From Hyaloscypha bicolor E (taxonomy: Eukaryota > Ascomycota > Leotiomycetes > Helotiales > Hyaloscyphaceae), in assembly GCF_002865645.1 (NCBI RefSeq), contig NW_020194552.1, forward strand, positions 620,001 through 684,000: a DNA stretch of 64,000 bases, in the 5' to 3' direction. Shown in pieces: positions 1 to 64,000 of the stretch. A program made the position numbers and the translations under genes. Each line of letters starts with the position of its first letter. Positions within the stretch are counted from its first letter, which is position 1. The notes below the pieces were generated by a model. The model had not been told where the DNA came from. It saw only the letters and a list, made by a program, of their open reading frames with translations, and did no database searches.

Positions 1-72
1 CTTCTAATTCATCTTCAACGTTCTTATGATCCAGTCTCTGCCGCACTTTCCTTTACTCTTTTGTTTCCCATC

Positions 73-3000
73 ATGGATGCAATATCGGCCCTCAACATAG
101 CCCAGAGCGTCGCGCAGTTCGTCGAATTTGGCTGCTGCATTATCTCGAACACAACGCAAATCTACAAATCTATTCATGGAGCCACTGCATCACAAATCGA
201 GACAACTTTCGCTGCCAGACGGCTCCTCGAATTGAGCGAGAGAATGCAATCCTCTCTGCGCGAACAAACTCCTCCCGAACAGCCTTCCCCCCCTCCTAGC
301 GAACCCCATCCACCTGAACCACCTACCCTCGATGACTCTACTCTAGCCAGCGAGGTGGAGTCAGGTAAATGGGAAATATACGAGAGACTAAAAGATGAAT
401 ACGATATCGAGTCGGCAACATTTCCAGTCAGAAAGGCAGACTTCGAAAGACAGATGAGAACATATGCTAGAGCTAAGGAATCTCATGAGACACTCTGCGA
501 GATCTGCCGCAAATGCATAGTACTATCCAATGACTTGCTCGTCAAGTTGAAAGAGCTGAGTGTTCAAGGACCGAAGCATCGGAAATTTAAGAGTCTTCTA
601 TTGGCTCTGCGGAGTGTTTGGTCTAGTGAAGCAATAGGGGATTTCCAGAAGCGAATAGAGGCACATCGACGGGAGCTCAGCGATCATTTATTGGCTGCCA
701 CGTGGTGAGTGCCTATTCTATAATCACTATGCGACCGAGTTCTTTTATGCATTGTTTTGTGCTGACCAAATCCCCGGAGCACAGTGAAAAGCTACAGCTT
801 CTCTCAATTGACAAAAAGGCAATCCACGACAACGACAGGTTCGAGTCGCTCGATGCAGGCCAGCGACACAACATTGACAACATTACAACTATTCTTAGCA
901 TTGTCGTCAAGGAATCGCACGACAAACTCAAAAGCGAACTGGTGGCGCGACTTGAGAATATGCAGAAAGAAAGGCTTGCTGAAGAGGAGAAGAAGTACGT
1001 TGAACAACAACGTCAACTTGACGAGACCGCCGATCTTGCTGTGTTGGATCATCTCAATTTCGCCTTGAAGAACGCTCGTCGAGAGGAAATTCACGACGCA
1101 CATAGGACCACATTCTCTTGGATATTCAAAGATCCCGAGATCGTGAGGGCACCCGGGGATGTCGCAGAGAACACCCGGCCGTGGAACAATTTTGTTGAAT
1201 GGTTGAAACGCGGCAAAGATATATATTGGATCAATGGCAAAGCAGGTTCTGGGAAGTCGACTTTGATGAGATATATCGTTGAAAACGCGGAGACCTTTGA
1301 GCATCTTCGAGAATGGGCAGAGCCTGCTGAATTGCGCGTAGCGAGCTTTTATTTTTGGCACAGTGGTCTGCCGGAGCAATGCTCACAATCTGGATTATTT
1401 CGATCACTCTTATACGAGATCTTGTGCAAGAGACCTGACCTGGTGCGCCACGTCTTTCGAGATGAATGGGAGGCTTCTCGTTCTACAAAGTCCAAAGTGG
1501 AGCAGATGAGAATGCTAGAGCGAGTTCGTTCCTTCAGAAGACTGAAAATGGCCTTTGCATATCTTGTAAGCCTTGCTTCCGATGAGCTCAAACTTTGTTT
1601 CTTTATAGATGGACTCGACGAGTACGAAGGCCAGGGCTCTGAGGGTCCAGAGACTATTATCAATGTTTTCAAGAGCATTCCAATATCTCCCAATCTGAAG
1701 ATCTGTCTGTCGAGTCGCCCATGGGTAGCTTTTGAGAACGCTTTCAACAAAGGGCCAAATCTGAGATTGCAGGATCTGACGTACAGAGATATCCGTGTTT
1801 ATGTCCGCGACAGGCTCGAGAGTGACCGCCGGATGCTTCAACTATCCGAGGCCTACCCTGCTCAAAAGGAATACTTCGTCAGAGAAATTCTATCCAAAGC
1901 AAACGGCGTTTTCCTATGGGTATCTCTCGTAATAACGTCCTTGCTCACTGGATTAACAAACCGGGATGATATTTCGGATCTTCAAAACAGACTGAAACGC
2001 ATTCCACCTGATTTGGAAGAGTTTTATGGATACATGTTGAAAGGAATTAGCAAAGACTATATTGAAAAGGCTTCTCGAATTTTCCAAATCTACAACTCCG
2101 CATCAGATGTCGACGTGCGACCTACTGTATTAGAACTCGACCTTGCTGTGACGGCTACATATGCAGACTCAATGACATCTGAGAGAAAGGTCATGAGTGA
2201 AGAAAATATCCAGAAAAGATGTGATCGGATGATCACGCAGTTGAAAGTAGCTTGCGGAGGCCTGCTCGAGGCACATGACCACCTGGATTCCCATTGGGAA
2301 GCTAAAGAGGATAGCCAGGACCATTTCGCGCGGCCAGCACCTACTCCCGCGAGCACCGACGCTGAGGAGGAAATGAATGAAACCCATACTCATAAGATCA
2401 AAGCCGATGCCAAAGTGTCGTATCTACATCGAACCGTTAGCGACTTTTTGAAGAAGGATTCCACTAGAGCCTATCTCGAATCCAACACATCCAAATCAGA
2501 CTCTTTCGATCCCAACTTGTCCCTCCTGATGTCTTACTTGATCAATCTCAAACAATCTATCTGCTCATTCTACATCGGCGTGTATCAAGAATCGAGCTTG
2601 GACTTCCGAGTGTGGCGAGTCACCAACGACTTCTGCCACATTGCGCAGAAGGTTGACAGCAGCAAGGGTGCTTTTGTTCTTGCACTACTAAACGAGTTTA
2701 ACGTCGTGGCTCCGCATTGGTGGCAAAGAAAAACAATGCTTCACGAATCCAAGTTTCGAGATCGGGATGCTCCTTCAAAATCCAAACAATGGCTGGACGG
2801 AATATTTTTGGTTGCGATACGGTTCGGTCTTTGCTCCTTTGTTCAGGACTACCTTCAGACATATCCCATACCTCTAGGTCTACCTGGGTATACGATATTG
2901 ATGTACGCCCTCGGTCTATCTCTTGAAGAACCTGAACCGTTCGTTCTCCTCAAGCAACCAGCTTGCCCCCCCATTGTCGAAATCCTCCTCCAACGTCGCC

Positions 3001-3569
3001 AATGGCCAAACAAAGTTGTGAAGAACGGCTGCCACACGGTGTGGCAGTATTACCTCAAAGCCTATCGAACCGAAAGTGCCAATGTGGTCAACAGCGACAA
3101 ACATTACGAGAGATGGGCTCTCATTATCAAAAGTATGCTGGAGCACGATGCAGACATTACGGATACCGTCATGGAAGTTGACCCTCCCGTTTTACCTCCA
3201 TGGATCTTTGAAACCATCCAAGATTCCGACAATCCTGCGACCAAAAGGCATTCCCTTGAAGCCCTGATCAATGACTTGGCAGCGAAAACACCCCCAGATA
3301 CTGCGGCTCTCCTCCGAGATGCCTATCAGAGACGAAAGCATCTCTCAGCACCGGGGGGAACACCTAGCCCCGCGGGCTCATCGTCCCCGAGGAAGCGCCC
3401 CCACGAGACCTGCAGAGAAAGCATAACCCCCACCAAGGCAGTCCGCCTCAAAATTGATGACGACGGCCGCGATGAGTCTTCGATCAGGTCCACCTCAAGA
3501 TTACGAGAACGTCTGGGGGAGATCAAAGGTGCTTCTCCTGGAAAGCGAACGAGATTTGATTTGATTTGA
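73..3569 (+). CDS. NACHT-domain NLR/STAND-like protein
   Basis: Two exons, 73-704 and 785-3569, joined by an intron with donor GTGAGT and acceptor CACAG. The join keeps frame and gives about 1138 residues. The first ATG in frame is at 73. Residues 1-210 form an N-terminal helical domain of the type seen on fungal STAND proteins, followed by a charged, coiled-coil-like stretch rich in Glu, Lys and Gln. The NACHT nucleotide-binding site begins near residue 362 with the Walker A motif GKAGSGKST. Walker B (FFIDGLDEYEG) lies near residue 487. A motif HRTVSDFL near residue 760 recurs in the C-terminal half of this fungal group (DUF7791 type). The tail is basic with SPRKRP, possibly nuclear-localising. 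Such proteins are linked by family to non-self recognition and programmed cell death; that role here is inference. No ankyrin or WD repeats are visible at the C terminus. Confidence 0.88.
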
Positions 3570-4625
3570 GGTGATCTTCTCTCCCCAGCGGTCAAGAGAA
3601 ACTTACCGGAGTTGAAGGTCGGTTAATAAGCCACTTGAGGATGACGCTGCTTTTGGAGCCTACTAGCAATTTGCTCGGTTCGAGATAAGATCATCGTGGA
3701 ATCAAAAAGTGAACTAGTGAATGTCCTTGGGGCGAGTAATATGTACGTGGGATGATGGATACAGAGGCTACGCCGGTGGCGGATGCCAATCGCCATCGGG
3801 CTGAAGGCTTTGAGATTTAGCGCGTTGATGATATTCCGAGCTGGAGAAATGCTACGCATTAGTACCGCATAGGCTTCTTTCAGCTGGTAGAGTGTCTTGC
3901 TCCTGCCAGGTATCATATGCCTGGATGCACTATGCTGTAACGATGATTTGTTTCACTGGGAAGCCGGGAGCTCTCTTTCACTGTTACAAACCCCACACGG
4001 CATCATCTACGGCTTCGGTTGCTTTTCGGGATTCGACCAGTAATCAAACAAGCGGAAGGCGATGACTTTCGCCAAATTTTCCTTGATTGTTTTATATCTG
4101 CCGAAGGTACAGAGGGCAAATCCATGATTATTCTAAAATATATTTAAATCGATCGAACAGCTATCGGCCGTCCGTCCGGGTGTGCTCTGCTCGGTCCTGC
4201 GGACATTAGTCTGTGTTTTCAGGCCGTTTTCAAGCGAATTTCAGGCCCCACGACCCAGCCTTTAGGCTCGAAACATCTCAAGTTATTGCGATTACTTCAC
4301 AATCTTGAGAGAACAAGGAATAATTAGAATTCAAGAATTTCGTGAGATGAAATTTTTAAACGTAAGGAACGTTCCTATTAGAAGATTTTTAAAAGTTTAT
4401 AACATTTTGGAATTTATTTAGGTATAAAATACGCTAAAACCACGGACTTATGTCGGTGGGAACGTAGATGGCGTTACCCCACAGTGAACCCCACACACCA
4501 GGAAATTAGTGGACTGGCACTACTTTCAGACGACACCTCGCCTCAAAATATAACCTCAACCTCCTTCACTTCAACCTTCAACATCATCTTCCTAACGCAC
4601 TTCTTACAACTTTTTACATATCACA
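3570..4625. other. intergenic region, no gene seen
   Basis: About 1 kb between the NACHT gene and PEX11C. No convincing coding frame, tRNA or repeat is visible. The part around 4100-4440 is AT-rich. The last 150 bases before 4626 are C- and T-rich, typical of a fungal promoter and 5' leader for the downstream gene. Confidence 0.5.
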
Positions 4626-5429
4626 ATGGCGTCCGACAAAGCAACCCAACTCCCATTTTCGGCCCCCACACTCTTCACCTCTGCAACAGACGCGCGCATC
4701 ACCCGCCTCAGCCGCGTCCTCTCCACCTCCGGCGGCGTCGATGCAACACTCACGCTGGTAGGCTACGGCCTCTTCTTCGTCTCCTCGCAAATTACAGCCC
4801 TCGACAAGCTGCAAATGACATCCCTGCTCCACCCCGGCGGCTCCAAAAATGGTTCTACCAGTCTCGTCAAGCTTGAAGAGCTAGGCGCAAGCGCCAAGAC
4901 ACTGGCGGGGATGTGCTCTGATTTCCGGACCTTCACAAGACTTTGGGGATTTCTAGGGGTCTACGCGATGGCGAAGAAGAATTATGTTAAACCGGAGACA
5001 GATGTGGTGTTGAGGGCTGTCAGTTACGGACAGACGTTGTCGCTAGGCGCGTATTATGTTTATGAGAATGGGTATTATCTTGCTGGGAAGGGTGTCTTGA
5101 GGGGCTGGACACCGGAGAAGATTAAACGGTGGGCGAAGACGAGCCTGAGGATGTTTTTGGCGTATGTTTTGTTGGAGTTTGTGAGGTTGTACCGCGCGAG
5201 GCAGTTGAGGGAGCTGAGGAAGGTGAAGGCTGTTGATGAGAAGGATATGGTGGAGTTTAAGAGGGAGGAGAAGACGTGGCTGAGAGGGGCGATTATGAAT
5301 ACTGCCTATGCCCCGCTTGGTGTGCATTGGGCGAGTGAGAATCCAGCGTTGAGTGATGGTGTTGTTGGGGCGCTGATGTCGGTGGTGGGGTTGATTAAAA
5401 TTAGAGCTGCTTGGGCGCTGGCTGCGTAG
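4626..5429 (+). CDS. peroxisomal biogenesis factor 11 family (PEX11C-like)
   Basis: A single uninterrupted frame of 267 residues starting at an ATG preceded by CACA, a good fungal start context. The protein resembles the fungal PEX11C branch: an N-terminal amphipathic region, a central FLGVYAMAKKNY segment, a long helix rich in Arg and Lys around residues 180-215, and a small hydrophobic C-terminal helix ending in WALAA. PEX11 proteins sit in the peroxisomal membrane and drive its elongation before division. The frame is intact with normal codon use and no sign of RIP. It is probably a conserved housekeeping gene marking the edge of the accessory region. Confidence 0.85.
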   Translation: MASDKATQLPFSAPTLFTSATDARITRLSRVLSTSGGVDATLTLVGYGLFFVSSQITALDKLQMTSLLHPGGSKNGSTSLVKLEELGASAKTLAGMCSDFRTFTRLWGFLGVYAMAKKNYVKPETDVVLRAVSYGQTLSLGAYYVYENGYYLAGKGVLRGWTPEKIKRWAKTSLRMFLAYVLLEFVRLYRARQLRELRKVKAVDEKDMVEFKREEKTWLRGAIMNTAYAPLGVHWASENPALSDGVVGALMSVVGLIKIRAAWALAA

Positions 5430-6010
5430 ATGAGAACTCTGAGAACGGGAAACGAAGTTGCTGTAAGATTAAGAAGGTATGAACTTTACAGGTTTATATA
5501 GCTTTGTGCAATTTGGAATAGGCATCCTCTTCGTAAAATTATTCATTGAGTGATCTCGCCTAAACTCGGACTCCCCCCCACCTTCCCCCGCGCCATCGCT
5601 CTGTATTTTATTTATCTTCTATGAATAAACTCAATTTCAGCATTTATCATTACGATCTTCTACTCTCAATCAATTCAGCACAAGATCAAACGCAGCCACG
5701 TGACCAGCCACTGGGCTATACCCTCCAAGTGGGCAAGCCTTACTATTTATTTGGTCGTACAATAGGTTATAATAGTTAAATAATTATTATTTACGTAGTA
5801 GTTAAAAAATGATTTTAGGCGGTTAGGTAGTCTGGGCATTTAGGTAGTAAATGCTTCAATCTCCTTTCCTCCAAAACCTTCATACTCAACTATCTCTCGC
5901 TCCATTTTTTCCCTCCCCTTTAATACGGTTCTCTGGGTAGTAGGCTCCTCCCAGCTTCTTCTCCTTCCTCTCTTGAATTGATCGTTGTCGCCGTCGTCTT
6001 CTTTAGCAGA
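5430..6010. other. intergenic region between convergent genes
   Basis: About 580 bases holding the 3' ends of PEX11C and of the minus-strand ABC transporter. It is AT-rich around 5740-5860. No gene, RNA or repeat is recognised. Confidence 0.45.
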
Positions 6011-9000
6011 TCAAGTCGATATACGGCGTCGCCAATTAACATCAAGCTCTTCCTCCTCCTCCTCCTCCACCACCTCCTCCAACAGCGATGGGCCATATAT
6101 TGAGAGCCGCTTCGATATAGGGGAAGAGTAATCCTCCACCCTGTCAATTCTCTCGATCTTCCCCTTGGACAGCAGGACAAACATATCCTGCCCCGCCCGC
6201 ACGTTCTCAGTCAAGCCACTCAACCTGTGTGTAATGGCAATGATGGTGTGTCCTTTTTCCGTGAACTCTTGATCTATGATACTACGCATGGCAGCTTCGG
6301 TTTCTGGGTCGAGTGATGAAGTAGCCTCATCGAGTAGAAGAATCGGCATAATCTTTGCACGATTCAGTTGAGCTTTCGCTAAGCTCGAAGCACCATTCAA
6401 AACCTGAAGTTGGAGAATGGCTCGAGCCAGTGTGATCATTTGCTCTTGGCCTACAGACATCTGCGGCAAAGAAGCGACCGAGCTGTTCAGGATCTGGCGG
6501 GTTTTCGAAGTCGAAGGTGCAGAAACTCCCGAATTGAAGTGTGACCATAGGCGTATTCTCTGAGGAGCTGCGATGATGGTCTCATCTGGGAGGGAAGCGG
6601 TGGGCTAGGCAGTGGCCAGGTCAGTACGTATATTTACACCCAAATGCCGACGAAAAATGCGAACAGTGTCTCCTTACATCAAGATTAAAGCGAAGACTGG
6701 CCTGAGCCAGCACGAATGGATCCTGGGCGACTGTTATGAAACATCTTTGTCGAATCAAAGATCGTGGGACAAGACTAAGATCGATCCCGTCTACTTTGAT
6801 AACTCCCGATTTCACGTCTAAAAGACGCAGAAGTGTGAGTAGTAGAGTGCTCTTCCCGCTGTGAAGCCACCCAACCATGTTAGCAAAAGTCAAGGGGATT
6901 TAGAGTATACAAACTACCTACCTGCCTGTACGGCCACACACGATTGATTGTTGGCCAGCCGAGATTTTTAGGTTGACATTCTGTAAAGCTATTGCATCTG
7001 GACTGAGTAGAGAAGTCAGTTTTGGAAGTGATCCTGCCGTGATACATGGCCTTACTTGTATGCTACCGTAACATCATCGAACTCGACGACTCCGGATGAT
7101 GGCCAAGCCTCGACAGGTGTGTAGCTTTCGCAAGGTTTGTCTTCTGTCGGTGTATTGGCCTCTAGATTCTTCAAACGAGATCTGAAGAGAAGGTCAGCAT
7201 CTAGTCTCGCAAGCTGATGCTCCAAGCAAACTGGAAAAGGGGCAAAGGAGAAACAGAAGAGAGTATGAAGGTAGAGAAAAAAGGGATAAAGTACATAGCG
7301 CCCAAAGATATCTCCAGGTTTGTCCATGATGTTACCAGTCCGAGGAGGGTCGTGTTTGCAACCAAAACAATATTCAATGCCATGCCAATTTGTCCGGCGG
7401 TCGTCGTATCACTCATCAGAACAGCAAGAGTGATGAGACCTGTTGCTATAGCGGCAACCACTAGATCGAGAACAATACCCAGCCACTGTTGGAGGCAAAG
7501 CAGAATATATGACGGCTGCTGAGATATGTCCAGTGATTTAATATTTGCATCCTCGACTGCTTTCTCCCACCCGAAGGCCCGGATCGTCGTGATGCCTTCA
7601 ACCTTTGCTGTGGTCAGCCACGACACAGCCAAATCTCTGGAAGGGCCATACTGATTCCAAAAAGCTTGAGTATACTGCCGACTGTGACTCGAGATCGAGT
7701 AATCGCAACTGCCGCGATGTTCGCAGGTATATCCTCTGCACAAAATATACAACCGCCACGCAGAGTGGAAATGTCAATGACAGTAGCTTCTGTGCACTGA
7801 ACAGTAAGGCAGCTTGCACGAGCAGCTTAAAAATCTCTGTAATCATGAGTAAGAAGGCTTCGGCAAGCTCAAGCAAAACTTACGGTTCGAGATGGACAAA
7901 ATGGCCGGTGGCAGTTGTCTGTCGACTAGTTGAATATCTTGGCTGAAACTACAGTAGATCAGCATGTGCCATGTATCACAAGTGGGTCACACTAACCGAT
8001 TGAGTATCATTCCTGTGTCAGTGATCGAGAAATAGGACAGTGAGGCCCTATCATTCATCAGTACTATTCAGTGACGGACAAGTAGTGTATGCGCACCCCA
8101 TAATAGTTGAAAGAAGGCGGCGGTGTAGTTCAGCTCCTGACTCAGGTGCAATAAGGATATACGTTGACCTTATCCCAGTTTAGCAGAGTCATACTTACTC
8201 AAGCGTCAGAGTTGCACTCACCACATAGAGCCGTTGGTGGAAGTCCATGCCATGAGAGATAAGATGAGATAGCCCCCGACGTAAAACATCATTTGGGACG
8301 CTAGCGCCTCAGTCCATTTTTGAAGCCAATACTGGGGAAATGTCACGAAGAATGAGTATGACGACGTGCAAGCGAGAAGGATAAGGAGGTTGCGCAAGCC
8401 CGCGGATTGAAGGTAATAGCCTGTCAGATAATCAAGGTTAGTAAAACATCCCATGAGTTTGCGTCACCGCGTTACCATAGAGTGAGATATCCCCCGTTGC
8501 CCGACTGAGATCGGAGACGGCCTCGGCCACGTCCAGTCTCTTACTCTGTACAGCCTCATTCACCGGATGCTTTTCTTCAGCACTGTTGTTATCGGTCTCA
8601 GCAACATGGACTTTCAGGATGTTCTCAGGTTTTTCTTTCAAGTCAGCCCATGTTCCTTGGTATTTGATTGAAGCATCTCCGAGTACAACAAGCCAGTCTG
8701 CCAAGGAGAAGTGCGTAGCTGTGAAGTATGAGCATTCGTATCACTTGTCGTAATGATACCTTGGACATACCAGAGTTGGTTATGAGAAAGACTGTTGTTC
8801 GCATTTGTCTAAAGAGACCCCCTGGACTGAGAAGGTTGTTGACGATACAACTTTCTGTTTTGCCATCAAGGGCGCTGAAACTATCATCCAAAAGCACGAT
8901 CTCGCAACGGGCATATACGGCGCGGGCGAGAGCCTGTAGTCTTGTCAGTAAGCAAGCTCCAAATTCTCGGGTGGTGCGGAGAGGGATTGCCTGAACATAC

Positions 9001-11663
9001 TACGCGTTGCCTTTGCCTACCAGAAAGGTTTAGCCCCCGACTTCCTATCATGGTGTGGTCTCCATTGGGCAGCGCTGAAAGGTCATCGTCGAGGCAGCAT
9101 AGTCGGACAACTTGGTCGTACCAGCGTTGATCTTCCGGCGAGAAACCACAGATGGCCTCCTTGAGAGTTCCACTTGACAGCCAAGGTACCTGTTCACAGT
9201 AACCTATACGCTTCGAAGACACCGATATTGTTCCGCCAGCCGTAGGAATTTCACCCATGATTGCTCTCGCCAATGTTGTTTTGCCGCTCCCAACCGGTCC
9301 GGAGAAAATAACAATTGATCCCCTGTCAATAACAAGATTGATATCACTGAGAATAGGGGGCGTTGATGAAGTGTTCTGAATGGCCACATCCGCCATGCAA
9401 ATGGCTGGCGAAATCCTTTTGGCATCGTTGTCCACCCTCTTCAATATCAGTCGTTGATCACATCGGGGCGGCTGTAGGAGATACTGCTGGATTCGGTCAA
9501 AAGCTGCCAGTGAGCCCATTGCTTGTGGTACAATCGACATGATCATGTTGGCAGGGTGCGTCACCAATCCGAGCAGTGCGGTAGTTGTGAATGCGGTCTC
9601 GGTGTTAAGTTTGACCCCGTCCCAATGTGCCAAAACGACGAAGAGCACAAATGTAATAATTGGAGAAAAGATGCCAAGAGCATTTGCTACAAGAGTAAGC
9701 CAACGCGTGAGGCGCAAGGATCGCACAGATAACATACCACTTGCATTATGTTGAACTAGCTAAAGCAATATAGCTAGGGTCACGTGCTTGCAATGTAAAC
9801 CAAGTAAACGATACTGAATTAACTACTGTTCTATAGTGGTAAGTAGCCCGTATATATAGCCCTGAACCCCCTAAGTCACATGTACTAAATCCCTATGCCA
9901 GCTGAACCGATTACAGCTATACAGGGTATTCCAGCCGTACAGGGTATTCCAGCTATACAGGGTATTCCAGCTGGACAGGGTATTAAGCTAGTGCACAGCC
10001 CCATGGCGTTCGGTTCCAGGGCTTACTAAGCCTATTAGGGGCCTCAGGCCCCTAATTTCAACACATTATAAGCGACCATCATCCACCGCACCTTCCTGGC
10101 CATATCCAGCTCTTGAAGCCTCAGAGAATGAACCAAAGATTCCGTATATATTGTTACCCCTAACATCTTCAAGCTTTTCATTGAGGCAAGCATTGATGTG
10201 TTCATAGCAAGGCGTTTTTGCGTAGCCACGTTCCAGTTTCTTTGCTTATTCTGTAAGTTCCTCGCCAGGTACTGACTCATTCGTGAGCAGACTTTGATGG
10301 TTATCAGTAATTTGTTGAACGAACGGCGGATGACAACTCACAGAAGATGATCACAAGCGGAACCGGACAAATCCAACCGACCTCCCTAGCCAACATCAGT
10401 GTGCCCAATACGACCTCGATGACCTGCGCCCATGTTTCATGGAACATCTGCGCACTGTTGCCCACGCTCTCTGCATCGGTGCTTATGAGAGTCACGGCTC
10501 TTCCATCGTCGTAGCTGCCAGACTGCTGGCCCAAAGACTTGCAGTTGATAAGACCGACAACCGCGCCCCTGATCATGACTTTGAGCCGGTTCAGGCGGTG
10601 CTGATACAAGGCCTTGGAGGTCTGGTGTACCACTTAGTTCCCAAACGCACACAAGTCTGGAGAACTTACCGCTAAGCCAACATAGACAACAATGGCCATC
10701 AGGATCACCTTGTAGCCCAAATCCCAATCTCAATCTGATGACTTGCTCATGTGGCAAATGGCTGTGCTAATAAGCACCGGCTGAGCATAGCGAAAAGCAA
10801 TGAGAAATAGCCGTGGCAAAATTGGTGCGAGAAAATGCGAGAGCATGCTTTTGACCAAGGCTTCTGGCAATGTTATCTTCCTCTCCGGCTTAGCTGAACA
10901 AGAGTCTGTCAGTGGTGGCATGGTACCCAGAAGAATGACGGGGATTACCTCTCTGATCCCAAGCTTTCAGCGCCCGATGCCGCAGCAGCTTTGAAGAAAG
11001 CTTGTGGTCAATCGGTGGAAGGCTGCCTCCAGTGAGGATATCTCGGCTTCCTTTAGCCAGAATCGAATTGATCCACCAAAAGAAAGTCCTGCTCAAGACT
11101 CCAGCCAGCTGTTCTGGGGGCCATTGGCCATATTGACGTCGCAATATCCCCCCCTTTTCTCGGCTTTCGACCACCAGAATCAGAAATTTGATGCAAAGTT
11201 TGGCTATCACGCCTAAGGCAGCCGGGAAGGTCACATCTTGATACGCGGTTGTTCCCAGCTCAGCAGCGTCGCACGCCAGAGATGTGAGCAGGTAGACGAC
11301 TGCAAGATCTGATGGTTTGATAGACCGTGTGTGCTCCAGGAACAGCAATGGGCATAGACCTATATAAGATATGAAGGAGGTGAGGACAGATAAAAAATCA
11401 ATGTCAACTTGGGAGGTGGGCAATAGTGCTGTGATCAACACGATCGATTGTACCACTAGCAGTGCAAAGGCAATCGCCTATGCCAAGGTCAGTTTTCAAG
11501 TAAACAATACTGCCTTTTATGCACTACGTACTATTTTGATATCGCGGCGGTACTCTGGAACGACCTTGACTGTTTCTGTGTGTAGCTTTGATAAACGAAA
11601 CGGGAGCAGCAACAGAAATAAGGCGGAGACTGCAGTGGAAAGGAGTTGAAGCTTGAGGTACAT
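6011..11663 (-). pseudogene. ABCC-type (MRP-like) ABC transporter, disrupted by a solo LTR and a probable stop
   Basis: A multi-exon minus-strand gene with the full ABCC layout: TMD0 (11660-10900), first membrane domain (10900-9480), first nucleotide domain with Walker A GPVGSGKTT (about 9290), linker, second membrane domain (8450-7200), and second nucleotide domain with Walker A GRTGSGKST split by an intron (about 6860-6960), signature SVGQ and Walker B LLLDEATSSLD (about 6320). The first visible Met is at 11663; an upstream exon is possible. Introns checked by hand restore the expected frame at several sites. Two lesions affect the first membrane domain. A 315-bp solo LTR (9749-10063) sits inside an exon; removing it with one target-duplication copy rejoins the frame exactly. 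A TGA at 10732-10730 follows KSSD, and the homologous frame continues after it. The first signature motif reads LSGRQ instead of LSGGQ. Such pumps often export fungal peptides and toxins. This copy is probably non-functional. Confidence 0.85.
9749..10063. mobile_element. solo LTR, copy 1 (315 bp), inside the ABC transporter
   Basis: Begins TGTTGAACTAGC and ends TTTCAACA, so it has TG...CA ends with a 7-bp terminal inverted repeat. It is flanked by the 5-bp target duplication CATTA (9744-9748 and 10064-10068). It contains four tandem units of about 16 bp built on ACAGGGTATTC, a TATA-like CCGTATATATAG and a palindrome around GGGGCCTCAGGCCCC. A near-identical copy lies at 52787-53100. The ends and 5-bp duplication fit a solo LTR of Ty1/copia type; a short non-autonomous element (TRIM or MITE) is the alternative. 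Relative to copy 2 it shows several A-for-G and T-for-C differences, consistent with mild RIP. Confidence 0.85.
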
Positions 11664-12821
11664 GATGAGCTTAGTATGAAGCCACGCCGATGTTTTGATG
11701 AGAAGTGAACGACCTCATGAGTTAATTGGTTTCGTGCTTTTATCTACTTGGTTGAAATAACACGTACAGACCGAGACCAAAAGACACTGGAATTTTGTCG
11801 TCAGCAAGCTCTACTACTCAAGGAAGGATAATAAGACGTGATTAGGGGATGTGGGGCGCGCAACCTGTAGCATACCAGATTTGGCCAATCGTCGCTTCAC
11901 ATAGGGGGGCACGTTTCTTACTTCAAGGAAACATACAACTTCGTCCGAAGAACATGGGCCTCAATGACAGCAGGGGCTACGCACCAATGAACATCTAACC
12001 GATACCTCACGAGGATACACGGCACCCCATTCTACGTTTCAGGGGTATTCTTCGGTGGCGGCCTGAATTGACAGGGATCCACATCTGCCGCGTGCAACAC
12101 AATCACTCATTCTCTCGACCCTGTTGGAAATAGGTGCATAAGGCTGGCGATAGCAATTTAGCTGTTCAGCTAAACAGAGGGTTTAAGGGGTTTCAGTGGC
12201 AATAGTGGCGATTTGGGTGTCTATAAGTATAGGCTTTAGATCACTGTAAAATAGAAAGCCGTCCGAGAACCATTGCCCCTGACCTTTTGCTCTGCATTCT
12301 CGGCAGACCCTTCCTGTTGTTGTCGCAACGTGACCCGACAGCCTGGTGTTAGGTACGATCAATCTAAATAAGAGCTGCGCCGCCTATGCGAGCGCTCAGG
12401 GAAGTTGACAATGCATGATGACTACCAGGGGGCCGAGACAAGAAAGTCTGCATGCATCGATGACTTACACAAGACCGAGGTAAGCCTCGGAAAGCAAGGA
12501 TTTTTACATAACTTCAGGAAACATAGTGGGACAGGATAGTGGGGACTAACTTGCGTGATTCGGACGCTCCGCCGTAACAAGACTCTAGAGTATACCTTTC
12601 TCTTGGGATAAATAATTACACCCTTGAGGGTCTATCGCAACGTCGCTTACCATATAAAAATCCTTGTGTGTGTAGAACCGCAGGGGCGGACTTATTTAGC
12701 CAAGGAGAGAGGCATACTTCGGAACTCCCAGCTAATATGTGCTCTGCGATCCGGCGTTTTGGATCATAGCTATGCAGAAACGCGGCGCCTTGATGAAATG
12801 GGTTGCTTGGTAAATACGGAA
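11664..12821. other. intergenic region between ABC transporter and bZIP gene
   Basis: About 1.15 kb of moderate GC content between divergently transcribed genes, so it must hold both promoters. No intact frame, RNA gene or clear repeat is recognised. Confidence 0.45.
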
Positions 12822-13871
12822 ATGAACGAGTCACAAGATCAAAGTGAGAAGCGAAAACGTCAAAATCGCACCGCCCAAAGACGTTTTAGTGAGCAAAAGT
12901 AACTACCGACGTTCATAATCTTTCTGCTGATTTGTTACTACAGGAAGCAGAAAAAAAGTATACGACACAGCTTTCTTAGACTCCTACCAGACGGGGAACA
13001 ACACCGAATATGCCTCTAGCGGGCTAGCTATGGTTTCAACAACTAGCCGGAATCTATTAGGCGCATCGCCAGCTGTCTCGCCAATAGACTATCAAAGCTT
13101 TCGTGGTGGAATAGACTTCAGCTCCTTGTCCTCGGGCGACAGGAGCGACAGTTCTGACGGTCTTGGCATGTCTAGAGCTTCCAGCTTTGCCACGACTCAG
13201 CCCCGATCCCTTTCCATGCTGTCACCCCTCAGCGAGGACATTCCTCCTGCAAATAGGGAGAATAGCCATCATCCTTCTAGTCGCCAACCCATTCCGATTG
13301 ACTTGAAACCTACAACCTTTCCGAGCCATGCTGCGTATTTCTTCCCTTCTAACGAGGGTCTCATGTCACCTATTAGTACGCTTCCAATGACAGAAAGCTC
13401 AGACAACGCATACTCGGGAGGCGAGACTGCAAGGGACCTATGTATGGCTTGGTCACCGGCGAACCATTCTGCTTCTAGAAATGCCAACCAAATCAACCGG
13501 AACAATTCCGACCATAAGCGCAAAGTTATTTCAAGTTCTGTGAGTCAGTCAATCGCCAACAGTTCGACAGTTTCTAACTCCTTATTCGCGTACAGAACGC
13601 GCACCAATCTTATACATCCCCAAAGCAGAGCCTCTCCGGGACTGATAAAAACGGAAACAATCTGAGATGCTGCGTGGCACACAAGGCTGAGATGATGATC
13701 TCAGATGTGCAGAAATTGTGCAAGTTTGGAGTACGTTTCGGGCTTCTTGTGGTGGAGGACAAGGAGGTGGATGACTGTCTAAGGTTACTGAAAACTAAGT
13801 TCCAGGAGATGGCAAACTGCCCCACAAGGGATGGGTTTGATTCGAACTCAAGTGATAGCGATGCAGATTAG
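12822..13871 (+). CDS. bZIP-type transcription factor without a visible leucine zipper
   Basis: Three exons, 12822-12888, 12944-13539 and 13596-13871, with donors GTGAGC and GTGAGT and acceptors CTACAG and GTACAG. They splice in frame to 312 residues. The basic region lies right at the N terminus (residues about 10-27): KRKRQNRTAQRRFRSRKK matches the N-x-x-A-Q-R-x-F-R pattern of fungal Yap-like bZIPs. No heptad leucine repeat follows; the chain goes straight into a Ser-rich region (about residues 40-210). The C-terminal exon holds a conserved-looking block, KLCKFGVRFGLL to LKTKFQEM, then an acidic Asp/Ser tail. It stands divergent to the ABC transporter, as a cluster regulator often does. The missing zipper is odd: it may dimerise differently or be defective. 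Function is inferred from the basic region alone. Confidence 0.75.
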
Positions 13872-15654
13872 GAAAACCCCTGAAGAACCAGGCAGATTAG
13901 AAAGAGCAGAGCATTACTCGATGGCACAGGCCCATGTGGGAATTTTGGTCTACACGATGCTACTGCCAACTGGTTTCCTAAATACTGAGCACATGAATCT
14001 GAAAATACTGTCTGTCTGTCATGCCTGAAAGCTGTGAAAGAAAGATTGCACTTGAACACTCGCAAAACGGGCTTCTGACACGCTTGCCCAGCCACACATC
14101 CTTATTGAAGATATTATAGCCCTAGGACTACATCGCAGCCCAAGGAAGGATGTCGCACAGAGGTAGTGTCGCAAACAATGATATTGGAAAGGGCAGGAAC
14201 TACATGTCGCTTTGCCACTGCCCTGTATAGGCAAAGAATAAATCCACGACGCGGTGATATTTCGCACTCTAATCGGCCCTTTTCTACCACGACATTGCAT
14301 TTTAAGAGTTGTTGACTTCCCAGTGTAGCACACCGTTCAGCTCAAGCCACAATGACGTGGTATAACCCTTAGACTTCTGGATTGAACAGACTTGAGGGGA
14401 ATACAGGTATACCCGTGAATAGTCAAGTAAGTAGTTACTAGGTACCAACTAATTGAGAGCGCACGAGTACAAGTATATTCGTTTAATACCCGGTATTTTA
14501 AAGGTTTTAAAAATATATTATATAATAAAAAAGGAAACAAAAACCACGTAACTCAATTATTACTTTTAATTATTACAGTTATTTTAAGGCCTTAATATCG
14601 TTATATATTAAAAGAATTAAAAGATATTAATTATTATTTAATTATTATTATTTATATTAATTAATTAATTTTTTATAATTTATTTATTTATAATATTAAA
14701 GATATATTTAAAAAAGATATAATAGTAATAAGTAATATTATAAGAAATATACTATTACTTAACTAGTTCTATTTACTAAGCTAATATTTCTTTTTTTAAT
14801 ACTTTCTCTTACTTCTTTCTTTAGCTTTATATTTTATAAAATAAGAAATAAAAATCTCTATACTTTATTTTAATTATTTTAGTTTTGCTATTAAAAGAAA
14901 TTAATATTAAAAAAGAATATATAAGAATAAATTAAATAAGTATAATTACGAATTAAACAAATATTATATAAATGAAATATATATTAAATTATTTAAAAGT
15001 TTTTTTTATAAAAAGAAAAAGAACTAAATATAAAATAAAGAAAACAATTAAGAAATTATATAAAAGCTTATAATTAAATAAATATTAATATAATTTTTAT
15101 TATAATATAATTATATATTATTAAAATATAATAAAAAACTATAAACTTTATAAGTTTAATTATTAATAATATTATAAATATAAAATATATATTTTAAAAA
15201 GCTTATTTAAATAAATATAATCTTAAAAACTAAGTCTTTAAGTTATATAAAATTAAGATATAAATAATACTTAAAAAAACATATATTTTATAAAATTATT
15301 TAAAAAGAATTATTAGTTTTTTTTAATTATTTTATTTTAAAAACCTCTAATTATATTATATATATATATATATATATTAATTATAATATTCGAACTTTAT
15401 AAGCCTTATTAATCTTTAATTATATTTATTATATAATAATTAATATAATTTTTTAATAACTTAGTATTATATCTTAATAAATCTTATAAATATTAGTTTT
15501 AAAGAATAAGTAATTAATAATCTTTAGTTTAAATAAAGCAAGTTTAAGCTAAATATAACAAATTTTTGTAACTTCTTTAAAGCAAATATGAAATAAAGAA
15601 TAAAAAGAAATAAGAGCTAATAAATATATTATTAGTAATAAATTAGAGGCTATA
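13872..15654. other. gene-free flank grading into RIP-type AT-rich DNA
   Basis: From 13872 to about 14500 the base composition is ordinary and no gene is seen. From about 14510 the sequence becomes very AT-rich, with TA-rich low-complexity tracts including a TA run near 15356-15375. No protein similarity survives. It is probably an old transposon degraded beyond recognition, into which the copia element inserted. Confidence 0.5.
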
Positions 15655-15659
15655 ATAAC

Positions 15660-15959
15660 TATCGGTTTACTAGGAATGCATGGCACCGTTATATAGGCGT
15701 GGAAGTACTATTTATATAAGGTTAGTAAAGTTGTTATTATTTAGAAGTAGGGATTATAGTATTGTAATATTAATATGCGATCCCTAAATCTGCTAAGCCT
15801 AAAGGGGTCTAGTCTACTAGTCGAGTTACTAATAGAATGCGAGGTCATATGACTATATCCCGTATCCCATGTTCCATTGCCTATATTTCATTACCCATGT
15901 CCCGTATCCCGTATCCCGTGACTATATATGTGACTCCCAAAGGAATAGCTATACTAATA
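15660..15959 (-). repeat. copia 3' LTR (left copy)
   Basis: 300-bp direct repeat of 21768-22067. It starts TATCGGTTTACTAGGA and ends AGCTATACTAATA. The target duplication ATAAC lies immediately to the left. Confidence 0.85.
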
Positions 15960-18900
15960 CTAGAAACTCTCTAAAAACGCGAAAAATAGTATCTCCCTCC
16001 GATTATATACAAATTCCCTAATCCGGCCTAGTACCAGATTTCCCAAATACTCTATATATCCATATCGCTTCCGAGGTTTTAATTATATACCAAAGGCCGT
16101 AGCCTTTTATACGTAACTTCCTCTTCTATAATATCCTCCTATCCCATATATTTATTTCTTGCCCTATCTATACTTGACCTATTTCTCTACGTCTAATTAT
16201 ATGGTATTCGTATTAATTAGGTACTTGAGGGCGTTTATTAGCTTTAATTTCGTTATGGAATCGGCAGGATTTAATTTTTCCTTAATCTATTTGACTTCTA
16301 TAATCTCTCGTTATTTATATGCCTGGCAGAGGTATATTATATTAATTATTAGATGCTTTTCTCGAGTAGTTCCTAATTTGACGAGGTATTCGTATAACGA
16401 CTTCGAATCCGTACAGACTACTAGTAATAGTTCTATTTCTAGTATTTTATTAATTATAGATTTAACTAAAGTGCCTATATTAAAGCCATAAGCCATACTA
16501 TAGAGTTCCAAAGCTAGAATGCTTCTGGTAATTCTCTTGCATTTAGTAAAGAACTAGTAAATAATATTAGTATATCTAGTTCCGTTTACTAGAACTAGAA
16601 TATATCTAATTTGGGAGGAGAAATCTCTATTATTTGTAAATAAAGTATCTATAAAAACGATTAAATATAAGAACTCCTTTACTAGCTTTACGAATCTTAG
16701 TCCTCTGGTAGCGTTCTTAATTTGCTATTAAATGCGCTTATTAAGTGCCTTTATATTAGTTTCCGAGAGTTTAATAGCTTGAGCAGTAATTAATAGGTTA
16801 TATAAAGCTTCTGGTTAATAGACTAATATAATATATACTTCTCTAGTATATTAGATAATATATTAGTTCTTAATAGAAAGATCTTAATAAATAGTACTCT
16901 TATTACTTATAGTAATAGTATTCTTTATAGAAATAATTCGGAGGTTTTTATACTAGTATTCCTATATAAGAGTAATTCTAGTAATATTTATATAAATAAT
17001 ACCTCTATTAAACTTGAGATTATAGTTAATAGTAAGGTATTTATATTCCTTGGCCAAAAACTTAGCTTTTTAGAGCTTTAGTTACTTTGTCTTTACAAAA
17101 TCGTTATTTCCGATAAATAGGGTATTATTAGTTTAAAGGCTAATAATTCCGAAGAGTTACTTACTATAGAGGAAGCAAGGGTTATAAGTTAACTATTTTA
17201 TAGAAAGCTTATTAATATAATAGGAATAGTAAGTTTTAAACTAGTAGTTCCCAGCTTCCGGTATATTATATAGTAATTTCACGACCTTTAGAACCGAATT
17301 ATTATTCAGATTTAGCTCTCTAGTAAGCTTATAAGATAGGTTAATATAAAAATTACGGTTAAGTAAGGTTATTAATTAGATATAAGCTTGCGAGATATTA
17401 TATAAATATAGCTCCGTAGTATTTATTATTATAATAGTAATACTAAGAATAATTCTCTGGCTAATATATTAAATAATAAGTAATTATATTAATACTATAT
17501 ATTTTTTACTATTATTATAAGCCTAGATAACTAGTCTCGACTTCTTAAACTCTCTTTCCGTATTCTTATTCTTAATCTTATTAATAAACCGGAAGTTAAA
17601 GATATATATCTCCTTTAGTACCTAAGATCTGGAAGTAATCTTAAATATGCCCTTTTCTAGAAGGCTAGTAACTTTAACTTAACGGGAGTTCTTATATAGG
17701 TTATTATTTTATAGGAATACCGTAAAATCCGGGTTCTTATAAGGATATCCTCTATTATACTTTAGTAAAATAGCGGGAATAGCAGGAGGAATTATACCTG
17801 TATTGCCTTTAGCCTTACTATAGAGTTCGGGAATAGGTTCAGGTTCGGGGCCATTAGTAATAACCTTAATATTCCCTATATAAAAGAGCTTTATAGAGAT
17901 TAAGCAGAAAGTAGTATTACCGTATAGTAAAGCTAGTATATAGTTCTCTCTATTAACGGCTACTAGCTTATATGGCCCATCCTAACTACTAGATTAACTA
18001 GTATTTCCTTTATACTATACGAGAATATCCGAATTTAAGAGAAGTTTATAGATATTAGTAGTACTAGAACTATTTCAGGTATTTAGGGTATTTGTAATCT
18101 GGTATCTAGCTTAAAGCTTCTGAATTTCTACTATTACTTTCTTAAATACTACTAATTACTATAATATAGTTAGTAATAGGGTATTATATTCGGTTATTCG
18201 GGATAAAGTACTATAAACTAAGAGGATTAGGATAATACTATTAGGTCTAGCGAAATTATTAATAGCCTTAAAAGCTATTTAGAGTATAGTATCCTTATTA
18301 ATTCCATTAATTTTGGCTATAATAATAAGGTAAGTATATTAAATTAGGCTATAATAATATTCTATAATTCCGACGGAACTATAAGCTTCTATAGGAATAA
18401 TTTTGACCTTGGTTCCTATAGTATTCGCAAGCTAAGCAAACTCCTTACTAGTAAACTACTTTCTGGTATCTGCTATAATCTAATCGGGAGGGCCTAAATA
18501 GGTATTAATTCAATACTACTTTAGGGTATCCCAAGTATATAATATACTAATATTTTAAAGCTATTAGCCGGCTTAATATCTAGTATCTTTATTAATAATA
18601 TAAAATATAGGCTTACCAGAAATATAGAAAATATTAATAATAATAGAATAGTTAAAGCTAATATTATCTCTTAGGTTAAACTTAAATTATTCCGGTAATT
18701 ATCCAAATTTCTGGTATTACTTATAGTATTTTATAAGATACTTAAGGGCTTCTATATTAATATTATAGCCTGCTTATTCTAGTATATTTTAAAGCTTACT
18801 AATAGATAAATAACTAAAATGGCAATATAGATATTATAATTCGACCTCTATAAAAAAGCAGGAATTACAAGTAAAGAATTCGGAAATAAAGCTTTATAGA

Positions 18901-21767
18901 GTAATATTCCAAAGCAGGAAAGAGTATCTAAAACATTATACTATAGGTATAAAGCATCTATTAGAAGTAACGAGATAATTAGTAAGATTATTAAAGTAGA
19001 TTCCTAGCTTGTTTATATTAGCTAAACTAAGTAAAAATAAAGTCTTTATAGATATAATATAAAATTATACTTGCCTAATTAGTATTCTTATTATTATAAA
19101 TCTAATAGAGGATATAGATCTAATACTAAACTAGATATTAATTTGATCTTTAGTAGTTTTATTAAGTTAAATACTATTATTAGTTTACTATAAAGCTTGG
19201 AATTAGTTAGAACCAGTAGTTAAGAATCTAGTAGCTCCGGTATTAATTATAATTCTATAAAAATAATAAGTATTATATTTTAATATATTATTAATTATAA
19301 ATATCTGAGTATCTTTTATTTATTTAATAGGCTCCAAGGTATAGTTTTCGCCTATTATCTGGTATATAAGAGAAAGGGAAATAAGGTTATTTATAAGGGT
19401 ATTAGTTATAGAAATAGTAAGAGTAGGGGCTATGGGAGTGGCTAGGAAGCTTTTAATAGAAGTAAAATAGGAATTAGAGTAATATTTCTCTCCTTTATCC
19501 ATTTCTGCTAATAAGGCTTTAAAAGCATTATCTATTAGTTTATCCTTATTACTCTCGTTATTCTCTTCTTCTTTGAATTCGGTAATATACTATATATAAG
19601 TATTACTAAAGCGTTTATTAAAGTTACGGGTATTTCGGGATCTAAATTAGTAAATGTTTCTATTCTTAAATCGAGCCTTCTTAGCCTCTTATTCTTCCGG
19701 TATATACTTCTATAAGCGGTATTTAGGTCTCTTATATATAAAATACGATTTCGGAATATAATTATTATGGTTATATGGCTTAAAGTAGTTATTACAAGTT
19801 CCGAAGTTATGGCTAGGTCCGTATTAATAATTTCCGGATAGACGGTAATTTAGAGGATTTTAAAAATAGTATTATTAATTAGTAAAGAGAATCTCGGTAT
19901 TAATCTATTATTTCTTCTTATAAGTAGTAATAGATAATTAGAGCTTATTAATAAGTTAGCCGAAAGTAGAAGAAGAATCCAAAACTATATATTAGTATAC
20001 TAGTATGCCTTAATAGGAAGTAATAATCTTATTATATAGGAATTCGGTATTTTATAGAGCAGGTACTAGTTCATATTATAATTTATATAGGTTATTAATT
20101 AGTAACTAGACAAGCTCAAATATTTTTTTTTAGGGTATTAAGCTATTATAATTACTATTATAGTAGTATTCCACTTATCTAAGTTTTAATATTAGAAACC
20201 AGGGCCTTTAAAGAAGCTATAAATATTTATATAGGCCTCTTTATATATATATTAAGAGAGCTAGTTATTATAAAAATAATCTTATACTAGTTCTTTTAAT
20301 ATAGTAGGAAAAGCTCTTACTAATACCTTTTATAAAAGCTCTATATATTAGCAGATATTAAAGAAAATAGCAAGTTTTTAGTTAAAACTACTATTAGTTC
20401 TATTATATTTCTATATCTCGGTATATATCTTTACTATTTCTCTAATTAGCTTTATAATAAGAGGGCTAGCTAAAGGGCTATTTAAAAATAGTAGAGGTAA
20501 TAAAAGTAATAGAAATCTATTATTACTAGCTTTCTGCGGTCTGGTACTAGTAGGAATAATTATAGGTAGTAAAGAAATATAAGTAATAATCGGTTTAGTT
20601 TATTAATTTCTTATAATACTATTATTAAGAGATATATATAATAAGGTAATAGGGCCCGTATTAAGGTCTAGTCTAGTAGTAATAATATTAGCTATAGTCT
20701 AGGTATATTACTCTTTTCCCTAAATAGTATTAACTAAAGACTATATAATAATAAGTCCCTTATTATTTTATTTAATATAAATACTACTATATTATAAAGT
20801 AGCTCGTAATTTATATAGTATATATTAATCTAGATAATTAAGTACTTCGAGATCGAAATTACTAAAATTTTCCTTAAATAATTCCCAGAGATTATTATTA
20901 GTCGACTTCTCTATCTTATACTAGAATAGTCTAGTATTAAGGTAGTCTAGGACTTCCTTATTACTATAAGTAATTAGGTTAATACCGCCTTTTTACTTCT
21001 TTACCTATATGTATTTATCTTATAGTTCCGCTATACCGAATCCCTAGGGTCAAGCCCTTCTTAATATATATATGATTTATAATAAAAGAGGTTTAAAGGT
21101 AAGGTAATTTATAATAAGTTTATAAAAAGGATTTAGTAATAAAAATATCCAGATACCTGGTTTAGATACCAGATACCCTAGATACCTAGAAATATTATAG
21201 GTATTAAAGTAAATATTTCGCCCTTAAATATTTCGTTTATAATAAGAAATTTAGGAAGTGAAATATTATAATTCCGGGAGAGTTTAAAGCTTAAAGAACT
21301 CAATTTAATAGTAAAATTAAAGTAGTAGTTAAAGAGCTTTAAGGGCATATATAAAATATATATTCCGGAGAGAGTATCCCGTAAATACGGGTATTATATA
21401 AGTGGAAAAGATGGGTTTTAAGAAGGTAGTCTTGGGGCTAAAAGAAGTTGGTTTTAAAGGATAGTAGATAGTTAAGTAAATAAATGACTAAATAGCTAAC
21501 CGCTTATTAATTAGTAAGAACTAAAGTCTTCTCCTTTAGGCTATTAGATACTTTATAAAGTTAACGAGTAATTCCCCCCTTTAATAAAGTAATTATTAGT
21601 CCTTGGCAAGAGCTAGCTATTTTCTCCCTTAGGCTACCGGATACTTTATAGAGTTAATAGGTAATTCCCCCTTTTAATATAGACTAGTTTAATTTTGCTA
21701 TAGGCTACCGGATACTTCTTTAGCTTAAAAGATTCTATTCTCTGATTTATATATATAAACTAATTAG

Positions 21768-22067
21768 TATCGGTTTACTAGGAACATATAATACCGTTAT
21801 ATAGGCATGGAAGTGCTATTTGTATAAGGTTAGTAAAGTTGTTATTATTTAGAAGTAGGGATTGCAGTATTATAGTATTAATATGCGATCCCTAAATCTG
21901 CTAAGCCTAAAGGGGTCTAGTCTACTAGTCGAGTCACTAATAGGATGCGAGGTCACATGACTATATCCCGTATCCCATATCCTATTGCCTATATCCCATT
22001 GCCTATATCCCGTGTCCCGTATCCCGTAACTACATACGTAACTCCCAAAGGAACAGCTATACTAATA
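21768..22067 (-). repeat. copia 5' LTR (right copy)
   Basis: 300-bp partner of 15660-15959, followed directly by the target duplication ATAAC at 22068-22072. It holds several CCCGTATCCC/CCCATATCC tandem motifs. Confidence 0.85.
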
Positions 22068-22072
22068 ATAAC

Positions 22073-22631
22073 TTTATTATATATTAAAAAAGTCTTTGAA
22101 AAAGATATAAAGAGACTTTTTTAATAAGTAATAAACTAAAGCCTATTACTAGTTAATTTAATATAGTAAAGTATAATAATTAATATATATTATATTACTT
22201 AGTTAGCTTAAAGAGCAAGATTAGTTTGTTTTATAATTTTTAGTATTATATAAAACTATTTCAGGCAGGCGATTTAATTAGCTACTAGGGTTAATTTACT
22301 ATATTCCGGGTTACCTGCCGGGCATCCAAAAAAAAAAACACCCTAGCAACTATCTATTTCCCGGATATCCACCCATATAACTTAACCCGGGCTGAATAAT
22401 GACTAGAGTAAGTACTAATAGTACCCGAAATACCTATACCCAAGTCTGTAATTAATATATGTAGAATTCATAGCATACGCCCATAAGATATATAGACGAA
22501 ATCTAACACACCCGTAAGGCTTTGAACGCTAATACCTCCAGAGCCTTGTGGCTGAAATAGACATGAGATTTCGCCAAGCAATGTGAGATGAACGAGTATA
22601 TATTTAACGAAACTACTAACCCTGACCACTA
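22073..22631. other. gene-free spacer between copia element and X1
   Basis: The first 370 bases are RIP-type AT-rich DNA with a poly-A run near 22328. From about 22450 to 22629 composition returns to normal. This stretch is the left flank of transposon X1 and was continuous with 33829 onward before X1 inserted. It therefore lay downstream of the precursor-peptide gene. No gene is recognised in it. Confidence 0.45.
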
Positions 22632-25483
22632 CAGTCGGTCTGATCCAAAAGCAACAAAACGGTCGCTCTTTTACGCCCATAATAACTTTTTAACTATAAC
22701 CCTAATTAATTTATACTAAGTAATACGATTATAGAATAGAACCAGGCGAAAAATACCTATTAATTAGATTTTTAATATAATTTATAGTTCATTAATAATC
22801 GAGGCTTAAAGTATATAGACCCTTTTTATTTTTTTGATTTTTCCCTATATAAAACACAAAAATATTTACTTACTAAGGTCACGTAAGCCCGGGCTTTAGG
22901 GAAAGATCACGGCATCTTACTAGCCTTATTATTAATATAATAATAATAATTAAGCCCTATAAGCTCAAGTAAGCCTTCCTAAATACTAAATATAGCTTTT
23001 TCTAGTACTATATATATTATATATATAGTAGGTCCCTAATTATATAGGTTTTAAGCTAATTTTTGGCCGAACTAAATCTATAAACCTTACTTATTACTAA
23101 GCTATCTTTTTTTCCTTACTTTTATATATTATTTCATTTATCTATTACCTTTTTAGATATTATTCTATAGTGTTTTTGCTTCCGTATATATTAAGTAGCT
23201 TATTTAATACTTAATTCCTTCTAATATATATTTATCTAATAGAATATATAGTTATAAAACCTTTATATAGTCTTAATTAAATAAGCTTTAAGTATCTCTA
23301 TTATCTTAATCTTAGTATCTGGAAAGCTAGTTTTCTTTATTTAATAATATTAAGTTTTACTATATCTCTAGTATATTTTAATTAAATTAATTTCATAATA
23401 GAACTTTAGTAAAAATATAGCCTTATATTCCTAATCTATAATAAGCTCTTTAACTTGGGACTTCTTTTTAAAGAAGTCTTAGTAATTTAATAGTATATAA
23501 GCTAAATAATATATTTATTTAATAGTAGGAGGGTATTTAAGGAATATAATATACTTAGTATTCTTTAGATACTTAAATCTTAAGCCAGGAATATTATAAT
23601 CTTACTTAATAAGAATCTATTCTATATTCTTAGGCTCTTTTTCTCTATTTAAATTAAGTTACTAAAGGACTTAAATAGTATTCTATAACTTCGGAATTAT
23701 ATACTTTAGTAGAAAGTATATATCTTTTCTATAGGCCTTAATATTACTCTTTTTAATTCTCTCTAATTCCTTATTTATACTAAAGATATTTAGTATATCT
23801 TTATTATATAAAGTATATATAGAAGACTAATTAAATATTAGAATAACTATATAGTTTGGGTATTTCTATTCAAATATATTAAGTATTCTAGTAATTTATA
23901 CTAGTAGTTATTTTATATCTTACTAGGAGTTCCTATTTAAGCCTAAATATATAATTTAATAAGTATCTAAATTGAGATTATTCGGAATAAAAATGCCTTT
24001 ATTATTTAGTATTCTAATATGCTTCTTAGGGTCTATAAATTCAGAATTATAAATTAGCCTCTTTTTACTTTTTCCGGATATTTTTTACTAATTATCTACT
24101 AGCTAGAGGCTCTTTTTGTAATTAAATCCATAGAAATAGCTCTTATTATAGAAGTATATTATATATATCTAAACTTTAATTAGAAGTAAAGATTAAATTA
24201 TATACTATATACTAGCTTTATTCTTCTTATATTAAACTATATATAATAAAAGCTCTTTTATTAAAAGTAAAAATACCTTTTAATAATACTTAATTATATT
24301 AGGGTATTTATATCTATTTATATAAAGCCCTTTCTTAGTTTTATAGTAATAAAAGCCGAGCCTAGAAAGCTATAAGTAAACTATATTATAAGTAATAGGC
24401 TTTTCTATTATTAATAATAATTGAGGTAAAATCTCCTAATTAATAGTATTTAGGAAATTATTTAGTAATATTATTCCAAGCTCTTAATTAATTAACTAAG
24501 TATAGCAGGCTAAAAAAGTATTCTTATTATCTAGATAAAAGATACTTTTTTTTTTACTATTTCTAGTTTCTTGAGGAATACTATATTACTATTAATAGTA
24601 ATTAAATAGCCCCCTAATTTGCCGAGCTAGTATCTTTCTATTATTTAAGTAATATATTAATTCTTTTAAGTTAATATTATTCTAGCTTTAGAAGCTATTA
24701 GATATATTACCGGAATAAGTATAAGTTAGTAATTATATATAAAGTATATAGCTCTTTAATTTGAGTTAGCTTAATATTTATATTATTAAGGACTTCTTAG
24801 TAAGTTATTTATATATTTAGAGCTTTATTATCTCTATAAGCATTTCTAATAAGGGTATCTAAAAGCAGCTTATTTATTCTATTATTTTTATTTTTAAGCC
24901 TTTGCTTTTCTCTTAATTATATATTTCTAGAGATATTAATTAATCTCCTAATAATATTGAATTATAGCTTCTTTTATTTAAAAAATAATATAATTATAGG
25001 AGTCTTAAGCTTACTAGATTACTCTATAACTTGAGTATCTTTTGCCCTTTAATTATATATATATTTTTATTAAGTTCTTAATAGCTTTACTAATTTCTTT
25101 ATTAATTTGGGAATATATAAGCCTCTAAAAGCTAGAAATAATATTAGTATACTTATATTATAATATAAAAATAATAAAATAAAATAAGAAACTTATTAGC
25201 CTATTTTATAAGTCTTTACTCTTATTATATAAATATAGGCTTCTCTAAAATAATCGTCTTATTACTACTAATAATAAGCTTTTACTAAGCCTAAAAAAAA
25301 GTCAAATCTTTAAGCTTTACTTTATTATTTTGTTTAATATCTAATTTATTAGAATTATTTTCTATATTAGAGGATTTCCTATACTATTTATTAATAAATA
25401 CTTGAATTATAGCTTCTTTAGCTATAATAAGAACTATAATTAAATCAAGAGTTAAATTAGCTCTCTTGCATTTCTAAAGGCTT

Positions 25484-25688
25484 TATAATAGCTAGTATAA
25501 AGACATGATTTACTAAGGATAGGATATTAGAAATAGATATAAAATAAAGCTAAGCCGGAATTACTTAAATAAAATAATACTAAAGATTAAGTTATTCTCT
25601 CTATTTTATTTTATAGCTTAGTATTTTCTAATATATGAGATTCTTTAAACTTTAAGCCTTTAACTATTATATTAATTCTACTATTATA
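25484..25688 (+). repeat. gypsy 5' LTR
   Basis: 205 bp, starting TATAATAGCTAGTATAA and ending CTATTATA. Paired with 33292-33496, with target duplication GGCTT directly upstream. It carries more C-to-T type changes than the right LTR. Confidence 0.85.
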
Positions 25689-28600
25689 TAATACTAAGCT
25701 TATTTAACTCGGCCTATAGAGGTAATATAATACTACCGGTAAAGAACCCGTATTTATTCTTAGAAAGTAAAGATAAAATACTATTTTTAATATTTAATAA
25801 CTTCCTCGAACTATAAAGAACTAAAGAGTTTAACTAGAAGTATAATATCCTCTATAACCTAGTTAATCTCGGAGCCTGACTCTTAACTAAAACAGATAAT
25901 ATTTCTTTTCTAGTAGTTAGTCTTCTACTAATATAAAAGAAGAAAGATATTATTCTTTATAATCCGGTTAATCTCGGAGCCTGACTTTTAACTAGAGTAA
26001 ATAATATTCCCTTAATACTAATAAAGATAAAAGAACCGGCCCTTTTCCCTAGTATAAGAAGAATTAGTAGTAGTTTATTAATTTAAAATAAGAAAAAATA
26101 ATAGTTAGTTTTAGTCTACTAATTTAAAACTAGATAAGACAATAATTAGTTATAGTTTACTAATATTAAATAAGAAGAACTTACTTAGTACTTACTTCTA
26201 TAGCTAATACTCTTTCTAAAGCTACTATAAATAGCCCGGGGCCAAGTATTATTACTATAGGTATATTAGATAAGAGGCCCTAATATAATAAAATAAAGAA
26301 GCCGGACTTTAATATTATAAACCTATATTACCGGGAAAGCTATTATAATACTATTCCGGAAAAAGATATTAAGAAATAGCTAGCTAACTTGGAACTTAAA
26401 ATTAGTATAAATATTCCGAAAATAAATAAGGCTTAGTAAAGATTACTTATACGAGATAATTTTATTAATAAATACTATCTTATAGCTAATAAATAAGCGA
26501 AATACTATTAGAAATTCCACTTATATATTAATTAACTTATTAAGAAAGTTAATAAACTAGAGGTAATTACTAGTTAACTTCATATAAGAGAAAGACTAAT
26601 ATAAAAAGAAGTAATAAAATAGAGATCTAAATAGGCAAATATTTAGAAATATTATAGATCCCTATTAGGAGAACTATTTAGGGACTAATACTAAGGCTCT
26701 CTTTTGCTTTTAGTTTATAGTAATTAATTATAGCTTATTAGAATTAAGGATCCTGCTTTATTTATAAATAAGAATAATTACTAGATTAATAATTAGATAT
26801 TTAATATAAGAAATAAACTAATATAGAACTTCTCTGAATTTAATAATAAACTACTAAAAATTACTTATATAATATAACTAGTTACTAAAGATACTTGTAA
26901 CTTTATTTATAATTAACTAGAACCTGGATTAGTTAGATAGATCTTAACTATTAAATAGATCTTTAAGATCCTCTAGTAAGCTTATAATAAAAGCAAAGAA
27001 ATAGAGTACTAGGAAATAAAAGAGATATACTAGTACCTGAAATAAAGAAATAAGCTATTCCTAGTATTCTAAATAGAGTTTATTTACTTAATAATAAACT
27101 AGAGAAGTTACTAGATAACTAATATAATAATTTAATAAATAAAATAAATCTCGAGCTACTTAAGAGCTTAGGTAATAAGAAGTTCAATGCTTTTAGGGAC
27201 CTTACTAAGTAGTATATGAAATAAGAGAATAGGCTTCTCTTAATTAAAAATTAGTAATTTCAGGAGAAATAACTAGTATAAACTACTTGCTATTAAATAT
27301 TATCTCGGGCTAGAAAGCCTACCGGAATTCAAGGAGCTATAGTAATCCTATATCTAGTAAATTAATCTTAGTAGCTAGTATTCTTATAACTAAAGAAGGT
27401 AGTTTGCCGAGAATTTGAAAAGAGACTAGACTAACCAGAGGGTTTTTATTATTATAGCTATAGAAAGCCTAGATATATGAAAAGTACCTGTTCTAACTTT
27501 AATAAGATTATATCTATTAAAGAGAATTATTTAGAGAGAGCTAATAATTTAGGGGTAAATAACGAGAATACCGACTTCTATTTACTATTTAATAAGAAGT
27601 ATAATATTAATAAGTCGGGAAAAGTCTAGCTCTAGGTATAAAGATAGCTTTTCTAAAGTAAGAACTTTACTAAGAACCCGTAAATCTCATTTAGCTAATT
27701 AGTAGGAACTAGTTCCTTATTAATTATTAAGTATATTAGAAAGGCAAAACTATAACTTTCTAGTATTTAGTAAATACTAAAGTAAATATATATACTTTAA
27801 TTAACTAAAAGCATATTTATTCCTTAATAAAAGTATTATAAATGCCCTTATATAAACTTAAAACCCTTGTTTCCTTATAAAGTTTTAATAAATAACCTAG
27901 TAAAGCTATTTAATATATAGCTATTATAGATCTAGCTATTAATTAGTATTTCTAAACTTAATAATACCTGTTTATTACTAACCTCGGCTCTTATAATATA
28001 ATTCTAGAAAGGAAATAGCTAGTAAAGTATAATATCTTATTAGATTATTAATAGAATTAATTCTATTAGCTAAAGAACTATAAGACAAATTAGCCAGACC
28101 TTATTTAGAAAATCCAATATTTTAATAAGAAATATTAAAAAGATAACTACTCTAAAGATATTCTAACTAGGATCCTAAAAGAAACTAGTAAAACTAGACC
28201 CGAGAAATAAAAGAATATATTTCTTATTTTTCTATAAGATCTTCCTATAAGAAAAGCCAAATATTAGGTAAGAAAGAAAAGGCTAGATCCTAATACTCTT
28301 AAAATAGTTAAGTTACTAGATTATTTCTGCTATTTTATTAGAGTAGCTATTTTTTAATTAAGTATTAAAGACCCCGGTAACTTGGTCGGATTAGTTACTA
28401 TTAATAAAATTAAATATATACTTGAAAAACAGGATTATAAACTAAAGAGATATCTACTATTATTTATAGTAATTAGATAACTAATACTATAGCCCACCGG
28501 ATACTATATTTAAACTAGTAACCTAATATACTTCCTGAATATAGATAAATCTAATATCTTTAGTAATATATTATTTTTTAATCCTAAAGAACTTTAAAAG

Positions 28601-31600
28601 CTCCGGATATCTTTTCCTATATAGCTATATAATATAACTAGAGTATTCTCTAAGAAAGCAGTAAATGAGCTTTCCTAGTCTTAATTCTTTAATTATAAGC
28701 TCTGTTTTAATAGACCAGATCTCTTAATAAAAATAGCCTACTTTTATAAGATAAGCTCTAGTAAACTCGAAAAAATAAGAAAGTATCTTATTAAGAACCT
28801 AAAAAAGAATTTTATTAAGTTATCTGAATTCCCCTTTTTATTACTAGTCTTATTTATTAAAAAGAAAAACGGTAGCCTATAATTTTATATTAATTATTAA
28901 TAGCTAAATGCTATAATAAAAAAGAACTACTATTTCCTGCCGCTTATTACCGAGACTCTTAACTAATTAGCCAAATTATTAGTATTTACTAAATTAGATA
29001 TTTAATATGCTTTTAATTAAATTTATATAGAACTAGCTTCTATAATATGGGCAGCTTTTAGGACGAGATATAAATTCTTTAAACTAGCAGTTTTATTATT
29101 TAGACTTTATAATAGTCTAATAATCTTCTAGTAATATATTAATATTATCCTAATAAATTATTTAGATGACTTTTACTTGGCCTATATTAATAATATACTA
29201 ATCTTTTCCAAGAATAAGAAGAAGTATTAATAATATATTAAAATAGTCTTATAGAAGCTTTAGAATACCGGATTATAAATTAATATCTATAAATATAAAT
29301 TTGAAGTCTTTAAAATAATATTCTTAGGATTTGTTATCTTAAATTAAGGTATATAGGTAGACCCTATTAAAACCTCTATTATCTAAAACTAGTACTAATT
29401 TATAATAAAAAGGGAAATATAGTTATTTTTGGGCTTCTATAATTTCTATTATAGGTTTATTTAAGCCTATAGATATATTTCCTGCTCCCTAAACTATCTA
29501 ACTAAAAAGGATATTCTATTAAAGTTTATACTTAATAAAACCTAGCTAGATGCCTTTAATTAGTTTAAAGATTTGCTTCTCTTTATTCCTATATTTCTCT
29601 ATTTTAAATATAATAGGGAAACCCGCCTAGAAACCGACTATTTGGATCTAGCTATTACGGGTATACTTTTTTAAAAAAGCCCAGAGAATAAATAATAGTA
29701 TCCGGTCTTATTCTATTTTAAAGCTTTTTAAGAAGCCAAAAGCTACTATAAAGTTTATAATAAGGAACTTCTTATTATTATCTAAGAACTCCGGAAATAG
29801 TAAATAGAACTAATTAGTTTACCTAATTTTCTAATTATTACTAACTATAAAGCTCTCGAGTATTTTAGTACTAAGAAGCTCTTAAATAAATAATAAATCT
29901 AATAAATAGGTTTCCTATTATAATTCTATTACTAGATTACCTATTAGCCAGATAAAGATAATACTATTACTAATATCTTATTCCGAAAGAATAAACTTAT
30001 ATTAACTTAGAAATAGGCTAAAGAAGCCAAAAGAACTAGATAAGTTATTCTATTAGACCTAATTCTCGCTTTTACTAAAATAATAGATATAGCTTATATT
30101 CTTACTAAGGTAAAAGAAATAGATAAGCTATTTATTATAGTTAAAGTTCTATAAGCTAATTAGATAGACCTAGCCCTAGAGAATAAATATAGAAAAGTTC
30201 GGGAAAATACGGAACTATAGGAAATATTAAATAGCTATATATTTCGTAATAAAAGACTTATTATATTAGATAAATATAATAATCTATAAACTAGGCTTCT
30301 ATAATAAATTTATAATATAATAATTACTATATATTCTAGTTAAAATAAGATAAAAATCCTAGTTTAGAGACTTTACTAGTAGCCTATTCTCTCTATAGAT
30401 ATTAACTGCTTTATGGCAAATTACTATAAATATTAAAGGTCTTATAAGCCAAGAAATAAAATACTAGACCTATTATACCTATTACCGGTTCTCTTAAAAA
30501 TATGAGATAATTTGTTTATAGACTTCTATATCTCTAGTTCTATAAATAAAAAATGTAATAATATATTTGTTATAGTTAATTAATTATCTAAATAATATAT
30601 AAGCCTACTAATAACTAAGAATACTATAGCCAGGATTATTACTAGCCTATTCTACTATTATATCTAGTAATTCCGAAGGTCTTTCTTTACTATTACAAGT
30701 AATTAAGGACCCTAATTTATTTTAGACTTTATAAATAAACTATTAAGATTAACTAGAACTAAGCTAAAGCTCTTAATTATAGAATATATCTAAACTAATA
30801 AATAAACAGAAATTATTAACCAGATTATTAATACCCGACTTTATTTCTTTATTAATTATTTCTAGGATAATTAGGCAGATTTATTTCTAGTACTTAATAT
30901 TATAGGTACTACCTGTCTATATAAATTAACTAGCTTATTTTCCTTAATAATTAACTATAAATATAAACCCAGGCTAAACTTTAACTAGATATTACTAATA
31001 ATAGAGTTTAAAATACTAAGAGAGAAACTTAATTAGGAGAAAGTATAATAGTAGGCTAAGAGAATTAATACTACTATTAATTATACCCGAGAATATATAG
31101 TAGTAGCTTAGGAATATTAAGCTAAGTAAGCTAATAAGAAATAGTAAGAACCGAACTTTAGTTCAGGAAATATAGTCTATATAATTAAAAAGATATAGAA
31201 AACGGACTATTTATCTAATAAATTAGACTACTTTCTTACTAGACTATTTAAGATTAATAAAATAGTCGACTATTTATATTAATTAGATCTTCCTCTATTA
31301 TATAGGATTTGGCTAATTTTCTATATAAATAGACTTTATAAGGATTTTACTAATCTACTATCTAGCCAGACTAATAAAGAGCCTAGTTCTACTAAAGTTA
31401 ATAGTAAACTTAAATAGGAAGTCGAAAAGATTCTCTTTTTCAAGGTACTTTATAGTAAGCTTTATTATAAGATTAAATAAAAAGAATAGGATATAGATAA
31501 TAAATAATACCTTATATTAAACTTTAAAAACTTAGTACTTAAACTATATAAATTCTATAAATAGAACCCTAGTAAAGCAGGACCTTCTATCTAGCTAAAT

Positions 31601-32213
31601 AAATAGATTTGGTATACTAAAAAAGACGAGTTTAATAAAGACTACCCAGATAATAATAAACCTTAATAATAAGGCCTCTATAATTAGAGAAAGAAAAGAA
31701 AAATCTAGATATTTCCCGGGTTTTATCTAAACTCTAATATATTTCCTTTATTCTACTATATTAGTACCTATTTTCTTTTCCAGAAATCTAGGTAAAATAT
31801 CTTTTTTTATTATATTAGATTATACTTTACTATCTAGACAAATTATAAAAAAAAAAAGTAAATTCTTAAAGCTAAGCTAAAAGTAAATACTTACTTATAT
31901 TAGTTCGAAATATTATTAAAAATTAAGGGAAATCTTCCTAATTACTTTAATCTTTATAACCTTAATTATTTATATTACTATTATTATTTTAATAGAACTA
32001 TTAATAAAGATGAAATAAATAAGAAATCCCGGTAATATATTATCTATAGCTAGACTAAATAAGGCTACTTACCAGATTCTAAATAACTTAAGTAATAGTA
32101 GTAATATCTCAAGTTTAGTAACTATTATTATTATTAATATAATTACTAGCTAAACTATTTTTATAAACGAAAATAGTAATTTCCTTACTTAAGAATAGGT
32201 TAATATATAGAAT

Positions 32214-32606
32214 ATGGCCCGTATTACTTTTAAGAATATACCTAAAATTACTATAGAAAATATCTTAGTAAAATATTCTAAGAATAATAAAATAAAGGTT
32301 TTAGTTACTAGTAATAATAAGTCTAATAGTCTAATAAGCGGAATAGATAGTACTAATAAGGGCTACCTTATTAATCTTATAGAGCCAAATACTAAGAAAG
32401 TCAAAAAGAGTAAGGCTAGCTTATTTAAGAAATATAAGGCATTAGATAATAGCAAGAATTCTAATAATAAAAAGACTAAGAATAGAAAGACTTCTAGTAA
32501 TAAAGAAGACTCTAACTATAATAAAGGTAGCCAAACTAGTATTAAGATACCTATTATAACCAGAAGACATATAATACTAAATAGTAGTTATTATATAAAG
32601 TGCTAG
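32214..32606 (+). CDS. lysine-rich frame within the gypsy 3' region, function unknown
   Basis: A frame of 130 residues without stops lies between the chromodomain and the 3' LTR. It is rich in Lys, Asn and Ser. It may be the surviving part of an extra reading frame after pol, because the following 600 bases also read on the plus strand as degenerate coding sequence with few stops (for example ITLTKKKDKQAIILKPVL near 32920). No family is recognised. Openness may be chance given the base composition, so this is weak. Confidence 0.25.
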   Translation: MARITFKNIPKITIENILVKYSKNNKIKVLVTSNNKSNSLISGIDSTNKGYLINLIEPNTKKVKKSKASLFKKYKALDNSKNSNNKKTKNRKTSSNKEDSNYNKGSQTSIKIPIITRRHIILNSSYYIKC

Positions 32607-33291
32607 TCTAAAATTAAGAGCTAGCAAATAATCCTAAAAGCCGAATTAAAGAAGTAATACCTTATAAATATTAATGAATTAGTATATAATATTATTTAAG
32701 AAATCGGAAAACTCTTTAGAAGCTCCTATAAAACCAAAATCATATAGCTCAAGGCCCGGGGATTTAATAATAAAGTAGCTTAAGTGGCTGCCCTTAATAT
32801 ATAAGTCTCTATTATAGAGGAATAACTTGAGAATATATATATATTAAGCTCGAGAAGGCCCAGAAGTTAATTAAGTAGCTCAGAAATAGTATAATTAAGC
32901 CAAATATTATTACCCTAACTAAGAAGAAAGATAAGCAAGCTATTATATTAAAACCTGTATTAATAAATAGACTTGATCTACTACTTCTATTTGAAGACCG
33001 CCCGATAATAAAAGTCCTAATATTAGCCATGGCCTATATAGTACTCCCAGACTATATTATTAATATAGGTATAGGCATAATACGAGTAATAGATACTAAG
33101 GACTAGCTGGAATATACTAGGAACTAGGTTATTCTGGTAGAGTCAAGACTATGCTTTAATTATAAGTAAGCTATAGGAATTAGACGGAATAGGGTTAATG
33201 GCTATTATTTCCTCTTTTTTCTTTTCTATATTATGGCTAAATAATTTCCTAAATAAGGGCATTTAGACTTCTTTTTAGGGAGGGGGGGTAA

Positions 33292-33496
33292 TATAATAAC
33301 TAGTATAAGGGTATAATCTACTAAGGACAGGATATTAGAAACAGGTATAAAACGAAGCTAAGCCGGAATTACTTAGACGGAATAATACTAAAGGTCGAGG
33401 CATCCTTCCTACTTTATTCTATAGCTTAGTATTTTCTAATATATGAGATTCTTTGAACTTTGAGCCTTTGACTATTATATTAATCCCGCTATTACA
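33292..33496 (+). repeat. gypsy 3' LTR
   Basis: 205 bp, starting TATAATAACTAGTATAA and ending GCTATTACA. Preceded by a G-rich polypurine tract and followed by target duplication GGCTT at 33497-33501. Confidence 0.85.
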
Positions 33497-33941
33497 GGCT
33501 TATAAAGGTAGCTATTAGAAGTATATAAAAGGGGTACTGAATTGGGTTTGTAATTATTAAGATATTAATATAATTATAGAAGAGCGGTTAATTAAGGGGG
33601 GCAGTTACGTAATAACTAAAGTAAAAAAACGACTATATAAAACGCAAAAATATTTGCTTATTTAATTATGTGTATTATAACTTCCTTAATAATAAAGATA
33701 TTATAATTTTGAGAACATAGAATTAATTCCTATAGTATATAGTATAGTTTTAATTAATATGATTTATATTAATTAGTATTATGGTGGTTTTTATTTTTTT
33801 TTGTCGCTTTTGGATCGGACCGACTGTACTCAAAAATTCCTGATGTGACCACAAACTGTCTTGAGTCCTTCCCACGCCCTACCAACCGTTCCGCAGCTAT
33901 TGAATCGCACTTGCCCTACAGAAAAGACCGAAAGCAACACT

Positions 33942-34253
33942 CTAGCTATCGCTGTTGCCGAGTTCACCAAGCTGCTCTCGCTTGTCTGTGTTGTTGCCGA
34001 GCTCACCAAGCTGCTCTCGCTTGTCTGTGTTGTTGCCGAGCTCACCAAGTTGCTCTCGCTTGTCCGTATTGTTGCCGAGCTCGCCAAGCTGCGCCCGCTT
34101 GTCGCTGTTGCCAAGTTCACCAAGCTGCTCCCGAGTCTCGTCTAATCCTTCGTTAGTAATATTCATACCAATGCTTCTATCAGACTCACAGAGGATAGGA
34201 GAAGCCATAGCTCCAACAACCAGGAGCGGTAGAATAGCTTGGAAGAACTTCAT
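33942..34253 (-). CDS. secreted repeat precursor peptide with Kex2 sites (candidate RiPP precursor)
   Basis: One exon, 103 residues. Residues 1-19 form a signal peptide (basic-hydrophobic start MKFFQAILPLLVV, small residues AMAS at the likely cleavage site). A short leader follows with one NIT sequon. Residues about 41-103 are five repeats: EQLGELGNSDKR, AQLGELGNNTDKR, EQLGELGNNTDKR twice, and EQLGELGNSDS at the end. Each internal unit ends in Lys-Arg, the cleavage site of the Golgi protease Kex2. This layout is that of Kex2-processed repeat proteins, which include dikaritin RiPP precursors such as those of ustiloxin and phomopsin. The divergent neighbour at 34821 is a UstYa-like oxidase, which supports a RiPP role. 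Against this, the units have no Tyr, Phe or Trp. Alternatives are a Rep1-like surface peptide or a pheromone-like signal. Transposon X1 ends 115 bp past the stop codon. Confidence 0.75.
   Translation of the reverse strand: MKFFQAILPLLVVGAMASPILCESDRSIGMNITNEGLDETREQLGELGNSDKRAQLGELGNNTDKREQLGELGNNTDKREQLGELGNNTDKREQLGELGNSDS
33953..34115 (-). repeat. 39-bp tandem repeat coding the peptide units
   Basis: About four copies of a 39-bp unit, with the end units shortened by 3 bp. Copies differ at only a few positions, which indicates recent duplication or gene conversion. Read on the minus strand it encodes the 13-residue precursor units. Confidence 0.85.
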
Positions 34254-34820
34254 TTTGGGCAAATGATGGCGAAGGTTCTGGGTAGTTAGAATAAGGTATA
34301 AGCTGAAGGGCTGTTGGATGAATTGCCCAAGCGACGAATGTATGGTTTGTACAGATGGATAGATAAGTTGTAGGGACACTGCAATGCACATATATAGCAT
34401 GTCTTGATCTGCCATGGTCTCGGAATCTTGTTTGTATGTCTACCAAACTATTCTGCACTGATGACCATGGGAAGCACGAACGGTTGCGCATGCAGGTCTG
34501 GCCTTTCGTGATTAACTTGATGCCATGTAATCATCTCAGTTTGAGGCATGCTTACAACTCTCCACTTTATGGTGCAAGGTCATCTTGCATACTTACATGC
34601 ATGAACTTTGACCAACCCCACTAATAAGACCATTACGGCTACGACCTTCCTATTTCGACCAGTGTGCTCCAAGCTCTTGGAACAAGCGCCGGCTTCCTGC
34701 TAGGTAAATGTCTAGTTAATAATTTTCTTGCGGTTATTCAGATCGTCAGATTTTGAATCTGATGTCCCCTCCCCTAGGCAAAAACTCCGGCCTCGAACCA
34801 CTTTCTCAGCTTTTTGGAGA
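34254..34820. promoter_or_regulatory. shared divergent promoter of precursor and UstYa-like gene
   Basis: 567 bases separate the two ATGs, which face away from each other. A TATA-like CTATATATG on the minus strand (about 34388-34398) lies about 135 bp upstream of the precursor start. No other gene is seen. Divergent placement suggests co-regulation; this is inference from layout. Confidence 0.5.
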
Positions 34821-36020
34821 ATGTCTTCTAAGGAGACAGTTGCAATGGATATTCGATCCCCTTCGTTTGAGTATGAAGACTATGACTCGGATACTCAGAA
34901 CCTTCTTAGTCACGAAAGGACTACGAAGCAACACAAACAGCAGCAGAAGAGAAACTGGGCTTTCCTGGCTGTGAATACCTTCGTTTTAGTGCTGAACATT
35001 GGACTGCTTCTCATGATTAGCACCCCCAGAGCAGTTACCATGGCTGAAGACACTCCATCTGTTCGGTTGCCACACGCAGGTCAGTCCATCAGCCGTGGTG
35101 AATTTTTATACTCGTGATGCACAAAGTACCTGAGCAAATAACTTACATCTATTACGCAGATTGGATAGCACCTGCAGTGCAGTTACAACTTCAAACCTAT
35201 GATGACAAGTTTGAAATCCATGGTCGATACCGAGGGAAACCTCGGCCAGAATTGGAGGCCGCTTGGGCTGATTACGTGAGGAGAAAGTCCACCTTGATCT
35301 AATTTCCTAGCCATTTCAGCTTTAATACTTCAACAGATTACACTCTTCGCGTGCCAAAACCTGGCTGGACGAAAGCAACCCCGAACGCCATCCTCACAGA
35401 ATTCCAAGATGAACAAGGCGGAATCATGGGAACTTTCAGCTACATACATAACATACATTGCTTGGTTTGTCAAATTATGCTCATACCGACCTACAAGCAT
35501 CATTCTACTTACACGATTATAGAAAACTATCCGACAGTGGATGCTCCCTGAATACTATCCTGAAACAAGAGCACAATTCCCGCCGACCCCAGAGACACCA
35601 ATTCCTCGACACATTGGTAAGACCTTCGAAGTTGCATCCTTGATTACTCATGCTAACACACCAAATGCAGATCATTGCATCGACATGTACGACGAGATTC
35701 TCTGTATCCAACCATGGTCCAGAATGTTTGCTAATCTTCCAGTAACTAGGCTTCGCCAATCAGAGCTCTGCCACGCTGATATGACGCTTCTGATCTTTGA
35801 GTGGCATGAGGACGATCCGCACCCTGTGAACATTCACCACGCCCCGCACATTTGCGCCAACCCGGACAAGCTGGAGAGGTTCTTGGAGGAACATACAGTT
35901 CCTCCTATTGGCCCCATCCTTAAACATCCGTGGACCGGTACATATAACCCTGCTATCTATCTTGTATTTTGGAAAAAGCTAACAACATTCGCAGGTGAGA
36001 CTCCTTGGCCGTTTGAATAG
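34821..36020 (+). CDS. UstYa/DUF3328-like membrane-anchored oxidase
   Basis: Proposed exons 34821-35079, 35160-35275, 35337-35464, 35523-35616, 35671-35686 and 35750-36020, about 294 residues. A cytosolic N terminus is followed by one membrane segment (WAFLAVNTFVLVLNIGLLLM, about residues 51-70). The luminal domain carries the two hallmark motifs HNIHC, then about 35 residues further HIDHC, followed by MLRQSELCHADMTL. Those paired HxxHC motifs define UstYa proteins, which cyclise dikaritin peptides and related fungal products. All splice junctions keep phase except exon 2 to 3, where the GT-AG pair gives a one-base mismatch, so there is either an indel or an unusual splice. It lies head-to-head with the repeat precursor, its likely substrate. 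Confidence 0.8.
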
Positions 36021-36391
36021 TACCAATGGTGTTATTCGTGCCACGTTTGTGTGTACTAGGCTGTTTACCTAAGTCATCATTGTATTCAGCGGGAAACTCT
36101 ACTAGATCGCCGATGGGGGATTATAGTGGTGAGAGAATTAGAGAGTAATTACTTTGCGAATAGTGAATGAAATTCAACTTGCATGTCTGAAGTATCCAAA
36201 CCATGTTCGAGTCGCTGAAGTACTTGCGTATCTCGATTATGATTTCCGCGTCTACGACATATTACTGTCTTTGCAAGTTCAACCAAGGTGTCTTTTAGCT
36301 GCTGTATATACTTAGTTCTCGCAAACGAGTGAGTAAAAGCATGTAATTAAGCTCCTGATTACACGTATATCCCCAGACCTTGCAAGCTTCC
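36021..36391. other. intergenic region between convergent UstYa-like genes
   Basis: 371 bases shared by the 3' ends of two converging genes. No gene or repeat seen. Confidence 0.45.
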
Positions 36392-37093
36392 CTAGACTAA
36401 GCACGACACGATACCCACGTCGAAAGTAGACCCAATCTGCGCGACGTCCCCGGAATGCTCCCCCATGGCCTGAAGGGCTTTGAGAACAGCTTTAGTGCAA
36501 TGCATCGTATGGGCAAAAGTGTTATGCGCTACGGCGGCAATCTCGCCCGTCACGAGCCGGTGCATACGCCGCGCGAGGAACACGCAGTGCGCGAGATGGT
36601 TTTCCGTCGTCGTCCAGACGTGTTCCCCTACCAGTTCCGACAGCTCTTCCTCCGAGGCCACTTGCCGCTCGGCCTTGTCGTCGTGGTAGAAGGCCCAGGC
36701 CCCGAGCTCACGACCGGCGTCGGTGACCCAGGCACGGTACTCGCCGTCCGTGTATGGGTCCGCGCAGTACTGCGGCATCCAGTTGTTAGTGAGGAGATCG
36801 AACACGCAGCCGAGCGCTCGAGCTTCGGAGGATGAGTTGCCGCAGTGAAGTTCAGACGTTGATTTTGTTGTCGATGTTTTCGGCGTTGGGGAGGAAGGTT
36901 GGGCCATTGGATGAGCGACGTATCCCAAGATCAGGCAGGTCACGGCACCTAGAATGCCGAGTAGAATAAAAAGACAATTCCGAGTCCAGCCATGACGCGG
37001 ATTGGGGGATAACTCTTCGGCTTCTAGTCTTAGCAACGTTGAGATGTTGTCGTCACTTTGACGGAGTTGCGAGTACTTTTCTGAAGGCTTCAT
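36392..37093 (-). CDS. membrane-anchored HxxHC protein (distant UstYa-like)
   Basis: A single frame of 233 residues from the ATG at 37093 (MKPSEKYSQL). A hydrophilic N terminus precedes one membrane segment (CLFILLGILGAVTCLILGYV, about residues 40-59), a Ser/Thr/Pro linker and a luminal domain. That domain opens with HCGNSSSEARALGCVFD, continues with WMPQYC, and has two HxxHC motifs, HLAHC and HTMHC. This resembles a widespread fungal family with the same single-anchor plan and paired HxxHC motifs as UstYa, though overall sequence is clearly diverged from the neighbour at 34821. Codons are GC-rich and no stops intrude, so it escaped RIP. A role in oxidising the precursor peptide is inference from motif and position. 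Confidence 0.7.
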   Translation of the reverse strand: MKPSEKYSQLRQSDDNISTLLRLEAEELSPNPRHGWTRNCLFILLGILGAVTCLILGYVAHPMAQPSSPTPKTSTTKSTSELHCGNSSSEARALGCVFDLLTNNWMPQYCADPYTDGEYRAWVTDAGRELGAWAFYHDDKAERQVASEEELSELVGEHVWTTTENHLAHCVFLARRMHRLVTGEIAAVAHNTFAHTMHCTKAVLKALQAMGEHSGDVAQIGSTFDVGIVSCLV

Positions 37094-37500
37094 CGTGTAA
37101 CTACTCGACGTTTCGAAGGATGACGAAGACACTCGATGTATGCTTGAGAGAGTTGAGATACACTTGCCAGGACCAAAACGGTGAAAAGTACCAGTCCCCG
37201 TTGTGAAGTGACCTGAGTCGGCTGTGCATGCTCTTGTGTGTGCTTGACAAAATCAATGGTGGTGTACTTGGTTGACCTCATGCAGGCCAATTCACAGCGG
37301 TAATCATGCAGCAGGGCGCATCAAAAACAATCACTGCCAGAGTGAGGACCCATTTTCACTCCACTGAACTAGCCATCAGGCTAATTCTGGGAACTCCAGG
37401 CCTTACTTCTACGGCCCAGTGCAGGCACAACTTTCCTCCTTTCATACTAAAATTGCGAAATGACTTGATAGCAGTTAAGAGAGGGTATAATTAGTTAACT
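37094..37500. other. promoter side of the HxxHC gene
   Basis: About 400 bases of normal composition upstream of the minus-strand gene. No convincing separate gene is seen. Confidence 0.4.
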
Positions 37501-38600
37501 TATGGCTAAGGTAATAGTAAGAGAGGAGATAACTTAAATTAAAAAAAAACCATTACTATAATATTAATAATAGTTAATTAATATATTATTTTATATTATA
37601 TTATATTATTTTATTTTATTTTATTTTATTTTATTTTATTTTATTTTATTTTATTTTATTTTATTTTATTTTATTTTATTTTATTTTATTTTATTTTATT
37701 TTATTTTATTTTATTTTATTTTATTTATTTTATTTTATTTTATTTTATTTTATTTTATTTTATTTTATTTTATTTTATTTTATTTTATTTTATTTTATTT
37801 TATTTTATTTTATTTTATAAAGCATTATTAATATAAGTCTTATTAATTTTAATATTTTGTAATATATATTTCTTAAAAGATATAATAAAAGAAGAATATT
37901 ATATTAATTAATAAAAACAAAAATTGAAATTGCTTATTTTATAAAGTATATATTAAAGCTTGCTTATTCTTAGTATCTTACTAAATACTTTTATATATAA
38001 TTCCTTCTTAAGACTAATATAAGAATTAAGAAAGCTATATATTTTTAATTATTTAATTACTATTTAATATTAGAGATTTATAAAATATTATTATTTAAAT
38101 ACGTTTCCTTAAATAATTAATTAAATTACAATTTAATAAATAACTAAAATATATATTAATATAATAATATAAAATATAAAACTAATAAAAAGTTCAATAT
38201 TTCGATTTGAATTAATAAGATATACTTTATTATAATATATTTATTAATAAATAAAATACTTTAATTTATATAAAAAAAGATATAAAGATAAATAAATTAA
38301 ACTTTGAATTTTTTAATAAATAATAATTATAATATAAAAACTATAAATATAATTATTTATAAAACTTATAAAGATATTAGTTATATATTATATTTTAAAA
38401 AGTCATTATATAGGTAATAATATAATATATAAGAAATGAAATATTATTTTTAAAAAGAAAACTTATATAATTAAAAATTTAAGAATTAAAAAAATTAAGA
38501 TAAGTAAAACAATTATTTCTTTATATGGGTACTCTTTAAGAGCAGTCCTATAAGAATACTAATATATATTCAGAAGAGATCTAATACTTTATCAAGTACA
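37501..38600. other. AT-rich, RIP-type gene-free block
   Basis: Very AT-rich sequence with no readable protein similarity, around a long microsatellite. It is probably a degraded transposon between the peptide island and the dioxygenase gene. Confidence 0.5.
37600..37817. repeat. (TTTTA)n microsatellite
   Basis: About 43 units of the pentamer ATTTT in an almost pure run, with one shortened unit (TTTATTTA) near 37720. It lies inside the AT-rich block. Confidence 0.95.
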
Positions 38601-38892
38601 AATTCCTACTTTAGAGAGATTATCCTGGTTTGGGAATGCTATATGAGCGTACATATGCTGAACAAGGATTTGGCAGGGACACACTGCTTTCAAATCTATC
38701 CAAGCGAGCACCTTCCCCAAATCAGCCACTTTTTTCTTCCCTGTACAGAGCGAGTAAGAGCTGTGCGACAGTCATCGCCGTCTGACCCGCTGACTCAGGC
38801 AACTTAACTACATCTAGCAGGGACCCAGCTCACAGATCAATTGAAACGTCATTTAGAGTCCTCATCATGAGATTCATGTGAGCACGCCGCCT

Positions 38893-39000
38893 AGGTGATG
38901 CATAGTGACATGAACACCGATATGCACACTGACATGCACGCTTACATGCACGTTGATATGCACGCTGACATGCACACTGATCTGCACGTTGATATACCTG
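38893..39000. repeat. 12-bp minisatellite encoding Met-His-x-Asp units
   Basis: About nine imperfect copies of a 12-bp unit close to GACATGCACACT or GATATGCACGTT. The plus-strand frame from the ATG at 38898 reads repeated Met-His-Thr/Ala/Val-Asp and runs on past the repeat to a TGA near 39041. Similar-looking sense continues beyond that TGA, so it may be a fragment of a decayed gene. No family is recognised. Confidence 0.55.
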
Positions 39001-39228
39001 TCAGATTGAGAGTCATGCGTGAGGCTCAGGCTCGCATTTGAGAAGCTACGCAACGATTGCTCCGAAAAGAACTGGTAAGAACTTAGACCAAAGCAGTTGC
39101 AGCCCTGCATGGTCTGCAGCAACGGGTATTCTCTATTTCAATGGACTCAAATCGGTGTACATACTATTATCCAGTCGATTCTGAGGAGATGGGCCTTCTT
39201 TCATTGCCAAACTATAGCTGCGTGCATC

Positions 39229-42200
39229 ATGAAGGTTCTCCAAAGAAAAGAACAGAGTTCTCCTGGCCAGGCTCCGGGGATCTTTCCCAGCCAATTCGAT
39301 AATCTCGTGCCTGTCACTCTCTCTTTGACAACCACAGACGAAGAGCGCAACGCTTTGCTCGCGTCTATTGTCTCGAAATCTGCGAATCCATCCATCAGTG
39401 TCCAGGCGAATGAGTACCGCAACGGTCCAGACCCCACATCCAAGGCATCTTTTCGGAAGTCGTTGCTTAAAGGATTCCGGAAAGGTTGGCAAGATGTAGC
39501 TACCGAAGCTCGATTTGTCAGACTAGTCGAAGTGCTACAGAGCGATGGATGCGCTGTCTTCGCCGGACTGGTTGACGCTGCCTCTTTTCAGCAGCTCATC
39601 GACGATTTCTCGACCATCATGAACAGTTCAGGAAGCCATGCTTTCTTGCATTCTTTTGCCCACCTCACTGAGCACCCGGACTTTCTCAAGAACCCAATCT
39701 ACAACAACGCCATGATACACCCTCGCTCATTGCTATGATGGCATACGCAATGGGTGGCCCGGTTAGGATGACCGATGCCCGCGGCAAAGACACGGAACCA
39801 ATTTCGGTGAATGCGCAAGACAATATGCTTCATATTGACAACACCCCCTTCCGAGAAGAATACAAGATCCTGCTCGGTTGGGAAAGGGGACAAGTGAAAG
39901 GTCCCACTGGTCAGAATTTCACCTTCTTGCCAGGAACGCACAAAGGCAACCGCCCCATCAGAGTGGACGAGCACTCCCAGCACTGGTCAACCGAGAACGA
40001 CAGCCTGTTTATTACTGACGAGAGCATCGAGAGTGTGTTTGCATTCCAAGGCGACATCACTGGACACGACCCCAAAGTCATTGAAGTACAGTCGGTCCGA
40101 TCCAAAAGCGACAAAAAAAAATAAAAACCACCATAATACTAATTAATATAAATCATATTAATTAAAACTATACTATATACTATAGGAATTAATTCTATGT
40201 TCTCAAAATTATAATATCTTTATTATTAAGAAAGTTATAATATACGTAATTAAGCGAGCAAATATTTTTGCATTTTATATAGTTGTTTTTTTACTTTGGT
40301 TGTCACGTGACTACCCCCCTTAGTTAACTGCTCTTCTATAATTATATTAATATCTTAATAATTACAAACCTAATTTAGTACCCCTTTTATATACTTCTAA
40401 TAGCTATCTCTATAAGCCTTTAGAAACGCAAGCGAGCTAATTCGACTCTTGATTTAATTATAGTTCTCACTATAGCTAAAGAAGCTATAATCCAAGTATC
40501 TATTAATGAATGGTATGGGAAACCCTCTAATATAGAGGACAATTCTAATAAATTGGATATTAAACAAAATAATGAAGTAAAGCTTAAAGATTTAACTCTC
40601 TTTTGGGCTTAGTAAAAGCTTATTATTAGTAGTAATAAGATAATTATTTTAGAGAAGCCTATATTTGCATAGCAAGAGTAAAGACTTATAGAATAGGCTA
40701 GTAAGTTTCTTATCTTATTTTATTATTTTTATATTATAATATAAGTATACTAATATTATTTCTAGCTTCTAGAGGCTTATATATTCCCAAATTAATAAAG
40801 GAATTAGTAAAGCTATTAAGAACTTAATAAAAATATATATATAATTAGAGGACAAAAGATACTCAAGTTATAGAATAATCTAGTAGGCTTAAGACCCCTA
40901 TAATTATACTATTTTTTAAATAAAAGAAGCTATAATTTGATATTATTAGGAGATTAATTAATATCTCTAGGAATATATAATTAAGAGAAAAGCAAAGGCT
41001 TAAAAATAAAGATAATAGAATAAATAAGCTACTTTTGGATACTTTTATTAGAAATACTTACAGAAATAATAAAGCTCTAGATATATGAATAACTTACTAA
41101 GAAGTCCTTAATAATATAAATATTAAGCTAGCTTAAACTAAAGAGCTATATACTCTATATATAATTACTAACTTATACTTACTTCGGTAATATACCTAAT
41201 AGCTTTAAAAGCTAGGGTAATATTAACTTGGAAAAATTAATATATTGCTTTTAGTAGCTTCTAGTAATTACTACTTAAATAATAGAAAGATACTAGCTTG
41301 GCAAATTAGGGAACTATTTAATTACTATTAATAGTGGCATAGTATTCCCCAAGAAACTAGAGATAGTAAAAGAGAAAGTACTTCTTATCTAGATAATAAG
41401 AATATTTTTTTAGCCTACTATACTTAGTTAATTAATTAAGAGCTTGGAATAATATTACTAAATAATTTCCTAAATACTATTAATTAGGAGATTTTACCTC
41501 AATTATTATTAATAATAGAAAAGCCTATTACTTGCAGTATAGCTTACTTATAGCTTCCTAGGCTCGGCTTTTATTACTATAAAACTAAGAAAGGGCTTTA
41601 TATAAATAGATATAAATACCCTAATATAATTAAGTATTATTAAGAGGTATTTTTACCCTTAATAAAGAAGCTTTTATTATATATAGTTTAATATAAGAAG
41701 AATAAAGCTAGTATATAATATATAATTCAATTTTTACTTCTAATTAGAGTTTAGGTATATATAATATACTTTTATAATAAGAGCTATTTCTATGGATTTG
41801 ACTATAAAAAGAGCCTCTGGCTAGTAGATAATTAGTAAAAAATGCCCGGAAAGAGTAAAGGGAGGCTAATTTATAATTCTGAATTTATAGGCCCTAAGGG
41901 GCATATTAGGATACTAAATAATAAAGGCATTTTTATCCCGGATAATTTTAATTTAAATACCTATTAAATTATATATCCAGGCTTAAATAGGGACCCCTAG
42001 TAGAATATAAAATAGCTACTAATATAGATTACTAGGATATTTAATATATTTAAATAGAAGCACCCAAACTATATAGCTATTCTAATATTTAATTAGTCTT
42101 CTATATATGCTTTATATAGCAAAGATATACTAAATGCCTTTAGTATAAATAAGGGATTAAGGAGGATTAAAAAGAGTAATATTAAAGCCTATAGAAGAAA

Positions 42201-44274
42201 TATGTACTTTCTATTAGAGTATATAATTCCGGGATTATAGGGCACTATTTAAGTCCTTTAGTAACTTAATTTAAATAGAGAAAGAAAGTCTAAGAATATA
42301 GAATAAATTCTTATTAAGCGAGATTATAATATCCCTGGCTTAAGATTTAAGTATCCAAAGAATACTAAGTATACTATATCCCTTGAATATCCTCCCGCTA
42401 TTAAATAAACATACTATTTAGCTCGTATACTATCGAATTACTAAGACTTCTTTAAAAAGAAGTCCTAAGTTAAAGAGCTTATTATAAATCGGGAATATAA
42501 GGCTATATTTTTACTAAAGTTCTACTATAAAATCAATCTAATTAAGATATACTAGGGATATAGTAAAACTCGATATTATTAAGTAAAGAAGACTAGCTTT
42601 CCAGATACCAAGATTAAGGTAGTAGAGATATTTAAAGCTTATTTAATTAAGATTATACAGAGGTTTTATAACCGTATATTCCGCTAGATAGATATATATT
42701 AGAAGAAATTAAGTATTAAACAAGCTACTTGGTATATACGGAAATAAAAACGCTATAGAATAATATCTAAAAAGGTAATAAATAAATGGGATAATATGCA
42801 AAAATAAGGGAAAAAAGGTAGCTAAGCAATAAGTAAGGTTTATAGATTTAGTTCGGCCAAAAATTAGCTTAAAACCTATATAATTAGGGACCTACTATAT
42901 ATATAATATATATAGTACTAGAAAAAGCTATATTTAGTATTTAGGAAGGCTTACTTGAGCTTATAGGGCTTAATTATTATTATTATATTAATAATAAGGC
43001 TAGTGAGATGCCGTAATCTCCCCCTAAAGCCCGGGCTTACGTAACCTTAGCGAGTAAATATTTTTGCATTTTATATAGAGAAAAATCAAAAAAGTATAAA
43101 GGGTCCGTATACTTTAAGCCTCGATTATTAATAAACTACAAATTATATTAAAAATCTAATTAATAGGTATTTTTCGCCTAGTTCTATTCTATAATCGCAT
43201 TACTTAGTATAAATTAATTAAGGTTGTGGTTAAAAAGTTATTATGGGCGTAAAAGAGCGACCGTTTTGTCGCTTTTGGATCGGACCGACTGTAGAGTACC
43301 CTGAGCAGCCCATCACTGTCCTTTTCAGCGCAGGCTCTCTGGTCCATCACCGCTACCGGAACAGCGGCGGAAACACTCGAAGCTGTGTCATCGCCGCGTT
43401 CCATCTTGCCTCGGACCACCCGGGAGCGCTGGTACACTCAGAAGTCGCTGGGAGTCCACAGTCCGTGGCAGAAATCCTGGTTGGTCACCAAGATGGGACC
43501 GAAGTTGAGGCCTTTTGCTCCTTGATCAGTCTTAAAGCCTCAGCTATCGAATCCAAAATCTCTGAAATTCTCAACAAGGATCACCAATCTATCTTGGTCG
43601 ACACGGGTAATTTGACGCTCTCTGGCGAGAAGTTTGATCGCTGGAGGGAGACCGTTATCAATGCCCCGTCGGCAACAAGACTCAAGTTCGAAGGGAGTAA
43701 TTACATCTCCTTTGCAAACAATTCCATCTCGCGCGATCTCCTGGTGAAGAAGCTCGCTGCTGCGATGGCGTACGACAAGCATGGGCTCTTGGATCTGATC
43801 ATATACATGGATGGCCACGAGGAGATCCGGAAACCGGCCCGCAAAAGCGTCTGGACCATGTCGAGGGAGAAGATTGCACAGATCCTTGCCGCCTGGATAC
43901 CAGCCGTGGAGGGATATAAGTTTACCACTGCCGACGTACAGAAGCCAGCGCTTCTGCGGCATAAGGCTGACAAGGTCGCCCGTCTGCTCCGAGAAAGCTT
44001 TCCGACGGTCGACTTTGCCAGTGCAGGAAGCAGCAAGGAGGAACAACAACTGACTTCGGCGCACCAACTTATTGACGACCTGGGGGAGTCAATTACGCGA
44101 TGCGAGAAGCTGGAGACGTATATCACGACTAACCTTTTCCTTTTCCTAATTATTGATCAGATCATCCCGCTTCTCGATTGGACTTTGAGACAAAGGGTCA
44201 TTGGAACTTGTGCGGTTTTCCTGAGGGCTTATATAGCCTGCGTACTGGTGGTTGAAAACAACCAAGGTATCTGA
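39229..44274 (+). pseudogene. phytanoyl-CoA dioxygenase-like gene split by transposon X2
   Basis: The 5' part (39229-40088) begins MKVLQRK and carries the metal-binding His-x-Asp in NMLHIDNTPF (about 39830), then FLPGTHKGNR. The 3' part resumes at 43292 with EYPEQPIT and holds the distal His and Arg in SLVHHRYR and RSCVIAAFHL. Removing X2 with one TA rejoins Val-Glu-Val to Glu-Tyr-Pro in perfect frame, so X2 separates the two halves of the Fe(II)/2-oxoglutarate active site. A one-base frameshift is also present near 39717-39735, between NNAMIH and the in-frame continuation IAMMAYAMGG. Family members hydroxylate lipids and many fungal secondary metabolites. The gene lies beside the precursor/UstYa island and could have served as a tailoring enzyme. 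It is now broken. The C-terminal 150 residues have no recognised domain. Confidence 0.82.
40089..43291 (+). mobile_element. DNA transposon X2 (3.2 kb, TA-flanked)
   Basis: Inverted ends CAGTCGGTCCGATCCAAAAG (left) and its complement (right), about 28 bp, are each flanked by TA (40087-40088 and 43292-43293). It is an inverted copy of X1. Reading the plus strand through RIP stops (about 41550-42830) gives a recognisable fungal DDE transposase: GLYINRYKYPNI, later FLLKFYYKINLIKIYQGYSK where the family has a FHCELNPIEMYWG-type motif, then RQIDIYQ and AIWYIRKQKR. Together with the TA duplication this points to the Tc1/mariner/IS630 group; the exact family is not certain. Stops make it non-autonomous. 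It carries the empty target site (about 40410-40425) of the gypsy element found in X1. Confidence 0.85.
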
Positions 44275-45226
44275 GCATAGGTGTCCAGCTGGATCTAGAT
44301 AACACGTACGGCAAAGCATTAAAAATAGGAAGAAGACAAATGAGGAAATGCTTTTCTGATCTGTCGTGAAGCAATTCTAGAGAACAGAGAGTCTCCGTGT
44401 ACATCGCTCCCGTAGTTTTGCACTGACATTGCTAGGCCCTCTCCTCCATGTCGAAACTGCGTCCTCAAGTACGATGGAATCTGCCTAGAGACAATGCACA
44501 GTCAATGACACGCGATAGAGATAGCGAAGAGCGAAACTTTTTGTGCCGCACCCCATTGGGGTTATCGAAAAGGTCCGCAATCAAACAGCAATCGAGCAAA
44601 GCAGATCGTGTCTCGCCAAGCCAACCAAGGGGCTCGATAGTCGATATTCAATTTGACTCCCTGAGGCCATCTTGTCCGACTCAACTGGTCAGCGCTCCCT
44701 CAATTGGAGTAAGAGTAGAAGTACTAGTAGTGGTGGTAGTTTGCGTCTAGAAGATCACAGGCAATAGTTTATTGTCCTTGGACCTCATATAAAATACGGA
44801 GGAGGGCTAAGCTAAGAAATTATGCACAAAATAACAACTAGACGAAAAGCTTAATTAAAAGCTAATTAACTATAATTCTCCTTCGATGTTTAAGATAAAC
44901 ATTAGATAAATATATAAAATTAAAAACATATTCGAGTTTATACCTGAGAGCAATAACTTATAACAGCGAAAATCGAAAGAGAGATAAGTTATTAAGTAAT
45001 AAAAGGAATTGAAGACTCGATAAGCTGAGAGATGACCGCTGAAGGTTGGGTATTATCACCTTTGATCAGTTTTCCTGTAAAAGATGTGAACGGCGTCGGG
45101 AAGAACAGCATTTGGCAGAACGGCATTTGGAAGAGCATCCTCGGAGCGTGGAGAAGCACAGCGGACTACTACGATTGACAGCCCTTCCAAGGCAAGAAAT
45201 CATCCGAGCATTTCCTTAATCTTGGT
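44275..45226. other. gene-free region
   Basis: Moderate composition to about 44760, then AT-rich to about 45010. No supported gene. A short open frame at 44448-44750 has no recognisable features. Confidence 0.4.
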
Positions 45227-46239
45227 CTATCTTGCAGAAAACAAAGATGCTAGCGCACTGCCCTGGAAGAACGCCCTATCTTTCTCCCATCCCTTTACCA
45301 TAAAATCCCTTCCAGCCGTTAAGCCAGCCACAATCACCTCCAGAGGGGCCACCCTCGGTCCCTTCCGGGGTCGCCTGTTGTACCAGCTGATCAGATGGAC
45401 ACCCACGCAAATGGCAGTCCGGAAGGCCATTTCGTCACTCAATGCGCCGTAGCCGTCAATGACTCCTTCCATGGTGGATATGGCAGTGTCGAGATTGCCG
45501 TAAGTCTTTCGTTCATAGAGGTCGCCCACGATTCGGCCGAGATCACACGATCGGTGACCGAATTGAGCGAATTCCCTGTCGATGGCCTCTCGAACTCCTT
45601 TGCTACGACATCTCGGATGGTGCCCAGGGTCTTCTCGTGACCCTCCAAAAGCTCCGGGAAATTTTGGAGTACTTTGAGAACGTTATCGTAAGTGAAGAGA
45701 TACTTGATCTTCCGCATATGGTCGTTCTGCCACATCTGAGCCTGGAGAGCAGCTTGCTCTGGTGCCGAAGCCCAGGCATGAAAGCATCGAAGCCAAACCC
45801 CCAGGTGGCGGCCGATGGCGGCTGTGCTGGGTGAGGGAAGAAGGTTGTGAGCATTGGCAGAGAACAGCATGCCCCTGAAACCATCGGCATTGGAGAAATC
45901 CTCCAGAACTTGGGTGTTAGTCTCTTGGTCGTACAGGTAGAGACGCGGTGGCTTGACAGTGGCGGTGGTTGTCGGTGGTAAGTAATTGGCGAGCGCGTTG
46001 AGCAAAAGCTCCTCGAATATCTTGGGCACGGAGTCCGTAGAATGCTTGATTATGATGGTCTGAACTGTGGCGCCATCTTGGGTACGGATGGGTTGAGCCA
46101 AGATGCCACGATAAACAAGGTTTCCGGGCCTGCTGCTTAGCGGTGATGACAGCGAAGAGCAAACATATGGAGTCCGTGATAGCTGCTGCAAGAGCTGCAT
46201 GGGAATGGCGTCTTCTTCTGCTGGTTCGAGTAGCACCAT
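45227..46239 (-). pseudogene. APH/kinase-like phosphotransferase with internal deletion
   Basis: From the ATG at 46239 a frame reads like the N-terminal lobe of fungal aminoglycoside-phosphotransferase-like proteins: LVYRGILAQP, TIIIKHSTDSVPK with the likely nucleotide-binding Lys, LEDFSNADGF, and LGVWLRCFHAW. Near 45575 the frame shifts. The C-terminal part continues in another frame: FAQFGHRSCDLGRIVGDLYE to WEKDRAFFQG, ending at 45227. Between the halves the expected catalytic loop (His-Gly-Asp-x-Trp-x-x-Asn) and most of the following metal site are absent, so a deletion of roughly 30-40 codons plus frame change is inferred. It cannot be catalytically active. It lies near the peptide island and may once have belonged to it. 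Confidence 0.7.
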
Positions 46240-46358
46240 GGTATCAAGAGCTGGACATATATAGAGAAGGATTGCCGGACAGTTGTAATGTGATAACTTC
46301 AGGTTTGTGCGGGAACATTTAACACGACCCCTGGGTGTCGATTGGGGTGGTCAATTAG

Positions 46359-47600
46359 GGGCCAGACTAGCTACTAACCCAAAGTAGAGGCACGCAGACA
46401 GGAATACTAAAAGTCTAGCTTTATTTTTATATTTAATTTATAAAGAATTAAAAGAATTTAGTACGTTCTCTATTTTCTTGTTATACTAATTAAAAACTAT
46501 TTAAATATAAACTTTTTATAAATTATTAATTAGTAATAATTTTATAAATTAAAGAAATTAAAAAAACTAGTATTTTATAACTTAAAAGTAAGCTTGAGAA
46601 AGCTTAGAAACAAAGTAAATAAGTTACTAAAACTAAGTATAAGAGCCTTATAAGTCCCTAATTATAAGATATTATATTTTAAAGGATTTTTTTATAAATT
46701 AAAAAGTATATATAGTATAACCTTAATATAAGGATACCGAAATTGTCCCAAAAAACTAAGGATAATGCGAGGTATCCTTATATTAAGGATTACATACAAA
46801 TATTTTTATTGCTCTATGCCTCTTTTTAGGCTATTAGAGAGCCATAGAATTAGTAGGGGGCCATAGTATTAGTAAGGGGAGAGTAATAGGCTATAAAAGC
46901 TCTGGAGCAGTGAGATTAATACCTAGAATGTAGGTTTACTAGTGCCTAAAGGCCTGATAAAAAATATTATAATGTTTTAGAGGTTAACGACTTGATTTTT
47001 CAGCTTATACAGGGTAAGAACTCTATATATATATCTGGTATATAAACTATAGTATACTAGTATATACTCAGTTCTAATAAAAAATAGTAAATTATCCTAT
47101 TACATATATAATTATAAGAATAAAACACCAAAAATTCAAGGCTGGGATACAAAATCATAAGGATAATCCTTATAGTAAGGATATCCTTAGCTCAGGGTAA
47201 TTTTTTATCGGGATCCTAAGGTAGTATTCTTATATTAAGGATATCCTTATATTAAGTATCCTTCTAGCGAGGTTATACTATAATTATATTATAAGTCTTA
47301 TAATATACTAGCTTATATTTACAAAAAATCTAATATAAGATTTATAAGAATCTTAAATAGCTAATTATTTATAAACTATAAAATATTAGTTTTTTACCTT
47401 TTTAATTTATTAAATTACTACTAATTAATAATTTGTAAAAAGCTTATAGTTGAATAGTATTTAATTAGTATAATAAGACAATAAAGAAAGCATTAAATTC
47501 TATTAATTCTTTATAAATTTGAATAAATATAAAAAGAAAGCTAAATTATTAGTATTCCTGTCTGAGTGCCTCTACTTTGGGTTAGTGGCTAGTCTGGCCC
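46359..47600. mobile_element. long-terminal-inverted-repeat element (about 1.24 kb)
   Basis: Left arm GGGCCAGACTAGCTACTAAC and the right arm (reverse complement) match for about 300 bp with scattered transitions. The flanks read TCAATTAG (46351-46358) and TTAATTAA (47601-47608), an 8-bp candidate duplication differing by one C-to-T and one G-to-A, as RIP would cause. A smaller inverted unit nests inside (about 46726-47276), built on ATAAGGATA motifs. No transposase frame is visible, so this is a non-autonomous, foldback or MITE-like element. The 8-bp duplication suggests hAT, without proof. Confidence 0.65.
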
Positions 47601-47865
47601 TTAATTAATACCCTGCCGGGTGTCGTTTTACGTTTTCTCGCTATTATTAAGCCATATCCCGGGCAATACTTCGGGACAACGAGGACGTGGGTCTAGCTGC
47701 ATGATTACTCTACATGCGCCTTTGGAACTTTTCAAATTCGGGCGCGTCCCTATATCAGTGTTGCTTGAAATCCAAAGCCTTTTGATCCGTTTGCCCCTTT
47801 GCAGTGCGCATGAATCTGTCATTGTGGTCGCCCAGTCCAGATTTCCATACTAAAGTGCTGCTGGG

Positions 47866-50196
47866 ATGAAGCATTTCAGCCTACAGCTCGTAAGTTTGGT
47901 TGCTGGCATCTCCAGCAGTCTGGCTTGTGGCGACTGCTCTGGTGCAAACAATCACGTCGAGCATGTTCGCCATGTCAGGAGAATGCAGCCTGGAGCTGCC
48001 AATGCGACGTGCGGCCCTACCAGGGCTTTGGAATGGGGTCAAGTGAACTTTTTGCACACGGTCAGTCTCCTACTGAGTCAAAAAATGACGTGCGTTGGGT
48101 CAATAACATCTTGTGAAGACTGATACACATGGTTGGCTCGAAGGACATCTAAAAGATGCCAATTATGGCGCTGACTGGGGCGACTTCGTGTCCTTCACTG
48201 AAACCTTAAAGAACCAAGCTGACAGCAAGGGTGCCGACTTACTAATTATTGATACTGGTCAGCACTAAGTTAGCTCATACGAGAGAGAATAGTAACCTAA
48301 TCAGAATGAAGGCGATCTTCACGACGGAACAGGCTTGTCTGATACAACAGATCCCAATGGCGCGATCTCAATGAGGATCTTTGAGAGACTCAAATACGAT
48401 CTCTTGACAATTGGTAAGTACATTCACTACTCGCCGAAAGAATCTCGGTATCTCATCACGTATGTTGTAGGAAACCATGAGCTTCTGCTTGCCGAGGTGG
48501 CTTATCAGACGTTCAACGAGATTGCCAAGTTCTGGTAGGTTGATAATGCTGGAGAACTTGAATCCGATTGATCAATGACGCGTTAATATAGGGGAGATAA
48601 GTACTTGACATCCAATGTTCGGATCTTCAATCCGGCCGCCAACAAGTTCGAGTATATGGGCAAGCAGTACAAGTACTTCACAACAAAGCACGGCCTCCGC
48701 ATCATTGCCTTTGGCATGCTATTCGATATGACACGTGAGACATTACCATCGCAGCCGTTCTGTCGAGGTAACTAACTGATGCAGGTAACACCGATGTTAC
48801 CAAGATCACGAAGGCAAGGGATATGGTCAACCAGGACTGGTTTCAGCACGCTATTAACTCCTCCAAGCCAGTCGACATGTTCTTGGTCCTCGGTCATAAC
48901 CCAGTAAGATCATCGATAGGTGGCACTTTTGGCGTTATCCGTGACGCAATTCGCCAGGCTCACCCACAGACCCCTATTCAGATATTTGGTGGGCATACCC
49001 ACATTCGTGACTTCGCAGTCCTAGATGATAGCAGCACCGCTCTTGAGTCAGGTCAGGCTAGTCTATTCATATAATGACGAGAAGATTCTAACACTGAACA
49101 GGACGATATTGCGAGACACTGGGGTGGGTCTCGATGAGTGGTTTCAACAAAAGCAACAGTGATTGGACGGGAATCTCACCCAACCCTCGAGGCGTGCCGA
49201 GCCCTACTCGCAAGGCCACTACCAACTCCAGCTCCCCGTTTCGGTACTCGCGTAGATATTTGGACTGGAACCGTGCCACCTTCGAGTTTCACGCTGTGGG
49301 CAAGCAGGTTGACGAGAGCGGGCTGTCAACAACGGCAGATATTACCAAGTACCGTGACCAGCTTCAGCTAAGTCGGGTCTATGGCTGTACGCCCAGAGAT
49401 TTCTGCATCACCTGTGCGCCCTTCAACAGCCCCGATAGCATTTTCTCGCTGTTGTCGCAAGCCCTAGCCGAGGTTGTTGTCAACGAAACCAGAAAGGACA
49501 TCCCCCGCTACGTGATTGCGAATACGGGTGGGATCCGTCTCGATATGTACAAAGGGCCTTTCACCTACGATGACTTCTTCACCATCATGCCGTCCAGGAA
49601 TTCGCTTCTCTATATTCCCGAAGTTGCTTGCGGTAAGGCGGCAACCCTTCTGGACGAGCTAAACAGTGGCGGTGCCGGTCAGGAACATAAACCTATGCCT
49701 TTTGAGTTCGACCTATGCGTTGACCCCATCGTTGCACCCCTAACGACTAGAGATGGGTCCAGCCACGTCCACGCCTTCAAGGCTGTGACCAGACGTCAGG
49801 TGGTTGACCTAGTTCCCGGATATATTACAACCGATGACTTTGGGTCCGATGGTGATGACACTGCGCACAGTCCGATTCCGTATCACAATATTCCGCAATT
49901 CTATCAGGGTGCCGCGGGGTTTGGGGTTGAAGGTTGCACTGGCGTTGCCGACGTGGTCTTTGTTGACTTGTAAGTATATTGCAGTCCGCCGGTGCCAGTT
50001 CTTGGCTTTGTGGCAACTGACAGAGAGTCGCGCCAGAGCCAAGCGCCACGTTCTGACCATACTGGGTCCAGACTACAGCAGCAGCGATGTCACCGACTAT
50101 ATCAGCTCGAACTACACGACACATGACTTCCTACCAGAATTCGTCAGGCGATCGGATATCTTCCAAGCTAGTATGCCGGATTGTATCTCTGCCTAG
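47866..50196 (+). CDS. secreted metallophosphoesterase / 5'-nucleotidase
   Basis: Multi-exon gene starting at an ATG with a signal peptide ([20 protein letters not shown]). The first exon ends at 48060. Junctions checked by hand rebuild the metal-site motifs in order: TTDTHGW (after 48119), DTGDLHDG (across the second intron), GNHE (across the third, about 48471), GHNP (about 48894) and GGHTH (about 48988). These are the five calcineurin-like phosphoesterase blocks. The C-terminal half (about 49130-49970) has the 5'-nucleotidase substrate domain with ANTGGIR and [13 protein letters not shown] last exon ends in PDCISA. Family members are secreted or wall-associated and release phosphate from nucleotides. 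The gene looks intact. Confidence 0.82.
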
Positions 50197-50269
50197 TTCT
50201 AGTGTCCACTAATAAGTATGAACTAAGAGATAGTTTATGTGCCTCTATAGCTGAGATCAGCGGCCTAGC

Positions 50270-52614
50270 TCATATAATTCGAACTCTTCCCTTCTTTCGC
50301 AAGCTGTGCCACATTTCTTTGTCTCCAGTAATATCGAACATGCCTACTCGGCGATACACAGTACTATTTCCCCCCCTGCTCACTAAAACCAAACCACAGT
50401 CCCCATTCGAATTCGTTCCGCGCGCATTCTTCCCAGTACCTAGTTGTAGTAGCAGGACACGAAGAAAGGGTAACTCTCCGGCATCCCTATCGAAGTAAGT
50501 CGCCATGGAGGCGCCGCTAGGACCGCTGTAGCACTTCGCGTTGAACACATCCGTCGCCTCAACTTCCTCGTGAAACCTGTCTCCGCTTAGGTCTATATCA
50601 GCCACCCATCCTCTGAGGACGAGCTCTCCACCTGAGACGCATCCGAAAGGGTCTTCGCCTATGTGGTTGACAGAGGCAAATACGATGTCCACCTCGGCCT
50701 TGCTCTTGATCCATTTTTCCTTGCCATCATCTCCAATCGTTTTAGTCCAGGAGCCGCTGTACCATGACTCGCCGCAGAAGCGAATCGGTCCGTTGTGTGC
50801 AGCCCATGACCACGACGGTATGCTAGGCTGTACGGGCTTGGGAGCCCAGATATCGTCTGTTCTCGGCTCTAACTCGTTCTTGGTTATAGAGAGAGCTTGC
50901 ATTGATGAAATCATGGCGTCCGTAGAAGCACCAGACACTGGACAATCTACAGGAGGTCTCTCCGCCCACTTAGTTGGAATCCATGATACACCCTTAAGCA
51001 AATCACTTCTCCATATTCCTGCTAGATACGTATCATCCGGCTGTCGCAACGCGAGAGCCGCCGCCAGACCGGATATGGCCGGAAGTTTGTCGGTCTCCAC
51101 GGACAACTTGCGTTGTGAATATGCCTCAGCCAGCCGCTCCCACTTTGGCCCCTCGTAGATGACGCCGCTTTTAGTCTTCAACTTCGCAGTTGTCCTTTGG
51201 TCGTCAAATAGCCGAGCGCTCGATAGATGTGATCCCAGCTGGAGATTTTGCGCCTCTTTCGACACCATCTCTGGTGCGTCCTCCGATGCGTTACTCTCTC
51301 GGCACTCCCAGAGTATCCGCGATTTGGTGAAGTGCAGCACGCGAGGACTCATCTCCCGCTCCTGAAGGCACCATCCCCGGCGGAAGACGGGACCCTGATT
51401 AATACTCTTAATCCACGGTCCGAAGTTGGGGTATATAGTTACGTCGGCGGAATCTGGGTCTGTCTCGAATCGGCCACGGGGACGTCCATAATCCCATCGG
51501 GATAGTATGGAATCCATTTGTTGATTGCATGATATGTGGCAGCGTTTACTCCCTCGGTATCACGAGGAAGAAAGCAACCTTCATCGCCATCTGGAGAGTC
51601 AGCAGCCTAACGGTTGTTAGAAGATATTTCACATGACACTCTAGTTATGCTTAGCTAATGGAGAACTTACTACTATAGTGCAGTATGCTCTCGAGTAGAT
51701 TTGGTTCATCTGACTGCATTCGACTTCGAAATCTGATCGGTCATCCTGGATTATGCATAGAGCATCGATCCATATGTAGCGATATCCTAGCTTCCGGATA
51801 ACTTCCATGGTATCGATATATGTTTTGTTTAGGTTAGTAGTTTCGATGTTCTCCAGATGCAATGGTAGATTGTCTCGCGTGGTCTTGTGGACGGTCTTGC
51901 CGCGGTCGGTACCCCAACAGTAACTCAAAACGAAGTAAGGAGTCGTCCGGTCCAGAGAGCTCGACATGACTAGTCGTGGTTGAAGCGGCGCCGCGTCATG
52001 ACCAGGACCGATGTCGATGAGTCTTGTTGGCAGAAATGTCTCACCGCCCTGATGCTTCGAACACGGCTCATGGCTCTCCGTACACTCTCTCAGCCAGCCC
52101 TTTATCATATCGAAATTCTCGTCGCAGGCCGCTCTCGCTCGAATAGCAGCTGGTATTAAATCTCAGATTGGGCTGGATCTTACAGAGTGCGAATCTACGT
52201 ACCAAAGACTTTGCCATACCCTTTGCTCTTCAGTTCCCAATACACACCGCTCGTCCTCCGTCCATCAGTGATCTTCATCTCGCCTTCGACCGTTACTATT
52301 ACTTTAATCCCGGGCTCGTACTTTTCCTTGGACAGATGCTGCCTTGGTGCATGGAGGATCTTGTTATGGCCAGTCCCTTTGAAGTCGTTTGTCGCCCAGA
52401 TAGGCTCAGCTGCCTCTAATGCAGTCCACATAATCTTGCAAAGAGGGCACCCTTTGCGCCGTGACGCATCGAGTTCAGCAACGGCATTTTCACCTTTGAA
52501 CACCTCGACGCCAAGGAACCAGCCTAAGCCGCGACTGTACCGACCCAGGGCTCGGAGGGGGAGGAAGAGGTCCAGAGGAACATTCTGAACGCAGTGATCG
52601 CAGACCGCCGACAT
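50270..52614 (-). CDS. HET-domain protein (possible frameshift)
   Basis: Start ATG at 52614 (MSAVCDHCV). Introns (GTACGT near 52200, and GTAAGT near 51660) join in frame. The HET domain shows VLSYCWG (about 51930), TYIDTMEVIRKLGYRYIWID (about 51790-51840) and ALCIIQDD. The C-terminal part has RGWCLQEREMSPRVLHFT and WSWAAHNG, typical of the extended HET family. Near 51520 the frame changes by one base: GCFLPRDTEGVNAATYHAIN continues best as DSILSRWDYGR in the next frame, and no intron explains it. This could be a real lesion or a sequence error. HET proteins trigger heterokaryon incompatibility and cell death. A solo LTR lies 173 bp upstream of the start and has displaced the ancestral promoter. 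Confidence 0.78.
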
Positions 52615-52786
52615 AACTCTCTTTATCGAGCCTGTCTTCTTGCTGGGGTATTGATGAAATCCTTGGACGACGTAGTTCAAGGCTATATGAATTAAAGCAA
52701 CTTGTTCTCGCCAGGACGTAGTGATAGACTGATCTAATGTTGTCAAACGAATAAATGTGGATTGAGAAATATCGGCGGCACCTTTG

Positions 52787-53100
52787 TGTTGAACTAGCTA
52801 AGTAATAAAGCTAGGGTCACGTGCTTGCAATGTAAACCAAGTAAACGATACTGAATTGACTGCTGTTCTACAGTGGTAAGTAGCCCGTATATATAGCCCT
52901 GAACCCCCTAAGTCACATGTACTAAATCCCTATGCCAGCTGAACCGATTACAGCTATACAGGGTATTCCAGCCGTACAGGGTATTCCAGCTATACAGGGT
53001 ATTCCAGCTGGACAGGGTATTAAGCTAGTGCACAGCCCCATGGCGTTCGGTTCCAGGGCTTACTAAGCCTATTAGGGGCCTCAGGCCCCTAATTTCAACA
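52787..53100. mobile_element. solo LTR, copy 2 (314 bp)
   Basis: Nearly identical to 9749-10063, with the same TGTTGAAC...TTTCAACA ends and internal ACAGGGTATTC repeats. It is flanked by its own target duplication CTTTG (52782-52786 and 53101-53105). Different duplications at the two sites show independent insertions. Confidence 0.85.
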
Positions 53101-53105
53101 CTTTG

Positions 53106-53577
53106 TAGGGGAGCCAGGGATCGCGTGACATCGGGGTTTGCAGCCCTTTGCAGAAACCCCGCCCTAAGGGTCAGGGATGCAATTCGGGGCACCGAGTCAA
53201 ATTGTGAACACCCTGGTATTTTCTCTAGTCACGCGCGTTTTGGTCATATTTCCATACCTAAAGGCGCGTGCAATGCGACAAGTTCCCCTGCGATTTTTTC
53301 CCTGGCAAAATTGTTCCCGGTTGCGTCTGTTCTGTGCACTCAGTTCTTCCGTGTTACACCCCAGGCACGAGAAATGCTTGTCCTCCACATTCGGTATTGA
53401 CTGATTGAATTGCCGATTCTTTAGGTTCAATAAATCCCCACGAACAACTCCCCGCCTCCCCGCCCGCCAGGCCGCGGTCCAGGAGCCAAGTCAAAAAAAA
53501 AATTGTTCGGGCCCGTCAGCTCATTTCAACCTTACCCTCGTTATATAGGGTTCAATCTTCCAGAGTGCGTGTAGATA
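53106..53577. other. gene-free region
   Basis: About 470 bases between the solo LTR and the MITE. No coding sequence or RNA gene is recognised. Confidence 0.4.
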
Positions 53578-53985
53578 CGGAGATCGCGGCATGAAGTATC
53601 GGGAATACAGGGCATTTTGACCCTGGTATTCTACAGAGTACGGATTTAGGGCAAGAGTTCGCTATAAGCCCCTATAAGTCTAGGCAGTGCTCCTTAAATC
53701 GTGTTATATTTAATTAGGGGGTGGCAGAGTAGAGTAACGAAAGCGCCCGGACGTTAAACGAGTTGCTATTATAGGCCCGCTTAGCGATAACCCCCTTGTA
53801 AGTGCAGGGGAGAAGCCCAAAGTAAAAGGTGTTGCAGCCCTTGTCGAAGGCGCACAGGCTACTTTTAGGGGAAGGGCCTGGAAATATAGGGCTTTATAGC
53901 GAGTTTGCTACCTTGATCTGTACGCTAGAGAGTTTCAAAGTCTCCCAATGCCCTGTATTCCTGATACTTTACGCCGCGATCTCCG
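53578..53985. mobile_element. MITE with 38-40-bp inverted ends and TA flanks
   Basis: Left end CGGAGATCGCGGCATGAAGT (continuing for about 40 bp to ACAGGGCATT) and the inverted right end differ at only a few positions. Each is bounded by TA (53576-53577 and 53986-53987). Length 408 bp, no coding capacity, normal GC content with no RIP signature. The TA duplication suggests mobilisation by a Tc1/mariner-type transposase. Its ends differ from X1/X2, so another family moved it. Confidence 0.72.
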
Positions 53986-53993
53986 TACGGAAG

Positions 53994-54376
53994 TGGGGAT
54001 AGGAGTATGCTCTCCGCCAGCGAACGACAATTCTTGTCCCCCGCCATCTTTTTCGCAATCTATTACACCTTCTGCGGCTGCCGTTCCCACAGGTCTCGGT
54101 TCTAGCCCGCAGACATTGGTAGTGGTACTCTAGACCAGCCATTCTCACTCAGCTTCCACACAAGCACTTGCCTCCTCGGCATCCTCTTCCGACCAAGTCC
54201 CACCGAATCCCTCATTCTCAACCTCAATTTCCTCTGCCTCTCGAATATCAGCTACGTCAACAGATTCTCTCATCTCACCAACGAGCTCCACAACCAGCAG
54301 TTCTAGCAGCGGTGGTCTTTCACAAAGCGACCGAATTGCCCTTGGTAGGGCCATGGAACGGGCCTTCCAACTTTAG
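53994..54376 (+). pseudogene. remnant of a Ser/Thr-rich membrane or wall protein
   Basis: A plus-strand frame reads a Ser/Thr/Pro-rich segment with NDNSCPPPSF and TSSSSGGLSQSDRIALG, interrupted by TAG near 54133 and ending at a TAG near 54376. SDRIALG just before a membrane segment is common in fungal single-pass proteins with Ser/Thr-rich ectodomains, but here the membrane part is gone and the MITE abuts the 5' side. This is a weak call based on composition. Confidence 0.35.
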
Positions 54377-54813
54377 CTATCGCTGTGTATCAAGTTCATA
54401 ATTAAAGCAAAAAACAAAAGAATTGAGAATTAAATAGTTGCTTAGACTACTATTCCTACCTCTTAGATAGCGGCTGTTTTTGGCGAAAGAGGGTTAAGAG
54501 CTAATTAGCCCGTCTGGTTCACTATTAATGCAAGTAGTTTTTAATCAAAAAGTCCTGGGGGGAAAAAAGTTCTAAGGAAATTATGTATAACAGTAGGCTT
54601 ATATATATTAATACTCTTGGAAAGTACTTCGTTTGTGACTCAGATGGCTGGGTGGATTTTCTAGGAGCGGAAAGTTGTTTTCTTCGCTAAACACCAGATC
54701 TAATTCACCCGCCGAGGTATAAAAAGAAGGAAACCCGAGAGCGGCGAGTCAATTTCAGTGCTATTTAGTCTCACTCAAGGCCTTTGCCATCCGAGGAGTA
54801 GTATCTTCATCAA
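54377..54813. other. gene-free region
   Basis: About 440 AT-leaning bases downstream of the minus-strand regulator. Nothing recognised. Confidence 0.4.
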
Positions 54814-56374
54814 TCATGCGCAAAAAGTATGCTTTAACAGTTCAGTAACGGTAACGAAGATTCCGCGTGTAATAAACTCACCTGCAATAAGCCATCTGCC
54901 ACTAACTAGTTTCAAGAAACTCCTCATCAACTTCAACATCTTGATGCTTGGAAGAGTCATATTTCCTATCTGCAACCTCGCCGTAAGGATTGTAGCACAT
55001 TTATACGTGAGGTATGTAACGAAAGGAGGAAGAAAAAGCTCGAAATTTAGAACGGAGTCTTCTTCCACAAATGGCCGGACTGCGTTGGCGATGTCTGAAA
55101 GCATTTCCTCTCTATACGCACGGGATAGAATGCGGGGTATCAACACGTCTGAATCTCGTACATCGCCTGGCCTGTCTTTTTCGTGCAGTAAAAGCAAAGC
55201 ACTGGGCGACATGTTACTTCTGGTCTAGATTAAAGGGGACAAATGGGATAGATAGCTAACGTATTGAAAATAGCCCAACTGCCACTATAGACCTTCAACT
55301 CATGAGGGACCTCCTCCTCCAACGTTTTCTTGAATGAGTCCAGGGTAGCGGGGTGCGGTATGTCGCTAAGAATGAATGATCCATCTGGTTTCTCAGCTTT
55401 GTGTATCGCCGAAAGGATATCAGAGGCTTCGAACAGGCGCGAAAATGCGAAAGGGGTTGGCGAAGGTGATTCAGGTGGTGATGGATTGGTCTGCAAGATG
55501 GTAAAGGTTCGGTAGCTGCTGATTGAGGGGTAGTGCTTCTTGTCAATAGCAATGCATCTAGAGCTAGCATTTTAGACTTTCGTCATATAAATTAAGCAGC
55601 TGCTTCTCGCTCACCTGTCCAGTATCAGGATCCCCCGCCACGTCTCGCTGTAATCATTTGTCTGACCGCTGTTGTATATGTGAAGAGCATCCGCTGCTCG
55701 GAATAAGGCGCCAATGGTTATGTATGCTGCGGGGAAGATGCCGTGTACAACTTCAAATAGCACTAAGAGGGCTTTTGCGTGGAGAAAATCGAGAGAGTTC
55801 ATCCCCCTTCCCTCGAGAATGGCGATCCAGCTCTTGAGCGACAGATACGAGGATTCTAATGCCTTTGGTAACCGACAGTTACCATCCATGATCTGGGTCT
55901 CGGGAACTTGTCGAAGCAGGGACATGCTCATGAATAGGAGACACATGTCTGTGCTTGCTTGTTCCCATGTTCCGGGTAACCTCGCACACAGTTCCAAGAA
56001 AGAGATGATGGGAAACCAGGTCTGGATGCTGCGATAATATCCTGTGGCCACCTCTTCGGGTGTAGTTTCTGAAAACCTCCGCATGATAGCTGCCTTGATG
56101 CCCTCTTCTGATGACAAGAATGAGGCTGGGGTTTCTGAATTTAGACCTCGCGAAGGCTCCGATGAATCAGGAGATTCCTCGGGCGGTGATAAGCTGGTGT
56201 CATAGGTGCACGCTCTTTTCAGGCTGTAGAGTGGTTAGATCTCACCAGCAAGAAAAGCGGGGCTGCTTACCACATACACAGCCCACATTTAGGGAGTCCT
56301 TTATCACATTTCCGTTTCTGGGTGCGACATCTCGTACAAGCTTGTCTCGTATCTTTGGATTTGCCCGATTCCAT
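54814..56374 (-). CDS. Zn2Cys6 fungal transcription factor
   Basis: The ATG at 56374 gives MESGKSKDTRQ, then the zinc cluster C-x2-C-x6-C-x6-C-x2-C-x6-C (CTRCRTQKRKC, then CGLCMCLKRAC), with the intron at 56270-56224 splitting it in phase (first exon 56374-56271). Two further introns (about 55619-55572 and 55260-55217) rejoin in frame. The middle region (PEEVATGYYRSIQTWFP, FLELCARLP, then SLKSWIAILEG) matches the fungal-specific regulatory domain. Total length about 470 residues, stop at 54814. It is divergent to the NmrA-like gene (about 320 bp between starts), so the two may be co-regulated. No target is evident. Confidence 0.82.
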
Positions 56375-56695
56375 CTTTGATTAATGATTTGTTGGTATGC
56401 AGATGCGGGCGGGGGGTGTGAGTTATGTAGGCTGTTGTGCGGGGCGCGATGCGGGTGCAGCTGCGGATGCAAGTGCGGGTACAAGGAACCCCGCTACTCT
56501 TTCCCCCTGGAGTTGATTGGAGGTAATGTGCAGGCGCCCTTAGATTTCGCCATTGGTAGCTTGGCTGCTTTGTAAATGGGCAAGTTAAATAGTTAAGGCG
56601 AATGGATTGTGGCATTTTGTCTGTGTCCTTTGCCAGTTTATTACGCAAAGAAAACGTTCCTCCAATCCCGTGGGCAAAGATTTCCACAAGTCATC

Positions 56696-57446
56696 ATGTC
56701 TTCAGCTGCTTCGAATACAAAGAAAAATATTCTCATTCTTGGTTCCACTGGGCCTCTAGGTGCGCTTACAACCCAGGAGGCTCTAGCTCACCACTTCAAA
56801 ATCACGATTTTTGTTCGAAGTCCAGAAAAACTAGCCCAAGAGATCAAAGACAACCAAAACATCACTGCAAGTAAACCAAAACTAGAGTAATTAACGTCCA
56901 GGCTGACAATGACAGATGATAATAGGACTACTGACTGAGACCGCTAAACTCTTTCCGCTACTTCCTTCATTCTCACACATCGTCTCAGTTCTCGGTCCTC
57001 AAGGACTCAGCTACAAAGGCAAAGCAATCTCCGAGTTCTACACCGTGCTCCTTCAAAAGATTTTGACATTTCCAACCTCGAATCGTCCCTACGTCCTCGC
57101 CTTATCGACTCCATCTCAAGAAGCACCACAAGATACCTTCTCATTGCCAATGTATTTCATGCTTATGATATTCAAACGCGTAGGCGCAGGACCTTATTCG
57201 GAGATTCGTGCAATCACACAAAGCTTCGAGAAGTATGGGAACGGGATCCAATGGACGCTATATAGAGTAGGGTACTTGACGGATACGGTGGGGAAGGGTT
57301 TTGCGAGCGCGGGGTGGATTGGTGATGAGAGGTGGAAGTTGAGCACGAGTAGGAGTGATATTGCGAGATGGTTGATAAGAGAAGTTGAATGTGAGGAGAG
57401 TCAGAGGAAGTGGGTTGGTTTGATGCCTGCTTTGTCAGAGGATTAG
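56696..57446 (+). CDS. NmrA/NAD(P)-binding Rossmann-like protein, exon join unresolved
   Basis: Exon 1 from the ATG at 56696 encodes a Rossmann start with the dinucleotide-binding loop ILGSTGPLGALTTQEAL. A donor GTAAAC near 56873 precedes a second frame, 56916-57446 (GLLTETAKLF, VSVLGPQGLSYKGKAISEFY, TLYRVGYLTD, WIGDERWKLSTSRSDIARWL). The parts clearly belong together, but no GT-AG pair I can find joins them in phase. Either an unusual splice or a small lesion is present, and the gene may be defective. NmrA-like proteins sense NAD(P) or act as reductases. The neighbours are two regulators and a sugar catabolic pair. Confidence 0.6.
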
Positions 57447-57756
57447 AAAAAGCTGCACTTATTTTCAATGTCCGAGGTTGAGCTGGACGTTGCCTCTTTA
57501 AATGTACACGATATTGCATATTAAAAGTCTACTCCCTGTAAACATCCCGGAAATTCTAGAACATTGATTTCAGCTCCTCACCACTCTAATCAAATGTTCT
57601 AAGCTGACTTAGGATACTCAAGATAAGTGCCTCTTTTCTGCCCTCAACGAGGGACCGAGCAGATAAGTGATTTTTTAGATTCGAGGTAGGGATGATTACA
57701 AGTAGTAAGGAGCGTTCTGGCCCACTTGTCTCTGGATCCCACTTGCATTGGAGCGT
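57447..57756. other. intergenic region between convergent genes
   Basis: About 310 bases between the 3' ends of the NmrA-like gene and the sugar transporter. No feature recognised. Confidence 0.4.
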
Positions 57757-59525
57757 TTAGAGTGCCGACTCGACATGCTTCGCCTCTCCCCGAACCATCA
57801 TTCCCTCCTTTCCACTAGTATCAATATCTTCCAGCTGCTCTGTCGCCAAGGCATCACCAAACAATTCCGCGATCTCTTCGAGACTCTTTCCCTTCGTCTC
57901 TGGCAAAAAGAAATAGTATATAAACCCCGCAATAAAGTTGCTAGCAATGAACAAGGAATAGTACTTCCAGCCGACATGCTGGATGGCGATGGGCGTAATT
58001 TGAGCGAGCACGATTGCAACGACAGCTTTGCAGAATACGCCAAGCCCGAGACCTTTGCTACGAAGGAAGAATGGGAAGAGTTCGACGGGAACAACCCACA
58101 CCATGGCGTTGAAGAAGAGCGCGTAGCCGAAGGAGTAGATGAAGATGAATGCAATTGCGGCACGGGGACCAGATGGGTCTTTGGTTCCAGAGGGAAATTC
58201 GGCTGACAATGCCATGATGAGACTTATCATGATACAGAGGAAAGCAGATCCAATCCCTAGAACGCGTATTAGTCATGCTACGGCATTTGCACGGGAGGGG
58301 ACACTTACAAAGTGTTCTTGTTCTAAGCCATTTGTCCGCAACAAAGCACAGGTAAGCAATCTGTCCGAATACTCCCATGAAGCCGTAGATGCCGCTGATG
58401 AGCAGCGAAGTACGCCCGGTGTATCCCACCGACGCGTAGAAAATGCTCTGGTAGTTCTGGATGACTGTCGAGCCGCTGAGCTGACCCATCATTAGGATGA
58501 AACATGCGGTAGCAGTGCGGCGGATATAGCGGCGAGAAAAGAGGTTCTTGATGGATATGAGGGCGTTTGTGTTTCGCCCTTCACGCTCGAGGAGGATTTG
58601 GTCATGGATCTGCGTGAATTCTTGGGCGAGGAAGACTTCGGATGAGTCTCCGTGAAGACGGACGATGACTGATTGAGAATTAGAATGACTCTGTTTGAAA
58701 TTCTTGATTCTTTATTGTTCCAGATCGAGTCCTTCAGAGGGATATGGCTCTTACCTGCCCTAGCTTCATCATATCTCTCATTTCCAACTAGCCAACGTGG
58801 AGTATAAGGGATGAAGAAACATCCAATAGATAGCAAGATTGCTCCTGGCATTTGCATAGCTAGAGGAATTCTCCATTGAGAATTTCCGGAAGCAAACCCT
58901 CCTGCATAGCCGATCCAGTTCGCAGCCATGAACCCAATGGAGATCATCATGCCTTGAAGACCAACAATGAAACCTCTGTTCTTGGGTGGTGAGACTTCAG
59001 CTATGTATACCGGTACAACTGAGAGAATCATGCCACAGGCAAGACCGGCGAAGAACCTTCCTGCAATCATCATGCCTACGTTTTGAGCTGCAGTCTGCAA
59101 CGCCGCCCCGAAGGTTGCTGTATTGTTAGTTCGTGGAAAGGAGATGGATTGATTGTACTCACCAATCATTCCAGCAGCACAGATGGTCCATCTACGACTG
59201 AATTTGTCGGCGCTGTATCCGGTAATGAAAGTTCCGACAGCTTGGCCAGCATTATAGACCGACACGATAGCGCCTGCTAATGTGTCAGAAATGTTTCGAA
59301 CAATGACTTGACTTTAGGGGACCTACCAGTCAATGATGCATTTTTAGCTGACGGGCCGTACATGTACACAGCAAATGTTTTATGACCGAGTGTTGTCGCA
59401 ATGATCCCTACAGGATATAAGCCATGAATGTATGAATCGAGCTGAGGGGCTTACCCGAGTCAACTCCAAAGACAAAGCCTCCGAAGGCAACCACCAAGGC
59501 GATGAGAAGAACGTAGCTGTTCATT
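57757..59525 (-). CDS. MFS sugar transporter
   Basis: The ATG at 59525 (MNSYVLLIALVVAFGGFVFG, first membrane segment) is followed by several introns. Sugar-porter signatures appear in order: YNAGQAVGTFITGYSADKFS(R)R loop, VPVYIAEVSPPKNRG, PYTPRWLVGNERYDEA, a second-half segment with GSTVIQNYQSIFYASVGYTG, and the closing PETKGKSLEEIAELFGD. Twelve membrane segments are expected and consistent with the hydrophobic blocks seen. It imports mono- or disaccharides across the plasma membrane by proton symport or facilitation; the substrate is not known. The adjacent GH78 gene suggests rhamnose or a rhamnoside. It appears intact. Confidence 0.85.
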
Positions 59526-60198
59526 GTGATGTTGCGGGGGAGGTAGATATTTCACCGTTAATTGATGCTTCACTGCATGAGCAAATGCCTGGCTTTATAC
59601 CTTCATCAACAGTTCAGGTTTGATCAAACTAGTCAAAGCCACTCGCGGTGTACTGTCCCGAGGGCGAGGTTTCGGGCCGCGATCTGGTTCATCTCCAGGA
59701 AAAGTAGCGATGCACCCCATGGAGAACGGGGACGGCCTGGGGCTCTATGGCCCTGGGGAAGAAATGGGCTCTGGATGTGGCCAGGGTGAGAAATGTGGAG
59801 TGGGGAAATGCCGCTACCAAGGGGTAGGTGAGTGGGTTAGCGGCGGCGAACTTGTCTTTTGATTGGGTTGGTGGCCGCCTTGGGAGCCCTCTTAGACTAC
59901 ACTCTACCCGCCCCTAACTTCTAAACCCCTCAATATCTAATTTCCATTGAGTTGTTAGGTTGGCAAACTTGGTTTTCTTGGCTCATCTAAATGATGTGTC
60001 TCTAGTAACATTTAGAAGGACTACCGGATTGCTCAACAGTTTATAGAACATTCGATTTTGGACAACTCAAGATCGAAAGTGTCTACGGTGCAGCATCCAA
60101 AATATTCAAGGATCAGGTTGAGATTAGGCTTACAGATGTTGTTTGATGTTTTAGAACATTCCAAATGGAATACATGGTCATTGAACATAGATGCTGGC
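59526..60198. other. intergenic region
   Basis: About 670 bases holding the promoter of the sugar transporter and the 3' end of the rhamnosidase-like gene. No RNA or repeat seen. Confidence 0.4.
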
Positions 60199-62282
60199 TT
60201 AAGTAACAAAATTATGACGCTCTCCGCCTGAAATGCCATCAAGCCACTCGTAGCCATCCTTATTCTCGCATTTGACACTTTCCTTCTTGCCTGTGCTCTT
60301 TGGCCCTCCACTTGTCAATACTGGTAACCGAACTCTTCCAGTTGTGCCTTCAGGAGCTTCTACCCAGCACGAAAAAACAATTCTTCCATTCTCCCTCGTC
60401 TTCCTCCAACCAGCTGAGTACTTCCCATGAGTACCCGTAAACCCTCCTTGACAATGCTCCAAATCCCCAACACAGGGTCTAAATTCCCAACTCTTACCTC
60501 CTGCATCGGTAAAATTGAGGCCAAGAAGCTCATAGGTTAAAACGAGAACCGGCCCGGTGGAGAAAGGATGGCAATGGGAGATATAACTCGGCTTATCTTT
60601 GTAAAATGGATAAGTGATTTTGCCATCTGCACCCCAGGCTTCGAGCATCGTGCTTCCAGTGCTTGCCGGATTGTTAATCATCCATCCCCAAGCAGTGCGG
60701 ATCATGGCCAGTGCATCGTTCATCCTGCTCGCGTGAATTAAGGCTTGCAATTCAAATCCCGAGATGAAAGGTGATACTGGGCCTGAACATTCAGGATTGA
60801 TTGGACCGAACGGACCCCACCTCTTCTTCAAGTTCGTGGTTATTATCTGAGCTCGTTCGTGAGTAGAGATGCCGAACCAACATGCCAAGGAATTCCCGTC
60901 TTGAGGATGGAGATAAGGTGCATTCAGGTTGTCCTTGTATAAACCAATTGAGGGGTCCCAAAATCGTTCCAGATTTGGTTTGAGCGTGGAGGCTATTTCC
61001 AACCACTGTGAAGCGAGGTCTGGAGACGCAAGTAGTGTTGCAAGAGGTGCCATTCTGAGAAGAGTTTCATGAAAGAGGATATTGCAGGAGAGATTGAAGC
61101 CTTCAACTGATGAGCGACCCCAGTCTAACTCTCCGGCGGAGTAATATAGTCCTTCATCAACCCGAAACTACAACGTAAGCACAAAACGTAAAATGTTGGT
61201 TTGGAAGTGAAACGCACTCTTGATACTGTTAACTGCATCCCTAAAACAAGTCCTTGCCACTTTGCCTTCAGCCACTCCAAGTCCCCTGTTAAGTGAAAGA
61301 AATGTCTGGCAACGAGCATTGTCCATAGATGATAAGAGTCGGAAATGTATGGCCAGTCTCCAGATTTTGCAAGCTCGCTGACACTGTCATGACAAATAGG
61401 CGGTCCTGCCCAAGGAAACTGTCCTCTCTCACTCTGGACATCGAAAAGTGTATCTAAGGCATTTCGCATAGAGATGGAGTCACCGATAGTAGCGAATTGT
61501 GACCAGACAACGATGGCGAGATCCCCAGCCCACACTGTCCTGTCCCTTCGAGGGGCGTCTGTAATTACCGTCTCTCCTGAAGTGCAGCAAATAGCATTGT
61601 TCAGCCAACCAGAATCAAGCTCACACCGTCGAGATTGATCTTTTGAAAGTGTCGACAGTTGATTGGTGTATGCGGATGCATACCAGAGGCGGTTGAGAAG
61701 CTCATCGTTGGAGAAGAAATACGATGAGTATGCTCTGAGGTTCTGCCAATGAGGCATGGAAGTGAAATATGCAGAGACTTCTTTGATCTCTAAGATTGCG
61801 CCAGGTGTCTTGGTGAAGATGGTGAGGTATCGATAGCCTCCCCTTTGCTTCTCCATCGGTACAGTGTATGTCTCATTTGGCCCCATTTGGAATTCGAAGT
61901 GTCCGTCTGAGACCGAAGGCCGCAAGGAAGAAGAATCATCGCTGTCAAATCCTACCCACTGCGAACTTTCAGCGTATGCCAATGCGACGGTTTGATCCGT
62001 TGATGTTCGACCACTTCTTAAAGTCACAGGCCCACAAACTTCCTTGCCGAAGTCGACGGTTATTGAAGAGTAGAGCTCGGAATATTTGACTTCATTGGAT
62101 TGCTTCAAGGCGTGAATAATGGTACTCTTGAAGTCAAGTAGATTGGCTTCATTCTCGACAATGCCGGTAGTTCGGTGGATGCGGATGGGGTATTGAGTTC
62201 GTGAAGCTGGCGAAAAGTTATACTGGTCCCACGGCCCTGGGAAGACTGGTTCAACACCTGCGGTGGATGTACGATCCTTCAT
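60199..62282 (-). CDS. GH78 alpha-L-rhamnosidase-like hydrolase
   Basis: Two exons, 62282-61218 and 61167-60199, join in frame across an intron (GTGCGT...TTGTAG) to about 677 residues. I chose the ATG at 62282 (MKDRTSTAG) because upstream in-frame sequence lacks family features. The GH78 signature DAPRRDR stands near residue 240 with WAGDLA after it. The second exon covers the remaining (alpha/alpha)6 barrel (STMLEAWGADGK, HCHPFSTGPVLVLTYELLGL) and a C-terminal beta domain. No signal peptide is visible, so it may act inside the cell on imported rhamnosides. It lies beside a sugar transporter and a Zn2Cys6 regulator, which fits a small catabolic cluster. Confidence 0.82.
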
Positions 62283-62600
62283 GGTAGATGGACGATAATG
62301 TTGTTGGAAAAAATAGATAAAAATGTGAGATTGAAGACCGAACCTACACTTCTGATGTCTTCTTCCCATTCGTCTTGCTCGGTATCTCCTGCACCGAGAT
62401 TCTGGTAGAAGAGGCGAAATAGGGGGTCTCGCCAAGTGCCCTGCGAGGCTCCGCCACTGGGGGGTGGGGGGCGCCACTTCGGCTTGGAGAACCCTGTAGC
62501 CCGGCAGACCCCACATGCTGCGGGCATGTGCCCAGTCAAATCCCATCTTCACCGCCGCGATCTTTTTTCTTCATCAAACATTCAGCATCTGTGCTTGGAA
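62283..62600. promoter_or_regulatory. divergent promoter of rhamnosidase and Zn2Cys6 genes
   Basis: 318 bases between two start codons that point away from each other. A G-rich tract lies near 62459-62472. CCCCACATGC and other GC-rich words are present, but no specific operator can be assigned. Confidence 0.4.
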
Positions 62601-64000
62601 ATGTCAGAGAAGCGGGCAAGGTCCAGTGCGTGCCGGAATTGCCGGTACTTTGCATACCTCACTCACCCCCTACCCACTCCCAACTACTTCGTACTCTAAG
62701 GAAAACTACTGACGACCCGCCCCAGGATTCGGAAACGCAAATGCCTGACAAATCCCTCTGATGAGGACAGAAATTGCCAATTGTGCAAACAACAATCCAT
62801 ACCCTGTAGCTTGACTCGTCGTATTGGGCAAACTCGCCCAATCGTCTGCGCAGATGATCAATTGTCACCTGCTACTACGAGTTGTGCAACAGCTTCATGT
62901 GTTCCTTCAGATGACCCAGTGTTGCCAATACCACCACGGCCAGTTCTTGGTGAGTTGGTGGAGCTCTATTTTCGATTCATACACGATGGACCACATACTC
63001 TCTTCCACGAACCGACATTTCTTTCCAGACTCGCCCAAAATATGGTTCCTAGTTTCCTGCTACTCGCAATGATCTCGCTCTCCAGCAGGTAAGACAGACA
63101 AGCCCGGAGTTCGGAAAACTCACCTAATGTCGAAGGTTTTCAACAAACGAGTACTTCGGCGATGATCCACGACCCTATGCTTTAGCATCTGCAACAGCAG
63201 CGATTGAACTGCTGCAAAAGGAGATGATGCGGCCAAGCCTGGAATCCGTCCAAGGATACATCTTAATCTCGCAACACCTAGGCGGAGAAGGTGATGTTCG
63301 AGCAAAGCATGTATGTACAGGCTTAGCCCGTCTACACTGCCAGTCTCTCCGTCTGTGGGACACATTAGGCATGACTCTACTCGAGCAGGAGACACGAAGA
63401 CGTACATATCTCTCCGTGGTTATCACGGGAAATTGGAGTACAGCGGATATGTCAATCGCGCCTGTGATCTCGGAATACCCGCCAGAAAACCTCAGCTTGC
63501 TAGACGAAGAGGATTTCCTCGCGTTGAGAGAAAGACTACCGCAACATGGCATCTGGACTCAAATGGCCAAGACCATTGATATCTTTCGCGAGATTCTCGA
63601 CATCATTATCCTCTTGGGCTCTGGGGAGACACTAGCCTCACAAATCAACAAAGTGGGTCTGCTGGCAAACCGGCTGGACCAGTGGGAGCAGAATTTACCT
63701 GCAAGATTAAAATACAGCCTTGAAAACTTGACGTTCTTCCAAGAGATTGGTTTCGGGAAAACATTTCTAGCTATGCATATCGGGTACCATCATTACCGAC
63801 AACTGCTTTATTTTCCTTTTCTGGATCCACGGAATGACAATCGACTCGCCTCGGAATGCAAGAAACACGCAATGGTGGTGTCGGAGATCGCTTCTCAAGG
63901 CGGGGAGCTGGTTTACTATATCATTGGGCATATTCTGGTTGTCAGCTCGAGCATTCACCTCCATACGTTGTTGCTTGGAGGAGGGGATGTTGACAGAGCG
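62601..64000 (+). CDS. Zn2Cys6 transcription factor, 3' end outside window
   Basis: The first exon, 62601-62644 (MSEKRARSSACRNC), joins at 62726 to IRKRKC, giving a zinc cluster C-x2-C-x6-C-x11-C-x2-C-x6-C (CRNCRIRKRKC, CQLCKQQSIPC). A second intron near 63091-63138 leads into the fungal transcription factor domain, with VELYFRFIHDGPHTLFHEPTF, YALASATAAIELLQKEM, HLGGEGDVRAKHVCTGLARL and LLEQETRRRTYLSVVIT. The frame stays open to the window end, so the C terminus is missing. It is divergent to the rhamnosidase gene, so it is a plausible local regulator of the sugar genes. Confidence 0.82.

Follow-up and report, generated by a model that had tools for sequence, protein, structure and literature searches.

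A putative Kex2-processed repeat precursor with an aromatic-free core beside UstYa-type genes in Hyaloscypha bicolor

Background

Is a short open reading frame (ORF) of five near-identical repeats, lying beside UstYa-type genes in Hyaloscypha bicolor, the precursor of a modified secreted peptide, and which chemistry could such enzymes perform on repeats devoid of aromatic residues? Dikaritins are RiPPs made from Kex2-processed repeat precursors (KEPs) and cyclised by homologues of UstYa (PMC10512285). According to the text of a 2020 survey, genes with the DUF3328 domain are found near 22% of 7,878 KEP genes, their count peaking at the next position; Tyr occurs in 65.6% of the repeats of DUF3328-linked KEPs, and the known ether formation uses the Tyr ring (PMC7329392). 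About a third of the DUF3328-linked repeats in the same survey are thus free of Tyr (PMC7329392). The locus described here is a short and simple case, with a single-exon precursor, one core and a compact, open UstYa-type gene, which would allow a direct test of UstYa-type action on a purely aliphatic ribosomal peptide.

Cyclochlorotine is synthesized by an NRPS and is not a RiPP. CctR, the DUF3328 protein that has it as substrate, uses O2 to hydroxylate C(sp3)-H bonds and is described as a binuclear copper enzyme (PMC12435403). Gene inactivations in the phomopsin pathway have linked the DUF3328 proteins PhomYc, PhomYd and PhomYe to the formation of dehydro-Ile, dehydro-Asp and dehydro-Pro (PMC10880069).

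Results and Discussion

A probable repeat precursor with a conserved aliphatic core

The stretch analysed here, referred to as the window, comprises 64,000 nucleotides of contig NW_020194552.1. An initial annotation had reported in it an ORF for a Kex2-processed repeat peptide, and this ORF is indeed present:

33942..34253, minus strand: precursor gene, single-exon ORF including the stop codon, 103 aa

The protein starts with MKFFQAILPLLVVGAMASP, continues with a spacer carrying one NIT sequon and with five units, and ends at the stop codon. A hydrophobic stretch in the hydropathy profile and an AxA-type end at residues 15-17, recognized by eye, suggest a putative signal peptide of about residues 1-17. 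The units are, in order:

unit 1: EQLGELGNSDKR
unit 2: AQLGELGNNTDKR
unit 3: EQLGELGNNTDKR
unit 4: EQLGELGNNTDKR
unit 5: EQLGELGNSDS

They are 10-11 residues long, and four of them are followed by Lys-Arg, the Lys standing at residues 52, 65, 78 and 91. The array was also detected by Tandem Repeats Finder (33953-34130, period 39, 4.6 copies, 88% matches, score 265). The pattern EQLGELGN(N)TD, which the initial annotation had given for all five units with Lys-Arg between them, holds for the number of units, but not in every detail: only units 2-4 end with NNTD, while the tails of units 1 and 5 are NSD and NSDS, unit 2 begins with Ala instead of Glu, the Lys-Arg sites number four, and unit 1 is preceded by Thr-Arg instead of Lys-Arg. 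A KEP is defined by at least three near-identical units with Kex2 sites between them; here there are five, and the repeats, the Lys-Arg sites and the signal-like start support the proposal that the ORF is likely a Kex2-processed precursor of the RiPP type. What is unusual within this known kind is that the 62 residues of the units include no Tyr, Trp, Phe or His. The calculated [M+H]+ of the unmodified peptides is 1189.533 for EQLGELGNNTD, 1131.528 for AQLGELGNNTD, 1061.475 for EQLGELGNSD and 1148.507 for EQLGELGNSDS.

The units carry the mark of coding constraint. The 24-base core varies at five sites among its five copies, four of these sites being synonymous, and when the same transitions and transversions were dealt at random, four or more synonymous sites out of five were obtained in 2% of draws (chance 0.02). 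In pairwise comparisons of the units, pS amounts to 0.33 and pN to 0.022 (pN/pS 0.066). This is the pattern of a peptide that is conserved while its codons drift, seen in a small sample.

The precursor is single-copy in its own genome (82.0 Mb in 76 contigs). Relatives were searched for among 5.77 billion proteins at E up to 10, once with the sequence and once with an alignment of three; both searches returned the same two proteins. P0001 (90 aa, from JGI) is a four-unit version, 98-99% identical to the precursor, so the number of repeats varies. P0002 (56 aa) has in common with the precursor the signal peptide and one EQLGELG, after which it diverges. As both searches are limited to proteins 0.55-1.75 times as long as the query, precursors with many more units would escape them. 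All five units and both relatives contain QLGELG, whereas the tails differ (NSD, NNTD, NND, RS); hence QLGELG is likely the core, perhaps together with the preceding Glu or Ala and the following Asn. This core is absent from the main texts of the literature searched, in agreement with the initial annotation, which recognized no published precursor with it. Within this literature the core sequence is new; the kind of system, a KEP with a DUF3328 neighbour, is already known and common.

A secretion signal followed by Kex2 sites is also the layout of mating-pheromone precursors, and the units fall in the range of 9-24 residues given for alpha-type pheromones (PMC6339444). However, the units begin with EQ or AQ directly after Lys-Arg or Thr-Arg, with no X-Ala or X-Pro dipeptides of the Ste13 type at any unit start, they lack aromatic residues, and in the survey's account almost all pheromone-type KEPs, with three exceptions, are without DUF3328 neighbours (PMC7329392). 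A pheromone-like precursor thus appears to us very improbable.

Two UstYa-type genes within 3 kb of the precursor

The region next to the precursor comprises the following features:

34254..34820, no strand: stretch of 567 bp between divergent start codons, candidate shared promoter
34821..36020, plus strand: UstYa1, UstYa-family (PF11807) gene with several exons
35270..35341, plus strand: odd junction of UstYa1 that starts and ends with GATTAC and contains an in-frame TAA
36395..37093, minus strand: UstYa2, one open exon, 233 aa, UstYa-type protein

The start codons of UstYa1 and of the precursor are 567 bp apart and divergent, and from these positions the intervening stretch is a candidate promoter common to both genes. 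Two exon pieces of UstYa1 score 25.8 and 32.9 bits against PF11807 (cut-off 25), which confirms the UstYa-type gene announced at 34821-36020; a third piece reaches 14.5 bits and the first has no match. The gene encodes an N-terminal hydrophobic helix, an HNIHC motif and an HIDHC motif that spans a canonical intron. Four of its junctions were tested, and canonical introns that keep the frame are available at three. At 35270-35341 the frame is not kept by any canonical intron (GT-AG or GC-AG, 35-400 bases) between the flanking conserved blocks, and three paralogues from the same genome (L035, L047 and L049) read through the matching site without an intron. A non-canonical intron, a true lesion or an assembly error are possible explanations, and UstYa1 may thus be broken and non-functional.

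UstYa2, situated 2.1 kb from the precursor, remains under the PF11807 cut-off of 25 (16.9 bits, E 0.0058). It exhibits, however, the features that define the UstYa family, namely a predicted membrane helix (residues 34-60) and an HxxHC(x)nHxxHC arrangement, with HLAHC at 166 and HTMHC at 195. A protein search identified 52 relatives, some of them partial, from P0003 at 88% identity down to 30%; those at about 50-70% come from Neopestalotiopsis, Pestalotiopsis, Coniochaeta, Cytospora, Colletotrichum, Trichoderma, Fusarium and others. When UstYa2 was aligned with 27 of the 52, there was no variation at H166, C170, H195 and C199 and hardly any at H169 and H198. None of the 52 (P0003-P0054) carries a precomputed Pfam label, and the relatives at 50-70% are "hypothetical proteins" where they have a public name; the group may accordingly escape Pfam-based mining. 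Seven weaker paralogues (28-34% identity) are encoded elsewhere in the genome.

The AlphaFold model of UstYa2 (28 sequences, mean pLDDT 82.1, pTM 0.65) comprises a disordered start, the helix 34-60 and then a domain, in which the helices 163-181 and 193-209 each open with HxxHC. CctR has the same helix and the same HxxHC(x)nHxxHC motif on two helices (PMC12435403), and it is this likeness of layout from which we infer copper binding; UstYa2 is thus a predicted copper enzyme, below the Pfam cut-off and known from its sequence and model.

UstYa genes and KEP-like loci elsewhere in the genome

Exon-level matches to PF11807 number 60 in the genome, two of them in the window and the other 58 in 18 places. 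The sequence within 1 kb of these 58 matches makes up only 0.1% of the genome, and that within 5 kb 0.29%. We scanned 17 of the 18 places (all but one on contig C75) for KEP-like ORFs. By a simple rule that combines repeated words with dibasic residues, ORFs were flagged at five of the 17; by a stricter rule that requires Lys/Arg-Arg, only the place on C76 was flagged besides the window. One flagged ORF, at C5:1426 kb, was dropped after inspection by eye, as it has neither a signal-like start nor units bounded by dibasic residues. Four loci remain, namely C76, whose units contain Tyr, Trp and Cys, C5:447 kb, with Tyr, and finally C22 and C45, both with His-His repeats; the latter two are less certain, and the frame on C45 is without a signal-like start. 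Among the five loci including that in the window, only the window's units hold neither an aromatic residue nor His. The loci on C76 and C5 resemble ours in having a KEP-like ORF beside UstYa genes and differ from it in the Tyr of their units, to which C76 adds Trp and Cys.

On C76 the KEP-like ORF (96890-97399, L005/L032) consists of three long units, and the contig carries a large UstYa array at 90-103 kb, where UstYa-type matches are numerous over about 13 kb. The KEP-like ORF on C5 (447487-447831; L041 7487-7831) is short and has two ILYIKRTGYGDK units near UstYa genes.

The genome also encodes a kexin-type P-domain, which scores 60.5 bits (cut-off 21) over positions 1-57 of the 86 of the profile and contains one in-frame TAA, as an intron could give.

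Comparison with known systems and the proposed chemistry

In its signal peptide, its repeats divided by dibasic residues and its adjoining UstYa-family gene, the locus is like the KEPs with DUF3328 neighbours described by Umemura 2020 (PMC7329392) and Le Marquer 2019 (PMC6339444). The seven abundant types of DUF3328-linked KEPs treated in the former are marked by Tyr, His-His or Trp (PMC7329392), none of which occurs in the QLGELG units. With the dikaritins ustiloxin, phomopsin, asperipin-2a and victorin it has in common a KEP-type precursor and a UstYa homologue (PMC10512285).

The ustiloxin, phomopsin and asperipin type, however, requires a Tyr in the core for the ether, and the units of the precursor have none. 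The clusters for ustiloxin and phomopsin contain tyrosinase, methyltransferase and peptidase genes. None of the ORFs and exon pieces that were scanned (ten at 33.9-46.4 kb and a second set of ten, three of which are in essence the same) gave a Pfam match to any of these three. The dikaritin architecture put forward in the initial annotation therefore stands as far as a KEP-type precursor with a UstYa gene is concerned, but the absence of Tyr, the want of matches to the three enzymes in the pieces scanned and the perhaps broken state of the nearest UstYa gene leave the assignment to dikaritins unestablished; the locus is dikaritin-like in gene layout only and is not classed as a dikaritin.

The absence of Tyr from the units excludes the Tyr-ether reaction on them, and as PhomYc, PhomYd and PhomYe desaturate and CctR hydroxylates aliphatic carbons, aliphatic oxidation becomes the likelier chemistry. 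The best explanation, to which we give an even chance, is a Kex2-processed precursor whose aliphatic QLGELG core would be oxidised by the adjoining predicted UstYa (DUF3328) copper enzymes. The signal peptide would route the precursor into the secretory pathway, where the UstYa-type enzymes, membrane-bound with a luminal domain, would bind two coppers via HxxHC(x)nHxxHC. UstYa2, together with UstYa1 if it is functional, would attack C-H bonds in Leu, Asp or Asn, either adding a hydroxyl group (+16 Da) or desaturating the residue (-2 Da), and might form a cross-link as well. Cleavage by Kex2 behind Lys-Arg and removal of the basic residues by Kex1 would then release peptides of about 7-11 residues for secretion.

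This oxidation of an aliphatic core is favoured by the repeat architecture and the coding constraint, by the presence of two UstYa-family genes within 3 kb of the precursor in a genome of which so small a fraction is near UstYa genes, by the CctR-like layout of the UstYa2 model, by the kexin-type P-domain, by the precedents of PhomYc, PhomYd and PhomYe, and by the 22% of KEPs that are DUF3328-linked. Against it count the aromatic-free units, given the prevalence of Tyr in DUF3328-linked repeats, as well as the frame problem of UstYa1 and the sub-threshold score of UstYa2. As UstYa2 has 52 relatives and the precursor, in a length-limited search, two, a conserved pairing of the two genes is at most a conjecture. 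A bolder form of the proposal, according to which the locus is an all-aliphatic fungal RiPP, with Leu, Asp or Asn of QLGELG modified by UstYa-family copper enzymes, and UstYa2, with its unlabelled relatives in many ascomycetes, marks a hidden family of such pathways, is tentative and rather doubtful.

We rank as the main rival a linear, nearly unmodified peptide, followed by a decaying cluster. In the former case the KEP would yield linear peptides with at most N-terminal pyroglutamate or N-glycans on NNT, acting as a signal, a defence peptide or an effector, and the UstYa genes would serve otherwise. Some peptides from mushroom KEPs are known to be linear and minimally modified, with pyroglutamate on some recombinant ones (PMC9769878); the lack of aromatic residues, the NNT sequon in three of the five units and the possible loss of UstYa1 function point in the same direction. 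However, the precursor is divergent to UstYa1 and only 2.1 kb from UstYa2, and the sequon is missing from units 1 and 5, from units 1 and 4 of P0001 and from the single visible unit of P0002. We consider the linear peptide rather unlikely.

Transposon insertions and the integrity of the locus

The surroundings of the precursor contain two copies of a transposon, here called element X:

22632..33826, minus strand: second copy of element X, inverted relative to the other, flanked by TA on either side and interrupted by a nested element
39079..40088, plus strand: interrupted gene, left part, two overlapping ORFs, broken by element X
40089..43291, plus strand: element X (3,203 bp), bounded by identical 28-bp inverted repeats, with TA at 40087-40088 and 43292-43293
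43294..44274, plus strand: interrupted gene, right part, in the same frame as the left once element X and one TA are removed

The element nested in the second copy has direct repeats of about 200 bp (25484-25686 and 33292-33494). The stop codon of the precursor is 115 bp from this second copy. The flanks (14-33 kb and 40-43 kb) are rich in AT, with high TpA/ApT and low (CpA+TpG)/(ApC+GpT), and look like targets of repeat-induced point mutation (RIP); they enclose an island of about 6 kb that carries genes, with the precursor at its left edge. The two parts of the interrupted gene that were used as queries each occur once in the genome, and Pfam gave no credible match to any part (the best, DUF2894 at E 0.073 and UBA_2 at E 0.35, are below the cut-off); an HxD-type stretch would be the sole reason to call the product oxygenase-like.

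With a transposon inserted in the ORF next to UstYa2, any cluster here may be decaying, which also counts against the proposed oxidation. The peptide would then have been modified formerly, with UstYa1 broken, the third gene split and no product made in this strain. In line with such decay are the frame problem of UstYa1, the insertion of element X at a TA within the ORF, the RIP-like AT-rich flanks on both sides and the proximity of element X to the precursor. Yet the precursor and UstYa2 are fully open, the core of the precursor is constrained, the four-unit version at 98-99% identity exists elsewhere, and the third ORF is only a putative member of the pathway. Decay is, in our estimate, unlikely, and oxidation of the aliphatic core remains the preferred reading.

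Further repeats in and around the window

A genome search with element X gave 86 rows. Long matches account for 40 places, to which 11 of the rows add further pieces, and the remaining 35 rows cover nothing but the 27-29-bp ends; with 40 of 178 candidates scored, the element is present in at least 40 places. The two copies in the window, of RIP-like composition, flank the island in opposite orientations, and the stretch C24:2972088-2984857 contains two UstYa2-like ORFs separated by another copy. A 237-bp (TATTT)n array with 97% matches is located at 37582-37818, between UstYa2 and the interrupted gene. Two stretches of about 319 bp, 97.8% identical and with an 18-bp tandem repeat, occur at 9746-10064 and 52784-53101. 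Each of them sits 5' of a minus-strand ORF, and the two genes are unrelated; one encodes an ABC transporter and the other is presumably a HET-like gene. The repeated stretch is perhaps a small mobile or introner-like element.
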